From Gammaproteobacteria bacterium (GTDB lineage: Bacteria; Pseudomonadota; Gammaproteobacteria; Arenicellales; Arenicellaceae), in contig JAFMHC010000006.1 in assembly GCA_017854775.1 (NCBI GenBank), positions 1-56,753 of the forward strand: a DNA stretch of 56,753 nucleotides, given 5' to 3'. The notes beneath the pieces are model-generated. The model ran no database searches, was not told the DNA's origin, and worked only from the letters and a program-made list of their open reading frames with translations. Made by a program: the position numbers and the translations under genes. Positions 1 through 56,753 of the stretch are shown here, in pieces (positions within the stretch are counted from its first letter, which is position 1; every line of letters starts with the position of its first letter).

Positions 1-134
1 CATTAGTAGACGCTTTTTGAGTTCTTGAGTGGTTAAATAATGTTCGACCAGCGTCAGCCATGGAACGGCTATTGGCACAGACCTCTGCGATATCATTTAT
101 TAGAATATGATCGTAGAGGTCTAAGCTTGAGTTT
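1..134 (-). pseudogene. rtcR-like C-terminal fragment, 5'-truncated, runs off the left edge
   Basis: Read on the minus strand this stretch encodes LDLYDHILINDIAEVCANS followed by RSMADAGRTLFNHSRTQKAS. It is nearly the same protein as the C-terminal DNA-binding end of the complete RtcR at 3508-5124, which reads LDLYDHILISGIAEVCASS in the same place. By eye the DNA is about 85% identical to 3590-3715. Similarity stops abruptly near 130-134, so the ATPase and sensor domains are missing. The frame stays open to base 1, so the rest of the C terminus lies outside the window. It is a partial second copy of rtcR in the same orientation, not a functional regulator as seen here. Confidence 0.75.
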
Positions 135-269
135 TTTTTACAACGACTCGCCCTCCGAGCGCTGGTCTAATATATTGTCATATAGAGTTGACACTCTATC
201 CTGCCAACTACCTATGACTGATTTGTATAAAATAAACCGAGAGTCCGCGGAGATACTAAATTTTTAAAC

Positions 270-503
270 TTACTGTGACGAACGTCGCCGCCTATCTAAT
301 CTCACCGAATCTCTGGAGTTCGGCTCTAATTTGTACAGCTCGCTATTGAAAGGTATGCCTTCTGCAGGATCTCGAATATAGAAAATAGAATTGCCGTCAT
401 CACTGAACGTAAAGTTTGAACCAATAATGCAGCTACTCAACTCCGGTGAAGTTGCCTTTACACCAAGCCGATATAAAGAAAACACGCCTGAATTTAAGGG
501 CAT
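270..503 (-). CDS. Short hypothetical, possible fragment of a TolB-like beta-propeller
   Basis: This is a small minus-strand frame of about 77 codons. It contains FTFSDDGNSIFYIRD, a pattern typical of one blade of TolB/WD40-like beta-propellers (S-D-D-G-x-x-I-x-Y). There is no signal peptide, no clear ribosome binding site and only one blade, so if real it is a remnant of a larger gene. It lies between the rtcR fragment and the RCC1 gene, where other debris is present. Function unknown. Confidence 0.3.
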   Translation of the reverse strand: MPLNSGVFSLYRLGVKATSPELSSCIIGSNFTFSDDGNSIFYIRDPAEGIPFNSELYKLEPNSRDSVRLDRRRRSSQ

Positions 504-634
504 CAAAGTAAAAGTGCTATCCGTTCATCTGATTCGCTCACGCTCAGAGGCTTAGTTTTTACTTAGTTACGGGTTTTTCTCAGCCTACTTGTGGGATGTC
601 CGCCTAAAACATTCGTTTCGCCAGTTCTAGGCGG

Positions 635-1822
635 TTAAAAACCAACGACCGACTTTGGACGGTTCGTGCTTACTCTATCACCAGTTCCGAGTCTACCCTT
701 ACTATTGTATCCCCAACATTGCACTGAGCCGTTCTGTAAAACTGCGCAAGCGTGGTCAGAACCTGTAGAAATATCTGTAGCAGAAGTAATACCTAAAACA
801 GATACCGGCAGCTCTGATAGCTGATTAGTGCCATCTCCAAGAGTACCTCTGGAGTTTCGGCCCCAACATTTAGCTTCTCCAGTCGTCAAAACGCCGCATG
901 TGAAGTACGCGTCAGCGCTGGATACAACAAGCGCATTTTCGATACCAGTGACCTCTACAGGCGTTGACCATAATTCTCTTGTACCATCGCCTAGTCGTCC
1001 GTAGCTGTTTGAACCCCAACACATAAACTTACCGGCAGTAGTGATCGCACAGGCACTACCGCTACCAGTTGTTGAAATCGCGACAGCATCATTAATTCCT
1101 AACACAGACACAGGCTCCAAGGATGAAGCTCGTGTGCCGTCCCCAAGGTCTCCAAATCCATTTGCCCCCCAACACTTTATCGACTGGTTATCGAGAAGCG
1201 CACAAGTGCTGGAATTATAGGATGCAACACTGATCGCCGAGCTAATACCAATGACATCAACTGGCGAAGCAGAGTTGTCCTGCGTTTGGTCACCAAGCTG
1301 TCCGTGAAAGTTACTACCCCAGCATTTGACTCTGCCATCCCCCAGAGCGACACAATTGCTGTGTCTGCTACCTGAAAGTTGAACGGCATTGTCAAAACCC
1401 AATACATCAACCGGCTTGGATGAGTCACCCAGTGGACTCCCCAATTGACCCGATGAGTTTCGCCCCCAACATCGGACTCTGCCTGACGCCAAGAGTGCGC
1501 ATGAGTGCGAACCACCGACCGAGATATCTACCGCTGAGGCTACTCCTAACACACTGAGTGGGACATCAGAAGACATGGTCGTGCCAGTGCCTAATTGCCC
1601 AAACTCATTGAACCCCCAACATTTTACTCGACCGTCAGATAAAAGTGCACAGGTGTGCCCTGAATGTGAAGCAGCCACCTTAACAGCCAGGCCTTTATAG
1701 GGCACATTGTCTGACTGGTCATCCAGTAAAATCGAGACAATAGGAGCAATCACGCCACCCGGTTCCGCCGAACTATTGAAACAAAATAGGCTCAGAATCA
1801 TGATCAACAAAAAAATTTTCAT
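635..1822 (-). CDS. Secreted RCC1-repeat protein
   Basis: 395 aa. Residues 1-20 form a signal peptide (hydrophobic core LLIMILSLFCF, Ala/Ser before the cleavage region). The rest is about seven RCC1-type repeats of about 50 residues, each carrying a version of CWGxNxxGQLGDGT followed by P-V-x-V-x-G-I. This predicts a seven-bladed propeller outside the cytoplasm. Cysteines recur in every repeat (CALL and KCWG), which suggests disulphides in the periplasm or outside. Bacterial members are usually exported proteins of unknown role. It faces the delta-60 gene across a 507-bp gap and sits between two rtcR-like 3' ends, so it may belong to inserted DNA. No catalytic motif is visible. Confidence 0.85.
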   Translation of the reverse strand: MKIFLLIMILSLFCFNSSAEPGGVIAPIVSILLDDQSDNVPYKGLAVKVAASHSGHTCALLSDGRVKCWGFNEFGQLGTGTTMSSDVPLSVLGVASAVDISVGGSHSCALLASGRVRCWGRNSSGQLGSPLGDSSKPVDVLGFDNAVQLSGSRHSNCVALGDGRVKCWGSNFHGQLGDQTQDNSASPVDVIGISSAISVASYNSSTCALLDNQSIKCWGANGFGDLGDGTRASSLEPVSVLGINDAVAISTTGSGSACAITTAGKFMCWGSNSYGRLGDGTRELWSTPVEVTGIENALVVSSADAYFTCGVLTTGEAKCWGRNSRGTLGDGTNQLSELPVSVLGITSATDISTGSDHACAVLQNGSVQCWGYNSKGRLGTGDRVSTNRPKSVVGF

Positions 1823-2329
1823 TAAATTGGCTCAGTTACTGGGTAATAATAAATATCAGTATGTTCTAAAGAGAATAACAGAATCTTCTGAGCTGCAGAA
1901 GAGAATGGACAACTGATATGAATGCCTCACAAACTACAAGCAAAGCGGTGTCGTAAACCAAAATTTTCTGGTTCTTGAATCATATTTTCTGGCTATTGCT
2001 GATCGCTTTCATACAGACATCCATCTTGGGACCAATTCTAACTCTTAGTGCTATCTGGAAGATAGTTGTGGGTATTAAACTGATTTGGTAACTCACAACG
2101 CAAAGCTTGATGTTTCTTAATGGCCATGAACAGCTTAAAACTTTGTTTTTTTACATTTAGAAATCGCTCTGAAGCGCCTAAAAAAGACTATCTCTAAAGC
2201 TACTAATAAGAGCAAATTTATCTATAATAATCCGCCTCTAAACTTAAAGACTCTCTTCAGCGCACGTCGCTTCTTCGGCCTTTTTGAAGATACTAATTTA
2301 CCCTTTTACTAAATAGACCATAAGATGTC
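1823..2329. other. Divergent intergenic region between two secreted repeat-protein genes
   Basis: 507 bp, AT-rich, between the divergently transcribed RCC1 and delta-60 genes, so it must hold both promoters. I see no RNA gene, clear operator or long hairpin. Confidence 0.4.
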
Positions 2330-3502
2330 ATGATAATAATCAGTAGAATAAAATCATTAATCCACAGTTCGATTCTTTTTTGTGCATTTCTGAGCACCCA
2401 TGCGTTTGGTCTTGCTGACGAAATAAAAGGCCAAGTTTATTCGATTGCTCTGCAAGCAGATAGCAAGGTGTTAGTGGGCGGAACATTTTACGAGGTGAAC
2501 GATGTCTCACGTATGGGCATAGCTCGGTTGAACGCCGATGGCACCCTTGATACAACGTTTAATCCGGGTGATGGAGTAAATGGTATTGTTCTTGAAATAG
2601 CCCTGCAAGCAGACGGTAAGATATTGATCGGGGGAGGCTTTGATGAAGTAAACGGAATATCACGCCATGACATAGCCCGGTTGAATGCCGATGGCAGTCT
2701 GGATTCAACCTTCAGTCCAGTCGCTGGAGAAAACAACTGGTTCAAGTCCCTAATTCTGCAACCGGATGATAAAATATTATTAGGCGGAAGGTGGAGGGAC
2801 CCTGCAGATGGCCTATCAAAGCCGCGCTTGTTGCGTTTGAACTCAGATGGTAGCGTCGACTCAACGTTCAACAGTATAGTCTCGTATTCGACTGATGCGC
2901 TTGCCTTACAGCCTGATGGCAAGGTTATAGTTGGAGGTTTTGATTTAGTACGATTGAACGCTGATGGCAGTCTCGATTCAACCTTCGATTCAGGTGACGT
3001 AATCGATAGTGGCGTCTGGTCATTGGCTTTACAGCCGGATGGTAAAATATTAGTTGGGCGCTCGTATTCCGACCAAATCATACGACTGAACGCCAACGGC
3101 AGTGTCGATCCAACGTTCGTTCTAGGTGACCGCGTAGGTGAACGAGCCAACGCAATCGTTGTGCTTTCGAGCGGCAAGATATTGTTTTCAGCTATCCGAG
3201 TTATCAAAGATAATGATGATGACGGCCTTACTCCTGCTTTGGCGAGATTGAATGCCGATGGCAGCCTTGATCCAACATTTGGTATTGTCTATGCCACTGG
3301 AAATGCGAGTACAATCTACGAGATTGTTAAGCAACCCAATGATAAGTTATTGGTCGGTGGGGTATTTAATCGTCTTAACCGCGCCTTTACTCCTGGCGTC
3401 GCGCGGCTGAATGCGAATGGTACTCTTCCTCTTGGTGATAGCGACGAACTCTGTCTACCGATAAAGGCTTTGAAGGGGAATATCGCTGTAGTGTGTTTAT
3501 AA
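2330..3502 (+). CDS. Secreted delta-60 repeat protein
   Basis: 390 aa. It starts with a signal peptide (hydrophobic stretch around SILFCAFLSTHAFG) and continues with about seven delta-60 repeats of about 50 residues. Each repeat has the hallmark LQxDGKILVGG, then RLNADGSLDxTF. The repeats probably fold as a beta-propeller; family members are secreted or surface proteins of unknown ligand. The C-terminal tail GDSDELCLPIKALKG ends in VVCL with two cysteines after the last repeat, which may be an anchoring or sorting tail (inference). It is divergent from the RCC1 gene and convergent with rtcR, ending 5 bp from it. Confidence 0.85.
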   Translation: MIIISRIKSLIHSSILFCAFLSTHAFGLADEIKGQVYSIALQADSKVLVGGTFYEVNDVSRMGIARLNADGTLDTTFNPGDGVNGIVLEIALQADGKILIGGGFDEVNGISRHDIARLNADGSLDSTFSPVAGENNWFKSLILQPDDKILLGGRWRDPADGLSKPRLLRLNSDGSVDSTFNSIVSYSTDALALQPDGKVIVGGFDLVRLNADGSLDSTFDSGDVIDSGVWSLALQPDGKILVGRSYSDQIIRLNANGSVDPTFVLGDRVGERANAIVVLSSGKILFSAIRVIKDNDDDGLTPALARLNADGSLDPTFGIVYATGNASTIYEIVKQPNDKLLVGGVFNRLNRAFTPGVARLNANGTLPLGDSDELCLPIKALKGNIAVVCL

Positions 3503-3507
3503 GCTGA

Positions 3508-5124
3508 TCAAGTTTGAGTTTTTACACTCAAATCTTGAAAACGAATGCCGTATTTATCAAGCAATTGTTTAATGCGGTGAGAGTCATTGTTCGACGCTTT
3601 TTGAGTTCTTGAGTGGTTAAATAGTTTTCGACCGGCTTCAGCCATGGATCGGCTGCTAGCACAGACCTCTGCGATTCCGCTGATAAGAATGTGGTCGTAG
3701 AGATCTAAGTTCGCGGCTTCTTCAGGGCCGATAAGCGCGTCAACTCGGGAGCGTAACGAGAGCTGTGACGAACTACCGGCTAATTCGTCTTTCCAATCAT
3801 CTTTCAATCGCCCTATTTCCTGATTCACATTCTCTTCATCGATTCGGCCGCCTTCAGACAAGACCCCCATTCGAGTAACGCTGGCATTCAAGTCTCTGAA
3901 GTTTCCGGCCCAGGTCGCTTCGGGTGAGAGTGCAAATTTCAAATATCGTTTACGAGCTTGCTTATTGAACCCAAGCTGCTCGCCATAACGTTGGCTGTAA
4001 CGCGCTACTTCAAAATCTAGGTTAGGTTCAAAGTCTTCAATGCGCTCTGAGAGCGATGGCAACTCATAGCTCCATAGATTTATTCGAGTGATTAGGTCTT
4101 TTCGAAACAAGCCTTCAGTCGCCATGGCCTTCAAATTTTTGTTAGTGCCAACGATCAACTGGAATTCACTGCTGGCTTCTGCATCTGCTCCAACGGGTAG
4201 AAAGCGTTTCTCTTCCACGGCTCGCAATAGCATCGCCTGCTCATCTAAACCTAGCTCACCGATCTCATCTAAGAATAGCAAACCCTGGTCGGCTTCTTTT
4301 AACAGCCCAGATCGATTACTGCTGGCCCCAGTAAACGATCCTTTAGTGTGACCAAACAAGGCTGACATGGCGTTGTCACCTCTAAGCGTTGCGCAATTAA
4401 CGGCCACCAGTTTGCCGCTGACTTTGCCTAGATCCTTCTTGAGTTCGAATATTCGTTTGGCAAGCTGAGTCTTACCCGCACCGGTTGGGCCGGTTAGTAG
4501 AATTGGTTCGTCTGATCGAATCGATATCTTTTCGATTTGTTTGATCATCGCGTTGAACTTTTTATTCTTGGTTGCGATGCCACCCTTTAATCGATCAATA
4601 CTTAGCGCTTGCTCTTGGGTAAAGCGCGAGGCGATTTGATCGTATTTTGATAAATCCAAATCAATCAGTTGATAACTACCTGGCCCACCATCTCGTCGAT
4701 TAGGCGGCGAAGTTTGAATCAGCGCACCAGGCAAGTAATTGGTTTCGGTAAGTAGGTATAGACAAATTTGAGCTACGTGCGTGCCAGTAGTGATGTGCGT
4801 GAGGTAACGCTCAGATTCTGGCTTGAACGAATAGTTGCGAGAGAAGTCGAACAGTTCACTGTAGACCGTTTCGAAATCCCACGGGTCCTCTAGTGCGAGA
4901 TGATGGTATACCACCTCAGTTTCCGGTGACACCGCTTCAATGTCTTTGGTCACTCTATCGGCCAATTTTTGAAAATGAGGCTGAAACAACAATTCAAGTC
5001 GATCAACAATTAAGTCATCTTGTTGGCACATCGACAGCGTCGGCCGCCAAGCATCCCAACGCTTTGCTCCATGCCCTCTATCATCGAGGGAGGTTCCCAA
5101 TAAACTAATAGCTACAGTCTTCAT
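3508..5124 (-). CDS. rtcR: RtcR, sigma-54-dependent activator of the RNA-repair operon
   Basis: 538 aa. Residues 1-180 match the RtcR N-terminal sensor (CARF-like fold, starting MKTVAISLLGTSLDDRG). A AAA+ domain follows with Walker A GPTGAGKT, the sigma-54 contact loop as GSFTGA (the usual form is GAFTGA), and Walker B LLFLDEIGEL. The C-terminal HTH is around AEVCASSRSMAEAGRKLF. Length matches characterised RtcR proteins (about 530 aa). In the family, the CARF domain senses RNA ends made by damage and then releases the ATPase to activate sigma-54 polymerase at the rtcBA promoter. It is divergent from rtcB, and a matching -24/-12 promoter lies in the 213-bp gap. The Ser in the GAFTGA loop is a mild deviation. 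Confidence 0.95.
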   Translation of the reverse strand: MKTVAISLLGTSLDDRGHGAKRWDAWRPTLSMCQQDDLIVDRLELLFQPHFQKLADRVTKDIEAVSPETEVVYHHLALEDPWDFETVYSELFDFSRNYSFKPESERYLTHITTGTHVAQICLYLLTETNYLPGALIQTSPPNRRDGGPGSYQLIDLDLSKYDQIASRFTQEQALSIDRLKGGIATKNKKFNAMIKQIEKISIRSDEPILLTGPTGAGKTQLAKRIFELKKDLGKVSGKLVAVNCATLRGDNAMSALFGHTKGSFTGASSNRSGLLKEADQGLLFLDEIGELGLDEQAMLLRAVEEKRFLPVGADAEASSEFQLIVGTNKNLKAMATEGLFRKDLITRINLWSYELPSLSERIEDFEPNLDFEVARYSQRYGEQLGFNKQARKRYLKFALSPEATWAGNFRDLNASVTRMGVLSEGGRIDEENVNQEIGRLKDDWKDELAGSSSQLSLRSRVDALIGPEEAANLDLYDHILISGIAEVCASSRSMAEAGRKLFNHSRTQKASNNDSHRIKQLLDKYGIRFQDLSVKTQT

Positions 5125-5145
5125 ATATCCAATTAAATACTATAA

Positions 5146-5161
5146 CTATCTATTTTGATAG
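5146..5161. promoter_or_regulatory. Possible RtcR upstream activating site
   Basis: An inverted repeat CTATC-N6-GATAG lies about 110 bp upstream of the sigma-54 promoter, a normal distance for an enhancer bound by a sigma-54 activator. The assignment rests on position and symmetry only. Confidence 0.25.
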
Positions 5162-5267
5162 AAAAATATTATCACCACATAATCGGAAAACTCCTACTTT
5201 CTTAGGAAAATATTTATAGCTCAATAAAAACAATAGCTTGAGTCTACTTTCTCACATTCCAAAAAAG

Positions 5268-5284
5268 TTGGCACGCAACTAGCT
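5268..5284 (+). promoter_or_regulatory. Sigma-54 (-24/-12) promoter of rtcB
   Basis: The sequence TTGGCACGCAACTAGCT has the invariant GG and GC dinucleotides exactly ten bases apart and a near-perfect TGGCAC -24 half. The -12 half is weaker (TAGCT rather than TTGCT). Transcription should start near 5294, about 44 bp before the rtcB ATG. The divergent sigma-54 activator gene rtcR supports the call. Confidence 0.85.
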
Positions 5285-5337
5285 AAAGATAATCCATAAC
5301 GAACAAATGCATAGACAATAAATAAAAGAGAAAAATC

Positions 5338-6564
5338 ATGACAACACAAACCTATGAAGTAACTCAAGATGGCGGCGTACCGATCAAGTCATGGACTAAA
5401 GGCGTTCCGTTTGAAGATCAAGCAAGACAACAATTGGTCAATATTTCTAAAATGCCATTCATCCATAAATGGGTAGCAGTAATGCCAGATGTGCACCTTG
5501 GCATCGGCGCAACCATTGGTAGCGTAGTGCCAACCATCGGCGCGGTAATTCCAGCGGCGGTTGGTGTGGATATTGGTTGCGGAATGATGGCGGTGAAAAC
5601 CAACATGACCTCGCACCATTTACCTGAGGATTTGAGCGCAATCAGAAACGCGATTGAACGAGCTGTGCCACATGGTCGATCGGCTCGAGCGCGTGGCGGC
5701 CGAGATAAAGGCGCATGGTCAAACATACCTGATGATGTCGCTCATGCATGGTCGCCATTGGCTGCGAAGTTTGAGGTGTTGAAAAACAAGCATAGTGTTT
5801 TGAAGAACACCAACAACATTGCGCACTTGGGAACACTCGGCACTGGCAACCACTTTATTGAAATTTGCTTGGATGAGAGCGATAGCGTGTGGTTCATGTT
5901 ACACAGCGGCTCACGTGGTGTGGGCAACCGCATCGGCACTTACTTCATCGAGCAAGCTAAGAAAGATATGGAGCGCTGGATGATTCAGTTGCCACATAAA
6001 GATTTGGCTTATTTACCAGAAGGGTCGGACAACTTTGTTGATTACGTTGAAGCTGTTGAATGGGCTCAGACTTATGCGCGCATCAACCGGGAGGTGATGA
6101 TGGAGCGAGTAATCGCGGCCGTTAAAGCAAGCTTAGGGTTTGAATTCGAAGCCAAAGCTGAAGCGGTTAACTGCCACCATAACTACGTGTCTCGTGAGAA
6201 CCACTACGATAAAAATGTTTTAGTAACCAGGAAGGGAGCCGTGCGAGCCAGGGAAGGCGAGATGGGAATTATCCCAGGCAGCATGGGCGCTAGATCATTC
6301 ATCGTTCGCGGTTTGGGTAACGAAGAAAGCTTTTGCAGCTGTAGCCACGGTGCGGGGCGAGTTATGTCACGTACCGCAGCCAAGAAAGCGGTTTCCTTAG
6401 ACGAGCATAAGGAAGCGGTAAAAGGCGTTGAGTGTCGAGTAGACGAGGGTGTGATTGACGAAACACCGAGCGCTTACAAAGACATCGACAAAGTGATGGC
6501 CGCGCAAAATGATTTGGTTGAGATCGTGTATACCTTAAAGCAGATCGTTTGCGTAAAAGGTTGA
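5338..6564 (+). CDS. rtcB: RtcB, RNA-splicing ligase (3'-phosphate/2',3'-cyclic phosphate RNA ligase)
   Basis: 408 aa, the same length as the E. coli enzyme. It joins RNA 2',3'-cyclic-phosphate or 3'-phosphate ends to 5'-OH ends using GTP and Mn2+. Metal-binding signatures are visible: GVDIGCGM (Asp78, Cys81), GTGNHFIEI (His172), HSGSRGVG (His189) and CHHNYV (His280/281). The guanylylated histidine is His337 in CSCSHGAGR. The start is fixed by the purine-rich leader (AAAAGAGAAAA) and the N terminus typical of the family. It is the first gene of the sigma-54-controlled unit; the zinc-ribbon gene, rtcA and an unknown gene follow in the same direction. Confidence 0.97.
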   Translation: MTTQTYEVTQDGGVPIKSWTKGVPFEDQARQQLVNISKMPFIHKWVAVMPDVHLGIGATIGSVVPTIGAVIPAAVGVDIGCGMMAVKTNMTSHHLPEDLSAIRNAIERAVPHGRSARARGGRDKGAWSNIPDDVAHAWSPLAAKFEVLKNKHSVLKNTNNIAHLGTLGTGNHFIEICLDESDSVWFMLHSGSRGVGNRIGTYFIEQAKKDMERWMIQLPHKDLAYLPEGSDNFVDYVEAVEWAQTYARINREVMMERVIAAVKASLGFEFEAKAEAVNCHHNYVSRENHYDKNVLVTRKGAVRAREGEMGIIPGSMGARSFIVRGLGNEESFCSCSHGAGRVMSRTAAKKAVSLDEHKEAVKGVECRVDEGVIDETPSAYKDIDKVMAAQNDLVEIVYTLKQIVCVKG

Positions 6565-6589
6565 AACACTAAAAAACAATAACGATTTA

Positions 6590-6643
6590 CCTATATGCCA
6601 GGATGGGCAAAGGCAAGACCACGGATGGTCGTTCGCCGATAGG
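6590..6643 (+). ncRNA. Candidate structured RNA element between rtcB and the zinc-ribbon gene
   Basis: The rtcB-downstream spacer can fold into a compact branched structure. A closing stem pairs CCTAT (6590-6594) with ATAGG (6639-6643). Inside are hairpin TGCC/GGCA (6596-6599 with 6606-6609) and a second arm pairing GGC with GCC (6612-6614 with 6635-6637) around the perfect stem GACCA/TGGTC (6617-6621 with 6626-6630). Rsr/Y-RNA genes commonly accompany rtcBA in other bacteria, so a tRNA-like or processing element is plausible. No family match can be claimed from reading alone. Confidence 0.35.
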
Positions 6644-6672
6644 CAAGATAGAATTAGAGTTAGACAATCAAG

Positions 6673-7077
6673 ATGAAAAGCAACAAACAACGAAGGCTAG
6701 AAATAAAAACTAGAAGGCGCAAGCGAGCAGAAGTTTTAAAAGCCAGCCCATATGGTATTTATAACTATCGCCCGCTCATTTACATTGAAGCAGACCATCT
6801 CGAATTAGGGCATAACAGTTACTATCAAGCACTTCCTAGCTACTACGCAGATAAGCCTTTTAAATGCCGCGACTGTGGAGCTAATGAAATTTGGAAAGCC
6901 GCGAGCCAAAAATGGTGGTATGAGGTCGCCAAGGGTTATATCGACTCAACTGCGGTTCATTGTCGAGACTGCCGAATAAAAAGAAAGCGCGAAAAAGAAC
7001 AACAAGAATTACACATGGAAGTAATGGCGAAACAATCACCACACCCAAATGAAGTATTTTTCAGAAAGCGATATTAA
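6673..7077 (+). CDS. Zinc-ribbon protein in the RNA-repair operon
   Basis: 134 aa. The N terminus is very basic (MKSNKQRRLEIKTRRRKRAE), as in RNA-binding tails. Residues 65-110 form a zinc ribbon with two knuckles, CRDCG and CRDC, plus the aromatic pattern KWWYEVAKGY between them, as in the 'probable zinc-ribbon' family (PF13451 type). Another basic run follows (RIKRKREKEQQ). The fold and charge suggest nucleic-acid binding. It lies between rtcB and rtcA in the same direction, so it is probably a co-expressed accessory of RNA repair; this is inferred from context. Confidence 0.8.
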   Translation: MKSNKQRRLEIKTRRRKRAEVLKASPYGIYNYRPLIYIEADHLELGHNSYYQALPSYYADKPFKCRDCGANEIWKAASQKWWYEVAKGYIDSTAVHCRDCRIKRKREKEQQELHMEVMAKQSPHPNEVFFRKRY

Positions 7078-7084
7078 ACTAGAA

Positions 7085-8113
7085 ATGAACAAGGAAATGA
7101 AAATTATAGACGGCTCACAAGGCGAAGGCGGTGGGCAAATTTTAAGAAGCACATTAGCGCTTTCGATGTGCACCGGCACGCCAGTGCGTATTGAGAACAT
7201 TAGAGCTGGCCGTAGAAAGAGCGGCTTGTTAAGGCAACACCTAGCGTGCGTACGCGCGAGTAAGCAGATTAGTAATGCCAAAGTAATTGGCGACGAACTC
7301 GGTTCATCAACTGTCGAGTTTCGACCTGGCGATATACAAGCAGGCACTTATGATTTTGCTATCGGCTCAGCTGGCAGCACTAGTCTTTTGTTCCAAACCG
7401 TATTGCCGGCACTATTGATGGCTGACAAAGAATCTACTGTGAATTTCTCTGGTGGAACTCATAACGACTTAGCACCTAGCTTTGACTTTATTAAGCACTC
7501 CTTTATCCCAGCACTGAGGACAATCAACTTAGACGTTGAAGTTGAATTAGATGCTTATGGATTTATGCCACATGGCGGCGGAAAATGGACCGCTACAATT
7601 CAACCGATTAATGGCATGGGTGTATTCGATATGACCAGCGTAGGTAAGCTTGAAGTCAAGCAAGCAATCGTTACTCAGTCAGGAGTTTGCAGAAGCGTTG
7701 CTGAGCGCGAACTCGCTCGTGTTAAGAAGAAGCTCCAATGGGCCGATGATGAATTACATATCAACCAAGTCGAATCCATTGGTCCAGGAAATATCATCTC
7801 TTTGCGCGTGTCTGACGGAAACATCAGCGAAGTTGTTGATGTTGTGGGGGCAAAGAAGTTATCAGCTGAAAGAGTTGCGGGGCGAGCGATTTCTGCGATG
7901 AAGCGTTACATAGATTCAGGAGCGGCTGTAGGCGAATATCTTTGTGACCAATTGTTGCTGCCTTTAGCACTTGGCAATGGCGGGCGATTCACTACGATAA
8001 AGCCGAGCCTGCATTGTAAAACAAACATTGATGTTATTAAAATTTTTATAGACTGTGACATTACAGTTACTGAAATCAATGACGACTTATCTGAAGTCCT
8101 CATACAAAATTAA
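7085..8113 (+). CDS. rtcA: RtcA, RNA 3'-terminal phosphate cyclase
   Basis: About 342 aa when started at MNKEMKIIDGSQGEGGG, which matches the family start (an upstream in-frame ATG at 7049 would overlap the zinc-ribbon gene by 29 bp and add 12 non-family residues). The enzyme converts RNA 3'-phosphates to 2',3'-cyclic phosphates with ATP. Signatures are DGSQGEGGGQILR at the N terminus, the central GGTHNDLAPSFD, and FMPHGGGKW. The C-terminal segment SLHCKTNI holds the histidine that is adenylylated in E. coli RtcA (His309 there, about 306 here). The gene begins 7 bp after the zinc-ribbon stop and is clearly operonic. Confidence 0.95.
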   Translation: MNKEMKIIDGSQGEGGGQILRSTLALSMCTGTPVRIENIRAGRRKSGLLRQHLACVRASKQISNAKVIGDELGSSTVEFRPGDIQAGTYDFAIGSAGSTSLLFQTVLPALLMADKESTVNFSGGTHNDLAPSFDFIKHSFIPALRTINLDVEVELDAYGFMPHGGGKWTATIQPINGMGVFDMTSVGKLEVKQAIVTQSGVCRSVAERELARVKKKLQWADDELHINQVESIGPGNIISLRVSDGNISEVVDVVGAKKLSAERVAGRAISAMKRYIDSGAAVGEYLCDQLLLPLALGNGGRFTTIKPSLHCKTNIDVIKIFIDCDITVTEINDDLSEVLIQN

Positions 8114-8131
8114 AAACAACCATTTAAGAAA

Positions 8132-8872
8132 ATGCAATCCAATCTCAAACAAGCAAGCCTGAATGGAAAAGTTGAAATAGGTAATCCGTTTTATGACTTG
8201 ATACAAAGGGCGTACCACGTTTTTAATCAAGCTCCTACTGAGCATGGTGTCTGTGATTGTTGCATGTACCCTGAGATACGAAAAGACTTTTTCAATCATG
8301 GGCAAGCAAACCTTCCGCTGAACTACATTCAAGACTGGTTTTTTGCAGCAGCTGAGATTCCAATGAAAAAATCCAGTTGGCGCTTTGTGCTTCCACGGAC
8401 ACTTGAAATACTAGCAAGCGGACAAGAACCTTCAAACACTGGTATAGAAGTATCCTTAAGCAGGTTTGAAACTGGCGATCCTAATAATTGGTCGAGCGAA
8501 GAGTGGGCAGTGTTGGATGAATTTCAAAAACTGTTTTTGACTCGATTCGATCTTGTATATGATGAATTCCTTGATGATATCATCTGTATGTTCGCGACTG
8601 CTGGTTGGAAAATAGAAAGCTTATTCACTCAAGTTTTTGAATGGCCAACTGAAAAACTAGTAAAACAACTTTGGAAAGATTGGTGTAATTATCCTAATCC
8701 AGATATATGGATCACCGCTTTCTGGAGTGACGATGCAGCACCTAAAAATTTCTACTGTTCAAAAGAACTAATTGAAAAAATAACTAGTTATGCACTCGAC
8801 GAAAGCACTCCATCCGAGCTTTCAGAGAAAGCAATTGCTGTTTCAGATTTAATGCTCATATACTCAAATTGA
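8132..8872 (+). CDS. Unknown 246-aa protein, last gene of the rtc operon
   Basis: I do not recognise this family. It is a soluble protein of 246 aa without signal peptide or membrane segments, rich in aromatic residues. A short Cys cluster CDCCMYPE sits at about residues 41-48, and a conserved-looking WRFVLPRTLEIL lies near residue 88. The C-terminal half is helical (EKITSYALDESTP). It starts 18 bp after rtcA and reads in the same direction, so it is most likely co-transcribed from the sigma-54 promoter. The two RlaP-like genes lie convergently just after it. A role in RNA repair or in sensing the damaging agent is inference from position only. Confidence 0.7.
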   Translation: MQSNLKQASLNGKVEIGNPFYDLIQRAYHVFNQAPTEHGVCDCCMYPEIRKDFFNHGQANLPLNYIQDWFFAAAEIPMKKSSWRFVLPRTLEILASGQEPSNTGIEVSLSRFETGDPNNWSSEEWAVLDEFQKLFLTRFDLVYDEFLDDIICMFATAGWKIESLFTQVFEWPTEKLVKQLWKDWCNYPNPDIWITAFWSDDAAPKNFYCSKELIEKITSYALDESTPSELSEKAIAVSDLMLIYSN

Positions 8873-8917
8873 TTTGAAAATTACGCGATAGTTTGAGTGT
8901 AAAAATTGTCCACTCAT

Positions 8918-9700
8918 TTACTTTATAGCAAGAAACGCCCGAAAATCATCATTAGATATGGCCTTTGATTTTTTAGAGTTCAGCGTTACACCTTCACTTA
9001 GCGATTCAAATATATCTGTAAACATGCGATAAATAGGAAGTGGAACTTCCAAAAGTGATTGCTCCGACTCTTTTGCTTTTTGGTTTACTAAGCTTTCTAT
9101 TTCGTAAATCATTGCTTGTTCTGAAACAAGCTCACCAACCAAGTCAGCAAAGACAATACTTGGCATTGTCTGTTTCTCTAGAATCCATTTCGCGCTCAGA
9201 GTTGCGCGCGCAAAATAGAAAAACCGTTTTAGTTTTTTCTTCTCCGACTGCTTAATATCAAGATAAGCTTTTTTGGCCATTGAACGATAATGGTGGTAAG
9301 CGGAGATAGGGCTAAAGGCTTTGCTCACCAATTCTGATAACTGTGCATATTGATTCGATTGTTTATAGACGATTGGAGAAACCATCCATTCCTGAATAAC
9401 GGCATTGCCTTTATTCGCTAGGTTCAACGCCTTAACTAAATCCCAACCAGCAATATCCAACTCATCATTGATGGGTAGCTCGATAACATCTCGCTCATCG
9501 GTAAGTTGGAGATACCAATCTTTAGGATGAAGATAAATAAAACGCACATCATAATCACTGTCTGGTGATGGGAAACCCCAAGCCCGGCTACCACTTTCTA
9601 TCGCCTGCAAAACGACTACGTCGTGTTCTTTTTCAATTTTAGCGAGGTGCTCTTGAACCCCACTAAACACATCAGGATCAATTCTCAAATCGGCTTTCAT
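8918..9700 (-). CDS. RlaP/YcgL-type nucleotidyltransferase, copy 1
   Basis: 260 aa, DNA polymerase beta-type nucleotidyltransferase fold. The N-terminal core has ESGSRAWGFPSPDSDYDVRF: the GS that positions the nucleotide phosphates and the DxD-type metal ligands (DSDYD). It is followed by FIYLHPKDWYL, typical of the PF10127 (RlaP) family. The rest is a helical substrate domain. RlaP proteins are known as genomic partners of RNA-repair enzymes and are thought to add or remodel nucleotides at broken RNA ends. It lies 15 bp downstream of a second RlaP-like gene on the same strand and converges with the rtc operon. Confidence 0.85.
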   Translation of the reverse strand: MKADLRIDPDVFSGVQEHLAKIEKEHDVVVLQAIESGSRAWGFPSPDSDYDVRFIYLHPKDWYLQLTDERDVIELPINDELDIAGWDLVKALNLANKGNAVIQEWMVSPIVYKQSNQYAQLSELVSKAFSPISAYHHYRSMAKKAYLDIKQSEKKKLKRFFYFARATLSAKWILEKQTMPSIVFADLVGELVSEQAMIYEIESLVNQKAKESEQSLLEVPLPIYRMFTDIFESLSEGVTLNSKKSKAISNDDFRAFLAIK

Positions 9701-9715
9701 ATTGAATCTTTACGC

Positions 9716-10618
9716 TTAGTTTTCATAGTCTCTTAAGATATCCTGAATCTTATTCAAAGCTACGTGAGCCTTGCCGTCTTGGTTTACTAAATTGCCCAAC
9801 GAGCCAAACTGCTGTTCCAAGCATTCCATCAAGAGATTTCGGATAGCGTCAACTCTAGGTAAATCAGGTAATTTGCTCTTCAAATAGAACGACTCTAAGT
9901 CTGCTTCTTTACGCTCAAAATACTCTTCTAATTTTTCTAAAGACCATTCACCTCGACGAATGGACTTCAACTGCTCAGAATTCTTTGTTAGATCTAGAGT
10001 TTCTTCAACGAGTAACTGCTCGACTTCATTCAGCAATCGAACAACATGGTATGCAAACTTAACATCGTAGCCAAACTGTTCGACAATCGCCTTACGTTTA
10101 CCTTCAGGATTTTTCGTGAGTATCTTATGCATTTGGCCATACGCGTAACCCTTAAAAGTAGCCCAACACCCTTTATGCAAGAACATTTTTCTGTTCTCTC
10201 TAATTCGATCAGCGATGGGTGTTGAATACAAGATACAGTTATCAGGCACATACAGACTGTCGATAATATTGGGGTTATTTTCCATCAACAAGCGAAAGTA
10301 CTTAACGATAGAGTAGATCGTCATATCGTATACTCGACCTTTACCACCAAGTGCAGCCGCATCCTTTATATGATGCTTTTGAAACTGAGAAAACTGAATT
10401 TCATAGTCATCAAAGCCGAGGATTTCTCCACGCAAACTAGGAAAAATAACTTCTTTAGGTGGAATCGAAAAACCGTAGATATCCATATCTGAATTATCGT
10501 TGCTTACACCATAGGCAATTGAGCCCATCACAACCTCATATTGAATTCCATCGCGGACATGATGGGGTAGCTCGGGTAGTAATCCCTTAATAGCAAGTTG
10601 CTCTGTATAGCTTGGCAT
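9716..10618 (-). CDS. RlaP/YcgL-type nucleotidyltransferase, copy 2
   Basis: 300 aa, divergent paralogue of the downstream gene. The active-site block reads MGSIAYGVSNDNSDMDIYG, keeping GS and the paired acidic residues (SDMD). FSIPPKEVIFP corresponds to the hydrophobic strand of copy 1. The C-terminal part is long and helical (EKLEEYFERKEADLESFY). It is the first gene of a two-gene minus-strand unit; the 355-bp upstream gap holds the promoter, but I did not find a convincing sigma-54 site there. Two unlike RlaP paralogues side by side suggest different RNA-end substrates or a heterodimer (inference). Confidence 0.85.
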   Translation of the reverse strand: MPSYTEQLAIKGLLPELPHHVRDGIQYEVVMGSIAYGVSNDNSDMDIYGFSIPPKEVIFPSLRGEILGFDDYEIQFSQFQKHHIKDAAALGGKGRVYDMTIYSIVKYFRLLMENNPNIIDSLYVPDNCILYSTPIADRIRENRKMFLHKGCWATFKGYAYGQMHKILTKNPEGKRKAIVEQFGYDVKFAYHVVRLLNEVEQLLVEETLDLTKNSEQLKSIRRGEWSLEKLEEYFERKEADLESFYLKSKLPDLPRVDAIRNLLMECLEQQFGSLGNLVNQDGKAHVALNKIQDILRDYEN

Positions 10619-10973
10619 ATCGGTATTTTTATTCGAGTTTAAAATAAATGTCGGCGTGCTCTCAAACGAGACCAGATAGATTAAACATCTTTACACCGGT
10701 GTCTTAATAATTCTATCGCATTAGTTTAAATAAACGGGCCAGGAGTGCCTGTTTTTGATGAAAAAGCGCTTATCTAGCTCGCTGTGATCTGAAAAATCAT
10801 TCGGTAAAAACTGATCAATTCAAAAAAACAAAACTATCTGAACTAAATGCTGCTTTAGGCGCAATTCCTGCACATAATTCGATGTTATTAACTTGGCTGT
10901 AATGTTTGTGCTTTTAGGGTTTCAGCAGTGCCTTTAGAGTCTCACAAATAAACAAGCTTGTGGGACTTAGAAA
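10619..10973. other. Divergent intergenic region upstream of rlaP pair and OmpW remnant
   Basis: 355 bp, AT-rich. It must carry the promoter of the rlaP pair. TTGGCTGTAATGTTTGTGC near 10893 resembles a sigma-54 site at first sight, but the spacing of GG to GC is wrong. No RNA gene seen. Confidence 0.35.
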
Positions 10974-11258
10974 ATGAAATCAGCAAAGTGCCTTTTCGTT
11001 GCAAGTGGTCTTTTAGTCGCTTCGGGCAGCGCTTATGCCTTCGAACGCGGCAATATTATTGTTAGAGGAGGTATCGCCAATGTGGCGCCTGATGACTCAT
11101 CCTCGAATATAGTAGTTGGGAGTGATTTAGGCTACGGCGTGACCGTTGATAACAATACTCAATTAGGCCTCAACTTTGCATATTTCCTGTCGGACAAATT
11201 AAAATGTGTACCTACTTCTTATTTTAACTGTAGTAAAAAAATGACGATTGAACCTTAA
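10974..11258 (+). pseudogene. Truncated OmpW-family outer membrane protein
   Basis: 94 aa. A good signal peptide (LFVASGLLVASGSAYA) is followed by the first OmpW strands: IIVRGGIANVAPDDSS and VDNNTQLGLNFAYFLSDK. Full OmpW proteins are about 200-220 aa. After FLSDKLK the sequence turns abruptly into a non-family tail (CVPTSYFNCSKKM) and stops, so about 120 residues of the eight-stranded barrel are missing. The break is at about 11198-11205. It cannot form a barrel and is best read as a gene cut by insertion or deletion. Confidence 0.7.
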
Positions 11259-11359
11259 ATTTTTAATGTAATTTTTTTGAAACTCAATCTATTATTTCGT
11301 ACGCAAACCGATTGAGCTTCACCCTTTAAACTCATTCACTAATAATTAAAAATAACGCT

Positions 11360-12220
11360 ATGAAAAACCTATACAAAAACAGCCGCAAATCAATTTTGGC
11401 AATGTCAGTTGCGAGTCTCTGTTCATTAAACGCAATCGCCAAAGACGTAAACGATGTTGCTATAGAACAACAGCGAGCAGAATTAAAAGTAAATACTAAA
11501 AATATGGGTTTCGGACCACAGTCGCCTCGGGATATCGACCAGGCAGCAGGAACGAACTTACGTAAGTTTGGCGTTGCGCCCAGCCGAACGAATATGAACC
11601 TGTGTAATATTCACTTTCATAAAAGCGCCGAGCACAAGGGTGGTGACTTCACGACATACGCTGGAAACGGCGACGGCATGGGTAAGGACACAGGCTACGT
11701 TTTCGATGGTACGTTGAGCGAGGCACAACTCAAGCCAGTAGCTGCGAACATTTGTGACGGTAAAAACGACCCACTAAAAGTTGGCGACACTATTGAGGTT
11801 CATTGGGTATACAGCTCAGCGCAAGTTAACGCTGGAGCAACACTTGGTGCCTGTCTTGCCGACAGCACCATGAACCCAGGTTTGAGGGTAGAAGGTCAGG
11901 TGTTCGCCCTAGCCAACGACAAAAATGCATTGAGCTTTGTTGAGCTGGCTGAGATAAAGTCAATTAATGGCTATTCACAGGCACCAAATATACCTACCAA
12001 CACCGGCACTCCGGTTAACTATTTAGGTTCCACCACCGGACCGGCCTACAATGAAAAAGCCTCACCGTTACAAGTAAGCTGGAGCGTTCGACCAAAGACA
12101 GCAATCTTGGACATTAATTCGCTCGGCGAGTGGTGTGAAAGCAATGTTTTTAACGAAGACCATGCTCACGGCGTTCGCAATTTAGTAATCAACCCAGCGT
12201 TATTGTCTCCGATAAAGTAG
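11360..12220 (+). CDS. Secreted delta-class carbonic anhydrase-like protein
   Basis: 286 aa with a signal peptide (SILAMSVASLCSLNAIAKD). The mature part contains NLCNIHFHKSAEHKGG, with a His-x-His and a following Glu-His arrangement suitable for zinc, then GDTIEVHWVYSSAQVN with another histidine. This layout fits proteins annotated as delta-class carbonic anhydrases in marine bacteria. Cysteines at NLCNIH, NICDG, GACLAD and EWCES probably form disulphides outside the cytoplasm. It would hydrate CO2 in the periplasm or at the surface. It is single, followed by a good terminator. Confidence 0.65.
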   Translation: MKNLYKNSRKSILAMSVASLCSLNAIAKDVNDVAIEQQRAELKVNTKNMGFGPQSPRDIDQAAGTNLRKFGVAPSRTNMNLCNIHFHKSAEHKGGDFTTYAGNGDGMGKDTGYVFDGTLSEAQLKPVAANICDGKNDPLKVGDTIEVHWVYSSAQVNAGATLGACLADSTMNPGLRVEGQVFALANDKNALSFVELAEIKSINGYSQAPNIPTNTGTPVNYLGSTTGPAYNEKASPLQVSWSVRPKTAILDINSLGEWCESNVFNEDHAHGVRNLVINPALLSPIK

Positions 12221-12245
12221 CAACATTTTCGTTTAGGTACTAAGC

Positions 12246-12281
12246 AAAGCCCTCTAGGATGATCCCTAGGGGGCTTTTTTT
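12246..12281 (+). terminator. Rho-independent terminator after the carbonic anhydrase-like gene
   Basis: Stem AAGCCCTCTAGG / CCCTAGGGGGCTT with a short loop, then a T7 run, 25 bp after the stop codon. Confidence 0.85.
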
Positions 12282-12294
12282 GTATTGGATGGGT

Positions 12295-12564
12295 TCAGCT
12301 TACCTTCCTAGTATGGCTACCTAAGTAATTTTGCAGTAATTCCCGGCATTTTATCTTTGAAAAAAACTTCGTAGCGCATCCGGCTCGGTTACGGAATAAT
12401 CGACTCGATAGCCGAGTTTCACTTCTGGAGCCAATGATGAGAATTTCTTCACTATTGAGAAATATTTTTTGAAGTTGGTCGGTAATTTCTGATCGTTCAG
12501 CAAGCATCAAATTGGCATCCCCTCTCATTTTTTCATCAATAACATCCCTCTTTACTGTAGCCAT
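12295..12564 (-). CDS. Small hypothetical, doubtful
   Basis: 89 codons on the minus strand, beginning MATVKRDVIDEKMRG. The first 40 residues look like an amphipathic helix, but the C-terminal half (RLSSRLFRNRAGCATKFF) looks random. There is no clear ribosome binding site or neighbour in an operon. It may be a small real gene or chance. Confidence 0.25.
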   Translation of the reverse strand: MATVKRDVIDEKMRGDANLMLAERSEITDQLQKIFLNSEEILIIGSRSETRLSSRLFRNRAGCATKFFSKIKCRELLQNYLGSHTRKVS

Positions 12565-12752
12565 ATTTGACGCATTTTCGCATCACTGCAAATTCAATAT
12601 TAGTAATTAGCTCAACTTATTGGACAATATGTTTGACAAGACATCTAAAATGCTGGACATTTGTTCTGTTATATTTTGTAGACACACTAGGCACAGTCCT
12701 CTATTGGGCTGGCTATTAACAGTAAAACATTAATTATAAATAGGAGATGGCA

Positions 12753-13622
12753 ATGGAACACAAAATTAAATTTGTTCGATTTTTTCTTTTCGCAGTATTT
12801 TTATTCTCTAGCGGATCTGCGCTAGCGGTAACGGGCGTTGCTCTGGTTCATGGCACCGGCGCGCAAACTAACGCCTACGATGACTATTGGCAATCCGATA
12901 TGGTTGAGTCGATTCGACTAGGGCTACCAGATAGCAATAATTTGTTAGTCGTGAATTGTGATTTTGAACAATACATGTGGTCCGACGCGGCCGCGGGTTG
13001 TCTGGCAACTCAGTTGTACAACTTTATAAACGCAAAGAACATAGACGATTTGGTTGTTATCACCCATTCTAATGGCGGCAACGTTATGCGCTGGATTCTC
13101 TCGAACCCTACGTGGGATAGTAAATATCCGACTGTCATCAATGCGATACGATGGGTAAACGCGAGTGGCACAACCAGTGCCGGAACTCCCCTAGCGGATG
13201 CGGTGATGTCTGGGAACGTATTTGAATCATCTCTAGGCTGGTTGCTAGGGTATAAATCAGACGCGGTAAGAATGCAACAAACCAGCTGGATGGCGTCTTA
13301 CAACAATACATGGTTATTGGGAACATCAGGCCGACCAAGCTTACCTGTAGGTTTTTGGAATATCGTCGGCTCAGACGTCGAAACCGCCATTTGGGATTCT
13401 GACAGTTATTGCGGAGGCTATTCTTTGAACTTGGGCCTCGAAATAACCAAGGCATGGCTGGACAGTTGCGCAGATGGCTTTGTTAACTGTACATCTCAAA
13501 ATGCGGCAGGTTCTCTTTGGTTTTACGATACCTCGCAAACAACGGGTGGTGAACCTCTGAGCCACAATCAGAGTCGCCGAAAGTGCTTTAACCTCGACGT
13601 CATTTTACGTGACGATATTTAA
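12753..13622 (+). CDS. Secreted alpha/beta-hydrolase (lipase-like)
   Basis: About 289 aa from ATG 12753. The ATG at 12747 touches its own Shine-Dalgarno (TAGGAG), whereas 12753 is correctly spaced. The signal peptide is FVRFFLFAVFLFSSGSALA. Residues 25-40 give ALVHGTGAQTN, the HG of the oxyanion loop. The nucleophile elbow is ITHSNGGNVMR (Ser in H-S-N-G-G). The acid and histidine are not certain; EPLSHNQSRRK near the C terminus could supply the histidine. Two cysteine pairs suggest disulphides. It ends 11 bp before the DUF4785 gene, so the two exported proteins are probably made together. Substrate unknown. Confidence 0.75.
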   Translation: MEHKIKFVRFFLFAVFLFSSGSALAVTGVALVHGTGAQTNAYDDYWQSDMVESIRLGLPDSNNLLVVNCDFEQYMWSDAAAGCLATQLYNFINAKNIDDLVVITHSNGGNVMRWILSNPTWDSKYPTVINAIRWVNASGTTSAGTPLADAVMSGNVFESSLGWLLGYKSDAVRMQQTSWMASYNNTWLLGTSGRPSLPVGFWNIVGSDVETAIWDSDSYCGGYSLNLGLEITKAWLDSCADGFVNCTSQNAAGSLWFYDTSQTTGGEPLSHNQSRRKCFNLDVILRDDI

Positions 13623-13633
13623 GGAGAGATGAT

Positions 13634-14806
13634 ATGAAACATATTTTATTAATTATAATATTTGGTCTAGCCGCTAACTCATCAGTCGGCCACACTAAAA
13701 ACGAACGAACTGTATCGCACGAAAAAGTGCAGTTCTCTCATCGCGTCGACTCTGAAACAACTCAGAGTCTGAAGGACATTGGCGTATCTCAAGACAGTAA
13801 AAGCTATTATCGTGAAGTTACCGGTAAGGAACTGAATCAAGGCGTTGAAGTCTTAACTGACGGTGAAAACGCCGTGATCAAACTGACGCCCGGCCAGCGA
13901 GCAACCACCAGATCAGGAGCCAAAGCGGTGGTACCTCAAGTGCCTTTCGACCTCGAGCTTTACAAAGGCGGCGAAATGCTTAGCGTACAAGACCCCAGCA
14001 TACAAATGCAGAAAACCAGCGACTCGCTAAGAAACTCTTCCCCTCAGTTATTTAAAGATTCTGAGGTAATGAAGATCCCACAAGCGATGGGGCGCGGGAA
14101 ATTTAAACTCAAAGCTAATACTAAGGCTAACGATGACGACCGTTTCGTGCTGTATGTATTGGATCAAAATAGCGATATTGAGCTAAACATAGACAGCCCT
14201 AAAAGCGCTTACTCTCAAGATGAGAACCTTGTTTTCACTGCAGCTGTTAGCTCTAAAAGGAAATTAAAAAATCCAACGATCAAAACCGTATTAGTCGCAC
14301 CAGATGGACGCCGGTTTCCGATCAAAAACACAGGCAAGTCAAATCGTGTTGAAGGCAACTGGAAGCTGGATATCGATACTCAGCGTGAAGTCGGTGAGTT
14401 ATGGTCCTTAGAAGTTGAGTCAACAGTGCTAAATGACCAACTTGTTGCTACAAAGAGAATTGCAAAAATCGCGTTGGATATTCACCCTGAAACAGCAAGC
14501 CTAGATTCGATTGCGACCAAAAGCGGGGCAATGAACTTACTGGTAAATGTTAAGCAACGCGGCCGCTATGAGGTTCGAGCGCTGGTGGCAGGGGTTGATG
14601 ATAGTGGCAAATCAAAGCCAGTCTCTTTGACCTATCACGCCGAGTGGCTGGAGCCAGGACTACAAAGTATTGAATTTCCGATTGATAAGAAGCAACTAAA
14701 GGCGTCTAAGTTTCAAGGCCCATTCGTTGTACAGAGCGTTCAGCTGTTAGATCAAAGCCGAATGTCGTCGCTGTCGGTGCAAGAGGGGAAATGGATAATT
14801 GACTGA
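13634..14806 (+). CDS. DUF4785 domain-containing exported protein
   Basis: 390 aa, with an N-terminal export signal (HILLIIIFGLAANSSVG) and a strong ribosome binding site (AAGGAGAGATGAT before ATG). SKSYYREVTGKELNQGVEV followed by NAVIKLTPG is the pattern I associate with DUF4785. The middle and C-terminal parts are beta-rich, Ig-like (FTAAVSSKRKLKNPTIKTVL), with no catalytic motif. It directly follows the lipase-like gene and may be its chaperone, inhibitor or co-secreted partner (inference from the pair). Confidence 0.6.
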   Translation: MKHILLIIIFGLAANSSVGHTKNERTVSHEKVQFSHRVDSETTQSLKDIGVSQDSKSYYREVTGKELNQGVEVLTDGENAVIKLTPGQRATTRSGAKAVVPQVPFDLELYKGGEMLSVQDPSIQMQKTSDSLRNSSPQLFKDSEVMKIPQAMGRGKFKLKANTKANDDDRFVLYVLDQNSDIELNIDSPKSAYSQDENLVFTAAVSSKRKLKNPTIKTVLVAPDGRRFPIKNTGKSNRVEGNWKLDIDTQREVGELWSLEVESTVLNDQLVATKRIAKIALDIHPETASLDSIATKSGAMNLLVNVKQRGRYEVRALVAGVDDSGKSKPVSLTYHAEWLEPGLQSIEFPIDKKQLKASKFQGPFVVQSVQLLDQSRMSSLSVQEGKWIID

Positions 14807-14835
14807 GCTAGATTGAGTTAAGCCTCAAAGGTCTG

Positions 14836-14864
14836 AGCCGACTTACGATCAGTAAGTCGGCTTT
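14836..14864 (+). terminator. Terminator after the lipase/DUF4785 pair
   Basis: Perfect 11-bp stem AGCCGACTTAC / GTAAGTCGGCT with loop GATCA and a short T-run. Confidence 0.8.
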
Positions 14865-14917
14865 GCCCTTAAACCCAGATTATTCAATAGAACTCTACTA
14901 CCTGTCTGCTCCCGACT

Positions 14918-17900
14918 CTAGGAGTCGGACTTGATATGTAAATCTCGCTGAGGAAACGGAATTTCAATGCCTTTTTCGGTTAAAGCGACGTTTATGTTTC
15001 GGTTCAAGTCATGCGTAATTGGTAAGCGCATTGCTGTTGAGCCAACAAATACTCGTGCTTCAAAGTTTAATGAACTATCGCCATGCGCTAGAAAAAATAC
15101 CGCCGGTGCAGGCTCTACAAGTGTTTCCGGATGGCTGGAAACAACCTTAAAAATGAGGTCTCTAACCTCGTCAACATCGGATCCATACGCCACACCTATC
15201 TGTAATTTGATTCTGGTAATCTGATTGGTGAGCGTCCAATTAGTGACGTTTTCAGTAATGATGGATTTATTCGGCATCAGCACTTCTCGATTATCAAAAT
15301 CGGTAATTCTCGTCGCCCGAATCTTAATACTTGTTACTGTACCTTCAAGTTCGCCGACGGTGACAATATCACCAACTCTAATTGGTCGCTCAAAAAGTAT
15401 GATCAGACCTGAGACAAAATTCGCTACAATTTCTTGTAAACCAAAGCCAAGCCCGACACCCAGTGCAGCAACAACCCATTGCATGCTCGACCAGTTTACC
15501 CCGAGCTGACTAAGTCCTGTCACTATGCCGACACCAATCAATACATATCCAGTTATGGTAACTGCCGCATAACGAGTGCCCGGATCAAAATTTAGTCTCT
15601 CGAATACCGCAAGTTCAAGAAAGCCTCGAACGTTTGCGGCAACGACCACCCCACCAAAAATCAATGATATGGCGACGATAAGATTCCAAAGACTAACGTC
15701 ACTTACAACCGCGACGTTATTGATATAGTGAGTGCCCTCCCATAAAACTATCTCGTCTACAATGCCGAAAGCCGGCAGCATAGACTTCCAAATTGCAGCG
15801 AGCCCGAGTAGTAATAGTATCGCAACTGCCACCTTTAGCGATTTAATCGATTCTTTTGAAATTTTCTCTAGATCAATAACATCGTCATTTAAGTGCTTAG
15901 GAGATGCGTCACCACTTTGATCGAGAATCTGATCTGATTTCCTTTCGGCCTTTTTCTTCTGTCGCTCTTCGGTAATTCGTTTAAACATCAACCTTCGATG
16001 ACTGATCAAGAAAAAACGAATCCCAAGACTATAAATTACACCTGCGATTAAAAAGGCGATGCCCGACAGAAAGACTTTATCTTGTAGAGCGATTGCCGCC
16101 TCAAAATATCCAAATAAAGGCATAACACCAATGATGGTCGGCGCTAGTACAAACAGAACAAATAGGAGTTTCTGTAATCCTGTTGTACGATTTTTGTTTG
16201 ATACGGTCGCCGCAATGCCACTGTGGGGTTTTAGAAAATAGAAAGCAAAAAGCGCAATTGATAATGCGCCGATAATGAAAGCAAAGCGGCCGATACCATA
16301 TTTTATAATTAAGTCATCAGATGCAAGCGCAGCGGTAAACGCAAACAAAACCAATATCAAGACAACGGTAAACCAAAGCAAGTGAAACCGCAGCAATTCG
16401 CAGGCGGTATCTTTCCAACGGAAATGACTCTGAAAAACGCCATCTTGAACAGCTAAGGTTCTAAAACTATTCAAAATAAATAGTCCCGCAGCGACGGCAA
16501 AAAAACCTTTCGATATAGACAAACTAAACGTGCTCTCGGCACCCACGGCAATGGCAAAACCAAGCGACCCTATTAACAGCGGCCACGGAACGGCGAGCCC
16601 AAGACTTACCAACATCGCCAGCGGTGTAATTACATAGTTATCACGCGTTACGTTACCAACTAGTTTCGAAAGCCGATGAAGCTTACGCTTAAACGAAACA
16701 CGCATCATAAAGAGACACAGTGCTATCACGCCAAAAAAAACAGACGCTAAGTTAAGCACCTGATAACCCTTCAACGCCGCCTTAGCGGTGTCATACCAGC
16801 CGTTAGGTGAGGTCAGCCATATAGCGTTGTCGGATAAAATAGCTAACAATTTCTCGCCATATTCAACCCTAGTCGGCAGCCAGAGTAAACGCCGCTGTAA
16901 CACTCCACGCTGGAAAGCGGTTCGGACATGCAGGTCTTCGTATAGCTTTCGCTGCTCAGATTGCAGTTCGGCCGTCTCACGCGAAGAATTAACCAGTGAT
17001 AGCAAAAGCTCTTTTCGTAAATTCAATAAACGAGCGGCCTCCTGCACAACGTCAGTCGTAGGATCAAGCTCACCGAAATCCGCTAAAAATTGTCTTGCTG
17101 ATGTTTCGGAGTCGGCTAAATTGCGCAGCCGGTCTTGCCATAAAATTCGATTTAGGCGCAAGCTTATAATGCTTTCACTACTGCTTTCTATTTGTTCTTT
17201 AAGCTTCTGTAGGTTGGGTAAGCGACTCCCAACAATACGTAATAGATCCGCCGTATCGTCATTTAACTGCCCGGTTGATAGTACTTGCTCAATGGTTTGA
17301 CCTGCGGCAGTAACCTTCGAAAGGTCTTGCTGTAAACCGAGCGAATTACCAGTTAAGGTTGTGTACTGCTCAACAAGAGCTAAGTGACGCTTGGCGAGAG
17401 CCTCGTTTTCAGTAGCCAGTCGTTTTAACCCCTGCGTTGCAAAGGCCTTTAATAGTGTTTTTTCAACTTCAGATACTCTATCGCTAGCCTCGAGAATTCG
17501 TGATTTTCCCAGTCGCTCCTGAAGTGGTTCGATTTCTGCGTCTAAATAAGTCAATCTTGCGTTAAGGTCTGCAATACGAGCAGCAAGCAGCTCTTGCCGG
17601 TCGGGTAAGGTGGCTCGTTCGGCAATCAGGTCGTCGACTGCCGATCTGCGCTCGCTTAACTGAGCCTCATAATGAGTCCTTGCTGCACGAGCGATAAGGT
17701 TCGGCGCGATAAGGTTCGGCGCGACAGGGTTCGGCGCGATAGGGTCTGAACCAACGTCAGCTATCGGCTTCGATTCCAACACGCTCACTTCATTGCGAAC
17801 AAGCGTTAGCTCGTCAGAAATGGCATTGGCACGAACAACTAATTCACTCTCTTGAGAAAGAAGTGCTCTTAGTGATGCCTCTTGTGACTCTCTATCGGCT

Positions 17901-18277
17901 TGTAAGGTATCAAGCCTCGACTCGATAAACTCTGTCGATACGGCTTGGGGAAGCACTGTTTTTGGCTTTTTTTGGGTCGTTTCCAGATCTACAGCTAACT
18001 CTTTTATAGAGTCCTGGGCCGACGTCGCGACCAGGGTAAACGCCTTTAATGTTTGCGCTCGAGATTGCTGTTGCTCAAGCATCTGCTTGGCATCACCTAA
18101 AAGAGCAATAGCCGCCTCTTTTCTCTCACTACTAAGCTCTTGGTCGGCATTCAGGGCGTCGATGTCTTTGGATATACCGCCGATATCTACAGCACTTGCG
18201 CTGCTAAACGATGCGAAAAATAAGACGGCCAAAAAGATGACGTTGCGCACCAAAATGATAGGCTCTTTTCTAGTCAT
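14918..18277 (-). CDS. Large MscS-family mechanosensitive channel (MscK/MscM type)
   Basis: 1119 aa, the size of E. coli MscK and MscM. A signal peptide (FLAVLFFASFSSASAVD) leads into about 450 residues of periplasmic coiled coil. About eleven membrane helices follow from about residue 480. The MscS core at about 880-1110 has GLGFGLQEIVANFVSGLII (pore-lining helix region) and RPIRVGDIVTVGELEGTV, then TRITDFDNREVLMPNKSII. It would open under osmotic down-shock and release ions. An in-frame 15-bp tandem repeat encodes an Ala-Pro-Asn-Leu-Ile array in the periplasmic part. It appears to be a single-gene unit. Confidence 0.93.
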   Translation of the reverse strand: MTRKEPIILVRNVIFLAVLFFASFSSASAVDIGGISKDIDALNADQELSSERKEAAIALLGDAKQMLEQQQSRAQTLKAFTLVATSAQDSIKELAVDLETTQKKPKTVLPQAVSTEFIESRLDTLQADRESQEASLRALLSQESELVVRANAISDELTLVRNEVSVLESKPIADVGSDPIAPNPVAPNLIAPNLIARAARTHYEAQLSERRSAVDDLIAERATLPDRQELLAARIADLNARLTYLDAEIEPLQERLGKSRILEASDRVSEVEKTLLKAFATQGLKRLATENEALAKRHLALVEQYTTLTGNSLGLQQDLSKVTAAGQTIEQVLSTGQLNDDTADLLRIVGSRLPNLQKLKEQIESSSESIISLRLNRILWQDRLRNLADSETSARQFLADFGELDPTTDVVQEAARLLNLRKELLLSLVNSSRETAELQSEQRKLYEDLHVRTAFQRGVLQRRLLWLPTRVEYGEKLLAILSDNAIWLTSPNGWYDTAKAALKGYQVLNLASVFFGVIALCLFMMRVSFKRKLHRLSKLVGNVTRDNYVITPLAMLVSLGLAVPWPLLIGSLGFAIAVGAESTFSLSISKGFFAVAAGLFILNSFRTLAVQDGVFQSHFRWKDTACELLRFHLLWFTVVLILVLFAFTAALASDDLIIKYGIGRFAFIIGALSIALFAFYFLKPHSGIAATVSNKNRTTGLQKLLFVLFVLAPTIIGVMPLFGYFEAAIALQDKVFLSGIAFLIAGVIYSLGIRFFLISHRRLMFKRITEERQKKKAERKSDQILDQSGDASPKHLNDDVIDLEKISKESIKSLKVAVAILLLLGLAAIWKSMLPAFGIVDEIVLWEGTHYINNVAVVSDVSLWNLIVAISLIFGGVVVAANVRGFLELAVFERLNFDPGTRYAAVTITGYVLIGVGIVTGLSQLGVNWSSMQWVVAALGVGLGFGLQEIVANFVSGLIILFERPIRVGDIVTVGELEGTVTSIKIRATRITDFDNREVLMPNKSIITENVTNWTLTNQITRIKLQIGVAYGSDVDEVRDLIFKVVSSHPETLVEPAPAVFFLAHGDSSLNFEARVFVGSTAMRLPITHDLNRNINVALTEKGIEIPFPQRDLHIKSDS
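17691..17745 (-). repeat. In-frame 15-bp tandem repeat inside the MscS-family gene
   Basis: Units GCGATAAGGTTCGGC (17691-17705 and 17706-17720, identical), GCGACAGGGTTCGGC (17721-17735) and a partial fourth copy. They encode IAPNL-type pentapeptides in the periplasmic region. The multiple-of-three unit keeps the frame, so copy number can vary. Confidence 0.9.
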
Positions 18278-18467
18278 GTATCAGCCTGCATTGCAATATT
18301 AGTGTCATGGGAACGTTATACTCCCTGTTATTTTAATATGCCAGCAGCCGATCGCAAAGGTACGGTAAAGTTTAGCGTGATTACGCCTTTTGGGCGAGAT
18401 GAGAAAGATCAAACAGTGAGGTGTCGCTAACTCACTGTCCAGCTCCTACAATTATCAAGATAAATTG

Positions 18468-19619
18468 CTAAGCGTTCTCTACAACTTCTCTAAAACCATT
18501 GCATGTCTCGGTCAAACCATGATCTCCACGATGCAACGCACCGCCGATTAAAAACATCATTTCAGCACCGTAGAAATCATGTAACTCGGTAACACGATCA
18601 AGCGTCATACCACCACCGGGTGTCGGAAGAATGGTTTTAATGTGCCCCATATCAGTCTGCGTTCCATCTACGATAGACCTACACTCATCTTTGCTAAAAG
18701 AAAAGCGGCCGCCATAGCTGGGAAAAATCGACGCATCAGCACCGGCAAGGCGCATTAACTGGCCGAATAATGCATAAAACGACAGACCATCATTCGGTGA
18801 GATTGCGTATGAACCGATGAATGAGGGGTGCCCTAAAATTGGCAAGCCAAGGTCGTCGTTATCAGCCAGAGCGCGCATCGCATCAAACCCAACCAGTCCA
18901 GGCGCTACCAATAACCCGCCTGAATTGCACTCTTTAGCGAAGCGCGCATCATCCATTAAGGTTTCAAATGGTGAGCTCAAACTAGGAACATAGCGACATT
19001 TATAACCGGTTTCTTGGTTAGCGCGTGCAACCGCCTCTGCACACAACTCAACTCGCTGGCGAAACGGAGAGAAAGGCTGGTTAGCAAGACCGTGATCGTC
19101 TTTAATAAAGTCCATGCCGCCTTTTGCAAACTCATAGGCTTGTTGCGCAAGCCCTTTGCTCGACAGCCCCATCGGTTTTAACGCGGTACACAATAACGCT
19201 CGTGTAGGCTGGCCTACCATTTTTCGTAAACCCGCTGAGCCGAATCGAGGCCCCTTAAAGTGCCCGAGTAGTGACTGGGGTAAGTTATCTAACTTAGCGA
19301 TACGAATGTTTGGTTTGATACTTATGTTGCCAAAAATCACGTTAATCAGTTGTGGCAGAGTAAAACCCGTTACCTCGATTGCAAAACTAATAGTGACTTG
19401 CCAAACCTCAGACGCCAATTCTTTAATGTCTTTAACTTGGCCAATGATATGGTTTCGAATATCGTCGTCTGCACTAATCAGGTCAGCCGGAAATTCAATC
19501 GTTTGCTCGACGCAAATATCCTGCGCGATTAAATCTACTTCAGCCCTATCACCTTTTACCTGATAGATAACATCAAAGCGATCACCGGATAGGTTTAGAT
19601 TGTTTACAGGATCGATCAT
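18468..19619 (-). CDS. RuBisCO-like protein (form IV), salvage-pathway type
   Basis: 383 aa, RuBisCO large-chain fold. The lysine that is carbamylated in RuBisCO is kept in GGMDFIKDDHGLANQPF, but the last metal-ligand glutamate of KDDE is histidine. Phosphate-binding loops are visible as PTPGGGMTL and LIGGALHRG. Loop 6 is replaced by SYGGRFSFSKDE and lacks the carboxylase lysine context, so CO2 fixation is not expected. RuBisCO-like proteins act as enolases, isomerases or decarboxylases on ketose phosphates. Here it is the last gene of mtnA-transketolase-RLP, which points to 5-methylthioribulose-1-phosphate or 5-deoxyribulose-1-phosphate (inference). Its start overlaps a mini-ORF stop (ATGA), inside a tandem repeat. 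Confidence 0.85.
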   Translation of the reverse strand: MIDPVNNLNLSGDRFDVIYQVKGDRAEVDLIAQDICVEQTIEFPADLISADDDIRNHIIGQVKDIKELASEVWQVTISFAIEVTGFTLPQLINVIFGNISIKPNIRIAKLDNLPQSLLGHFKGPRFGSAGLRKMVGQPTRALLCTALKPMGLSSKGLAQQAYEFAKGGMDFIKDDHGLANQPFSPFRQRVELCAEAVARANQETGYKCRYVPSLSSPFETLMDDARFAKECNSGGLLVAPGLVGFDAMRALADNDDLGLPILGHPSFIGSYAISPNDGLSFYALFGQLMRLAGADASIFPSYGGRFSFSKDECRSIVDGTQTDMGHIKTILPTPGGGMTLDRVTELHDFYGAEMMFLIGGALHRGDHGLTETCNGFREVVENA

Positions 19620-19710
19620 TTTAGAGCCTCAGCGGTTTTCATATTAAAGCCTCAGCGGTTGTCACATTAAGAGCCTCAGCGGGTTTCATTTACAGAGCCT
19701 CAGCTTTACT
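19616..19710 (-). repeat. Tandemly repeated Shine-Dalgarno/start unit between transketolase C and RLP
   Basis: Four units of 23-24 bp with the core CCGCTGAGGCTCTAAAATG on the minus strand. The first is the 3' end of the transketolase gene itself (GCTGAGGCTCTGTAA). The others create two mini-ORFs: 16 codons at 19639-19689 (MKPAEALNVTTAEALI) and 8 codons at 19616-19642 (MKTAEALK). Each stop overlaps or touches the next start (TAAATG, ATATGA, AAATGA), ending on the RLP start. Each unit carries GAGG about 8 bases before an ATG, so the repeat multiplies a ribosome binding site. Confidence 0.85.
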
Positions 19711-20712
19711 GTCACCAGTAACATCGTCTGTTCTCGCTTCGATAAGGTCTGCTTCAGTGAGATTTGTTTTAATGTCGAGCAATGACTCAACCGCTCGAAC
19801 CAATGAAATTGCATTCAAATTATATTCTTTAATCAGGTACTGATAACTTGCTCCGTGAGCATAGGTATCCTTCAAGCCTAAACGCACAAGCGGCTTAGCT
19901 ATATTATTATCGGTCATTAGTTCCGATACCGCCGAACCCAAACCGCCAATAATACTGTGATTTTCTAATGTAATAACGCCGTGCTTAACGTCTTTAAGCG
20001 CTTCAAGTACCGCGGGGTCTGTAAACGGCTTGAGCGTAGAGATATGCAAATGCTTAATCGAAACACCTTTAGATTCTAGCGCATTAGTTGCTCGAATTGC
20101 TTCCTCAGTCATGACCCCTGATGTGAGTACTAAAACGTCTTTGCCTTGCTGGAGAACACGAGCCTTATTGAACTCCATTGGAGTATCAAACAAGCGAGGC
20201 ATCTCGCCACGCAACATGCGCACATAAACAGGCCCATTAATACTATGAGCGACATCTAATACACTTTCGACTTCTGTTGCATCAGCGGTGTCAAGAATAG
20301 TCATATTCGGAGTAGCGCGCATAATGGCAATGTCTTCAATTGCTTGATGGGTAACGCCGCCTGGGGTAACAACGCCAGGCAAGAAGGCCATAAACTTAAC
20401 ATTTAAGTTCGGGTATGCAATCGACATCGCCAATTGATCGTAAGGGCGTCGGTAGATAAACACAGCAAAGGTATGAATGTATGGAACAAAGCCTTCTCTT
20501 GCCATACCAGAGGCAAAGCCCATCATGTTTTGTTCAGCCATACCCATCGAGAAATAACGATCAGGATAGGTATCGCGCCACTTACCAACTTCACATGAAT
20601 TAGTTAAGTCTGCCGTCATTACAACGACTTCGGGCTTGTCTATTGACCACTCAATAAAATTTTCTACATGAGGCCTTACCACTAGATTATTTCTTACTGC
20701 AGGCTTGCTCAT
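19690..20712 (-). CDS. Transketolase-like enzyme, C-terminal subunit (pyrimidine and C domains)
   Basis: 340 aa. It has the transketolase pyrimidine-binding half, with the conserved glutamate that activates thiamine diphosphate in YFSMGMAEQNMMGFASGMA. GGVTHQAIEDIAIMRATPNM is the classic second block, and a C-terminal regulatory-like domain follows. Two-gene transketolases are common in bacteria and act on non-standard ketose phosphates. Its ATG overlaps the stop of the N-terminal subunit by four bases, giving tight translational coupling. It would move a two-carbon unit from a ketose phosphate; substrate inferred from mtnA and RLP in the same operon. Confidence 0.92.
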   Translation of the reverse strand: MSKPAVRNNLVVRPHVENFIEWSIDKPEVVVMTADLTNSCEVGKWRDTYPDRYFSMGMAEQNMMGFASGMAREGFVPYIHTFAVFIYRRPYDQLAMSIAYPNLNVKFMAFLPGVVTPGGVTHQAIEDIAIMRATPNMTILDTADATEVESVLDVAHSINGPVYVRMLRGEMPRLFDTPMEFNKARVLQQGKDVLVLTSGVMTEEAIRATNALESKGVSIKHLHISTLKPFTDPAVLEALKDVKHGVITLENHSIIGGLGSAVSELMTDNNIAKPLVRLGLKDTYAHGASYQYLIKEYNLNAISLVRAVESLLDIKTNLTEADLIEARTDDVTGDSKAEAL

Positions 20713-21632
20713 AGCGCTACTCCTTCAGCCATTTGCTGATAATCTTGTTGGTACGCTTGTTTTTCGGCCTCAGACTTAAATCGTAAATAATGCAGAACTG
20801 GCGCGTTGTTCAGCAAACGCGGAACGCCGCGTGCCGGGTCAGTATTAGCCAAGACAAAGAGTGGGCGACCATCTGGCTGCAATTCAGCAGGCGCATTAAG
20901 TGCCTCAAGGTCATGACCGTCAACGTCAAATGCACGAGCGCCAAAGGCGTTAAGCTTGCCAGCAAGGTCGCCAATCTGCATCACATCGTTCATAGCGCCA
21001 TCACACTGCTGTCGATTAACATCAACATAGACACCCACATTATCAAGCTTGTAATGAACTAATGCTTGAACCGCCTCCCATGTTTGACCTTCTTGAAATT
21101 CGCCATCGCTCATCATGACCCAAACTCGACCTTGCTCTTTTCGTAGTCGTCGGGCTAGCGCGATACCGCCAGCCTGACTAAGTGCCTGCGCCAAAGAACC
21201 GGTTGTCGTTTCAATCCCTGGCGAGTGCTCAGCACCAATGAGTTCGACTGTACTGCCATCGGTATTAAACGCTTCAAGACCCTCGGCTGACATACGACCC
21301 GCTTCAATCAAAGCAACGTAAAGCACAAGCGCATAATGCGCTGGAGAAAAAAGAAAACGATCATACTCAGGGCCGACAGGGCCGTTGTAGGCACCACCGT
21401 TAAAGAACTCAGTATTTGAATGGCTTGGCACACCCGTAAATGGTTTCGGAATCATTGGCGCGTCACTTTTGCCCAGCTTCATCACCCGGCCATACATTAA
21501 GGCAAATAACTCGGCCGATGAACAAATTTGGCTTAAATAACCACCATTGTTTCTCATCACATAGTCAAAGCCACGAACTCGAATTCGATCAGCCATTTCT
21601 TGGGTTTCAGAAACCCAACTTAAGTCGCTCAT
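20709..21632 (-). CDS. Transketolase-like enzyme, N-terminal subunit (diphosphate-binding domain)
   Basis: 307 aa. It carries the thiamine-diphosphate pyrophosphate-binding half: GSLAQALSQAGGIALARRL, then MMSDGEFQEGQTWEA (the GDGE-x-EGQ-WEA block binding Mg2+ and diphosphate) and DVNRQQCDG. Its N-terminal segment RVRGFDYVMRNNGGYLSQI is typical of split transketolases. It begins 19 bp after mtnA and overlaps the next gene, so both subunits are made in equal amount. Confidence 0.92.
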   Translation of the reverse strand: MSDLSWVSETQEMADRIRVRGFDYVMRNNGGYLSQICSSAELFALMYGRVMKLGKSDAPMIPKPFTGVPSHSNTEFFNGGAYNGPVGPEYDRFLFSPAHYALVLYVALIEAGRMSAEGLEAFNTDGSTVELIGAEHSPGIETTTGSLAQALSQAGGIALARRLRKEQGRVWVMMSDGEFQEGQTWEAVQALVHYKLDNVGVYVDVNRQQCDGAMNDVMQIGDLAGKLNAFGARAFDVDGHDLEALNAPAELQPDGRPLFVLANTDPARGVPRLLNNAPVLHYLRFKSEAEKQAYQQDYQQMAEGVAL

Positions 21633-21651
21633 AACGTTACTCCTAATAAAC

Positions 21652-22695
21652 TTAGCTTTTAAAAAGAGCCGCTAGGCCTTCTTCATAGGGAGGATACACG
21701 ATGCCTTTCTCGGTAATAATTCCGCTAATAAACTTGGCAGGCGTTATATCGAAAGCGGGATTGAAAACGTCGATACCTTCAGGAGCAACCCGCTCATTTC
21801 CGATCATGGTAATTTCTTCTGCCACACGCTCTTCAACCTCAATATCACTACCTTTAGCCATGCCTTGATCAATCGTCGACGTTGGTGCAGCCACATAAAA
21901 TGGCACACCATGCTCTTTAGCTACAATGGCAAGGTTGTAAGTACCGATCTTGTTTGCGATATCGCCATTCATGGCAACTCGATCACATCCGACCACACAC
22001 ATATCTACATTTTGCGTACGCATAACATGGCCGGACGCCCCATCAACGATTACGCGATGAGCAATCCCTAATTCTTTCAACTCCCATGACGTTAGCTTAG
22101 AACCTTGTAATCTAGGTCGAGTCTCATCCACAAAAACGTTTACTTTTTTACCTTCTTCGTGAGCGATACGAATGATGCCAAGCGCTGTTCCATATTCCAT
22201 TGTGGCGAGCGAGCCAGTATTACAGTGGTGAATAAAGGTTACATCATCAGGAACTACGTCCATTGCGTGATAGCCAATTGCTTTATTGGTTTCAATATCC
22301 AACACAGCCAAGGTATCGACCGCTAATTCAATCGCGTTGCAATAGTCAGAGGCATTGGTGATGTCGTCAGTCACGGCTGCATGAACTTGATCTAGAGCCC
22401 AGAACAAATTCACCGCCGTTGGGCGTGACTTGCGCAAATAACTATCAGCATCTTGCACTGCTTGCTTAACCACGCCTATGTCGTCTGATTTTGCGTTGAA
22501 TGCCGCTAGAGCGAGGCCATAAGCCGCCGTTATACCAATCGCGGGAGCGCCACGAACAACCATATCGGTAATTGCTTGTGATAGCGATTCAATGTCCGAA
22601 TAGTTGTTGTAAACAACTTCTGCTGGGAGCACTCGTTGATCAAGCAATCTAACGGCACTAGAATCAACAAATTCAATGGGTGTGATTTTTCGCAT
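21652..22695 (-). CDS. mtnA: MtnA, S-methyl-5-thioribose-1-phosphate isomerase
   Basis: About 347 aa from the ATG at 22695, preceded by AGAAGG at the right distance (a TTG at 22716 would add seven residues). The enzyme turns methylthioribose-1-phosphate, or 5-deoxyribose-1-phosphate, into the ketose. Signatures include VVRGAPAIGITAAYGLAL, IHHCNTGSLATMEYGTALG with the catalytic cysteine in HCNTG, GCDRVAMNGDIANKIGTY with the catalytic aspartate, and FYVAAPTSTID. It is the first gene of the minus-strand salvage operon; no mtnB, mtnC or mtnD of the standard pathway is next to it. Confidence 0.95.
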   Translation of the reverse strand: MRKITPIEFVDSSAVRLLDQRVLPAEVVYNNYSDIESLSQAITDMVVRGAPAIGITAAYGLALAAFNAKSDDIGVVKQAVQDADSYLRKSRPTAVNLFWALDQVHAAVTDDITNASDYCNAIELAVDTLAVLDIETNKAIGYHAMDVVPDDVTFIHHCNTGSLATMEYGTALGIIRIAHEEGKKVNVFVDETRPRLQGSKLTSWELKELGIAHRVIVDGASGHVMRTQNVDMCVVGCDRVAMNGDIANKIGTYNLAIVAKEHGVPFYVAAPTSTIDQGMAKGSDIEVEERVAEEITMIGNERVAPEGIDVFNPAFDITPAKFISGIITEKGIVYPPYEEGLAALFKS

Positions 22696-22984
22696 AAGAG
22701 CCTTCTTGTCTATCAATAATAAAAATAGCTGACTCGATTTTCAGCAAACTATTTTGTAAATTTCTTAACACATTCAAGTATTTGACTTTCATCAATATTC
22801 ATCATTTTCCTTTTTTCCATATTCATAGCACAAACATCATCACAGAAACAACATCTGGTTTATCCGCCGAATCAACTAGTTCAGAATAGGCATCATGCAA
22901 CACAAGACCTTTACTCTCTTTTGATTACTTGAATTGAGTTAGAATACTTGATTTAGATAACCAAATTCGATTAAGAGTAATTGT

Positions 22985-23977
22985 GTGATCACATTTGAGC
23001 TATTACAGAAAGTAAGTCCAGCAGCACTGGAGTTGCGAGCGAAGCCTGAGCAATTGGATACGGCACTAAATCCTAATATTGATCGGATTATTGTAGAGGA
23101 AATAGTTGACCTTGAATCGACCACCTCTGATAGCCCTGCGACTATTCGAGCTGAGTCTTATCACTCTCGTTTTTTTTCTAATTCAGAACATCGTTTTAAG
23201 GAATTAGAAAAGAGTTACGAACGGCTAAATCGACCGCAAGATTTAATCGTGATGATATGTTGTAGAAATCATTTTCAGTTCCTAAAGCTTTGGCTCGAAT
23301 CCTGTGATAAAAATAAAATTCCAGTGCGTGATCGAACGCTCGTTTTTACGCTAGATGATGAAGCTGAGTCACAAACAAAACTTCTAGGCCTTGAAAGTTA
23401 TCATTTTGACGCTAATCGCTATGAAAGCGGAGGCCAGTCAGATAATTTTGGTGATCCAAACTTTAGTGGGGCTATGTTTTATAAGAACGCGGCAATTTGT
23501 GAAAGCCTTAAATTGGGTGCCAATCTATTGTTTCAAGATGTTGATCTGATTTGGCTTAAAGACCCTCTGCCTTTTTTGACTAAGAACGACTTGGAGTCCG
23601 ACGTACAAATTATGTTTGATGGGCGGAATCCTTGGCACTACCCTTATTATGCTAACTCAGGCTTTATCTATATTCGCAACTGTAACGCTAGTAAAGCAGT
23701 ATTCGAGACAGCATTTCTCAATACGAGCAATATTTTCCAATGTGGTGGTCATCAATCACCACTGAACAGAATTCTTCACCATTTTGTTATACACAATGTA
23801 TTGAACTTGAAAATATTGCCAGAAGCGCTTTTCCTCAATGGTCATTTATTCAACCTCGAAATAGGTGTTCTGGAAAATGCGGGTGACTGGCAAAACAACG
23901 GTTTAGTTGTGCATTATTCATGGACTGGGAACTGTGGAGAAAAGACCAAGAAACTTGAAAAATTTAACCTCATTTAA
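22985..23977 (+). CDS. Nucleotide-diphospho-sugar transferase family glycosyltransferase
   Basis: 330 aa, starting at GTG. Residues 80-300 match the PF03407-type fold seen in plant and eukaryotic cell-wall glycosyltransferases. Markers are LIVMICCRNHFQFLKLWLES, the metal- and sugar-nucleotide-binding DVDLIWLKDPL (DxD), ANSGFIYIRNC, and QCGGHQSPLNRIL. The protein has no signal peptide and would act in the cytoplasm. It opens the glycosylation island and is 11 bp from the epimerase gene, so they are co-transcribed. Confidence 0.8.
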   Translation: MITFELLQKVSPAALELRAKPEQLDTALNPNIDRIIVEEIVDLESTTSDSPATIRAESYHSRFFSNSEHRFKELEKSYERLNRPQDLIVMICCRNHFQFLKLWLESCDKNKIPVRDRTLVFTLDDEAESQTKLLGLESYHFDANRYESGGQSDNFGDPNFSGAMFYKNAAICESLKLGANLLFQDVDLIWLKDPLPFLTKNDLESDVQIMFDGRNPWHYPYYANSGFIYIRNCNASKAVFETAFLNTSNIFQCGGHQSPLNRILHHFVIHNVLNLKILPEALFLNGHLFNLEIGVLENAGDWQNNGLVVHYSWTGNCGEKTKKLEKFNLI

Positions 23978-23988
23978 TCTGACTCAAT

Positions 23989-24960
23989 ATGAATGATAGA
24001 AAAACAGCATTAGTGCTAGGTGCAGGAGGCTTTATTGGTACTCACCTTGTAACAGATTTAAAGCGACAGGGTTTTTGGGTTCGTGGCGTAGACATAAAAC
24101 ACCCTGAATACTCTGAAACCGATGCTGATGAATTTATCATTGCAGATTTGAGCACTGAGGCAGGTATGGCTGCTGCGATGGATCGCATTTTTGACGAAAC
24201 CTACCAGCTGGCAGCCGACATGGGAGGAGCGGGGTATCTCTTTACTGGAGAGAACGATGCCCAAGTCATGCGCAACTCATCATTAATCAACCTGCAACTT
24301 CTGAAGGCACTAGAGCATCATCAGGCAACGAAAGTTTTCTATGCCTCGTCTGCGTGTGTTTATCCAGAGCATAATCAAATGAGCTCTGATTCGCCGACTA
24401 TTGCTGAAGATACTGTTTACCCTGCCGCCCCTGACAGTGACTACGGCTGGGAAAAACTCTATGCCGAGCGTTTGTATCTTGCGCACGTTAGAAATAGTTC
24501 GCTGGATGCCAGAATCGCTCGATTTCACAATATTTTTGGGCCAATGGGAGCGTGGGATAATGGAAAAGAAAAAGTACCGGCTGCTATTTGTAGAAAGGTT
24601 GCACAAGCAACAGAGGGCGGCTCTATTGATGTTTGGGGCGACGGCAAACAAACACGGTCTTTCTTATTTATTGAAGACTGTCTAACGGCGGTGCGTAAAT
24701 TAATGGACTCAAATGTTGGTGCCCCAATCAATATAGGGTCATCTGAAATGGTGAGTATTAATCAACTGGCTGACAAGGTTATTTCGATTTCAGGAAAATC
24801 ACTCACAATAAGTCATATTGAAGGGCCTCAAGGAGTGAGGGGCCGTGGTTCAGACAATCGATTGATTGAAGCGTCATTAGATTGGCGGCCACAAGTTCCG
24901 TTAAATGATGGTTTGCGGACAACTTATGCTTGGGTAGATAAAATGGCAAACATTGATTGA
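23989..24960 (+). CDS. GDP-mannose 3,5-epimerase-like NAD-dependent sugar epimerase
   Basis: 323 aa, extended SDR. It has an N-terminal Rossmann GAGGFIGTHL. QLAADMGGAGYLFTGENDA closely follows plant GDP-mannose 3,5-epimerase (AADMGGMGFI), and YASSACVYPEH is the catalytic Ser/Cys segment, followed by the YxxxK pair in YGWEKLYAERL. It should convert GDP-D-mannose to GDP-L-galactose or GDP-L-gulose, supplying a donor for neighbouring transferases. It follows the DxD transferase gene directly. Confidence 0.8.
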   Translation: MNDRKTALVLGAGGFIGTHLVTDLKRQGFWVRGVDIKHPEYSETDADEFIIADLSTEAGMAAAMDRIFDETYQLAADMGGAGYLFTGENDAQVMRNSSLINLQLLKALEHHQATKVFYASSACVYPEHNQMSSDSPTIAEDTVYPAAPDSDYGWEKLYAERLYLAHVRNSSLDARIARFHNIFGPMGAWDNGKEKVPAAICRKVAQATEGGSIDVWGDGKQTRSFLFIEDCLTAVRKLMDSNVGAPINIGSSEMVSINQLADKVISISGKSLTISHIEGPQGVRGRGSDNRLIEASLDWRPQVPLNDGLRTTYAWVDKMANID

Positions 24961-25025
24961 TTAGTTCAGCACAGGGTTTGCAAGGGGTCATGTCAGTCAA
25001 GGTTCAGCTTGACGCGGTATTTTGT

Positions 25026-26255
25026 TTAGCAAGCAATCCAAAATAATGGGTTTTCCCTTAAGTAATCTCGGCCTCTGAAATGCTCAACAAGGGTCGGCTC
25101 TGGTAGCTCAGAATAAGTTTCACTATGAAAATATAAGTCCTGATCTGTTGCAAGCATATAGCCCCGTAAGCGATTAATGTATGACGTGAATGTGGATAGG
25201 TCTGTACCAACAAAGCGTCTCGCCGCTGCGCAAATTATTTGTTCTAAAGGACCGATCCATGCGTATGGTATTGGTTCTTTAATCACTGCCTCAACATCCT
25301 TCCAGCTCAATATTCTTGGAGCATTAAGGCCAATTGCTAATTCGTTAAAAATCTCTTCTCGATCTTCGTCAGTGGCGATATAGATAGGCAGGTTTTCATC
25401 AAATAATAAGCAGACATTATCACAAATCAATTCAGTGCCAATTTGTGTTTCTGTGTATTGAAAATCATTACGACGAACGTGCATAGCATCGAAAGATTCA
25501 ACTCCAAGAGCATTGATGATCTTGTTTGCGAAGTGAAAAATTTCTTCATGGTAACGAATATGATGCTTAATGAAACGCCGTGAAATACTAGGTAAAGCGT
25601 CATCAGCGCTAGCTAGCATTGTGGCAACTGGACCTAGTGAACGATATTTGGTTGAGCATGGAAAATACAGTACGGGAGCTGCATTCATCCAGGGGCTGAA
25701 CTCGACCTGTTGCCTAGAGTCGAGATAGGCTTCTTGCATGTGGGGGCCTGCTTGAGCTGACTCAATATCAGGGTAACAAATGACGGTGTCGTATGGATTC
25801 CAGCCAGGAATTTCAGTATTTTCGAGTAACCATAATTCCCAAGCTTTATTCGTTTCAATGCAGGTTTCAAGCCATTTATTTGCATCATAAAATTCCGTTG
25901 GAATATTCAGATGTGTCTTTGCTGCATCAATGAATTCAGTCGTACTTAGTACTGGGATGGCTTTGCCTAATGCGGCCGTGTTGAAAAGGTCGGAAAATTC
26001 GGTGGTTCCTCCCTGATGTTCTTCAGGGAGTGGGCCATGATTAATTAGGTACCATGAAGAGCGTGGAGGTAATACGATAGTTCGACCGGTAATTGCGGCT
26101 AATGCTGCAACGTATTCAAATGCTAAGCGAACATTATTTAGACCGCCATGATCTGCGTCAAACAGGATATATCGATTTGCTCGCGACTGCGGTAGTTGAC
26201 CCTCTATTAATGATTCATTCCAATATTCGAGATTATTTTGAAGTAGGTTTGGCAT
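25026..26255 (-). CDS. O-fucosyltransferase-like (GDP-fucose protein transferase family) protein
   Basis: 409 aa. The N-terminal GGLNNVRLAFEYVAALAAI with TGRTIVLPPRSSW is the glycine-rich GDP-binding opening of the O-FucT superfamily (PF10250). A His-Arg-Arg-x-Asp motif near residue 260 (FDAMHVRRNDFQY) corresponds to the catalytic H-x-R-x-D region, and RFVGTDLSTFTSYINRLRG matches the C-terminal signature. Eukaryotic relatives put fucose on Ser/Thr of secreted proteins. It is on the opposite strand within the island, with its own promoter in the 102-bp gap before the methyltransferase. Confidence 0.75.
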   Translation of the reverse strand: MPNLLQNNLEYWNESLIEGQLPQSRANRYILFDADHGGLNNVRLAFEYVAALAAITGRTIVLPPRSSWYLINHGPLPEEHQGGTTEFSDLFNTAALGKAIPVLSTTEFIDAAKTHLNIPTEFYDANKWLETCIETNKAWELWLLENTEIPGWNPYDTVICYPDIESAQAGPHMQEAYLDSRQQVEFSPWMNAAPVLYFPCSTKYRSLGPVATMLASADDALPSISRRFIKHHIRYHEEIFHFANKIINALGVESFDAMHVRRNDFQYTETQIGTELICDNVCLLFDENLPIYIATDEDREEIFNELAIGLNAPRILSWKDVEAVIKEPIPYAWIGPLEQIICAAARRFVGTDLSTFTSYINRLRGYMLATDQDLYFHSETYSELPEPTLVEHFRGRDYLRENPLFWIAC

Positions 26256-26357
26256 AAATAGAAATTGATTATGTTCGCGCTCAAGAGAATAATGCTAGGC
26301 GAGCAACCTTACTATATTCACCACATTGAATAAACATAAATAGACTATGGTGCACCT

Positions 26358-26981
26358 ATGAATAGTGGTTTTGACGAAAACAATATGAACATTCAAGAAG
26401 GTCACTTGGGAGGTTATATTAAGAGCAGTCAAGAAATAGCGCCCTCTGGCTTGGATATTTTCCATGGTGATCCCGAAACATGGAGCCCATCACTATGGCT
26501 ATGGTCAATGAGCGCGCTTAACATCCGATCTGTTCTTGATATTGGTTGTGGTGAAGGGCATTGTGCTGCGTTTTTTCGTAATTATGGATGTGACGTGCTG
26601 GGTATTGACGGTAGCGAGCTGGCACTGAGGGATAGTCAAATTCCAAAACACCATAGGCAGCATGATTTCACCAAGGGCGCCTACCTTCCAGATAGACAAT
26701 TCGATATGGTTTGGTGCTCAGAATTCGTTGAGCATGTTGACGAAGAATACACACATAATTTCCTGCAAACCTTCACTTTTGCGAGCCGATATATTCTGAT
26801 GACGTTTGCTGAACCGGGGCAAGTAGGTTGGCATCATGTTAACTGCCAAAAACAGGCTTATTGGGAACATAAACTAGACGGTGTAGGTTATCGGTTAGAC
26901 AATCAGCTAACCAGTTTTGCTCGTCAGGCGGCTGGCAGTGGCCATTTTTTACGTGCCGGATTGGTGTTTCAGAAGAAATGA
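26358..26981 (+). CDS. Class I SAM-dependent methyltransferase
   Basis: 207 aa. Motif I is VLDIGCGEGHCAAFF, motif II ends in VLGIDGSELA, and FDMVWCSEFVEHVDE is the post-motif pattern of type-11/12 methyltransferases. C-terminal part ends AGLVFQKK. The target is unknown; in this island a sugar or the glycoprotein itself is plausible (inference). Confidence 0.8.
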   Translation: MNSGFDENNMNIQEGHLGGYIKSSQEIAPSGLDIFHGDPETWSPSLWLWSMSALNIRSVLDIGCGEGHCAAFFRNYGCDVLGIDGSELALRDSQIPKHHRQHDFTKGAYLPDRQFDMVWCSEFVEHVDEEYTHNFLQTFTFASRYILMTFAEPGQVGWHHVNCQKQAYWEHKLDGVGYRLDNQLTSFARQAAGSGHFLRAGLVFQKK

Positions 26982-27160
26982 ATTGTGCGCCTAAGGCGTG
27001 ACTTTTTTAAGGCTGCTTAAAGCGTTGGCAGATTTACCATATTCCCAGTTTGATGATTGCTTAATGCTATCATTGGCCGCAATGTTAAAGGCATGAATGC
27101 TTGAATTTAATATTCATTCGTTAAGTCTTATTAGAAATGACAAATAAACAGTCCTAAAAT

Positions 27161-30100
27161 ATGATTTATACCGTTGTTTGCACAGATACTAACGATTACA
27201 TTGATTGGCAGTTTGAGCTGCTTGAATACTCATGGAGCCGGATTCATCAACCTGGCAAGCTGATTCGCCTCGTTGCTTGCGACGATGATGCCGACCTGCC
27301 GATCCATAAACATGCTGAAGTTTTTCGGACTCGCCCTACAAACGTACACCCTGAGAGTGGTGATGTGTATGTTTGTTATAATCGCTTGTACTCGTTAAAA
27401 CAGTGGCTTGAGGAAGAAGATATTCAGGGCAGCATTTTAATTGTTGATGCTGATGTTGTTTTTAGGTCACCGGTTAAGACAACCGTTCAAAAAGGCCAAC
27501 CGTTAGGGCAGCATTGGCTTGACTACGGTTTGGGGGAAAATTTTAGAGCAGCGCTGGAAGGGTCAACCGAGGTTGATCTCAACACCTTACAGCCCGTGAC
27601 TTGGCCAGCATTGATCGATGCCGATGATTTGCGCGAGCTATTACCTCGCTGGATTGAATTAACCGTTTTAGTTCGTGCACAGCTAAAAGGCCAAGAAAGC
27701 GACATGTTTGCTTTTTTAGTTGCTGCGAAAGAACAAGCCTTGAAGTTTGAGCTGGGTACAACCACGGCCTTTATGCCTTGGCCTGATGAGCAAGTAGCGG
27801 GGGCTCCAATTATTCACTATTGTCAAATAGTTGAAAAGGAAGATGGTAGCCACTTATGGTCTAAGCAGCGCTATAAGCCTTGGGAAAGAGTGCCTCATGC
27901 CGAGTCGGCCAAGTTGCCTTATTGTCGAGACCTTATCGCACTAGTCGATGAATTTGCACGACTAAAAAACTTTGAAGCTGAGCATCATTCGGATACCATA
28001 TTTATTGCTCTTGCTTCTTACTGTGAACCAGAACTGGTCGACACCATTGAAAGTTGTTTACAGAACGCGCGCCATCCAGAAAACCTTCGATTCGGTATTT
28101 GTCATCAATTCGACAATACTAATGAACTAACCAGTGAAACTTGCCTTGACCAATTTTCGCAAGACACACGTTTCAGATATGTTGTGTACGACCATAAGCA
28201 ATCGCAAGGAGGCTGTTGGGCGAGAAACATTGCACAACAGCTTTACGCTGATGAGACCTATACTCTGCAAATAGATGCACATACACAGATGATTGAATCT
28301 TGGGATTCAATCTTAATTGAGATGTTGCAATCATTACCGTCTAAAAAACCATTAATTACCCAATTTCCGCCGCTGTATTCGATAGAGAAAGGAACTAAAG
28401 AGTTTAGACATCTCGATGACTTATCTCAGGTTAATACAGCGATAGCAGAGACTTGGACTGACGATGGGTGGTTACACCATCCTCAGAAGTTGATCCCTGA
28501 AAATAATACTTTCCCACGTTATAACAGAGTGTTATCTGGTGCTTTTGTATTCACCACCGGCGAATGGAATGAGGTAGTAAGACAAGATCCAAAACATTTT
28601 TATACAGGTGAAGAATTTGCCTTGGCCGTCCGGTCGTATACACATGGCTACGATTTATTCGACCCAAGTCAAATTGTTTGTTGGCATCGATTACACCCTT
28701 CTGCAAATCGCAAATATTGGGATGACAATAGCGATGACAAGTCCGCGTTTCGGCATAAACAGGCGATTGATCGATTAGGGCTACTGTTAGATGGTGACGT
28801 TGATAATGAATTAGGGCGTTTTGGGTTAGGTAGTGAACGTAGCCTAGAAGACTATAAGCAGTTCTCAGGCATTGATTGCATTAACAAATCTATTGATGCT
28901 GATGCGGCTAACGGCGCCCAGCTTGTTCCTAATACTGTTGAATGTAAAGATAACTCAGTCGAACAACATCCACCGCTCTGTGATAATAATACGATGATTG
29001 ATGTCACTATACATTTAGCTCATAAAGAGCCGATCTTAGTTAGTTGCACAGAAGACACCCCCGTATTGGTGAGTTTGTTTCAAGGATTAAGAAACAGGTC
29101 TGTAAGGCCCGATGATGTGATTTACCTAAATATTGGAGATCAAGACTCTATATTCTTCAAGCAGTCGCAACTTGTCGCAATTGAAACGTCACCTACGCTG
29201 AGTGATGGTTTTTTCAGCGAACTAGCGGCTCTCAACGACGCTGCTGTGGCTAATCAAGCTATTGCTGAATCAGAACAGCAGATATTTTCATCAAACCAGA
29301 CTATTCAAATACCTTCTGCACAGACTCCCTCAGTATTAGGTGGAGAAATAAGCGACGATTGGAAAACTTGGATATGGCACAACGTGGGGCGCGGCTGCTC
29401 AAAGGACGATATTTTCAAGCAATTAGTCGAGCACGGCTTTCCTATGAATGTGGTGAAGGTTGAGCTTAATTACGAGCCATCCGTACCGCTAGACCAAATA
29501 GTTGTGGGCGAATTGACTCACCAAAACGAGTTTGAGTATCAAGCAAACTCAGTGGCATGCCAAATTGAAAGCGACGAGCTTGAAATTTATTCGATAGATA
29601 ACTTTTTAAACCAACAAGAATGTCAGCAGTTAAGTGAGATGATCCTTGCTAATTTGCAACCCTCAACTACCGTTGCTAAAGATGGTTCAAACAGCGGGCG
29701 AACCAGTAGCACCTGTTTTTTTGATTTAAACAATTCGCAGCATGGTTTAGCCGTCAGTATATCTGAGCGAGTTTCTCGTTTAATTGGCATCAACCATAAT
29801 TACGCAGAACCTATTCAGGGTCATGTATACAGCCCAGGTGAGGAATATAAGGCTCATCAGGATTGGTTTGAGCCAGGCACTCCCGAATTTGAATCTCTGG
29901 CTAATGCAGCAATGGGCGGTCAACGCACTTGGTCGGTTATTATTTATTTGAATAGCGTTGAATTAGGTGGAGACACTGTGTTTGAGCGTGCTGGGGTGAC
30001 CGTGCACCCAGAGCTGGGCAAAGTCGTATTTTGGAATAACCTTACGGGCGATGGGGCCCCTAACAGAAACGCGTTACATCAAGCCTGCGCTGTTGAGCAA

Positions 30101-30763
30101 GGTCAAAAAATCGTTCTGACACTGTGGTATCGCACTTTTGGTCAAGGCCGGATGTATACGCGAGAACCCTATGAATTGGTTCCGACATTCACTGAACCTG
30201 GAATTCAATTAAAAACAATGTCTGAGTCATTATTTCAAGCATTGTCTGGATTTTATCGAAAGTCGCAATCGAGTGATTTTCGAGATGAACATGTTGATGG
30301 TGGCTACCTACAGAACAATACAGGGAACAACCCAAGCTCATTAATTACGCTCCCAGACAATCTGCAACAAGCTGTTATTAGTGAATTGTTGCCGGTTTGT
30401 GAGGAGTGGAGTCAGCAGGAGCTTGATTGCACTTCTCTTTATGGCATTCGTGTCTACCATCGTGGCGCTTCCTTGCGAATGCATACCGATACTGGGCGAT
30501 CGCACATAATCAGTGCTATTTTAAATATAGCGCAAGACGTTGATCAAGATTGGCCATTAACGATTGAAGACCATATGTTTCGTCGCCACTCGGTCTTTTT
30601 AAAGCCCGGAGAGATGCTTTTATATGAGAGTTCAAGGCTTGCTCATGGACGCCCTGACCCACTGCAGGGCAAGAGCTTTGCCAATCTTTTTGTGCATTTC
30701 TGCCCGAAAAACTACAATATCCCCGAGCTTGTTGAGTCTATGAAGGAGATCGAATATACCTGA
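27161..30763 (+). CDS. Multidomain glycosyltransferase / prolyl-4-hydroxylase fusion, 1200 aa
   Basis: Domains in order. About 1-270: a transferase resembling plant peptidyl-serine galactosyl- and hydroxyproline arabinosyltransferases (WQFELLEYSWSRIHQPGKL; acidic IVDADVVF at 93-100). About 278-565: GT60-like domain related to Dictyostelium Skp1 GlcNAc-transferase (IALASYCEPEL, GGCWARNIAQ, QIDAHTQ with DAH at 372-374). 613-680: small beta domain shared with the gene at 31597. 731-775: helical W-x2-W segment. 806-1000: 2-oxoglutarate/Fe(II) prolyl-4-hydroxylase domain with His899, Asp901, His973 and Lys983. 1020-1185: a second such domain with His1108, Asp1110 and His1162. No signal peptide. 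Predicted to hydroxylate proline and glycosylate the product in the cytoplasm. Confidence 0.8.
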   Translation: MIYTVVCTDTNDYIDWQFELLEYSWSRIHQPGKLIRLVACDDDADLPIHKHAEVFRTRPTNVHPESGDVYVCYNRLYSLKQWLEEEDIQGSILIVDADVVFRSPVKTTVQKGQPLGQHWLDYGLGENFRAALEGSTEVDLNTLQPVTWPALIDADDLRELLPRWIELTVLVRAQLKGQESDMFAFLVAAKEQALKFELGTTTAFMPWPDEQVAGAPIIHYCQIVEKEDGSHLWSKQRYKPWERVPHAESAKLPYCRDLIALVDEFARLKNFEAEHHSDTIFIALASYCEPELVDTIESCLQNARHPENLRFGICHQFDNTNELTSETCLDQFSQDTRFRYVVYDHKQSQGGCWARNIAQQLYADETYTLQIDAHTQMIESWDSILIEMLQSLPSKKPLITQFPPLYSIEKGTKEFRHLDDLSQVNTAIAETWTDDGWLHHPQKLIPENNTFPRYNRVLSGAFVFTTGEWNEVVRQDPKHFYTGEEFALAVRSYTHGYDLFDPSQIVCWHRLHPSANRKYWDDNSDDKSAFRHKQAIDRLGLLLDGDVDNELGRFGLGSERSLEDYKQFSGIDCINKSIDADAANGAQLVPNTVECKDNSVEQHPPLCDNNTMIDVTIHLAHKEPILVSCTEDTPVLVSLFQGLRNRSVRPDDVIYLNIGDQDSIFFKQSQLVAIETSPTLSDGFFSELAALNDAAVANQAIAESEQQIFSSNQTIQIPSAQTPSVLGGEISDDWKTWIWHNVGRGCSKDDIFKQLVEHGFPMNVVKVELNYEPSVPLDQIVVGELTHQNEFEYQANSVACQIESDELEIYSIDNFLNQQECQQLSEMILANLQPSTTVAKDGSNSGRTSSTCFFDLNNSQHGLAVSISERVSRLIGINHNYAEPIQGHVYSPGEEYKAHQDWFEPGTPEFESLANAAMGGQRTWSVIIYLNSVELGGDTVFERAGVTVHPELGKVVFWNNLTGDGAPNRNALHQACAVEQGQKIVLTLWYRTFGQGRMYTREPYELVPTFTEPGIQLKTMSESLFQALSGFYRKSQSSDFRDEHVDGGYLQNNTGNNPSSLITLPDNLQQAVISELLPVCEEWSQQELDCTSLYGIRVYHRGASLRMHTDTGRSHIISAILNIAQDVDQDWPLTIEDHMFRRHSVFLKPGEMLLYESSRLAHGRPDPLQGKSFANLFVHFCPKNYNIPELVESMKEIEYT

Positions 30764-30766
30764 GGC

Positions 30767-31234
30767 TTATGTAGTACACCCACCAGAACCACCAGAGGGA
30801 AGATTAAATACGCTTTGGTTGCTTCCATTAGCTACTGTTACTTGCAAATCACCACCAACGATCTGGCCAGATACCGTATAAACTGGATACGCATTATTGG
30901 CTGTATTAAATGCAGAAAATACAACAGCAGAGAAACTGCTTCCATTCCAGGCTGCGCTTTGAGTTACAACACCTTCAAGTGTCACCTCTGCGATATTGCC
31001 TGCAATACAGACATTAACATTAACCATACCATTTGGTGATAAACCACCTGTACCTGGAGGAGCCGCTGTCGTAGGTGGCGTTGTCGTTGGTGCTGAAGTC
31101 GGTGAGAATGTCGTAGGTGCTGAAGTTGGTGAGAAAGTCGTTGGAGCCGAAGTCGGCGAAAATGTCGTTGGTGCCGAAGTCGGTGAAAATGTCGTTGGCG
31201 GTGAAGTGGGTGCTGAAGTAATAATGGTAGGCAT
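30767..31234 (-). CDS. Pro/Thr/Ser tandem-repeat protein, candidate substrate of the neighbouring enzymes
   Basis: 155 aa. Residues 1-65 are almost only Pro, Thr, Ser and Ala, with four copies of the nonapeptide PTTFSPTSA; prolines follow Ala, Ser or Pro, as in plant arabinogalactan glycomodules. Residues 70-155 form a small beta-rich domain (NVNVCIAGNIAEVTLEG, YTVSGQIVGGDLQVTVANG) ending SGGSGGCTT. I see no family name and no signal peptide of its own. The gene converges on the 1200-aa hydroxylase/transferase with only 3 bp between them. A 59-aa leader-like ORF lies 57 bp upstream. A role as O-glycosylated substrate is inference. The frame has no shadow gene opposite it. Confidence 0.65.
   Translation of the reverse strand: MPTIITSAPTSPPTTFSPTSAPTTFSPTSAPTTFSPTSAPTTFSPTSAPTTTPPTTAAPPGTGGLSPNGMVNVNVCIAGNIAEVTLEGVVTQSAAWNGSSFSAVVFSAFNTANNAYPVYTVSGQIVGGDLQVTVANGSNQSVFNLPSGGSGGCTT
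31091..31201 (-). repeat. 27-bp tandem repeat coding for the PTTFSPTSA nonapeptide
   Basis: About four units of 27 bp (for example GCTGAAGTCGGTGAGAATG followed by TCGTAGGT on the plus strand) with mainly silent third-position differences. This indicates selection on the protein repeat rather than very recent slippage. Confidence 0.85.
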
Positions 31235-31291
31235 GATGATATTCTCGAAATTATTTCTATTTCTATAAGACGGTGAGTGCTTGTGCTATGG

Positions 31292-31471
31292 CTATACAGG
31301 TATTGGGCCGGTGCCATTAAAAGTCAATAACACGCTCATTTGTGCGTGAGCAGGCACTACAACAGATTGTACTACTGCATTTGTCCATTTACTTGGGAGC
31401 ACTTGACTAGCGCCAATTACGCCGCCGCCAACTAAAATTTTACGTAAACTATCTCGTTTCTCTTCGCTCAT
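31292..31471 (-). CDS. 59-aa leader-like peptide with a LPSKW...VVVPAHA signature
   Basis: Short ORF from ATG 31471 to TAG 31292, preceded by AGGTAAAG. The N terminus has charged residues (MSEEKRDSLRK), then a hydrophobic core ILVGGGVIGASQVL, then PSKWTNAVVQSVVVPAHAQ. That last pattern (W, two hydrophobic positions, VVxPAHA) recurs as the export leader of many small proteobacterial secreted proteins. Only 14 residues follow AHAQ. The twin-arginine is KR..R here, not RR. It could be the leader of the repeat protein separated by a 57-bp interruption, or an independent small secreted peptide. Confidence 0.6.
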   Translation of the reverse strand: MSEEKRDSLRKILVGGGVIGASQVLPSKWTNAVVQSVVVPAHAQMSVLLTFNGTGPIPV

Positions 31472-31596
31472 AATCTTTACCTAGGTATTGCTTGTACTCC
31501 TTCAAGTAATGCACCAAAGAAGTTATAGTTAGTCGCTCCTATCAGTATAGATAACTTAGTTCCATTTTGGTATTACATATTTGATTAAAAACCTAT

Positions 31597-32769
31597 ATGT
31601 ACATTTCAGCAATAAAAATTAATATGAACCTTCTCGTTCTTACAAGCCCAGATCTACTTTCCAGCCCATTAACAGCGTTCATGGCTAAGCAGATGTCAAA
31701 CCACATTGGACCAAGCCGCATTCCAATTCCCGGTTTAGCGTCTTCATCCATTAGTTATAAGTTTAGAGAGCTGCACAATCGACTACTCAAGGAGCAACAA
31801 AAAACATGGTACCAACTGGCTTCCACGCCACATGAGCTTTTGAAAAAAAACGATGTCGTCGAGCAGTTAAACGATATTGTTTCGAAACTCGGAGACTCAT
31901 CATCGGTCATGATTAATGACCCCCTGTTGTGCTTCTTCTTACCACTATGGGAATCGCTGGATGAGTCGCTTGTGGTCGCGTTCTACTATAGTGACCCGCT
32001 TGAATGTGCGATTGATTTGCAGAAAAAATGGCGATTCCCTTTGAGCTTTGGTCTTGCGCTGTGGGAAAGTTATGTCTTGGCGGCATGTAGAAATATTAAC
32101 GGCACGCCACATGTGCTTATGTCAGCCAATAAATTACGACAATCTGGGACAACACATCTGCGCGCTATATCCAAAGAGTTCGCAGCTCTGGGCGAAACAG
32201 ACTTAAGTAAAAGTATTATCAAATCGCTTAAAGACCTGCCAGAAACGCCTACATTAAATGTGCATTCTGCCGCGCAGTCTGAATGGCTGCAATCACCCCA
32301 ATTCGAAATATTCAAACTTTTGGAACAAGGTTCTTTGCAATCACTTGCCCAGCGCGACATTTCTTATCAAAGTGCCGATATTCTAGAAAAGTATGGTCAG
32401 TTAAGGGCTGGATTTGAATTGACACAAAAAGCGCTTGAGGATACGCAAGCCAAACTTGCACGTGCCGAACAAAAACAGAGTTTACCGAATTTTACTGATT
32501 CAGAAGCTGAAGTAAAACCAGAACATGAAGTAAGGCTAGATCATGGCCAACGTTCTCGGGTAACAATTCATTTACGGGATATCCCTTCATTGAAATTTCA
32601 TTGCGAAGCAGACGCACCAATATTGAACGTGTTGCGTGATCATTTAGTTAATAACACACATAACGAAATGATTTATTTAAACTGTGGTGAAACGCAAGCT
32701 GACGAAGCCATTTATTTTATGTCTTCGGATCTGCTTTCAATCGAAATAGAAAACGAAAAGTCACACTAA
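31597..32769 (+). CDS. Sulfotransferase-like protein with a C-terminal domain shared with the 1200-aa enzyme
   Basis: 390 aa (start could also be the ATG at 31624, MNLLVLTSPDLLSSPL). The core resembles bacterial sulfotransferases: NDPLLCFFLPLWES, then AFYYSDPLECAIDLQKKW and FPLSFGLALWESYVLAA. But the N-terminal phosphosulfate loop (usually GMHRSGTS) is replaced by TSPDLLSSPLTAFMA. Residues 240-295 look coiled-coil. Residues 320-386 are a small beta domain starting RVTIHLRDIPSLKF, similar to residues 613-680 of the 1200-aa enzyme (DVTIHLAHKEPILV). It is 13 bp before the GT60-like gene and likely in the same transcript. Confidence 0.65.
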   Translation: MYISAIKINMNLLVLTSPDLLSSPLTAFMAKQMSNHIGPSRIPIPGLASSSISYKFRELHNRLLKEQQKTWYQLASTPHELLKKNDVVEQLNDIVSKLGDSSSVMINDPLLCFFLPLWESLDESLVVAFYYSDPLECAIDLQKKWRFPLSFGLALWESYVLAACRNINGTPHVLMSANKLRQSGTTHLRAISKEFAALGETDLSKSIIKSLKDLPETPTLNVHSAAQSEWLQSPQFEIFKLLEQGSLQSLAQRDISYQSADILEKYGQLRAGFELTQKALEDTQAKLARAEQKQSLPNFTDSEAEVKPEHEVRLDHGQRSRVTIHLRDIPSLKFHCEADAPILNVLRDHLVNNTHNEMIYLNCGETQADEAIYFMSSDLLSIEIENEKSH

Positions 32770-32782
32770 CTCGACGGCTGAT

Positions 32783-33928
32783 ATGGATCAAATTTTTGTA
32801 CAAATCGCGTCATATCGCGATGCTGAATTACCTAGAACAATAAGAAGTGCTTTATCCGCCGCCAAATATCCAGGCAGAATAACCTTTGGAATTTGTTGGC
32901 AGTACGATGAGACAAGCTATCTTGATTTGGATGAGTTTGTTGACGATCCTCGCTTTAGCATTACTCAAGCATACTATGAAGACAGTCGAGGCTGCTGTTG
33001 GGCACGAAACCAGACTAATTTGCTCTACAGTGGCGAAAAATACACTTTGCAGATTGATGCACACACGAGGTTTGCGCGTGACTGGGACGAGCGGTTCATT
33101 AGCATGCTGCAAATTCTAGATAGTGAAAAGCCAGTGCTTAGCACCTACCCTGCACCGTTTGAATATGTAGACGGTATTGAGCATCGTTATTCAGATCGAG
33201 GCATGCAACGCTTGAGTATGAATCGTATGCGTAAGAATTTAACGACTATATTTAAGTCAGAGATTGTTGTCGATCGATCACAGCCGGCTCCCAGCCAATT
33301 TCTAGCGGCGGGTCAAATTTTCACATACGGCAGTTTCTGTGAAGAGGTTGAGTATGACCCTGAGTTGTATTATTCCGGCGAAGAAATTAGCCTGTCGGCG
33401 CGAGCATATACTCACGGCTACGATTTTTATTGCCCGAATGAAGATTTGCTTTGGCACTTGTACCAACATTCAATGCCAGTACACAGCGTTGATCATCAAG
33501 ATAATCAAAATGATGCCGCCATCGAGAGACTGCATACTTTGTTTATTGAAGATCATACTAAACTTGGGAAATACGGTTTTGGAGAGGTGCGTTCGTTAAT
33601 GGACTATGAAAAAGCGGCTGGCTTGGGTTTTAAGGAGCGATTAGAAAGAAAACCTATAAAAACGCATCTGAAAAAGGCTATTAATCTAAACCTGTCAAAA
33701 ATTGAAGAACGTGCTGACTATGATTATTGGATCTTTACACTGCATGACATTGATGACCAAGAAATATATCGCAGAGATCTAAGCCCTGATGAAATTCCAT
33801 CGCATGAATCATCAACAATTGAGCTGGATATTGAATTAGTTGATGAGCCCTTTAGTTATGGGATATGGCCACATACACCAACGCATGGTTACCTTCCCAG
33901 ACACTTCGAAGATTTACGATTTTGTTGA
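32783..33928 (+). CDS. GT60-like (Skp1 GlcNAc-transferase family) glycosyltransferase
   Basis: 381 aa. FVQIASYRDAELPRTIRSAL opens the fold; RGCCWARNQTNLLYSGE and LQIDAHTRFARDWDE follow, with the metal-binding Asp-Ala-His. FTYGSFCEEVEYDPELYYSGEE and ISLSARAYTHGYDFY are the acceptor and catalytic blocks. This matches the middle domain of the 1200-aa enzyme throughout and the Dictyostelium enzyme that puts GlcNAc on hydroxyproline of Skp1. The C-terminal 100 residues (ADYDYWIFTLHDIDDQEIY) form an extra beta domain. A second stand-alone copy suggests a second step or second target. Confidence 0.85.
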   Translation: MDQIFVQIASYRDAELPRTIRSALSAAKYPGRITFGICWQYDETSYLDLDEFVDDPRFSITQAYYEDSRGCCWARNQTNLLYSGEKYTLQIDAHTRFARDWDERFISMLQILDSEKPVLSTYPAPFEYVDGIEHRYSDRGMQRLSMNRMRKNLTTIFKSEIVVDRSQPAPSQFLAAGQIFTYGSFCEEVEYDPELYYSGEEISLSARAYTHGYDFYCPNEDLLWHLYQHSMPVHSVDHQDNQNDAAIERLHTLFIEDHTKLGKYGFGEVRSLMDYEKAAGLGFKERLERKPIKTHLKKAINLNLSKIEERADYDYWIFTLHDIDDQEIYRRDLSPDEIPSHESSTIELDIELVDEPFSYGIWPHTPTHGYLPRHFEDLRFC

Positions 33929-33939
33929 TTTTGAGTGCA

Positions 33940-34824
33940 CTAATCAAAGACATCTGTATTTTCAAACAACCAATCTTCGGCTAAGACAAAGCTTTGCGCA
34001 CGCTGGTAATTATCTTTGACCCCGGCCATACGACTTAAATATTGCTCTTGGGTTAATTCCCCAAGAATTTTAAATAACTCTTCCAGCGTTGAAAAATGAA
34101 TGATGCCATCTGAATTAAAAAAGTCATCTATTTTTTTCGTGCCGTAGTAAATTGGGATAGTGCCGGTCACAAAGCAATCAATAATTTTCTCGGTAAAATA
34201 AGTGTCTATTACACTGTTTTCCACCACCACTTGAAACATGTAATCTTTAACGCTGTCCAATTTGTACTCAACGTAATTACTTGCAAGAGAGCCGTACAAA
34301 TCCATTCGAACATCGTTCAGCAATGCTCTGCTCCAGTTTTCACGGCTCTTGCTATAAAGGTTATAAATAGCGTGTCTCATTATATGGCCTGACACGTTCA
34401 TTTGTTTTTCTGAAGAAATAAATGAGACAAGTTTGGTTTTGTTATAGAGCTGAAAATCAGCTCGTTTAATCAAGCAGTTACAATGAGGGTAAAAGGTGGT
34501 TTTTTCTGGAAACTGGTCAATGAAATCTTGATTGTGAGTGAGGATGCGATCAAACACATCAATGTTATTTTCAAGAAACTCATAGGTCTGTGGCGCTATA
34601 TACCGGGATTCGACAATAAACGCTATTTTTTCCGCACAGTCATGGTTTAGAGCGTGTGTTAACTCGGAATCAGTATAAAAAACTTTTTCATCTTTGCCTG
34701 GTTTTGGGTGGGGGTCTGAGTAATAACACCTGCGAATATCCCACTCCATGTGCTGCGAGTCATTGATTGATTCCCAGGTATATTTAACCCAATGTAAATG
34801 CGTATATAGTTTGAATTTTTTCAT
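33940..34824 (-). CDS. GT10-type (alpha-1,3) fucosyltransferase-like protein
   Basis: 294 aa. The C-terminal half carries VVVENSVIDTYFTEKIIDC and FVTGTIPIYYG, the hallmark of GT10 fucosyltransferases (E-N-S...Y-x-T-E-K-I...G-x-x-P-I-Y-x-G). This binds GDP-fucose or a related GDP-sugar. The N-terminal half is divergent (HLHWVKYTWESINDSQHM). With the GDP-mannose epimerase in the island, the donor might be GDP-L-galactose rather than GDP-fucose (inference). It ends 11 bp from the GT60-like gene, convergently. Confidence 0.85.
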   Translation of the reverse strand: MKKFKLYTHLHWVKYTWESINDSQHMEWDIRRCYYSDPHPKPGKDEKVFYTDSELTHALNHDCAEKIAFIVESRYIAPQTYEFLENNIDVFDRILTHNQDFIDQFPEKTTFYPHCNCLIKRADFQLYNKTKLVSFISSEKQMNVSGHIMRHAIYNLYSKSRENWSRALLNDVRMDLYGSLASNYVEYKLDSVKDYMFQVVVENSVIDTYFTEKIIDCFVTGTIPIYYGTKKIDDFFNSDGIIHFSTLEELFKILGELTQEQYLSRMAGVKDNYQRAQSFVLAEDWLFENTDVFD

Positions 34825-34885
34825 TCTTTTGTTGATTCTAGCTCTCTCTAGTAAAGACCGGCTTAAGCCAACTCTTCAACAAGAC

Positions 34886-35617
34886 CTAATATTGAGATGC
34901 AAAGTCAAAAATCATTTTGGTCTCTTGGTCAAAACATGCATACGCAGCACCCTGCTCCGCAGCAGGCAGTGTTCCAACGTAATCCCATAGTGACGTGAAA
35001 CCTGCTGGGCCTTTTTCGCTACCATGCCAATAACCGTTACCCCACCGATAGATATAACTTGGGCGTAATGCCGTTCCGTAATAAGTACCTTTGCCTGAAG
35101 CTTCTAAGAGTGAATCCCTAAATTTCAGGTCAAATGCGAGTTCAGTTGTTTGTGGGTATCCCCCAACCTCTTCAAATAGCCTACGAGTAAAGCGCCAGCT
35201 CGAATGAAAAAAGCCGTTTGTGTCTTCAGTTTGAGCGCATCCGAAAGCTTGGTTGTGAGTATTCCAAACCTTTTCTGGAATATAGAATTCACTCTGTTTT
35301 TTCAAGTGACATTCAGCCACACTGCTTAAATTCCACGGTAGAAAAATATCATCGTCTTCCCAGACTGCAATTACGTCACCAACACAAAGACTTATCAGCT
35401 GATTGAATTTTTCGGGCAAATTAGGAAAACGAACGTTGGTTGAAATCACTCTCCAGTTTGCACCCTCGGATTCACTAAACTGGTTCGCATCATCTAATAC
35501 GATAAGTTCACAACGGTCCTTCGGATAATTCTGGGCCTCGAAACAGGCGATCGCATTGCGAAGTAACTCAGGTCTTTTGTAAGTCGGGCAAACACATGAA
35601 ATAAAAGGTAACGACAT
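34886..35617 (-). CDS. GT2-family glycosyltransferase
   Basis: 243 aa, GT-A fold. The N-terminal PFISCVCPTYKRPELLRNAI and ELIVLDDANQ bind the nucleotide, and AVWEDDDIFLPWNL holds the D-x-D metal motif. It has no membrane segment and is short, so it is a cytoplasmic single-domain enzyme. It is the first gene of a two-gene minus-strand unit with the GT10-like gene and closes the island on the right. Confidence 0.85.
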   Translation of the reverse strand: MSLPFISCVCPTYKRPELLRNAIACFEAQNYPKDRCELIVLDDANQFSESEGANWRVISTNVRFPNLPEKFNQLISLCVGDVIAVWEDDDIFLPWNLSSVAECHLKKQSEFYIPEKVWNTHNQAFGCAQTEDTNGFFHSSWRFTRRLFEEVGGYPQTTELAFDLKFRDSLLEASGKGTYYGTALRPSYIYRWGNGYWHGSEKGPAGFTSLWDYVGTLPAAEQGAAYACFDQETKMIFDFASQY

Positions 35618-35977
35618 TGGCCATTCAATTATTGGTAAACAATTAACTTAACGAGAACTCAAGAAAGTATACAAGATAATCTCAATGACTTTATTGAAAA
35701 ATAAAGACGCTAGCTTAACGAAATTCAATTGAATATGACTATTTTTTGCCTTAGAAGTCTTACAAATGTATATTTTGCTTGCTTTTCAGGCATATAGAGG
35801 GAAACCAATGAACTGGAAAATCCATTTAAGTCATTGCATCTTAAATACGTTTAAGTGGTGGGGCATGCGCGGTTATTCGTCTCGTCCCTGAGACTTACAC
35901 CTGCGGCTGTTCAATGCCCTCGCGATGACATTACAAACGCACGACTATGTTTACTTCCGCATACTATCTCTACCGTA
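35618..35977. other. Intergenic region at the right end of the glycosylation island
   Basis: 360 bp. It holds the promoter of the GT2/GT10 unit on its left side, and at 35856-35874 a 19-bp stretch TGGTGGGGCATGCGCGGTT. That stretch matches 18 of 19 bases of the tRNA-Lys 3' end at 41045-41063, so it may be an attachment-site relic. No gene seen. Confidence 0.45.
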
Positions 35978-37135
35978 TTAAACTGTAGCCAATCGTTTTT
36001 GTTGATACGGATACTCAGATTCTCGATGCTGAAACTCTAGAATAGCGTTTTTTATGATTCGACCTTCATCGATGTTAATCGCTCGACGAATAGTCTCATT
36101 TAACGCCCAGCTCGCGCGCCCTTCCACCACCGTCGGCAAATGAACAATCAGAGCCGCAGAGATTGAACGTGAGGCGCTTTCCCAAAGGTAGCTTGGAGTG
36201 TGATCAACGGCGTAATAGTCTACCGTTTCAAATTTGAACATCGGATCTTTAAAGGTCGTTGGTTTGGCAAAAAAGAAGCCCATCCCCTCATCACAACTTA
36301 CGTCAATAATCAGACTATTGGGCTTAAGGCACGAGCTTTCCGCCTCGGTGACATAGTCAATGGGATTCTCCGTTTCCTGAAAAGTGCCGTTAACGATAAT
36401 GTCAGCTTCACTGATCAACTCCGTCAGCGGCTGAGTAGTTCCATCATGCTCTACTAACATCATACGGGCTTCACCCTCGCCACCCTCACATAAGCGAATG
36501 TAATGACAATCAAGGACTTCTTCACGTACTTCGTGATCGGGCCGCTGTATACAGATTGTAATGTCTCTAAACCCGTGTGCCTTTAACGCATATATTGCAC
36601 CTCGGCTAACCGCTCCAAAACCAAAAATAATGGTTTTACGCTGGTTACCGTAGTGCCCGTCGATACCCTTAAGCCTTAGCGCATGTAGTACCGCGCAATA
36701 ACCCGCCATTTCGTTATTCTTATAAAATGTGTGTCGTCCAATCTGGCCGGTTGGCGACCAGACAAACATATCCTCAAGCGCAATCAAGGTCTGCTTGCGA
36801 TCAATTGCAGCCTGGGTAATTGCCTGCTGCTGAACAGTGTGGGCATAGCCCCATAATATTCCACCTTCACGCAGTTCCTCGAGGTCGCTCAATACCGGCT
36901 TACAAATAACTACATTACCAAGCTCAGCTAGTAGTTCGCTGCGTTTAGCTATACCGCCAGTCTGTGCAATAATTTCCGCGTCGCTTACGCCAAATGGCAA
37001 GCCATAGCCTTCCTCAAATACTAGCTTTCGACGAATTGGCTCAGGGATACGGCACAAATGATCAGGATGAATAGGAAAACGTCGTTCATCCTCTTTTCTC
37101 GAAGTGCCGATGACTCCAAATGTTGGATTACTCAT
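35978..37135 (-). CDS. N5-(carboxyethyl)ornithine synthase-like / alanine dehydrogenase family enzyme
   Basis: 385 aa of the alanine-dehydrogenase/transhydrogenase fold. FGVIGTSRKEDERRFPIHP starts like N5-(carboxyethyl)ornithine synthase (a K-x-x-E-x-R-x-x-x-P segment). VFEEGYGLPFGVSD, LREGGILWGYAH and NEMAGYCAVLHALRL follow. The NAD(P) Rossmann motif is IIFGFGAVSRGAI, and YYAVDHTPSYLWESASRSI matches the C-terminal signature. It would reductively join pyruvate to an amino group or oxidise an alanine-like substrate. It stands alone, divergent from nhaC; the antiporter could handle a linked ion or amino-acid flux (weak inference). Confidence 0.75.
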   Translation of the reverse strand: MSNPTFGVIGTSRKEDERRFPIHPDHLCRIPEPIRRKLVFEEGYGLPFGVSDAEIIAQTGGIAKRSELLAELGNVVICKPVLSDLEELREGGILWGYAHTVQQQAITQAAIDRKQTLIALEDMFVWSPTGQIGRHTFYKNNEMAGYCAVLHALRLKGIDGHYGNQRKTIIFGFGAVSRGAIYALKAHGFRDITICIQRPDHEVREEVLDCHYIRLCEGGEGEARMMLVEHDGTTQPLTELISEADIIVNGTFQETENPIDYVTEAESSCLKPNSLIIDVSCDEGMGFFFAKPTTFKDPMFKFETVDYYAVDHTPSYLWESASRSISAALIVHLPTVVEGRASWALNETIRRAINIDEGRIIKNAILEFQHRESEYPYQQKRLATV

Positions 37136-37517
37136 GCTAGCTGCCTTTTGGTTGAAACGCGTGAAATTTAGATGATGAAAACTCAGTCTACGGCATTTTC
37201 TGACTCACACTGACTTATCTCGCATAAAAGCAGTTATTTAATTCGCCGATACCCTGCCGCATAAACTGTTACTCTAATTCGTGCTGTTACTTGCCCTGCC
37301 CCTAAATACGCGGCCGCTCATTTGCATCAGTAAATTGAGCCACGCGAGTTCTCTTGATCTTTTAATAAGCCGAGCTATTTGAGACTTCACAGCTAAGACC
37401 AAAGCTAAGACAGAAGCTACTTGGTTCTGTTTCTAGGTCGTAGCACCACAGCACTGTTGTCGACTATAGGCCGCCAATGGCAATTTCACCCTATCGCTAA
37501 AACAGGTTTACTACACG
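37136..37517. other. Divergent intergenic region before nhaC
   Basis: 382 bp between divergent genes, so promoters for both lie here. GTCGTAGCACCACAGCACT near 37438 resembles GTCGTAGCACTACAGCTCT near 41466, perhaps relics of the same repeat. No gene seen. Confidence 0.3.
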
Positions 37518-39035
37518 ATGAATGATTATGGATTTCTTTCAATTGTCCCGCCTCTGCTAACCATCGCAGTAGCACTGTATAGCCGCAATGTATTGTTCGC
37601 ACTGATTACTGGTATCTTCAGCGGTGCATTAATCATTGCAGACTTCAATCCGTTCTATGCCGTTTTAGAGGCGATGGAAAATCAGGTCTTAAAGGAAGTT
37701 ACTACCGGCTCTCAAGTACAAGTGATATTAATCATTTTTGTGATCGGCGGTTTTGTCAAATTGCTTGAAGTATCTGGTGGCGCTGCGGCCTTCGCAAGCA
37801 AGCTTACACGTTTCGTTACCAGCCCAGCAAAAGCACAACTGCTGGTTTGGCTATCAGGTCTTGGTATATTTTTCACCGACTCCGGTAATAGTTTAATCGT
37901 CGGGCCACTGTATCGCTCAGTGTTCGATCAATTGAAAATCTCCCGCGAGAAGCTGGCCTATATCCTCGATACCACTTCCGCACCGATCAGCATTTTAATC
38001 CCATTTATTGCTTGGGGCGCTTACATCACCTCACTGATCGACAAAGCCTACACAGAAATCGGCCTTAGCGAGAATGCATTTAGCGTGCTGCTTAAAGTTT
38101 TTCCGTATCAGTTTTATGCATTTCTAGCACTCGTATCAGTTCCAATCATCATATTCATAGGCAAAGACTTTGGCCCTATGCGCAAGGCACAGGAGCAACT
38201 TTTGGAACAACTCGACGATGATGTCGAGTTAGATAACGAAGCAAACTTGAGCGAGAACCAAGCCGCCTCTGAGCATGTCGGAGTATTTCTCTATCCATTA
38301 GCTGTAATGCTGCTCTTGATTGGCGGTTTGATTATCTGGCACGCCACTCACGGCGGCTTGTCTAGCACTCACATATATTCAACCTTGGCGATTGCCTATT
38401 TGGCGGCGTCTTTTACCTGTATGGAAATGATGCGCCGTCAACAATCGGTATCCTATTCCGACTCGCTGATGATCTTCATCAAAGGCGCAGAATCACTAGT
38501 CTATATTTCTATTGTTCTGGTGCTTGCTTGGTCTTTGAGTTCAATTACCAAAGACCTAAATACAGCGCAATACTTGTCCTCACTTATTAGCGGAAAAGTA
38601 TCGCCGCTGTACTTTCCAATGATTGTCTTTGTTCTTGGTGCGATAATCTCACTGACCACAGGGTCCTCTTACGGCACCTTCGCGATCTTAATGTCGATAG
38701 CAATTCCGGTAGGGTTTGATATGGGAGCGTCAATGTACTTGACCATTGCGGCGGTGTTAAGTGGTGGGCTTTTTGGTGATCACGTATCACCGATCTCTGA
38801 CACCACGGTGCTCGCGTCAGCCGGCGCTGAGTGTGATCATCTCGCACATGTGACAACGCAGGCCGCTTATGCTGGGGTGACCGGTTTTGTAGCACTGATG
38901 GCTTTTGGATTGGCCGGAGTTTATGAGTCGCCCTACGTCTTACCAGTTTCAATTATCGTGTTGTTTATCGTGCTGTCAGTTCTTATGAAAGTATCGAACA
39001 GAGAAAACGCCAGCAAACCGGACAACTTACCTTAG
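37518..39035 (+). CDS. NhaC-type Na+/H+ antiporter
   Basis: 505 aa with about 11-12 membrane segments and no signal peptide. TPAKAQLLVWLSGLGIFF-like helix and FTDSGNSLIVGPLYRSV are typical of NhaC; LDTTSAPISILIPFIAWGAY and GGLFGDHVSPISDTTVLAS are the strongest signatures of the family. A cytoplasmic acidic loop occurs near residue 240 (EQLDDDVELDNEANLS). It exchanges sodium, or a related cation or substrate, for protons, expected in a marine bacterium. Confidence 0.9.
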   Translation: MNDYGFLSIVPPLLTIAVALYSRNVLFALITGIFSGALIIADFNPFYAVLEAMENQVLKEVTTGSQVQVILIIFVIGGFVKLLEVSGGAAAFASKLTRFVTSPAKAQLLVWLSGLGIFFTDSGNSLIVGPLYRSVFDQLKISREKLAYILDTTSAPISILIPFIAWGAYITSLIDKAYTEIGLSENAFSVLLKVFPYQFYAFLALVSVPIIIFIGKDFGPMRKAQEQLLEQLDDDVELDNEANLSENQAASEHVGVFLYPLAVMLLLIGGLIIWHATHGGLSSTHIYSTLAIAYLAASFTCMEMMRRQQSVSYSDSLMIFIKGAESLVYISIVLVLAWSLSSITKDLNTAQYLSSLISGKVSPLYFPMIVFVLGAIISLTTGSSYGTFAILMSIAIPVGFDMGASMYLTIAAVLSGGLFGDHVSPISDTTVLASAGAECDHLAHVTTQAAYAGVTGFVALMAFGLAGVYESPYVLPVSIIVLFIVLSVLMKVSNRENASKPDNLP

Positions 39036-39039
39036 TGGC

Positions 39040-39073
39040 TTAGGTTTTTTTACGACTTAGGTTTCTTTACGAC
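39040..39073 (+). repeat. 17-bp tandem duplication after nhaC
   Basis: TTAGGTTTTTTTACGAC followed at once by TTAGGTTTCTTTACGAC, with a third weaker partial copy. A CATGCT hexamer is repeated three times at 39159-39176. The rest of the 290-bp gap to 39325 holds nothing recognisable. Confidence 0.8.
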
Positions 39074-39324
39074 ATCGGCTTCTTTATAGAGAAGAGTAAA
39101 GCATTCTGAGCACCTTCGTGCTAACTAATTGAACCTGATGACTAGCCTCACTCAACATCATGCTCATGCTCATGCTCTAACAATGATTGCTTGATTCTAC
39201 AGATAACTCAGTTGCAACGCGTCGGCAATTGTAGTTATACGATCAGCTTAGACACTAATAATTATTAGTCTGTTAGATACACTATTCACCAAATTTGACT
39301 CATAGAACGAAACCCTGAGTAAGG

Positions 39325-40731
39325 CTAGCTATACGTGTAACCAACGAATGCGGCGGAGCTCAGCAGCATGATGACTAGCATAACTAAGTACATCGCTGAA
39401 ATAATAACAACAGATGGAATAGTCGCCCAGCGTGAGCGTTGATAAACCACTCGCATAGAGCGGTAGATGTAGTAAGGCACATACAAATTCCACAATAAAC
39501 CCAGAGGTACGCTAATACCACCTGAAAACGTCATTCTCAGCTGTATCGTAAATAGCCCTGCGATCAACAATGAATAGAAAACGGCCTGCGCTTTAGATTT
39601 CGAAAATTTCTCTAATAGAAAATCACGCAGATACCGATAGGCATATAGTACGAAAATCAGTGTAAGTCCCAAGGCAACAGAAAGCTCAAGTGATGGCCAG
39701 TGCCGGGTTACTTGAGACACCATTGTGGTGAAAATTATTACTGCAAATAAAAATGCGTGGTTATGCAGAACGTAAACAAGGTGTTCAACATAGTACCTCC
39801 CACTGCCTAAATACAAAATTTTGAATAGCAGCGCGACAAACGGTAAAAACAAGAATAACGCTTTCGGCAACGGTTGCATAAATTTGCTAACAACCGCTTG
39901 TTTGTTACCCGCTTCAATATCGCTTCTTATAGATGCTATTGCTTTGCGGATATTTTGTTGAATCTGAGCATCGACCTCGTCAGAGAATAAGCCCGAGTTA
40001 AAAGTGAAGGCTTGATCCACTTCAGAGCCTGTCCCAGGCGTTATACTTTCAGCATCACCGATAAGCTCAACTTCAGGGCTGGTTTTTAGGTCGATGAGCA
40101 ACCCATCTTGACCATTAAGTGAGCCAAGGTAAGCAAACGCTAGAATACTGAATAGCAGGTAAAGACGAAGCGGCGACATGTACTTCTGGCGCCGACCCGA
40201 CAAATAGGCCGATGTTAGTTCGCCCGGCTTAAGCAATAGAAGGCAAAAACTACGCCATAGCTTCGACTCCACGACAAAGACTTCATTGGTAAACTCACTT
40301 GTCACCGATCGGATGCTCGGCACTCTGGGCTCCTCTCTTTGTCCACATACCGCGCAAAACCGCCCTGTTAGTTCGGCGTCACAGTTTGCGCATGCTCCAT
40401 GCTCAGCCAAAGCAGCTTCAGCAACGGACAGTACTCGACGAGTGGCAGTGAAATTCCCTTGAAAGGCGAGGTCGGCCTTAGACCGCATCTGCTCAGCCTG
40501 GTGATTCAGGTAGTCATCTAATGCCGCCTGACTAATTAGCCGATATTGTACACAGCGATGTTTTTGAGATTCATCGTCAACATCCGGAACAGACGTGGCC
40601 GCAGAAATAAAGCCAGGAATTGCCAGCATTTCTTCGGTGTGTTGGTGTAACCATTCGTCAAAACGGTCGATAACGTCTACATCAATACTCAAATTGACTT
40701 CGTAAATTACACTTTGAAGATTCTCGGCCAA
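39325..40731 (-). CDS. DUF4286 + DUF3667 membrane protein
   Basis: 468 aa. Residues 1-105 resemble DUF4286 (VIYEVNLSIDVDVIDRFDEWL, a ferredoxin-like antibiotic-monooxygenase-type fold). Residues 112-135 carry a four-cysteine zinc ribbon (CANCDAEL...CAVCG), and the rest is a DUF3667-type membrane domain with about five helices (LLLLKPGELTSAYLSGRRQ, YMSPLRLYLLFSILAF). DUF3667 proteins are unstudied membrane proteins. The cytoplasmic N-terminal domain fused to it is less usual. It is a single gene on the minus strand. Confidence 0.75.
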   Translation of the reverse strand: MAENLQSVIYEVNLSIDVDVIDRFDEWLHQHTEEMLAIPGFISAATSVPDVDDESQKHRCVQYRLISQAALDDYLNHQAEQMRSKADLAFQGNFTATRRVLSVAEAALAEHGACANCDAELTGRFCAVCGQREEPRVPSIRSVTSEFTNEVFVVESKLWRSFCLLLLKPGELTSAYLSGRRQKYMSPLRLYLLFSILAFAYLGSLNGQDGLLIDLKTSPEVELIGDAESITPGTGSEVDQAFTFNSGLFSDEVDAQIQQNIRKAIASIRSDIEAGNKQAVVSKFMQPLPKALFLFLPFVALLFKILYLGSGRYYVEHLVYVLHNHAFLFAVIIFTTMVSQVTRHWPSLELSVALGLTLIFVLYAYRYLRDFLLEKFSKSKAQAVFYSLLIAGLFTIQLRMTFSGGISVPLGLLWNLYVPYYIYRSMRVVYQRSRWATIPSVVIISAMYLVMLVIMLLSSAAFVGYTYS

Positions 40732-40837
40732 ATTTTTTTTGATAATTAGTCTAGAAGATAGACTTACCCTAGCACTATATCAACGGCGTTTCATTGTTGG
40801 ATTGCATTAATGCTCGATAGTGCCTAAATGTTATGCC

Positions 40838-40980
40838 TTAACTCCGCAGGAGTTACCCATGACTTTTTCCACATCTGAGCGGCAGTCCTTACCCAGATAG
40901 ATTAATGGCGAAGCCAAAAAGAGCATCAGCCCAAAGATCCGCTCATTATTAGTAAGTAAAATTTTGTCGAAAATTCGTTC
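40838..40980 (+). repeat. Diverged copy A of an integrase-associated tract
   Basis: It shares with 51459-51605 the hairpin AACTCCGCAGGAGTT (40840-40854), the run CATGACTTTTTCCACAT, ATGGCGAAGCCA-like and CCAAAGATC blocks in the same order. It contains the DnaA-box-like TTTTCCACA (40865-40873). No coding potential that I trust; it is next to the tRNA-Lys scar. Confidence 0.75.
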
Positions 40981-41002
40981 GCACCGGCAACACCTCGCAA
41001 CA

Positions 41003-41036
41003 AAAACGAAAAAGGCCACCCGAAGGTGGCCTGCTT
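41003..41036 (-). terminator. Terminator following the tRNA-Lys 3' half
   Basis: On the minus strand GGCCACC-TTCG-GGTGGCC (41014-41031) is followed by TTTTTCGTTTTTG. The very stable UUCG tetraloop and T-run make it a convincing intrinsic terminator 8 bp past the tRNA CCA end. Confidence 0.85.
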
Positions 41037-41044
41037 TGTTTGAA

Positions 41045-41092
41045 TGGTGGGGCGTGCGCGGTTCGAACGCGCGACCACCTGATTAAAAGTCG
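41045..41092 (-). pseudogene. 3' half of tRNA-Lys(UUU), attachment-site scar
   Basis: Minus strand: anticodon loop CTTTTAA with anticodon TTT, 3' strand TCAG of its stem, variable loop GTGGTC, T-arm GCGCG-TTCGAAC-CGCGC (perfect 5-bp stem), acceptor 3' strand ACGCCCC, discriminator A and encoded CCA. Upstream of the anticodon loop the sequence does not pair (TCGA instead of CTGA) and no D-arm or 5' acceptor strand (GGGGCGT) exists. It is therefore only the 3' half, ending at the usual crossover position of tyrosine recombinases that use tRNA genes. Confidence 0.85.
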
Positions 41093-41624
41093 ACCTTTGA
41101 GACTATAAATTTAATATAATCAATGACTTATAAGGCTGATTAGTTATAACAGTTATTTCTTTAGTATCAGCAACTTAAGCCAATTTAGGCTAATTTACGC
41201 AAACTGAGCACTGTACCTAATTTGTACCCATTTTGCTGAAGCCGTCGATACAGAACTCAAAACTGAGCCGAGGAAATCGATGCTCCACCTCACAATTCTT
41301 AGAGCCTAGATTCTATGATTGTCAGTCCGCCTTTTACGGACATTTGAGTATTTGTAGTTTTACCACTCATGAAGTGGGCATCGGTATAGGAAAACTGCAA
41401 GTATTATTGTCGCTCGTGCAGTTTAAGACTTAGCTCGGTAGCGTGCGGGTGTCTCCGGATCTTGTCGTAGCACTACAGCTCTATATAGTCAAAACTTTGC
41501 TCTAACAACAGCCTCTGAATAGTTCAATCAACTTTCAATTTTCTGCCGTTGCACTTTAGACATTTCCTCTAAAGCGGCATTGCCAAGTTAGCTTCTATAC
41601 CCAAATGAAATCACTTCCACAATA

Positions 41625-42055
41625 TTAAGCAATGATGCTTACCCAAACAGAGAACCTATTTCTCGTAAAGATTCTATGATTCTTCGAAGAAATAAAATGC
41701 CGAGCGAGATTGAATAGAGTGTAAACAGTCGCGTGTAAACCAGGAAATCGTTGAGCTTGAATAGTAGATTTAAACTTCCTCATACCTCGTTTTCGAAGAA
41801 GAACGTCTACGCCCTCTCCGTCTTGATCTACATCGCGCCACAAATAATATTGAACGCCGTTTATCTTGACAAAAACTTCGTCAAGATAAAACGCATCACC
41901 GAGGCCTTTGTGTTTTTTTTCTGTGCTCTCGAGAAAACTTTCATCCAAATTTATTACACCGTAGTCGTATCGCTTCGAGGTTCACAACCATGCCCCGTTG
42001 AGCGAGGAGATCTTCAACGAATGGTCCGGCACTCCGACGATGAACTAGGTTAAAC
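41625..42055 (-). mobile_element. IS6-family transposase pseudogene
   Basis: Minus-strand pieces in order match the IS6 transposase. The first is VEDLLAQRGMVVN with RLRCNKFG and a stop, from the N-terminal segment. DAFYLDEVFVKINGVQYYL with WRDVDQDGEGVDVLLRKR comes from the DDE core: the first Asp and the second (VDQDG) are seen. AQRFPGLHATVYTLFNLARH comes from the C terminus. The middle with the catalytic Glu is deleted, and there is a frame break near 41945. No terminal inverted repeats could be paired. The element is dead. Confidence 0.75.
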
Positions 42056-42179
42056 CGAAAGCATAGCCAGACGGCGTACTAAATTATTTCTGTGGGAAGC
42101 TGGGATTGTTTATAAATGCTGGCTCAAGAATTATCTAATAAGTCGAGTTAATTTGGCGGTAACGTGCGTCATTCTCGAC

Positions 42180-43220
42180 TCAGGAGTTTTCTTTTACGAA
42201 ACGACCTATAGCGGTGGTAACTTTCTCGGCCTGTTCTAGATGCGGCGAGTGCCCAACCCCATCCATTTTCAACACAGTTAGCTGCTTGGCTGACTCATTA
42301 AGTTTATCAATGAACTGCACATCAAAAACACGATCCTCGGTGCCCCAAATAAGCATAGCTGGAACATTCAATGTAGCGCTTCGACTTGGCCAATAGTCGC
42401 TGTCTTGGATTTCACCAACTTCGGGCAGGTTGGCTCGATACCAATTTATATGAGCATTAAAACGCTTTACATTACCCGTGGCGTTTAACATTAGCAGCCC
42501 CTGTTCAAGACTCAGATTGCCATTTTCAACTAAGGGCAAATAGAGGTTTTTCCAAAGGCGTTTGGGTGCCCCTAGTACTTTGAGTAAAAGCGGGTTAGCG
42601 CCTTTTAATTTTTCAACATAACTCGACGCCGCTTGCTGAGACGGGCTTTTCAAAAGAAGGTCTAACATTAAGTTCTGGGGCGGAGCGCTAATACCGATCA
42701 CACTTTTAACACGCCCAGGGTATTTCTGAGCGAAGCCAAAGACCATGGCGCCACCCCAATCGTGACCGACTAAGTGCACCTTCTGAACGTTTAACTTCTT
42801 GAGCAAGGCGTCAATATGCTCTGCCATGTTTGCTAACTTATAAGAATCTATGTTATTTGGTGCGCTGGATAAACCAGCGCCAAGACCATCGATAGCGATA
42901 ACTCGATAGTTGGTACTTAGGCCCTCAATTTGATGGATAAACGAGTACCAAAATTGTGGGAAGCCATGCACAAATAGAATTGTTTCGGCGTTAGACTTCC
43001 CCGCTTCAATGTAATGAAGGTCTAGCTTTTTATAGCGAAAATACGACTCTGTTAGTTGCGCACCTGACTGTGAGTTCAGATTGGCAAACTCAACCGCTGG
43101 GTCGGGCTTGCCTACGCCAGATTCTATCGGGATCATAGACCAAGAAATTCCGATAAGTGCCAGTATTGCTAACAATGCCAGCAACCAATAGAAAACTTTC
43201 TTCAATTTCTTAAGTATCAT
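42180..43220 (-). CDS. Alpha/beta-hydrolase, epoxide hydrolase/haloalkane dehalogenase-like
   Basis: 346 aa with an N-terminal membrane anchor (FYWLLALLAILALIGISWS). FVHGFPQFWYSF is the oxyanion HGxP motif. The nucleophile elbow VHLVGHDWGGAMVFG has aspartate as nucleophile, as in epoxide hydrolases and dehalogenases. WGTEDRVF carries the acid and GVGHSPHLEQ the histidine. It is the last gene of the four-gene minus-strand catabolic unit, 32 bp after the PQQ dehydrogenase. An epoxide, ester or halide bond is the probable target; substrate not readable. Confidence 0.85.
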   Translation of the reverse strand: MILKKLKKVFYWLLALLAILALIGISWSMIPIESGVGKPDPAVEFANLNSQSGAQLTESYFRYKKLDLHYIEAGKSNAETILFVHGFPQFWYSFIHQIEGLSTNYRVIAIDGLGAGLSSAPNNIDSYKLANMAEHIDALLKKLNVQKVHLVGHDWGGAMVFGFAQKYPGRVKSVIGISAPPQNLMLDLLLKSPSQQAASSYVEKLKGANPLLLKVLGAPKRLWKNLYLPLVENGNLSLEQGLLMLNATGNVKRFNAHINWYRANLPEVGEIQDSDYWPSRSATLNVPAMLIWGTEDRVFDVQFIDKLNESAKQLTVLKMDGVGHSPHLEQAEKVTTAIGRFVKENS

Positions 43221-43252
43221 GGTTTTTACGTATTAAAGCCCGACCGCGCTAA

Positions 43253-45703
43253 CTAATCTTCAAGTGCATAGGCGATTACATATCCGCCTTTACCGTCGAC
43301 ACCTTGTGAGTCTAGGTAGGTTCCACTTCTAGGATCTCTTGGGTAGCGCCAGCTAGGGTTGGGTACGGTAACAATCAGATGCTGCTTACCGTTTTTTTGG
43401 GATTGATAGGTCATAGGTTGGGCCTGACTATTGCCAGGCAAACCCGCAGACCACTTAACTTCACCACTACGAACATCAAAGGCGCGCACGGTGCTATCCA
43501 TCGCGGACGACATAAATGTAAGGCCACCTCGAGTAGTTAGAGTACTGCCTTGCACAGCAACGCCGACGTCAAAAGGAAGCCCCGAGCGTATGCCAAAAGG
43601 TCCCGCTTCTTTCATGCTGCCTAGAGGTCGACTCCAAAGCAACTCACGGGTATTAAGATCGATCACGGCTATGCGAGACCATGGCGGTTCAAAACAAGGA
43701 ACTCCTGTGCCCAAACGCGACAAGAATGGTTGTGGCATGCCGTAATAGTTAATGCGTGCATGGTCGTAAGGGTTATCTGGGTCTGGGTCGCGAGGCTCAG
43801 GTATCGGGGAGTCCGGATTTAATCGTACAGCGGGATGATTTTCCCCTAACAGGAATTTAGCAATCGGGCCCGCTTTAGCCACTTGTTCAGGCGTGAATAA
43901 CATAAGTCGATGAACCAACAGCATCGGAGTCGCCACCAGTAGACCGTTGTCCGCATCCACAGAGACACTGCCCCAGTTAAAGCCTCCAAAGTTACCTGGG
44001 GCAATCAACGTTCCGCCAGTCAGAAGAGGCCCGACGGCAGTAGGTGGCGTATACATTCCATCATAGCGGGTCATCTTATACTCAATACGGCAGACCATCT
44101 GATCAAGCGGCGTCAAGCCCCACATATCTTTTTCATGTCGATACGGGTGGAAATTAGGCAAAGCTGATACCGGCTGCGTGGGAGAAAGATACTCACCAGC
44201 TTCTGGATTTTGCGGCGCGGCTTGTTCTTCCATCGGAAAAACCTGAGTGCCATCACGTCGATCCAACAGGAATATATCGCCCATTTTGGTTGGAACCGCC
44301 ACCGCAGGTACGCGCTCACCATCGCGATCGACGTCTACCAACACAGGCTGTGCTGGCAAATCATAATCCCATATGTCGTGGTGAACGGTTTGATACTTCC
44401 AACGTGCAGCTCCAGTAGCTGCGTCAATTGCGACAACACTGGAAGAGAACTCATCATCAAAAGACCTTCTTGCTCCACCATAATAATCTGGAGGAGGATT
44501 TCCGGTAGGCGCGTAAACTAAATCGAGCTCAGAGTCGTAGCTCATGACTGTCCAAACATTGGGAGTCCCTGGTGTATAAGTTTCGCCTTCTGCAGGTTCA
44601 CCGTGTTCTCCAGGGTTTCCAAGGTCCCATGCCCAAACAAAGTCGCCGTTCAAAACATCATAAGCACGTACTACCCCTGAAGGCATTCCTAGCTCTTGTG
44701 TGTCTGCCACCATACCGCCAACTACCAATACATCTCCCGCTACCAGCGGAGGTGCAGTTACTGAATACTGATAGTCGTGAGTTATCCCCATTCCTTTGGT
44801 TAAGTCGACCTCTCCATCTTCGCCAAAGTCGCTACATCGCTCGCCAGTCGAGGCATCTAATGCAATTAACCGAGCGTCTAAGGCACCGATAACAACGCGT
44901 TTTGAGCACTCACCTGTATAATCTGCGGGAGCCTCGTGATAACCAACACCGCGACAGGTTTTCATATACTGGCTTTGAGAAGACAGCTGTATTTCAGGAT
45001 CATGACGCCAGATTTCTTCTCCAGTATCACTATCAAGTGCGATTACAATATTATCTGCAGCGCAAATATAAAGATGGTTACCCACCTGCAGTGGTACTGA
45101 TTTAAAAACCTCGCTAACGCCAGTGCGGAACCGCCAAACTTCTTTTAATTCGCTGACAGTCTCAGTATTAATTTGATCAACTTCAGCAAAGCGCGAACCT
45201 CCTGCACTGTTGCCCCAATGACGCCAATCAATAGCAGGCTCAGCCTTACTTACCTCACGCACCGTTCCGGTGCCGTTTTGAATGTAACCTTGACCAGCGG
45301 CAATCGCTAATACCGCAACCGTTGCAATGCTTGGAATAACTATCCATTTCTGTGAGTACGTATCTGTATTTCCTTTACGCTCAAGTGACTTATGATACCA
45401 AGGCGTTACGAACCAAAGACCTAAAACTGCAAACATTGCCACCCGTGGCAATAGCGATAGAAAGTCTAAGTCAGCTTCGTAAATAGCCCACACCAACGTC
45501 GCCGCAAGCAAGCCGCCATAAACTTTTATAGCTCTGGTGTCCCCACGTATCAATGACCACCACGTGACAAGTACCGCTACGCCAGCTAATACGTAGTAAA
45601 CACTACCGCCTAAATATGCAAGATAACCGCCTAACAAAACACAAAGGACTCCAAACAAGGAGAGGAAGGTCACCAGTAACCAGTGCGCGATTCGTTGCAT
45701 CAT
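43253..45703 (-). CDS. Membrane-bound PQQ-dependent dehydrogenase (glucose/quinate/shikimate family)
   Basis: 816 aa. Residues 1-130 contain about five membrane helices (LLGGYLAYLGGSVYYVLAG), as in membrane glucose dehydrogenase. The periplasmic eight-bladed propeller starts at IDWRHWGNSAGGSRFAEVD. It includes HDIWDYDLPAQPVLVD (PQQ-binding His/Asp), WGLTPLDQMVCRIEY and a tryptophan-docking pattern in the blades (ALDASTGERCSDFGEDG). The enzyme oxidises a hydroxyl group with PQQ and passes electrons to ubiquinone. In this operon with an SDR, a VOC protein and an epoxide-hydrolase-like protein the substrate may be an alcohol other than glucose. No pqq synthesis genes are in the window. Confidence 0.92.
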   Translation of the reverse strand: MMQRIAHWLLVTFLSLFGVLCVLLGGYLAYLGGSVYYVLAGVAVLVTWWSLIRGDTRAIKVYGGLLAATLVWAIYEADLDFLSLLPRVAMFAVLGLWFVTPWYHKSLERKGNTDTYSQKWIVIPSIATVAVLAIAAGQGYIQNGTGTVREVSKAEPAIDWRHWGNSAGGSRFAEVDQINTETVSELKEVWRFRTGVSEVFKSVPLQVGNHLYICAADNIVIALDSDTGEEIWRHDPEIQLSSQSQYMKTCRGVGYHEAPADYTGECSKRVVIGALDARLIALDASTGERCSDFGEDGEVDLTKGMGITHDYQYSVTAPPLVAGDVLVVGGMVADTQELGMPSGVVRAYDVLNGDFVWAWDLGNPGEHGEPAEGETYTPGTPNVWTVMSYDSELDLVYAPTGNPPPDYYGGARRSFDDEFSSSVVAIDAATGAARWKYQTVHHDIWDYDLPAQPVLVDVDRDGERVPAVAVPTKMGDIFLLDRRDGTQVFPMEEQAAPQNPEAGEYLSPTQPVSALPNFHPYRHEKDMWGLTPLDQMVCRIEYKMTRYDGMYTPPTAVGPLLTGGTLIAPGNFGGFNWGSVSVDADNGLLVATPMLLVHRLMLFTPEQVAKAGPIAKFLLGENHPAVRLNPDSPIPEPRDPDPDNPYDHARINYYGMPQPFLSRLGTGVPCFEPPWSRIAVIDLNTRELLWSRPLGSMKEAGPFGIRSGLPFDVGVAVQGSTLTTRGGLTFMSSAMDSTVRAFDVRSGEVKWSAGLPGNSQAQPMTYQSQKNGKQHLIVTVPNPSWRYPRDPRSGTYLDSQGVDGKGGYVIAYALED

Positions 45704-45753
45704 CGTTTAATACTCTGTGTTTGGATTTGAGTTAATAAGTGAAGGGCGCTTTA

Positions 45754-46512
45754 TTACATAGGGTGAATTGTATGGCCACCATCTAAAACAACACTTTGAC
45801 CTGTCATAAAATCGCTTTGGCAAGAGGCAAGAAAGGCCGCTATGCCTTCCATATCTTCTAACTTACCGATACGACCAATCGCGGAACGTCGTTTAGCCGC
45901 ATCTTGAAACGCTTGGCTGGTCTGAATGGACATTTCCGTTTCAATAAAACCAGGCAAGATTGCGTTCACTTGTATTCCGGCCTGGCCTAGCTCAACCGCA
46001 AGCGCTTGAACCAAGCCCCGCACTGCGGCTTTGGTTGTTGAATACCCCGCAGCACCTCCTGTACCTACGAGTGCAGCAACGGATGACGTAACTACCAACT
46101 TACCACCCGTTTTATGTTTGAGCATATAGTCTGTCACTGGCGCCCAAGTTTGCACCACACTCATCAAATTCAAATCAATTGTCTTAAGCCAATCAGCACG
46201 ACTGGTCATATGCGACATGCCCCGAAAACCTCCGCCACCTGCATTCGCAAAACAAGCATGCACCGAACCAAACCGTTCAATAGTTTGCTCGAATACAGAC
46301 GCAATATTTGCTTCATCTGTTACATCACAGACAAACGCTTCGACGTCACCGCCCATTTCTCTGAGTTCAGCCACTGCAGTCGCATTTTTTCGCTCGTCTC
46401 GCCCCCAAATTGCGACCTTAGAGCCGCACTTAACTAAGCCACGACCATATGCCAAACCTAAACCGCCGTTGCCACCGGTTACGATCGATACTTTATCTGA
46501 TAAATCAAACAT
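45754..46512 (-). CDS. SDR-family oxidoreductase
   Basis: 252 aa, classical SDR. The cofactor motif is VTGGNGGLGLAYGRGL and CFANAGGGGF is the NAG motif. The catalytic Ser lies in VVTSSVAALVGTG, and Tyr/Lys in GYSTTKAAVRGL. INAILPGFIETEM and VLDGGHTIHPM complete the family signature. NAD(P)H-linked oxidation of an alcohol or reduction of a ketone is expected. It lies 8 bp after the VOC gene and 50 bp before the PQQ dehydrogenase. Confidence 0.9.
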   Translation of the reverse strand: MFDLSDKVSIVTGGNGGLGLAYGRGLVKCGSKVAIWGRDERKNATAVAELREMGGDVEAFVCDVTDEANIASVFEQTIERFGSVHACFANAGGGGFRGMSHMTSRADWLKTIDLNLMSVVQTWAPVTDYMLKHKTGGKLVVTSSVAALVGTGGAAGYSTTKAAVRGLVQALAVELGQAGIQVNAILPGFIETEMSIQTSQAFQDAAKRRSAIGRIGKLEDMEGIAAFLASCQSDFMTGQSVVLDGGHTIHPM

Positions 46513-46520
46513 CTTTGCTC

Positions 46521-47585
46521 CTAAATACCATTTCCTGAAAAATTCTTAGATGAAACTACACTTGTCGATACCACTTTCTGAAGGCCAATAAGATTGCCAT
46601 CTGGGTCACGACCAAAAACAATATTGCCGCCCAACATGGGAACAATATCACTAACTATTTTTCCACCAGCTTTCTCGAATAAGCTACGAGCCTTATTAAT
46701 ATCTTTAACGTCAAATACGATCATGTTATAGCCAAGAGCATCGAGCGGTCGGGGCTCGGCCGGCACCTCTGTAGGGTGGCTAACGTACTCAATTATCTCG
46801 AACTCTAAGTTACGTACTTGGAACCAAGACATCTTGATCTTACTTTCGTCCAAACCTGAAACCATATCTATCTTTTCATTAGAGAAACCGAAGAAACGGC
46901 CTGCTCGACGAGGATTTGGCTCTTCTAACAGGACTGAATAAAATTTCACTATTCGGTCCATATCTGTGGTCGATATAGAGACATGGCGAATTCTATAATC
47001 GTTCTTCGGTGGCTCAGGCAAGTTTAAAGCTGCTACGTCCACATGCTCTACTTCAAACATTATGCCGTCAGGGTCTTTCGCATAGGCATACGAGACTGGA
47101 TTCTTCGGGTTCAACTTAACCATTTCGGGGTTACCCATAGTTGACGCTCCGCCCTTTAGAAACTTCTGATACGAACCAGTCACTGCGTTTACTTGATAAC
47201 AAACATGTGCGATGCCAGGGCCATTAACGGGAACCGGCGATTGTTGTAAAGCGTCGCCTTGCTCAGAGTTGAATTGCATAAACAGAAGTTGTGTATTGAC
47301 ACTTCGCATTAGGCGCGACTTTATGTTGATTGAATCGTCTATTTTTAAAGCGATAGAAAGTTCGTTACCTATTCCATCGCTAGCAACTGCAGATAAATCA
47401 GCCGCTGATGAATACAAGGCTGCCGAAGACTCTATATCACTAACCGTCATTCCAACGAAATTAACGCCATCTATGACGGCCCATGCCCTGTCGAGAGGCT
47501 TAGTGCTGACGGTAGGAAAGAATACTTGCTTAACAACAATCGCAATTATGACGGTTGATACGGCGATTAATAATTTGGTTTTCAC
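46521..47585 (-). CDS. VOC-family protein with two glyoxalase-type domains
   Basis: 354 aa with an N-terminal membrane anchor or signal (LLIAVSTVIIAIVVKQVFF). Two VOC modules follow. The first starts at VIDGVNFVGMTVSDIESSA and ends in YAKDPDGIMFEVEHVD. The second starts at YRIRHVSISTTDMDRIVKF and ends in FGRDPDGNLIGLQKV. Metal ligands are likely the His of IAHVCYQV or RHVSIS and the Glu of FEVEHVD. VOC proteins include extradiol dioxygenases, isomerases and lyases; an exported or membrane-anchored one is unusual. It is the first gene of the minus-strand unit, divergent from the TonB receptor gene. Confidence 0.8.
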   Translation of the reverse strand: MKTKLLIAVSTVIIAIVVKQVFFPTVSTKPLDRAWAVIDGVNFVGMTVSDIESSAALYSSAADLSAVASDGIGNELSIALKIDDSINIKSRLMRSVNTQLLFMQFNSEQGDALQQSPVPVNGPGIAHVCYQVNAVTGSYQKFLKGGASTMGNPEMVKLNPKNPVSYAYAKDPDGIMFEVEHVDVAALNLPEPPKNDYRIRHVSISTTDMDRIVKFYSVLLEEPNPRRAGRFFGFSNEKIDMVSGLDESKIKMSWFQVRNLEFEIIEYVSHPTEVPAEPRPLDALGYNMIVFDVKDINKARSLFEKAGGKIVSDIVPMLGGNIVFGRDPDGNLIGLQKVVSTSVVSSKNFSGNGI

Positions 47586-47816
47586 GATTTATCCTCAAAA
47601 TTCCCAAGCGTCAGAAACACTGAAAGGCCTTGGAAACAGTAGGTTCTGGCAGTTGCTTAACTCCCTTACAAGGGTAAATAGTAACATTTAAGTGAACTAA
47701 AGGTCAATTAAGTTGCTTTTAATTGTCTTATTTGGCCCAATGTGCCAATATAAGTGACTGTTAGTATAATTAAATGCAATTAAAATTATCAAAATTTAGA
47801 ATGAGGAGATAAGAGA

Positions 47817-50363
47817 ATGCGTCCAATTAAGAAGTTTTCTAGGAACAGGCTATGCTTAAGCATTAGTGCGGTTTTGTTGATGTCATCTATGTCTTTGCAC
47901 GCACAAAATGCGCAGCAAGACGACAACACAGGCACTCTCGAAGAGCTAGTGGTAACCGCTACCAAACGTGCCCAAACGTTGCAAAGCACGCCAATTGCGG
48001 TTTCGGTCGTCACCAGAGATGACATCGATAAAGCTGAAATCAAAGATGTCTTTGACCTGCAAGCAACCGTCCCGTCACTACAGGTTGGTCAAGGCTCAAG
48101 TACAATCGGTGCAGGTTTCGTGATTCGTGGTTTTGGCGGTATTTCGAGTAACGCTGGTATCGAACCATCGGTAGGTGTCTTCATTGATGGCATTTATCGC
48201 TCTCGATCATCTGCCCAAATTTCCGATTTTTCCAATGTTGAGCGTGTAGAAGTGTTACGTGGTCCACAATCGACATTATTCGGCAAAAACGCATCAGTTG
48301 GTGTAGTGTCAATACTAACTCGCAAACCTGAATTCGAATCAAAGACTGATCTGTCCGCTACCGTTGGCGACAACAGTACGATTCGATTAAACGGTAACTT
48401 TACAGGCCCAATTAGCGACACAGTCGCCTATCGCGTTTCGGCAAACATCAATAAACGAGATGGATACGCTACTAACCTCGAATCCGGCTCTGATATCAAC
48501 GACCGTGACCGCTGGGGTATACAAGGACAACTACTTTACGCTCCAAATGATGATCTCAAAATTAGAGTCATCGCAGACTACGATGAAATCGACGAGAGCT
48601 GCTGCCTAACGGCAAACATTGTAAGTGGCCCAGTAACCGACTTTGTTGTTGGATCGCTTGGTCGTTTTGTTGACGAAGACCCGTTTTCTTTCAACGGCTT
48701 TTCTAATCTTGATCCCGTCAACCAAATCGAAAATGCTGGCCTATCAGTACACATCGATAAGACGCTGGCGTTCGCTGATTTCACATCGATCACGTCATAC
48801 CGAACCACTGATTCGTTTACATTCAATGATGCCGACGCGACGTCTGCAGACATTGCAACTAGCTTAAACACTGGCGACGTTGAAACACTTACTCAAGAAT
48901 TCAGATTAGCGTCGAAGGATACGGCCTCTCAATTCAGCTGGCTGGTCGGGGCCTCGTATTTTGATGAGACAATCGACTTTCCAGGAGATTTTTTATACGG
49001 CAACGACTTTCGAGCGTTTGCAGACGGCCTCTCAGGCAATGGATTGACTCTTGCTGAAGCCGCATTAGGTCTGCCTATTGGTTCTACATTTGGCCAATCT
49101 GGCCAAGGCCCAAGTGAGCAACGCGGGCAAGACAATCAGTCGTTCTCTGTCTTCGGTAACCTCGACTGGAACCTAACTGATCAGCTAACTGCTACCGTTG
49201 GGCTAAGCTATATCGATGACCAGAAAGAAGCATTCCTAAGCCAAGTAAATACTGATGTTTTCTCAGGCTTAGACTTTGTTGCTCTAGGTTTCGGTGGAAT
49301 CCTTAGCGGCTTTGGAATTAACCCCCGCGACCCTGCTGCTATTGGCGCTTTTGCCGCTGCGAACCCAGGAGTGTTTGCGGCGATTCAAGCTAGCGCACAA
49401 AACCCAGCGACCAACCCTCTTCTTGGTCTAAGAGGGTTGCAATTTAACCCTCCGTTTCTAGATTTTCCAAACTCAGTTGAAGACGGAAAATCGTCGGATG
49501 ACAAAGTTACTTATAACGTAAGATTGGCCTATGATGTAAACGACAGCGTCAGCGTCTATGCATCTTACGCGACTGGTTTTAAAGCGACATCGTTCAATTT
49601 ATCGCGTAACTCGCGACCGTCCCCAAGCGATTTCATTCCAGGATCTCCGGTTACAGGCCCAGCATCATCTCCGATTCGTGATGCTGGTCTTGCGGTTGCT
49701 AACCTAACCACTGGCACTCGATTTGCTGCCCCGGAAGAAACCGAAGTGTTTGAACTCGGCCTTAAGGCACAGTTCGATACGGTTAGTCTGAACGTTGCAG
49801 TGTTTGACCAAATCGTAGAAGACTTTCAATCAAACATTTTTACTGGCGTGGGCTTTGCGCTTTCTAACGCTGGTGAGCAATCAACCAGCGGCGTAGAAAT
49901 TGACGGTCGGTGGGCAGTTAACAACGCTCTAACGGTATCTTTTGGTGGTGCTTTCTATGATCCTAAGTTTGATAGCTTCGTAAATTCGCCAAGCGGTGAT
50001 CTTAGCGGTGAGCGCCCAGCTGGCGTGTCTCGTACATCGACTTCACTCGCATTCAACTATGACTTCCAAATTTCAGACATAGAAGGTTTTGTCCGAGCTG
50101 ATTGGCAGCATTCAGGTGCGACCAACTACACCGACAACCCTAGTCTCCAACAGCTAATCGGGTTTCAGCGCGAATTTGATTTGGTCAATGCGTCGATCGG
50201 CTTTACTTGGCCGAGCAGTACCAGCGTGACTCTATGGGGCAGAAACATCTTAGATGAGCAATACATAACTGGCGCCTTTCCAGCAATTGCACAAAGTGGC
50301 TCAGTATCGGGTTTTGCAAATCAACCAGCCTCCTATGGCGTAACTATTCGTCAGCGCTTCTAA
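47817..50363 (+). CDS. TonB-dependent outer membrane receptor
   Basis: 848 aa. Signal peptide (LSISAVLLMSSMSLHAQ), then a TonB box-like LEELVVTATKRAQ. The plug domain has TPIAVSVVTRDDIDKAEI and VERVEVLRGPQSTLFGKNA, and a 22-strand barrel ends in VTIRQRF with the terminal aromatic. A good GAGGAG ribosome site lies upstream. The plug pattern is that of receptors for hydrophobic or complex carbon sources rather than siderophores. It is divergent from the four-gene catabolic operon and should import its substrate. Confidence 0.93.
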   Translation: MRPIKKFSRNRLCLSISAVLLMSSMSLHAQNAQQDDNTGTLEELVVTATKRAQTLQSTPIAVSVVTRDDIDKAEIKDVFDLQATVPSLQVGQGSSTIGAGFVIRGFGGISSNAGIEPSVGVFIDGIYRSRSSAQISDFSNVERVEVLRGPQSTLFGKNASVGVVSILTRKPEFESKTDLSATVGDNSTIRLNGNFTGPISDTVAYRVSANINKRDGYATNLESGSDINDRDRWGIQGQLLYAPNDDLKIRVIADYDEIDESCCLTANIVSGPVTDFVVGSLGRFVDEDPFSFNGFSNLDPVNQIENAGLSVHIDKTLAFADFTSITSYRTTDSFTFNDADATSADIATSLNTGDVETLTQEFRLASKDTASQFSWLVGASYFDETIDFPGDFLYGNDFRAFADGLSGNGLTLAEAALGLPIGSTFGQSGQGPSEQRGQDNQSFSVFGNLDWNLTDQLTATVGLSYIDDQKEAFLSQVNTDVFSGLDFVALGFGGILSGFGINPRDPAAIGAFAAANPGVFAAIQASAQNPATNPLLGLRGLQFNPPFLDFPNSVEDGKSSDDKVTYNVRLAYDVNDSVSVYASYATGFKATSFNLSRNSRPSPSDFIPGSPVTGPASSPIRDAGLAVANLTTGTRFAAPEETEVFELGLKAQFDTVSLNVAVFDQIVEDFQSNIFTGVGFALSNAGEQSTSGVEIDGRWAVNNALTVSFGGAFYDPKFDSFVNSPSGDLSGERPAGVSRTSTSLAFNYDFQISDIEGFVRADWQHSGATNYTDNPSLQQLIGFQREFDLVNASIGFTWPSSTSVTLWGRNILDEQYITGAFPAIAQSGSVSGFANQPASYGVTIRQRF

Positions 50364-50450
50364 GCTGGCGCTAAGTTAGACGTAGTTTGCTACCTGGGCT
50401 TTTCACCTTCCAACTCGAAAAGTTCCGGTAGCATTTTTTTGCCGGTTCGA

Positions 50451-51080
50451 TTAGCGTTTTAACTCCCGTTGGCGTGTAAGGTAGTCATTACGAGCCGCAG
50501 TACAGGATCCAATGATCATACTGACTGTAAGATCTTCGAGCTCGTCCCTATCCACCTTCTCTCTAAGTAAGTACTCACCAGCGGACGCCGGCAAACCAAA
50601 CGATATGTCGGTTGCAGCTCGCGCTATGTGCATTGGCATATCAAAGTGCTTGGAGACAATCGAAGCGAGGTAATCAACCGCAGCTTTGCGACCGTAGTCG
50701 GTAGGGTCATGCATGTTTGATACGCTTGGCTCCGACTGCAGACGCTCAATAATTAGCCCTCTCTCATCTATATAACTGAGATACTCATGCGTAATATTAC
50801 GCACCAACTCTTCAAACGTTCTAGCATTCTCAGCGGCACTAGCCTGTAGCCGCCTGAGCTGCTGAAGCTCTCGCTTTAATAGCTCTTTCAATAGATCGGT
50901 CAAGCTATCAAAATACTTGTACATCAGAGACTTGCTGATGCCAGCATTTCGACTTATCTGCTCCATAGACAAATTTGATATGCCCTCGCTGGCAATAATT
51001 TTCGCCGTGTTGTCGAGTATCATCGACCGCCTAACCTTTGGGCTATATCTTTGCCTAGTTTTTTCTTGCTTAGTTTTCAC
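50451..51080 (-). CDS. TetR/AcrR-family transcriptional regulator
   Basis: 209 aa. The N-terminal HTH is clear: RRSMILDNTAKIIASEG, then LSMEQISRNAGISKSLMYK and YFDSLTDLLKELL. The C-terminal ligand domain is variable (ERLQSEPSVSNMHDPTDYG). It is convergent with the receptor gene and probably controls the receptor and catabolic operon in response to their substrate (inference). A very basic N terminus (KTKQEKTRQRY) precedes the HTH. Confidence 0.9.
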   Translation of the reverse strand: MKTKQEKTRQRYSPKVRRSMILDNTAKIIASEGISNLSMEQISRNAGISKSLMYKYFDSLTDLLKELLKRELQQLRRLQASAAENARTFEELVRNITHEYLSYIDERGLIIERLQSEPSVSNMHDPTDYGRKAAVDYLASIVSKHFDMPMHIARAATDISFGLPASAGEYLLREKVDRDELEDLTVSMIIGSCTAARNDYLTRQRELKR

Positions 51081-51458
51081 TTTAATCTTGGACCTCGAAA
51101 AACAGTGGCTAGATTATAACAACTAATACGCGTTAACCCTTACATTACGCAATGATAAAAAGAAGCAAGCAATCGCAGCACTCATTAGGTTTGCGATAAA
51201 GGCCACGGTAACTGCTCTTAGCCCCTTTTCAGTCATTACCGAAAATGTGTTTTCTAAGTGTTCTTGATAACACCATTACCAAGTTCTCATCAGTAAAGAT
51301 AGCAGCAAACTGCAGCATATAATGATAACTGCTAGAAAGTACTGAAGTTTCTAAATCATAGAATACGAGATTCATTTGAACCTTTCAGCTTCATTCTGGA
51401 AGCCCAATAATATACATTTTGTATAGTGAACAAATCGATTGTGCGTAAAAGTTGTGCG
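51081..51458. other. Intergenic region between tetR and the integrase-associated tract
   Basis: About 380 bp, AT-rich, containing the tetR promoter. I see no gene or repeat here. Confidence 0.3.
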
Positions 51459-51605
51459 TTAACTCCGCAGGAGTTATCCATGACTTTTTCCACATGAGCG
51501 CTGTAGATCTTATCCACATAATTTCACGACTATGGCGAAGCCATCAAAAAAGGATCACTCCAAAGATCGTTCACTGTTGGGGAGTGAAATTCTGTGGGTA
51601 AGGTC
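51459..51605 (+). repeat. Copy B of the integrase-associated tract, with DnaA-box-like sites
   Basis: Same block order as 40838-40980. The hairpin AACTCCGCAGGAGTT is at 51461-51475, TTTTCCACA at 51486-51494 and a perfect DnaA-box consensus TTATCCACA at 51510-51518, followed by TATGGCGAAGCCA and CCAAAGATC. It lies directly downstream of the recombinase gene and may be part of its attachment or replication region. Confidence 0.75.
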
Positions 51606-51629
51606 GAACCAGAAATGAGTTTGTTTTCG

Positions 51630-52514
51630 CTAACCTAAATAAGTGCATGTCACATCAATTCGGCCATGACCTAATTCTTGAGAAATGATTAGCCTCGCCT
51701 TCAAAACTAGTTCTTGCTCTAGTTGAGTCAGTGTTGGTTTTTCACCGTCACATAACATTGGCGGCATAAGACCGTTACTTAATACAATGTAGCGCTGCTG
51801 TGCATAGTAATAGCGCAATCCATGTGCCTGCCTAATTCCAGCAATACCCAAGTGATGGTCTCTATGAGAGAGATACTGTCTATAAGTCATCTTTGCGGGA
51901 ATTAGCGATGCATTTTGATTTAGCGCTCCAATCTCTTTAAGTAATTCTCGTTGACCAGCAGTGGTAATAGGGATTGATCGAGCGCGGCCTCCTTTAGTCC
52001 AAGACTTTTTAAGTTCAACGCGGTCTTCTTTGATCGCCTTAGCTGGAATAAATTTGGCGGCCTCCTCTCGTCTCAATCCGAATTCTTGCTGTAAGCGAAG
52101 ACTAATCTTTAGGTGGTCAGGCAACTTACTAATTTGATGGTCGGTCAATTTAAATGCTTTGTTGTAGCCTGGCAGCCGTTGGCGGTTTGGTATGCCGAGC
52201 GCTCTATTATCTTTTGGAATTACCCCCGACTTATTGATCTTACGCGCCCACCATCTCAAGGTTGCCATTCTGTTTTTAATGGTGCCAGGGGATATCAATT
52301 TGTTGGTCGACTTTGATGGCTTGGTAAGCCAATATTCTACAAGCGCTATAACATGCCTAGCCCCAAGCGATTTAGCACCCATATGTCTGTAGCCCAGCTC
52401 TTTGAGTTGTTCGGCAAACAGTTTTAGTTGCTTCTTTCTTTGCGCTTGCGTGCCACGAGAGCCATCGTGGTTATGCTTGCAAAGGCCTAATAATTCATAA
52501 GTTAATTTGTCCAT
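51630..52514 (-). CDS. Tyrosine recombinase / integrase (Integrase_1 type)
   Basis: 294 aa. The N-terminal SAM-like core-binding domain is around LKLFAEQLKELGYRHMGAKSL. The catalytic domain has the first Arg in EFGLRREEAAKF, His-x-x-Arg as HGLRYYYAQQR, His in QELGHGRIDVT and the nucleophile tyrosine in CTYLG at the very C terminus. KSWTKGGRARSIPITTAGQ is the beta-hairpin with the catalytic lysine. Such recombinases are found on integrative elements and plasmids. It probably mobilised DNA in this region; a paired attachment site for it could not be fixed. Confidence 0.88.
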   Translation of the reverse strand: MDKLTYELLGLCKHNHDGSRGTQAQRKKQLKLFAEQLKELGYRHMGAKSLGARHVIALVEYWLTKPSKSTNKLISPGTIKNRMATLRWWARKINKSGVIPKDNRALGIPNRQRLPGYNKAFKLTDHQISKLPDHLKISLRLQQEFGLRREEAAKFIPAKAIKEDRVELKKSWTKGGRARSIPITTAGQRELLKEIGALNQNASLIPAKMTYRQYLSHRDHHLGIAGIRQAHGLRYYYAQQRYIVLSNGLMPPMLCDGEKPTLTQLEQELVLKARLIISQELGHGRIDVTCTYLG

Positions 52515-53047
52515 AACGATTCTCCGTTGGTTAGTGTTAATCCCGCAGCGGATTCAGCAAGCTGACCCGTGGATAAAGCGGGAAATTAAAGTCGCTCGTT
52601 ACACGACTTGCCAATTGGCTCGTTATGGAATAGCCACAACGTACTACGTAAAACCAAAATGATGGTTAGTCATAGGAACCTCCTAAAGGAAAGTAAATGA
52701 ATCAGGCACGCGCAAAGTGCCCTGACTCTAGTTGAGCTTAATGACAAAAAGCCCGCTGGATAAATGTATCTACACCGGATGGTTTGATACCTGGTTGGGT
52801 AAATGGCTTAGTAAAAAGCACATTAGAAAATCGCTTGTGGAAAGCGTACTAGCTAAAAGCGTAGTTGGTGCGCAAGCTTTGCGAAGCTCACTAAAAATCC
52901 CCAGTGGACGATGCTCTCAGGGGTATACATCGATGTTGTATTTACCCTAGCACAGAAATTTCGAGATTCAAAAGATTGTCGATGAATTCCTTGTCATCCC
53001 ATGGTCATCCTATAATTAAGGCTAATTAGCGCCTACATGCTAGCGTC
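52515..53047. other. Low-information region upstream of the integrase
   Basis: It contains the integrase promoter (52515-52700) and the doubtful small ORF at 52741-52950. The rest has no recognisable gene. Confidence 0.3.
52741..52950 (+). CDS. Small hypothetical ORF, doubtful
   Basis: 69 codons from ATG 52741, beginning MTKSPLDKCIYTGWFDTWLG, basic and aromatic. There is no ribosome binding site and no recognised family. It may be a small cargo gene or chance. Confidence 0.2.
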   Translation: MTKSPLDKCIYTGWFDTWLGKWLSKKHIRKSLVESVLAKSVVGAQALRSSLKIPSGRCSQGYTSMLYLP

Positions 53048-53086
53048 GCGCGCCCCGTCATTACCTGTTGTAATGACGGGGCGCGC
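53048..53086. repeat. Perfect 17-bp inverted repeat
   Basis: GCGCGCCCCGTCATTAC at 53048-53064 and its exact reverse complement at 53070-53086, with loop CTGTT. It is very GC-rich in AT-rich surroundings and has no T-run, so it is not a standard terminator. It lies just beyond the 3' end of the antitoxin-like gene. Confidence 0.95.
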
Positions 53087-53106
53087 TATCTCAGTTAGCA
53101 AAAATC

Positions 53107-53394
53107 TTAAACGAGTTGTACGTGTAACGTCTTACCGATAGCCTTAGCGGCGTTGTCTAACGTGTGCAAAGTCACTGACGCATTCGTGGGGTCAAGTAGC
53201 CGATCAAGCGCTGAACGACTTGTATCCATAAGCTTAGCCATGTGCGTTTTTGAGATGTTTTCTTTTTCCATTTTTTGTGAAACCTGCCAAGCAACAACAC
53301 GTTTAATCGCCACCGCGCTTACCTCGGCAGAACCACCCGTTTCTTCGAGTAGGTCATCAAACGATGAACCAATGTGTGCATTCTTTTTAGCCAT
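53107..53394 (-). CDS. XRE/HTH antitoxin-like regulator
   Basis: 95 aa. The HTH is KTHMAKLMDTSRSALDRLL, followed by DPTNASVTLHTLDNAAKAIG and ending KTLHVQLV, a pattern common in HigA-like and other XRE antitoxins. The N terminus KKNAHIGSSFDDLLEE is also typical. Antitoxins of this group are usually encoded after a RelE/HigB toxin gene; here no toxin ORF precedes it, so it is an orphan. A palindrome just upstream is its probable operator. Confidence 0.8.
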   Translation of the reverse strand: MAKKNAHIGSSFDDLLEETGGSAEVSAVAIKRVVAWQVSQKMEKENISKTHMAKLMDTSRSALDRLLDPTNASVTLHTLDNAAKAIGKTLHVQLV

Positions 53395-53401
53395 GAGTCA
53401 C

Positions 53402-53419
53402 TGTACCGTTTTTGGTACA
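53402..53419 (-). promoter_or_regulatory. Probable operator of the XRE regulator
   Basis: TGTACC-N6-GGTACA, a perfect 6-bp inverted repeat only 8 bp upstream of the regulator ATG. This is the expected spot for autoregulation. Confidence 0.55.
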
Positions 53420-53473
53420 TTCAATCAAATTAGGCATGAGTCACATGAGTGGCCTTGCAGCCCGTTCACTACA

Positions 53474-53549
53474 AGCCCCAAGCCTTCGGTAAAGCTCAAA
53501 ATAAATACTAGGCGCTGCGCTGCAGCAGAATTTATTTTGGCTTAGGGCT
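53474..53549. repeat. Long bulged hairpin (about 76 nt)
   Basis: Outer arms AGCCCCAAGCC (53474-53484) and GGCTTAGGGCT (53539-53549) pair with one mismatch. Inner arms AAAATAAAT (53498-53506) and ATTTATTTT (53530-53538) pair perfectly, with a 13-base bulge on one side. The tip can form GCTGC-GCT-GCAGC. It resembles folded single-strand recombination sites but lacks the attC core. Confidence 0.8.
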
Positions 53550-53648
53550 GTTGCGTTACCTCCTTGCTAGTGTTTGCGCCTATCGGGATTTAAGCAGCTC
53601 ACGCTGCGCGCTTCACAACTAAAACCCCGTCGAGCTATTTTGATAAAT

Positions 53649-53685
53649 AATACAAAATGTATTAATATGTAATACATTTTGTATT
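53649..53685 (+). promoter_or_regulatory. Operator/promoter of parDE
   Basis: AATACAAAATGTATT (53649-53663) and AATACATTTTGTATT (53671-53685) are exact inverted repeats 7 bp apart, and each arm is nearly palindromic. They end 11 bp before the parD ATG and overlap the likely promoter, as expected for autoregulation by ParD. Confidence 0.75.
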
Positions 53686-53696
53686 GAGGAATAATT

Positions 53697-53942
53697 ATGC
53701 CTAGAAATACCAGCGTCACAATTGGTGAACATTTTTCCAGTTTTATCGACAGCAAAATCGAAGAAGGCCGTTTTGAATCAACTAGCGAAGCGGTTAGAGC
53801 GGGTTTACGTCTACTCGAAGAAGACGAAGCTAAACTGACAGCAATACGCTCAAAGCTAGCCGTTGGCGAAGCTCAACTTGATCGAGGTGAGTTTGTAAAT
53901 GGTGATGAATTTATTAAAGAGCTGATCGCCAAACGTGGCTAA
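53697..53942 (+). CDS. parD: ParD-family antitoxin
   Basis: 81 aa. The N-terminal ribbon-helix-helix NTSVTIGEHFSSFIDSKIEE and FESTSEAVRAGLRLLEEDE are the hallmark of ParD. The acidic C-terminal tail (DRGEFVNGDEFIKEL) wraps the toxin. It has GAGGA as ribosome binding site. It binds its own promoter and neutralises ParE; the parE start overlaps its stop by eight bases. Confidence 0.93.
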   Translation: MPRNTSVTIGEHFSSFIDSKIEEGRFESTSEAVRAGLRLLEEDEAKLTAIRSKLAVGEAQLDRGEFVNGDEFIKELIAKRG

Positions 53943-54249
53943 CTATGTGCTGTCGCCAGAAGCGGCAAGAAGTATCGCGGAGATCGATACCCATACTGCT
54001 AAACAATTTGGGCCTAAGCAGGCCATACGCTATTTAGAAAGCTTATTAGACCGTTTAGAGTTTATCGCTGAAGACCCACAACGGGGAATGCACCGGCCTG
54101 AACTCAATGTTGATTGCTTTAGCTACTTTGTTGGTTCTCATACAATTTACTATCGGGTAGTCGCAGAGCATGTCCAGGTTATTGATGTACTTCATCAATC
54201 GATGGAACCTTCTCGCCATCTTACTAATGTAAATAGGACTAATGGTTGA
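53935..54249 (+). CDS. parE: ParE-family toxin (RelE/ParE superfamily)
   Basis: 104 aa, starting GTG inside the end of parD. NYVLSPEAARSIAEIDTHTA, FGPKQAIRYLESLLDRLEF, PQRGMHRPEL and YFVGSHTIYYRVVAEHVQV follow the ParE fold. IDVLHQSMEPSRHL is the typical C terminus. ParE toxins of this kind poison DNA gyrase. Complete length suggests it is active and stabilises this accessory region. Confidence 0.93.
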   Translation: MANYVLSPEAARSIAEIDTHTAKQFGPKQAIRYLESLLDRLEFIAEDPQRGMHRPELNVDCFSYFVGSHTIYYRVVAEHVQVIDVLHQSMEPSRHLTNVNRTNG

Positions 54250-54266
54250 GCACTAGCTACTAAATT

Positions 54267-55025
54267 ATGAGCAATGAAAAGATAGAGTGCACTACTCACG
54301 GAATGGCAGACGCAACATTCGTATGCCAACATTTAGTAAAAGGAGAAAAGCTAGGTTTTCACGTTAGATATGATCCCGAAATTCCAGATGAGCTATGTCC
54401 TGACGCGTGGTGTAACCAATGCGAAGAAACTCTAAACTCTGAAGGCGAGTGGAACGAAACGTCCGAGGCATTCGCCGACATAAAGCTTCTTTGCTCTCAA
54501 TGCTACGAAATAGCAAGAGATAGAAACTGGTTAGAAGATAGCGACACCTTAGATAACCTTATTTGTTCCAGCTTCGAGTATGCAGATGAAAAGCAAAGGT
54601 CTTTTATTGAAAAGTTCAAAGTAAATGACCACGAACGTTGGGACTGGTACCAGGAGACAGGCAAGCTAATCTTCACTCATGACGGTAAACCACAGGTTGA
54701 AGCAGACATTCATTTCTCAGGTTCTTTTTCTAGCAAATCGAACACCTGGATGTGGGCGTGGGCAAATCAACACCTCAATGAAATAATTAAAACTCGCTCA
54801 CGAGAAGTGAGAAAAATAGGCCAAGACCTCCATGTTCAAAAGCTTGAAGCTGGACGCTGGCTTGCAACTGAAGTAGATGGCTGGGAAATGACATCTATTC
54901 TGGCAAAACAACTTGGAGCCATTGGCACTTATCGAACCAAAAAAGAAGGTGGATTTACCTATATGGTAATCACAAAAGCTGAATGGGTTTCTAAGAGTAA
55001 AGTCAGATCATTTTTTGGCTTATAA
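54267..55025 (+). CDS. DUF6882 protein with N-terminal cysteine-rich segment
   Basis: 252 aa. The N terminus has a cysteine/histidine array (CTTHGMADATFVCQHL, CNQCEETL, CSQCYEIARD), likely zinc-binding. The C-terminal part WDWYQETGKLIFTHDGKP, then HFSGSFSSKSNTWMWAWAN, and GAIGTYRTKKEGGFTYMVI match the DUF6882 pattern. Family function is unknown. It starts 17 bp after parE in the same direction, perhaps cargo of the same module. Confidence 0.65.
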   Translation: MSNEKIECTTHGMADATFVCQHLVKGEKLGFHVRYDPEIPDELCPDAWCNQCEETLNSEGEWNETSEAFADIKLLCSQCYEIARDRNWLEDSDTLDNLICSSFEYADEKQRSFIEKFKVNDHERWDWYQETGKLIFTHDGKPQVEADIHFSGSFSSKSNTWMWAWANQHLNEIIKTRSREVRKIGQDLHVQKLEAGRWLATEVDGWEMTSILAKQLGAIGTYRTKKEGGFTYMVITKAEWVSKSKVRSFFGL

Positions 55026-55280
55026 CTGATATCCAAAATATTTGGATAGATCACTAATCTAACGAGGCGTCTTTCAAAGCATCGATAAGCTTTGCTAAAT
55101 AGGGGGTAGTTTGGGAACCCCGACCATTAACTTAACTCACTAATAATATCTAGAAAGAGTTGAAACTTAGAAAGTAATGAAGCATTTAATCTACTAAATT
55201 ATAAGAATATGTAACGTGTCATGTGTGTAATTAAGTGTATACTTTCAATATATTGATATCTGCCATGGCGGTATACAACT

Positions 55281-56060
55281 ATGCAAAATTACCCGAAACT
55301 TTCTAACCAGCCTTTAAAACTCGTTCTTGCTGAGTTTCGATTTTCAGCAGTAATGGGAATAGAAAAGTATATTTCAGAACTTCAAGAAATACTTAGGCCG
55401 GATTATCCAACCCCAGCTTCAGGCAAAGAACAACTTGTAGAGGTACAGCCCACAGGAATTAATCTCTCTAATGTTGATAATTGGTCTTTTATTTCTATGG
55501 ACAAAAAAAGTGCGATCAACATCAACCAACATAGGTTAGTTTATCTTACGTCCGACTATCCTAGGTTCGAAGGTTTTTCCAGCAAATGTGAGGAAGCACT
55601 GAAGACTCTTCAGGAGGTCGTTAAACCAGGTTTAATTGAACGGATTGGACTTAGGTACAGCGACTTAATACTTATAGATGAGGGCGAAAATATTGCAGAT
55701 TTTGTAGACTCTAGTCTTGCACCATCTGGTAAATTAGAGGTTATTGGGGATCTTCAACAACAAAGAAACGAGTACTATATATTGGCTGATAGCGGTGGTT
55801 TGTTCATTAGAACTCTATATGGAAAACACAACCTAAGCTGCCTTCCAGATATACATGGCCTACCAATCCGCATAGAATCTGAAGACGAACCAAGTGAAAG
55901 AATGGTTTTAGACTTTGATCATTTCTGGGAATCTAAAGGAGAATCTATTGAGTTTGAAACTCAAAAAATTCTAGATTTATTAGAATCACTTCACAAGACG
56001 TCAAGAGACGCGTTTTGGAATGTTACTACTGATTTTGCGAGGAAAGAAAAATGGTTATAG
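55281..56060 (+). CDS. TIGR04255-family protein
   Basis: 259 aa. LKLVLAEFRFSAVMGIEKY, NWSFISMDKKSAININQHR, LVYLTSDYPRFEGFSSKCE and PGLIERIGLRYSDLILIDEG follow the TIGR04255 pattern, a sporadically distributed family of unknown function. No signal or membrane segment. Its stop overlaps the start of the next gene by ten bases, a sign of obligate co-expression. It probably forms a system with the HTH protein and the following gene. Confidence 0.75.
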   Translation: MQNYPKLSNQPLKLVLAEFRFSAVMGIEKYISELQEILRPDYPTPASGKEQLVEVQPTGINLSNVDNWSFISMDKKSAININQHRLVYLTSDYPRFEGFSSKCEEALKTLQEVVKPGLIERIGLRYSDLILIDEGENIADFVDSSLAPSGKLEVIGDLQQQRNEYYILADSGGLFIRTLYGKHNLSCLPDIHGLPIRIESEDEPSERMVLDFDHFWESKGESIEFETQKILDLLESLHKTSRDAFWNVTTDFARKEKWL

Positions 56061-56623
56061 CAGATCTTAATACTTTTGAATATTTCGAACTATCCAGTAG
56101 TGGCAGCTCGAGATATGTTAACCCACCAGCTATCTATAGGACGCTTTCAGATAATGAGCTACCGAAGGGAGGCAACTTTTATAATGGATCTGGCGGGAAA
56201 TTTAGTTTTTTTGAATCGTCATATACTGGATCCAAGACTACCATTTCAGCTACAGAAGAAAGCTATAGTTTACCGAAAGCTCTAGAGGAAATAATGCGCA
56301 CGTTCGACCTATTTCCAGCCGAGCTAGCACAAGCCCTAAAGGTTAAAAGCAGGAAGACGATATATAACTGGATTAATGGAGAAGCTTCGCCGAGAAAAGG
56401 TGCTATTGAAAGAATTTTTGAGCTATTAATGATTGCAAGAGCGTGGGAGCAGTTAGCCATGCCATCTAGCAAGGAGTTACTTCACACACCCATTTTGGAA
56501 GAAGAAAGTCTTTTAGATTTGATATCATCTGATAAGTTAGATAAAGAAAGAATATTGTTCGCTGGTTCAAGGGCTCAACTTTTTGCCTCTCCTAACAAAA
56601 GCATACGCGACCCTTTCGCATAA
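56051..56623 (+). CDS. HTH protein paired with TIGR04255
   Basis: 190 aa, good ribosome site GAGGAAAG. The first 75 residues are polar with no family name. Residues 78-115 form a helix-turn-helix: ALEEIMRTFDLFPAELAQAL and KVKSRKTIYNWINGEASP with the recognition helix. A helical C terminus follows (EESLLDLISSDKLDKERIL). The HTH resembles XRE-type regulators used as antitoxin or DNA-targeting component. It overlaps the TIGR04255 gene and is 18 bp before the third ORF. Confidence 0.7.
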   Translation: MVIADLNTFEYFELSSSGSSRYVNPPAIYRTLSDNELPKGGNFYNGSGGKFSFFESSYTGSKTTISATEESYSLPKALEEIMRTFDLFPAELAQALKVKSRKTIYNWINGEASPRKGAIERIFELLMIARAWEQLAMPSSKELLHTPILEEESLLDLISSDKLDKERILFAGSRAQLFASPNKSIRDPFA

Positions 56624-56641
56624 TGGTCTAGAGAAACTCAA

Positions 56642-56753
56642 GTGACTATAAGTATTTTGGAAGCTTCTGGTTGGCGACAAGGGTCGATAGTAGATCAAAG
56701 CGATACGGAAACTATTCTTAAGCAAAGTCACCTAGATTTGGATGACAGGCCTA
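56642..56753 (+). CDS. Partial third gene of the TIGR04255 cluster
   Basis: A frame from GTG 56642 remains open to the edge (37 codons): VTISILEASGWRQGSIVDQ with DTETILKQSHLDLDD. The GWRQGSI start is what I recall from proteins near TIGR04255 genes that continue with a Ser/Thr-x-Cys-Asp-Leu-type motif, but that part is outside the window. Not a known function. Confidence 0.5.
   Translation, partial: MTISILEASGWRQGSIVDQSDTETILKQSHLDLDDRP

Follow-up and report, generated by a model that had tools for sequence, protein, structure and literature searches.

Can a bacterium make the hydroxyproline-linked glycans that are familiar from plants, green algae and protists? The question is raised by an island at positions 22,985–35,617 of contig JAFMHC010000006.1, from the draft assembly GCA_017854775.1 (Arenicellaceae; 381 contigs); the window is the whole stretch of 56,753 nt that was analysed. 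A first-pass annotation had read the island as a system that hydroxylates the prolines of a mucin-like protein and builds a glycan on them. The genes that it named all lie at, or inside, the positions that it gave them, and we consider it rather probable that the island's product is a bacterial hydroxyproline-rich glycoprotein. Enzymes of plant and amoeba type, some of them fused, stand there, and in scattered distant relatives, beside a Pro/Thr-rich repeat protein. The arrangement suggests that hydroxyproline-linked glycoproteins comparable to the plant and protist ones are made by some bacteria. As this substrate candidate is linked to the enzymes, the system is directly testable. No such bacterial system was found in a literature search by titles and abstracts.

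The fusion protein and the neighbouring enzymes

One gene (27,161–30,763, plus strand) encodes a 1200-aa fusion, in which Pfam, alignment and fold search delimit an HPAT-like domain (aa 4–220), a GT60 domain (about aa 277–573), a linker, a P4H domain (about aa 803–991) and a C-terminal domain with an HxD...H pattern (about aa 1010–1195). The plant-like serine/hydroxyproline transferase domain of the first-pass annotation was recovered as PF23452 (aa 4–220, E 4e-8): the match scores 38 bits for a cut-off of 23.9 and spans profile positions 3–241 of 307, hence most of the family's length. All seven members of our alignment A5 match this model as well (best E 3.7e-13), and no solved relatives of the domain were found at E<=0.1. 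The GT60 domain matches PF11397, its best stretch being aa 337–573 (E 2.6e-49). The full-length fusion is also present in four other genomes, at 49–51% identity.

The P4H domain matches the 2OG-FeII_Oxy_3 model (PF13640, aa 886–991, E 4.9e-16). H899, D901 and H973, the HxD...H residues that we take to be the iron ligands, and K983, presumably the 2OG-binding lysine, are invariant in the five fusions. The best structural match is 3gze, a Chlamydomonas P4H with (Ser-Pro)5 (E 3.4e-16, TMt 0.82), and the nine matches of the P4H profile in the PDB at E<=0.001 are all P4H entries. The domain calls of the first-pass annotation, 2OG-Fe and GT60 included, are right by the Pfam, PDB and PF23452 scans, except that it spoke of prolyl-4-hydroxylase-type domains in the plural and a single one stood. 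In the C-terminal 190 aa or so the HxD...H pattern is invariant in 11 sequences; a possible second 2OG domain there found no proof by sequence: one member of the 11 matches PF13640 (E 0.0012), hhalign gives a probability of 2.6% against the P4H domain, and the PDB search returned no convincing match.

Around the fusion gene lie genes for GT77, GDP-mannose 3,5-epimerase, O-FucT, methyltransferase, a second GT60, GT10 and GT2, and the ORF listing shows all enzyme ORFs of the island intact. The GT77-type transferase (22,985–23,977, plus; PF03407 Nucleotid_trans, E 3.9e-22; homologues in loci L030, L031, L033 and L154) is absent from the first-pass annotation and is added here. The SDR protein at 23,989–24,960 (plus) is, as had been proposed, clearly nearer to GDP-mannose 3,5-epimerase (2c59, E 1.1e-81) than to the best other enzyme class (E 1.9e-26), with copies in L032, L033 and L048 at 61–62% identity. 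An O-fucosyltransferase-like protein (25,026–26,255, minus; PF10250, E 3.5e-24; POFUT2 4ap6, E 8.8e-8) has homologues in 8 of the 15 related loci, and a SAM methyltransferase (26,358–26,981, plus; Pfam E 6.8e-11) has relatives in L030 (62% identity) and in L053, a locus from Acidobacteria (56.5%). The product of 31,597–32,769 (plus) has no Pfam match and is weakly sulfotransferase-like by Foldseek (best 2z6v, E 8.2e-3, prob 1.00, none at E<=0.001, for a model of pLDDT 65.7); it shares a small C-terminal domain with the fusion linker and has homologues in L030–L033. The second GT60 transferase (32,783–33,928, plus; PF11397, E 1.5e-58) is 49–57% identical across five gammaproteobacterial loci, so that both GT60 regions of the first-pass annotation hold, at 169 and 199.4 bits for a cut-off of 21. 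Two minus-strand genes are accessory: a GT10 fucosyltransferase-like one (33,940–34,824; PF00852, E 9.7e-11), named, like the O-FucT, in the first-pass annotation and with a homologue in one of the 15 related loci (L051), and a GT2 transferase (34,886–35,617; Pfam E 1.4e-7), with homologues in none of them.

In the known families, HPAT (GT95) transfers beta-L-arabinofuranose from UDP-Araf to hydroxyproline, plant GT77 enzymes extend the resulting Hyp-arabinosides, and GT60 transfers from UDP-GlcNAc to hydroxyproline or Thr/Ser. Arabinose is nevertheless doubtful here and is not supported as the sugar, because an RGP-type UDP-arabinose mutase was found in none of ten draft genomes, taken from the 14 that carry HPAT. 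GDP-L-galactose, which the epimerase would supply, is a plausible donor; fucose in the glycan is a candidate only. Sulfation is backed to some extent by PF03567 sulfotransferases, present in two related loci, and by the weak sulfotransferase-like fold of the 31,597 product.

The repeat protein, its signal and its recurrence

The Pro/Thr/Ser repeat protein that the first-pass annotation had noticed (30,767–31,234, minus; 155 aa), our proposed substrate, is separated from the fusion gene by 3 bp. Its repeats come first (31,055–31,219, minus; in tandem, 27-nt spacing, 9-aa units of the PTTFSPTSA type), then a domain of about 90 aa; aa 44–153 are 37.5% identical to the counterpart in G036, a genome of another family of the same order. 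A signal is absent from the repeat ORF itself. Just upstream on the same strand lies a signal-like ORF of 59 aa that contains GGGVIGASQVLPSKWTNAVVQSVVVPAHAQ (31,292–31,471, minus), with 51% identity over 57 aa, tail included, to its G036 counterpart.

Among the partner proteins, as we call such neighbours of the enzymes, that of L145 reaches 17.0 bits with the Tat model TIGR01409 (cut-off 16.7) and that of L154 16.5, i.e. 0.2 below; L048, L051 and the 59-aa ORF of the window gave no match at E<=0.1, and two PAHA proteins that are not partners (L099, L110) remain below the cut-off. We rejected the idea of a signal dedicated to this system, since 39 of 109 genomes from the order have the PAHAQ-type signal, in up to 20 copies.

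Unrelated bacteria have the gene set again, likewise with a P/T/S-rich protein close by, so that the conservation expected from the first-pass annotation is observed. A P/T-repeat protein with a signal-like start stands beside the enzymes in 11 of the 14 genomes with HPAT-bearing loci, which belong to several phyla: on the HPAT contig itself in ten (those of the window, G036, G092, G041, G027, G039, G478, L051, L052 and L154), and beside 2OG oxygenases on two other contigs in G474. The partner was not seen in G103 and L053 (contigs below 6 kb) or in L153 (14 of 21 kb read), and it is absent at three GT60 loci without HPAT (L118, L119, L120). By a fixed P/T/S criterion the system loci (251 kb) yielded 15 ORFs and the comparison loci (263 kb), a non-random choice, 3. 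Twelve of the 15 are partners, two (L049) look out of frame and the remaining one (L147) lies inside a long enzyme-like ORF; the cut partner ORF of L052 falls below the criterion. At least 10 Pro in any 40 aa occur in 4 of 42 other PAHA-signal proteins, so that P/T-rich proteins with the same signal exist outside HPAT loci; the four single-ORF PAHA-signal partners at system loci have 12–18 Pro in 40 aa; the motif used for this count missed the G039 partner, and in the two split partners the Pro residues lie in the second ORF. Within the 60 aa richest in Pro, taken from each of 12 partners, no residue except Pro is more frequent than Thr. HPAT itself is thinly scattered: of 369 genomes sampled in the class it was present in the window's own alone, of 282 sampled in G476's phylum in G476 alone, and of 248 sampled in G474's order in three, G474 and two more.

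A putative pathway and its alternatives

In the pathway that we propose, the P4H domain of the fusion would act on the [A/S/T]-P-T repeats of the neighbour protein and hydroxylate their prolines, and the HPAT-like and GT60 domains would add the first sugars to hydroxyproline, or to adjacent Thr/Ser. GT77, the second GT60, O-FucT and GT10 might then extend or branch the glycan, GDP-L-galactose being one likely donor, and methyl, perhaps sulfate, groups would finish it. Since no export signal is apparent on the fusion (by eye), hydroxylation and glycosylation would both be cytoplasmic; a Tat-like signal would afterwards take the product out, given in the window perhaps in trans by the 59-aa ORF.

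The fusion of P4H to transferases does not prove an action on hydroxyproline, as GT60 also makes mucin-type linkages. Sugars might sit on Thr/Ser, the hydroxylase having a separate role: many repeats have Thr after Pro, GT60 includes, according to PMC8724618, the enzymes that transfer mucin-type GlcNAc in Dictyostelium and T. cruzi, and PMC8012813 relates GT95 (HPAT) to GT96, a serine galactosyltransferase family. We find this unlikely, given that both transferases are fused to P4H in five genomes and that the nearest fold is that of the algal enzyme solved together with (Ser-Pro)5. Polysaccharide loci, too, often contain GT2, GT10, epimerase and methyltransferase genes, and the island could serve a surface polysaccharide or another glycan beside which the repeat protein is an incidental neighbour. 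However, the HPAT, GT60 and O-FucT enzymes have, to our knowledge, protein acceptors where these are known, and the partner proteins recur with HPAT as described above, whereas in five loci that have P4H homologues but no match to HPAT (L036, L037, L038, L040, L041) the fixed P/T/S criterion picked a single P/T-rich ORF, in L038, which is lipoprotein-like and lies about 6 kb away. In such a role of the island the oxygenases would act on something else, like the bacterial P4H of entry 5v7y, presented there as modifying EF-Tu; we hold this role for quite improbable.

The split between signal and repeats in the window deserves attention of its own, because it might betray a substrate gene decaying in its host, and an island that is a mere remnant. 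The two ORFs share one frame with two TAG codons between them, the assembly is a draft, and some other signal genes look broken (that of L157 runs on in a different frame, and that of L160 is interrupted by one in-frame stop). Against decay, G036 has the identical two-ORF layout with both halves and the signal tail conserved, the enzyme ORFs are intact, and a signal-less second ORF follows the signal ORF in L116, L158, L159 and L161, in frames 0, +1, +2 and 0; in all, the split layout was seen by eye in 6 of 18 regions (the window, L030 and these four). Decay thus seems very improbable. Stop-codon readthrough or recoding was attractive at first, since no frame shift separates the two ORFs in the window, G036 or L116, and was dropped with frames +1 and +2 of L158 and L159; the varied frames fit two cistrons. 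Returning to the hydroxyproline pathway in its widest form, we give about even chances to the following: that hydroxyproline-linked glycoproteins in the true sense are made by scattered bacteria from several phyla, through a cytosolic enzyme that is hydroxylase and glycosyltransferase in one and treats a dedicated Tat-exported repeat protein, some members keeping signal and cargo as separate genes, and that this enzyme set joins plant (HPAT, GT77) and protist (GT60) routes, of both of which it may represent bacterial relatives or ancestors.

Comparison with known systems

If true, a single enzyme would hydroxylate and glycosylate proline repeats, bacteria would be shown to make extensin- or mucin-like proteins, and this compact bacterial version would bear on the origin of the HPAT and GT60 families. 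With the HRGP pathway of plants and green algae (P4H, HPAT/GT95, GT77 RRA/XEG113) the island shares P4H, HPAT-family and GT77-type enzymes and an SP/AP/TP-rich protein, here in one locus; a Pro-rich substrate candidate is linked to P4H and HPAT in 11 of the 14 HPAT genomes. It differs in being bacterial, in having P4H and transferases in one polypeptide with GT60 and O-FucT added, in enzymes without signal anchors (by eye), and in the RGP-type UDP-arabinose mutase not found in the ten draft genomes. The P4H of Bacillus anthracis, found with collagen-like proteins, is bacterial and shares the fold (3itq, E 4e-40 with profile A7), but its solved chains of 216–226 aa carry no HPAT/GT60 fusion, whereas the island P4H is fused; its reported targets include, according to PMC8968730, Pro-Pro-Gly synthetic peptides.

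Hydroxyproline glycosylation of Skp1 (Dictyostelium, Toxoplasma) likewise combines, in Dictyostelium, P4H and GT60; for that system PMC8724618 likewise describes cytosolic enzymes and enzyme fusions. By contrast the island has an HPAT-like domain and would modify an exported repeat protein that offers many sites. Skp1 is not known from bacteria. Lastly, mucin-type alpha-GlcNAc initiation by GT60 (T. cruzi, Dictyostelium) has in common with the island a GT60 and a P/T-rich mucin-like protein; the island is bacterial, and its prolyl hydroxylase is fused to the transferase.

Enzymes of the island and their genomic setting

Pfam confirms the domains that the first-pass annotation had assigned between 22985 and 35617, where the whole gene set reads as intact ORFs; its gene list lacked a GT77-type gene at 22985 which is present in the window. 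The HPAT, GT60 and P4H domains lie together in a single protein of 1200 aa (27161-30763, plus strand), and this fusion is also found, at full length and with 49-51% identity to that of the window, in four other genomes of the same order. H899, D901, H973 and K983 of the P4H part, which we take to be functional P4H residues, are invariant in these five full-length proteins (window included). The profile of the P4H part retrieves nine PDB sequences at E≤0.001, every one a P4H entry, with E values of 4e-40 for the Bacillus anthracis P4H and 1.8e-34 for the Chlamydomonas enzyme; the latter, with a (Ser-Pro)5 peptide, is also the top match (E 3.4e-16) of an AlphaFold model covering the C-terminal 610 residues (pLDDT 77.5). 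PF23452 is matched by all seven HPAT-like domains, and is the sole family found for them at E≤0.001. The C-terminal domain of the fusion has the HxD...H motif in 11/11 sequences; its kinship to 2OG oxygenases was not established by sequence comparison.

Comparison with PDB sequences identifies the epimerase, by a wide margin, as a GDP-mannose 3,5-epimerase, and POFUT2 is the closest solved relative of the O-FucT gene product. The predicted fold of the product of 31597-32769 (plus strand; pLDDT 65.7) weakly resembles a sulfotransferase, with a best E of 8.2e-3 and no match at 0.001. Several enzymes of the system have in common a domain of about 65 aa (residues ~612-680 of the window fusion, the C-terminus of the 31597 protein, and loci L035 and L048); it has no Pfam family in the window proteins and is perhaps a docking module.

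The draft genome amounts to 4.86 Mb in 381 contigs, the window being one entire contig. That this contig is a eukaryotic contaminant is unlikely, because the 10 flanking ORFs tested look bacterial, e.g. an MscS-type channel, an RtcR regulator, a TonB receptor and a PQQ dehydrogenase. An integrase-like gene (PF12834/PF12835) lies at 51630-52514 (minus strand), 16 kb from the island. The same genome carries a second pair of P4H and C-terminal domains on contig C145 (positions 3527-4969, minus strand, of region L036), and no repeat protein was found near it on the 12 kb read.

Among 15 related loci, homologues were found for HPAT (11), the C-terminal domain (9), O-FucT (8) and the P4H part (7); subsets of them carry the second GT60, the epimerase, GT77, the methyltransferase or the 31597 protein. 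GT10 has one counterpart and GT2 none, and two loci additionally have PF03567 sulfotransferases. The system is rare: GT60 occurs in 9/109 genomes of the order, and HPAT in 1/369 genomes drawn from the class and in 1/282 and 3/248 genomes elsewhere. This patchy distribution suggests horizontal transfer.

A proline-rich partner beside the enzymes

Convergent with the fusion gene, at a gap of 3 bp, an ORF (30767-31234, minus strand) encodes 9-aa repeats of the PTTFSPTSA type and a small domain; upstream of it lies a signal-like ORF of 59 aa with a PAHAQ motif (31292-31471, minus strand). Ten of the 14 genomes in which an HPAT-bearing locus was detected have such a Pro/Thr-rich, signal-type partner on the same contig: seven gammaproteobacteria (the window, G036, G092, G041, G027, G039 and G478), one member of the Hyphomicrobiales (L051), one of the Myxococcales (L052) and one (L154) from the order of the Acidimicrobiales genome G474. 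In G039 and L052 the partner ORF runs off the contig (the opposite end of the L052 one is probably in L147), and the L051 partner lies about 6 kb from HPAT and 1.3 kb from a C-terminal-type oxygenase. In an eleventh genome, G474, the HPAT contig has no partner; two further contigs, L145 and L146, have partners adjoining the 2OG oxygenases. G103 (5.6-kb contig), L053 (4.6-kb contig) and L153 (of which 14 of 21 kb were read) showed no partner; the HPAT match itself is truncated by, or extends to, the contig end in G103, L051 and L053.

ORFs satisfying a fixed P/T/S criterion number 15 in 251 kb of system loci; the comparison loci, 263 kb in all, have 3 and are a non-random set (high-scoring signal loci, cluster flanks, and P4H or GT60 homologue loci devoid of HPAT). 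Of the 15, 12 are partners; the pair in L049 looks out of frame, and the one in L147 is inside a long enzyme-like ORF. Three comparison loci without HPAT (L118, L119 and L120) show no partner. By the measure used, 4/4 single-ORF system partners are Pro-rich versus 4/42 other proteins with a PAHAQ-type signal; outside this count, the two split partners have their prolines in the second ORF and the G039 partner escaped the search motif. After Pro, Thr ranks first or joint first among the residues of the most Pro-rich 60-aa stretch in 12 partners. The first-pass observation, an island of eukaryote-like enzymes with a Pro/Thr/Ser repeat protein, holds, and more strongly than its author knew, because the candidate substrate recurs beside the enzymes in unrelated bacteria.

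Export signals and a possible order of events

The PAHAQ-type signal (RR-L-L, GGG, W-x-x-P-V-V, L-P-A-H-A-Q) is common, being present in 39/109 genomes of the order on sets of secreted-looking proteins, at most 20 per genome. In the window and G036, signal and cargo are separate ORFs, each conserved. This split layout appears in 6/18 regions looked at (the window, L030, L116, L158, L159 and L161): the signal ORF ends 14-23 aa past the PAHA motif and is followed by a signal-less ORF resembling a mature part, the frames being 0, +1, +2 and 0 for the last four. The signal gene of L157 looks frameshifted and that of L160 has an in-frame stop. A two-gene layout for export in trans is possible.

The Tat model TIGR01409 scores the L145 partner above cut-off and leaves L154 short by 0.2 bits; L048, L051 and the signal ORF of the window do not match it. 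A PqqD-like stretch precedes the Tat-like signal in the Acidimicrobiales partners L145 (7680-8648), L146 (3-1508) and L154 (14911-15564), with matches below cut-off (Pfam for the first two, NCBIfam for L154); this may point to leader recognition of the RiPP type. PqqD domains are also present in two ORFs of L051.

Because the start of the fusion (MIYTVVCTDTNDYIDWQ...) shows no export signal to the eye, it would be expected to modify the proline-repeat protein in the cytoplasm. A Tat-type signal would fit the export of a protein modified beforehand, and a cargo ORF devoid of its own signal might leave as a "hitchhiker" by way of the separate signal ORF. Since a search of 10 of the 14 HPAT genomes, all drafts, gave no RGP-type UDP-arabinose mutase, arabinose seems less likely as the first sugar than the family name suggests.

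Comparison with known systems

The hydroxylation and glycosylation chemistry of the island is an inference. Among described systems, HPAT (GT95) and GT77 act on hydroxyproline in the synthesis of plant HRGPs (PMC8012813), the Skp1 and mucin-type GlcNAc transferases are relatives within GT60 (PMC8724618), and one bacterial P4H hydroxylates Pro-Pro-Gly peptides (PMC8968730). Among the papers listed in searches of an open-access library with few subscription journals and no bioRxiv preprints, none presents such a bacterial cluster in its title or abstract. The modification proposed here would be cytoplasmic, which matches that of Skp1 and sets it apart from the Golgi route of plants.
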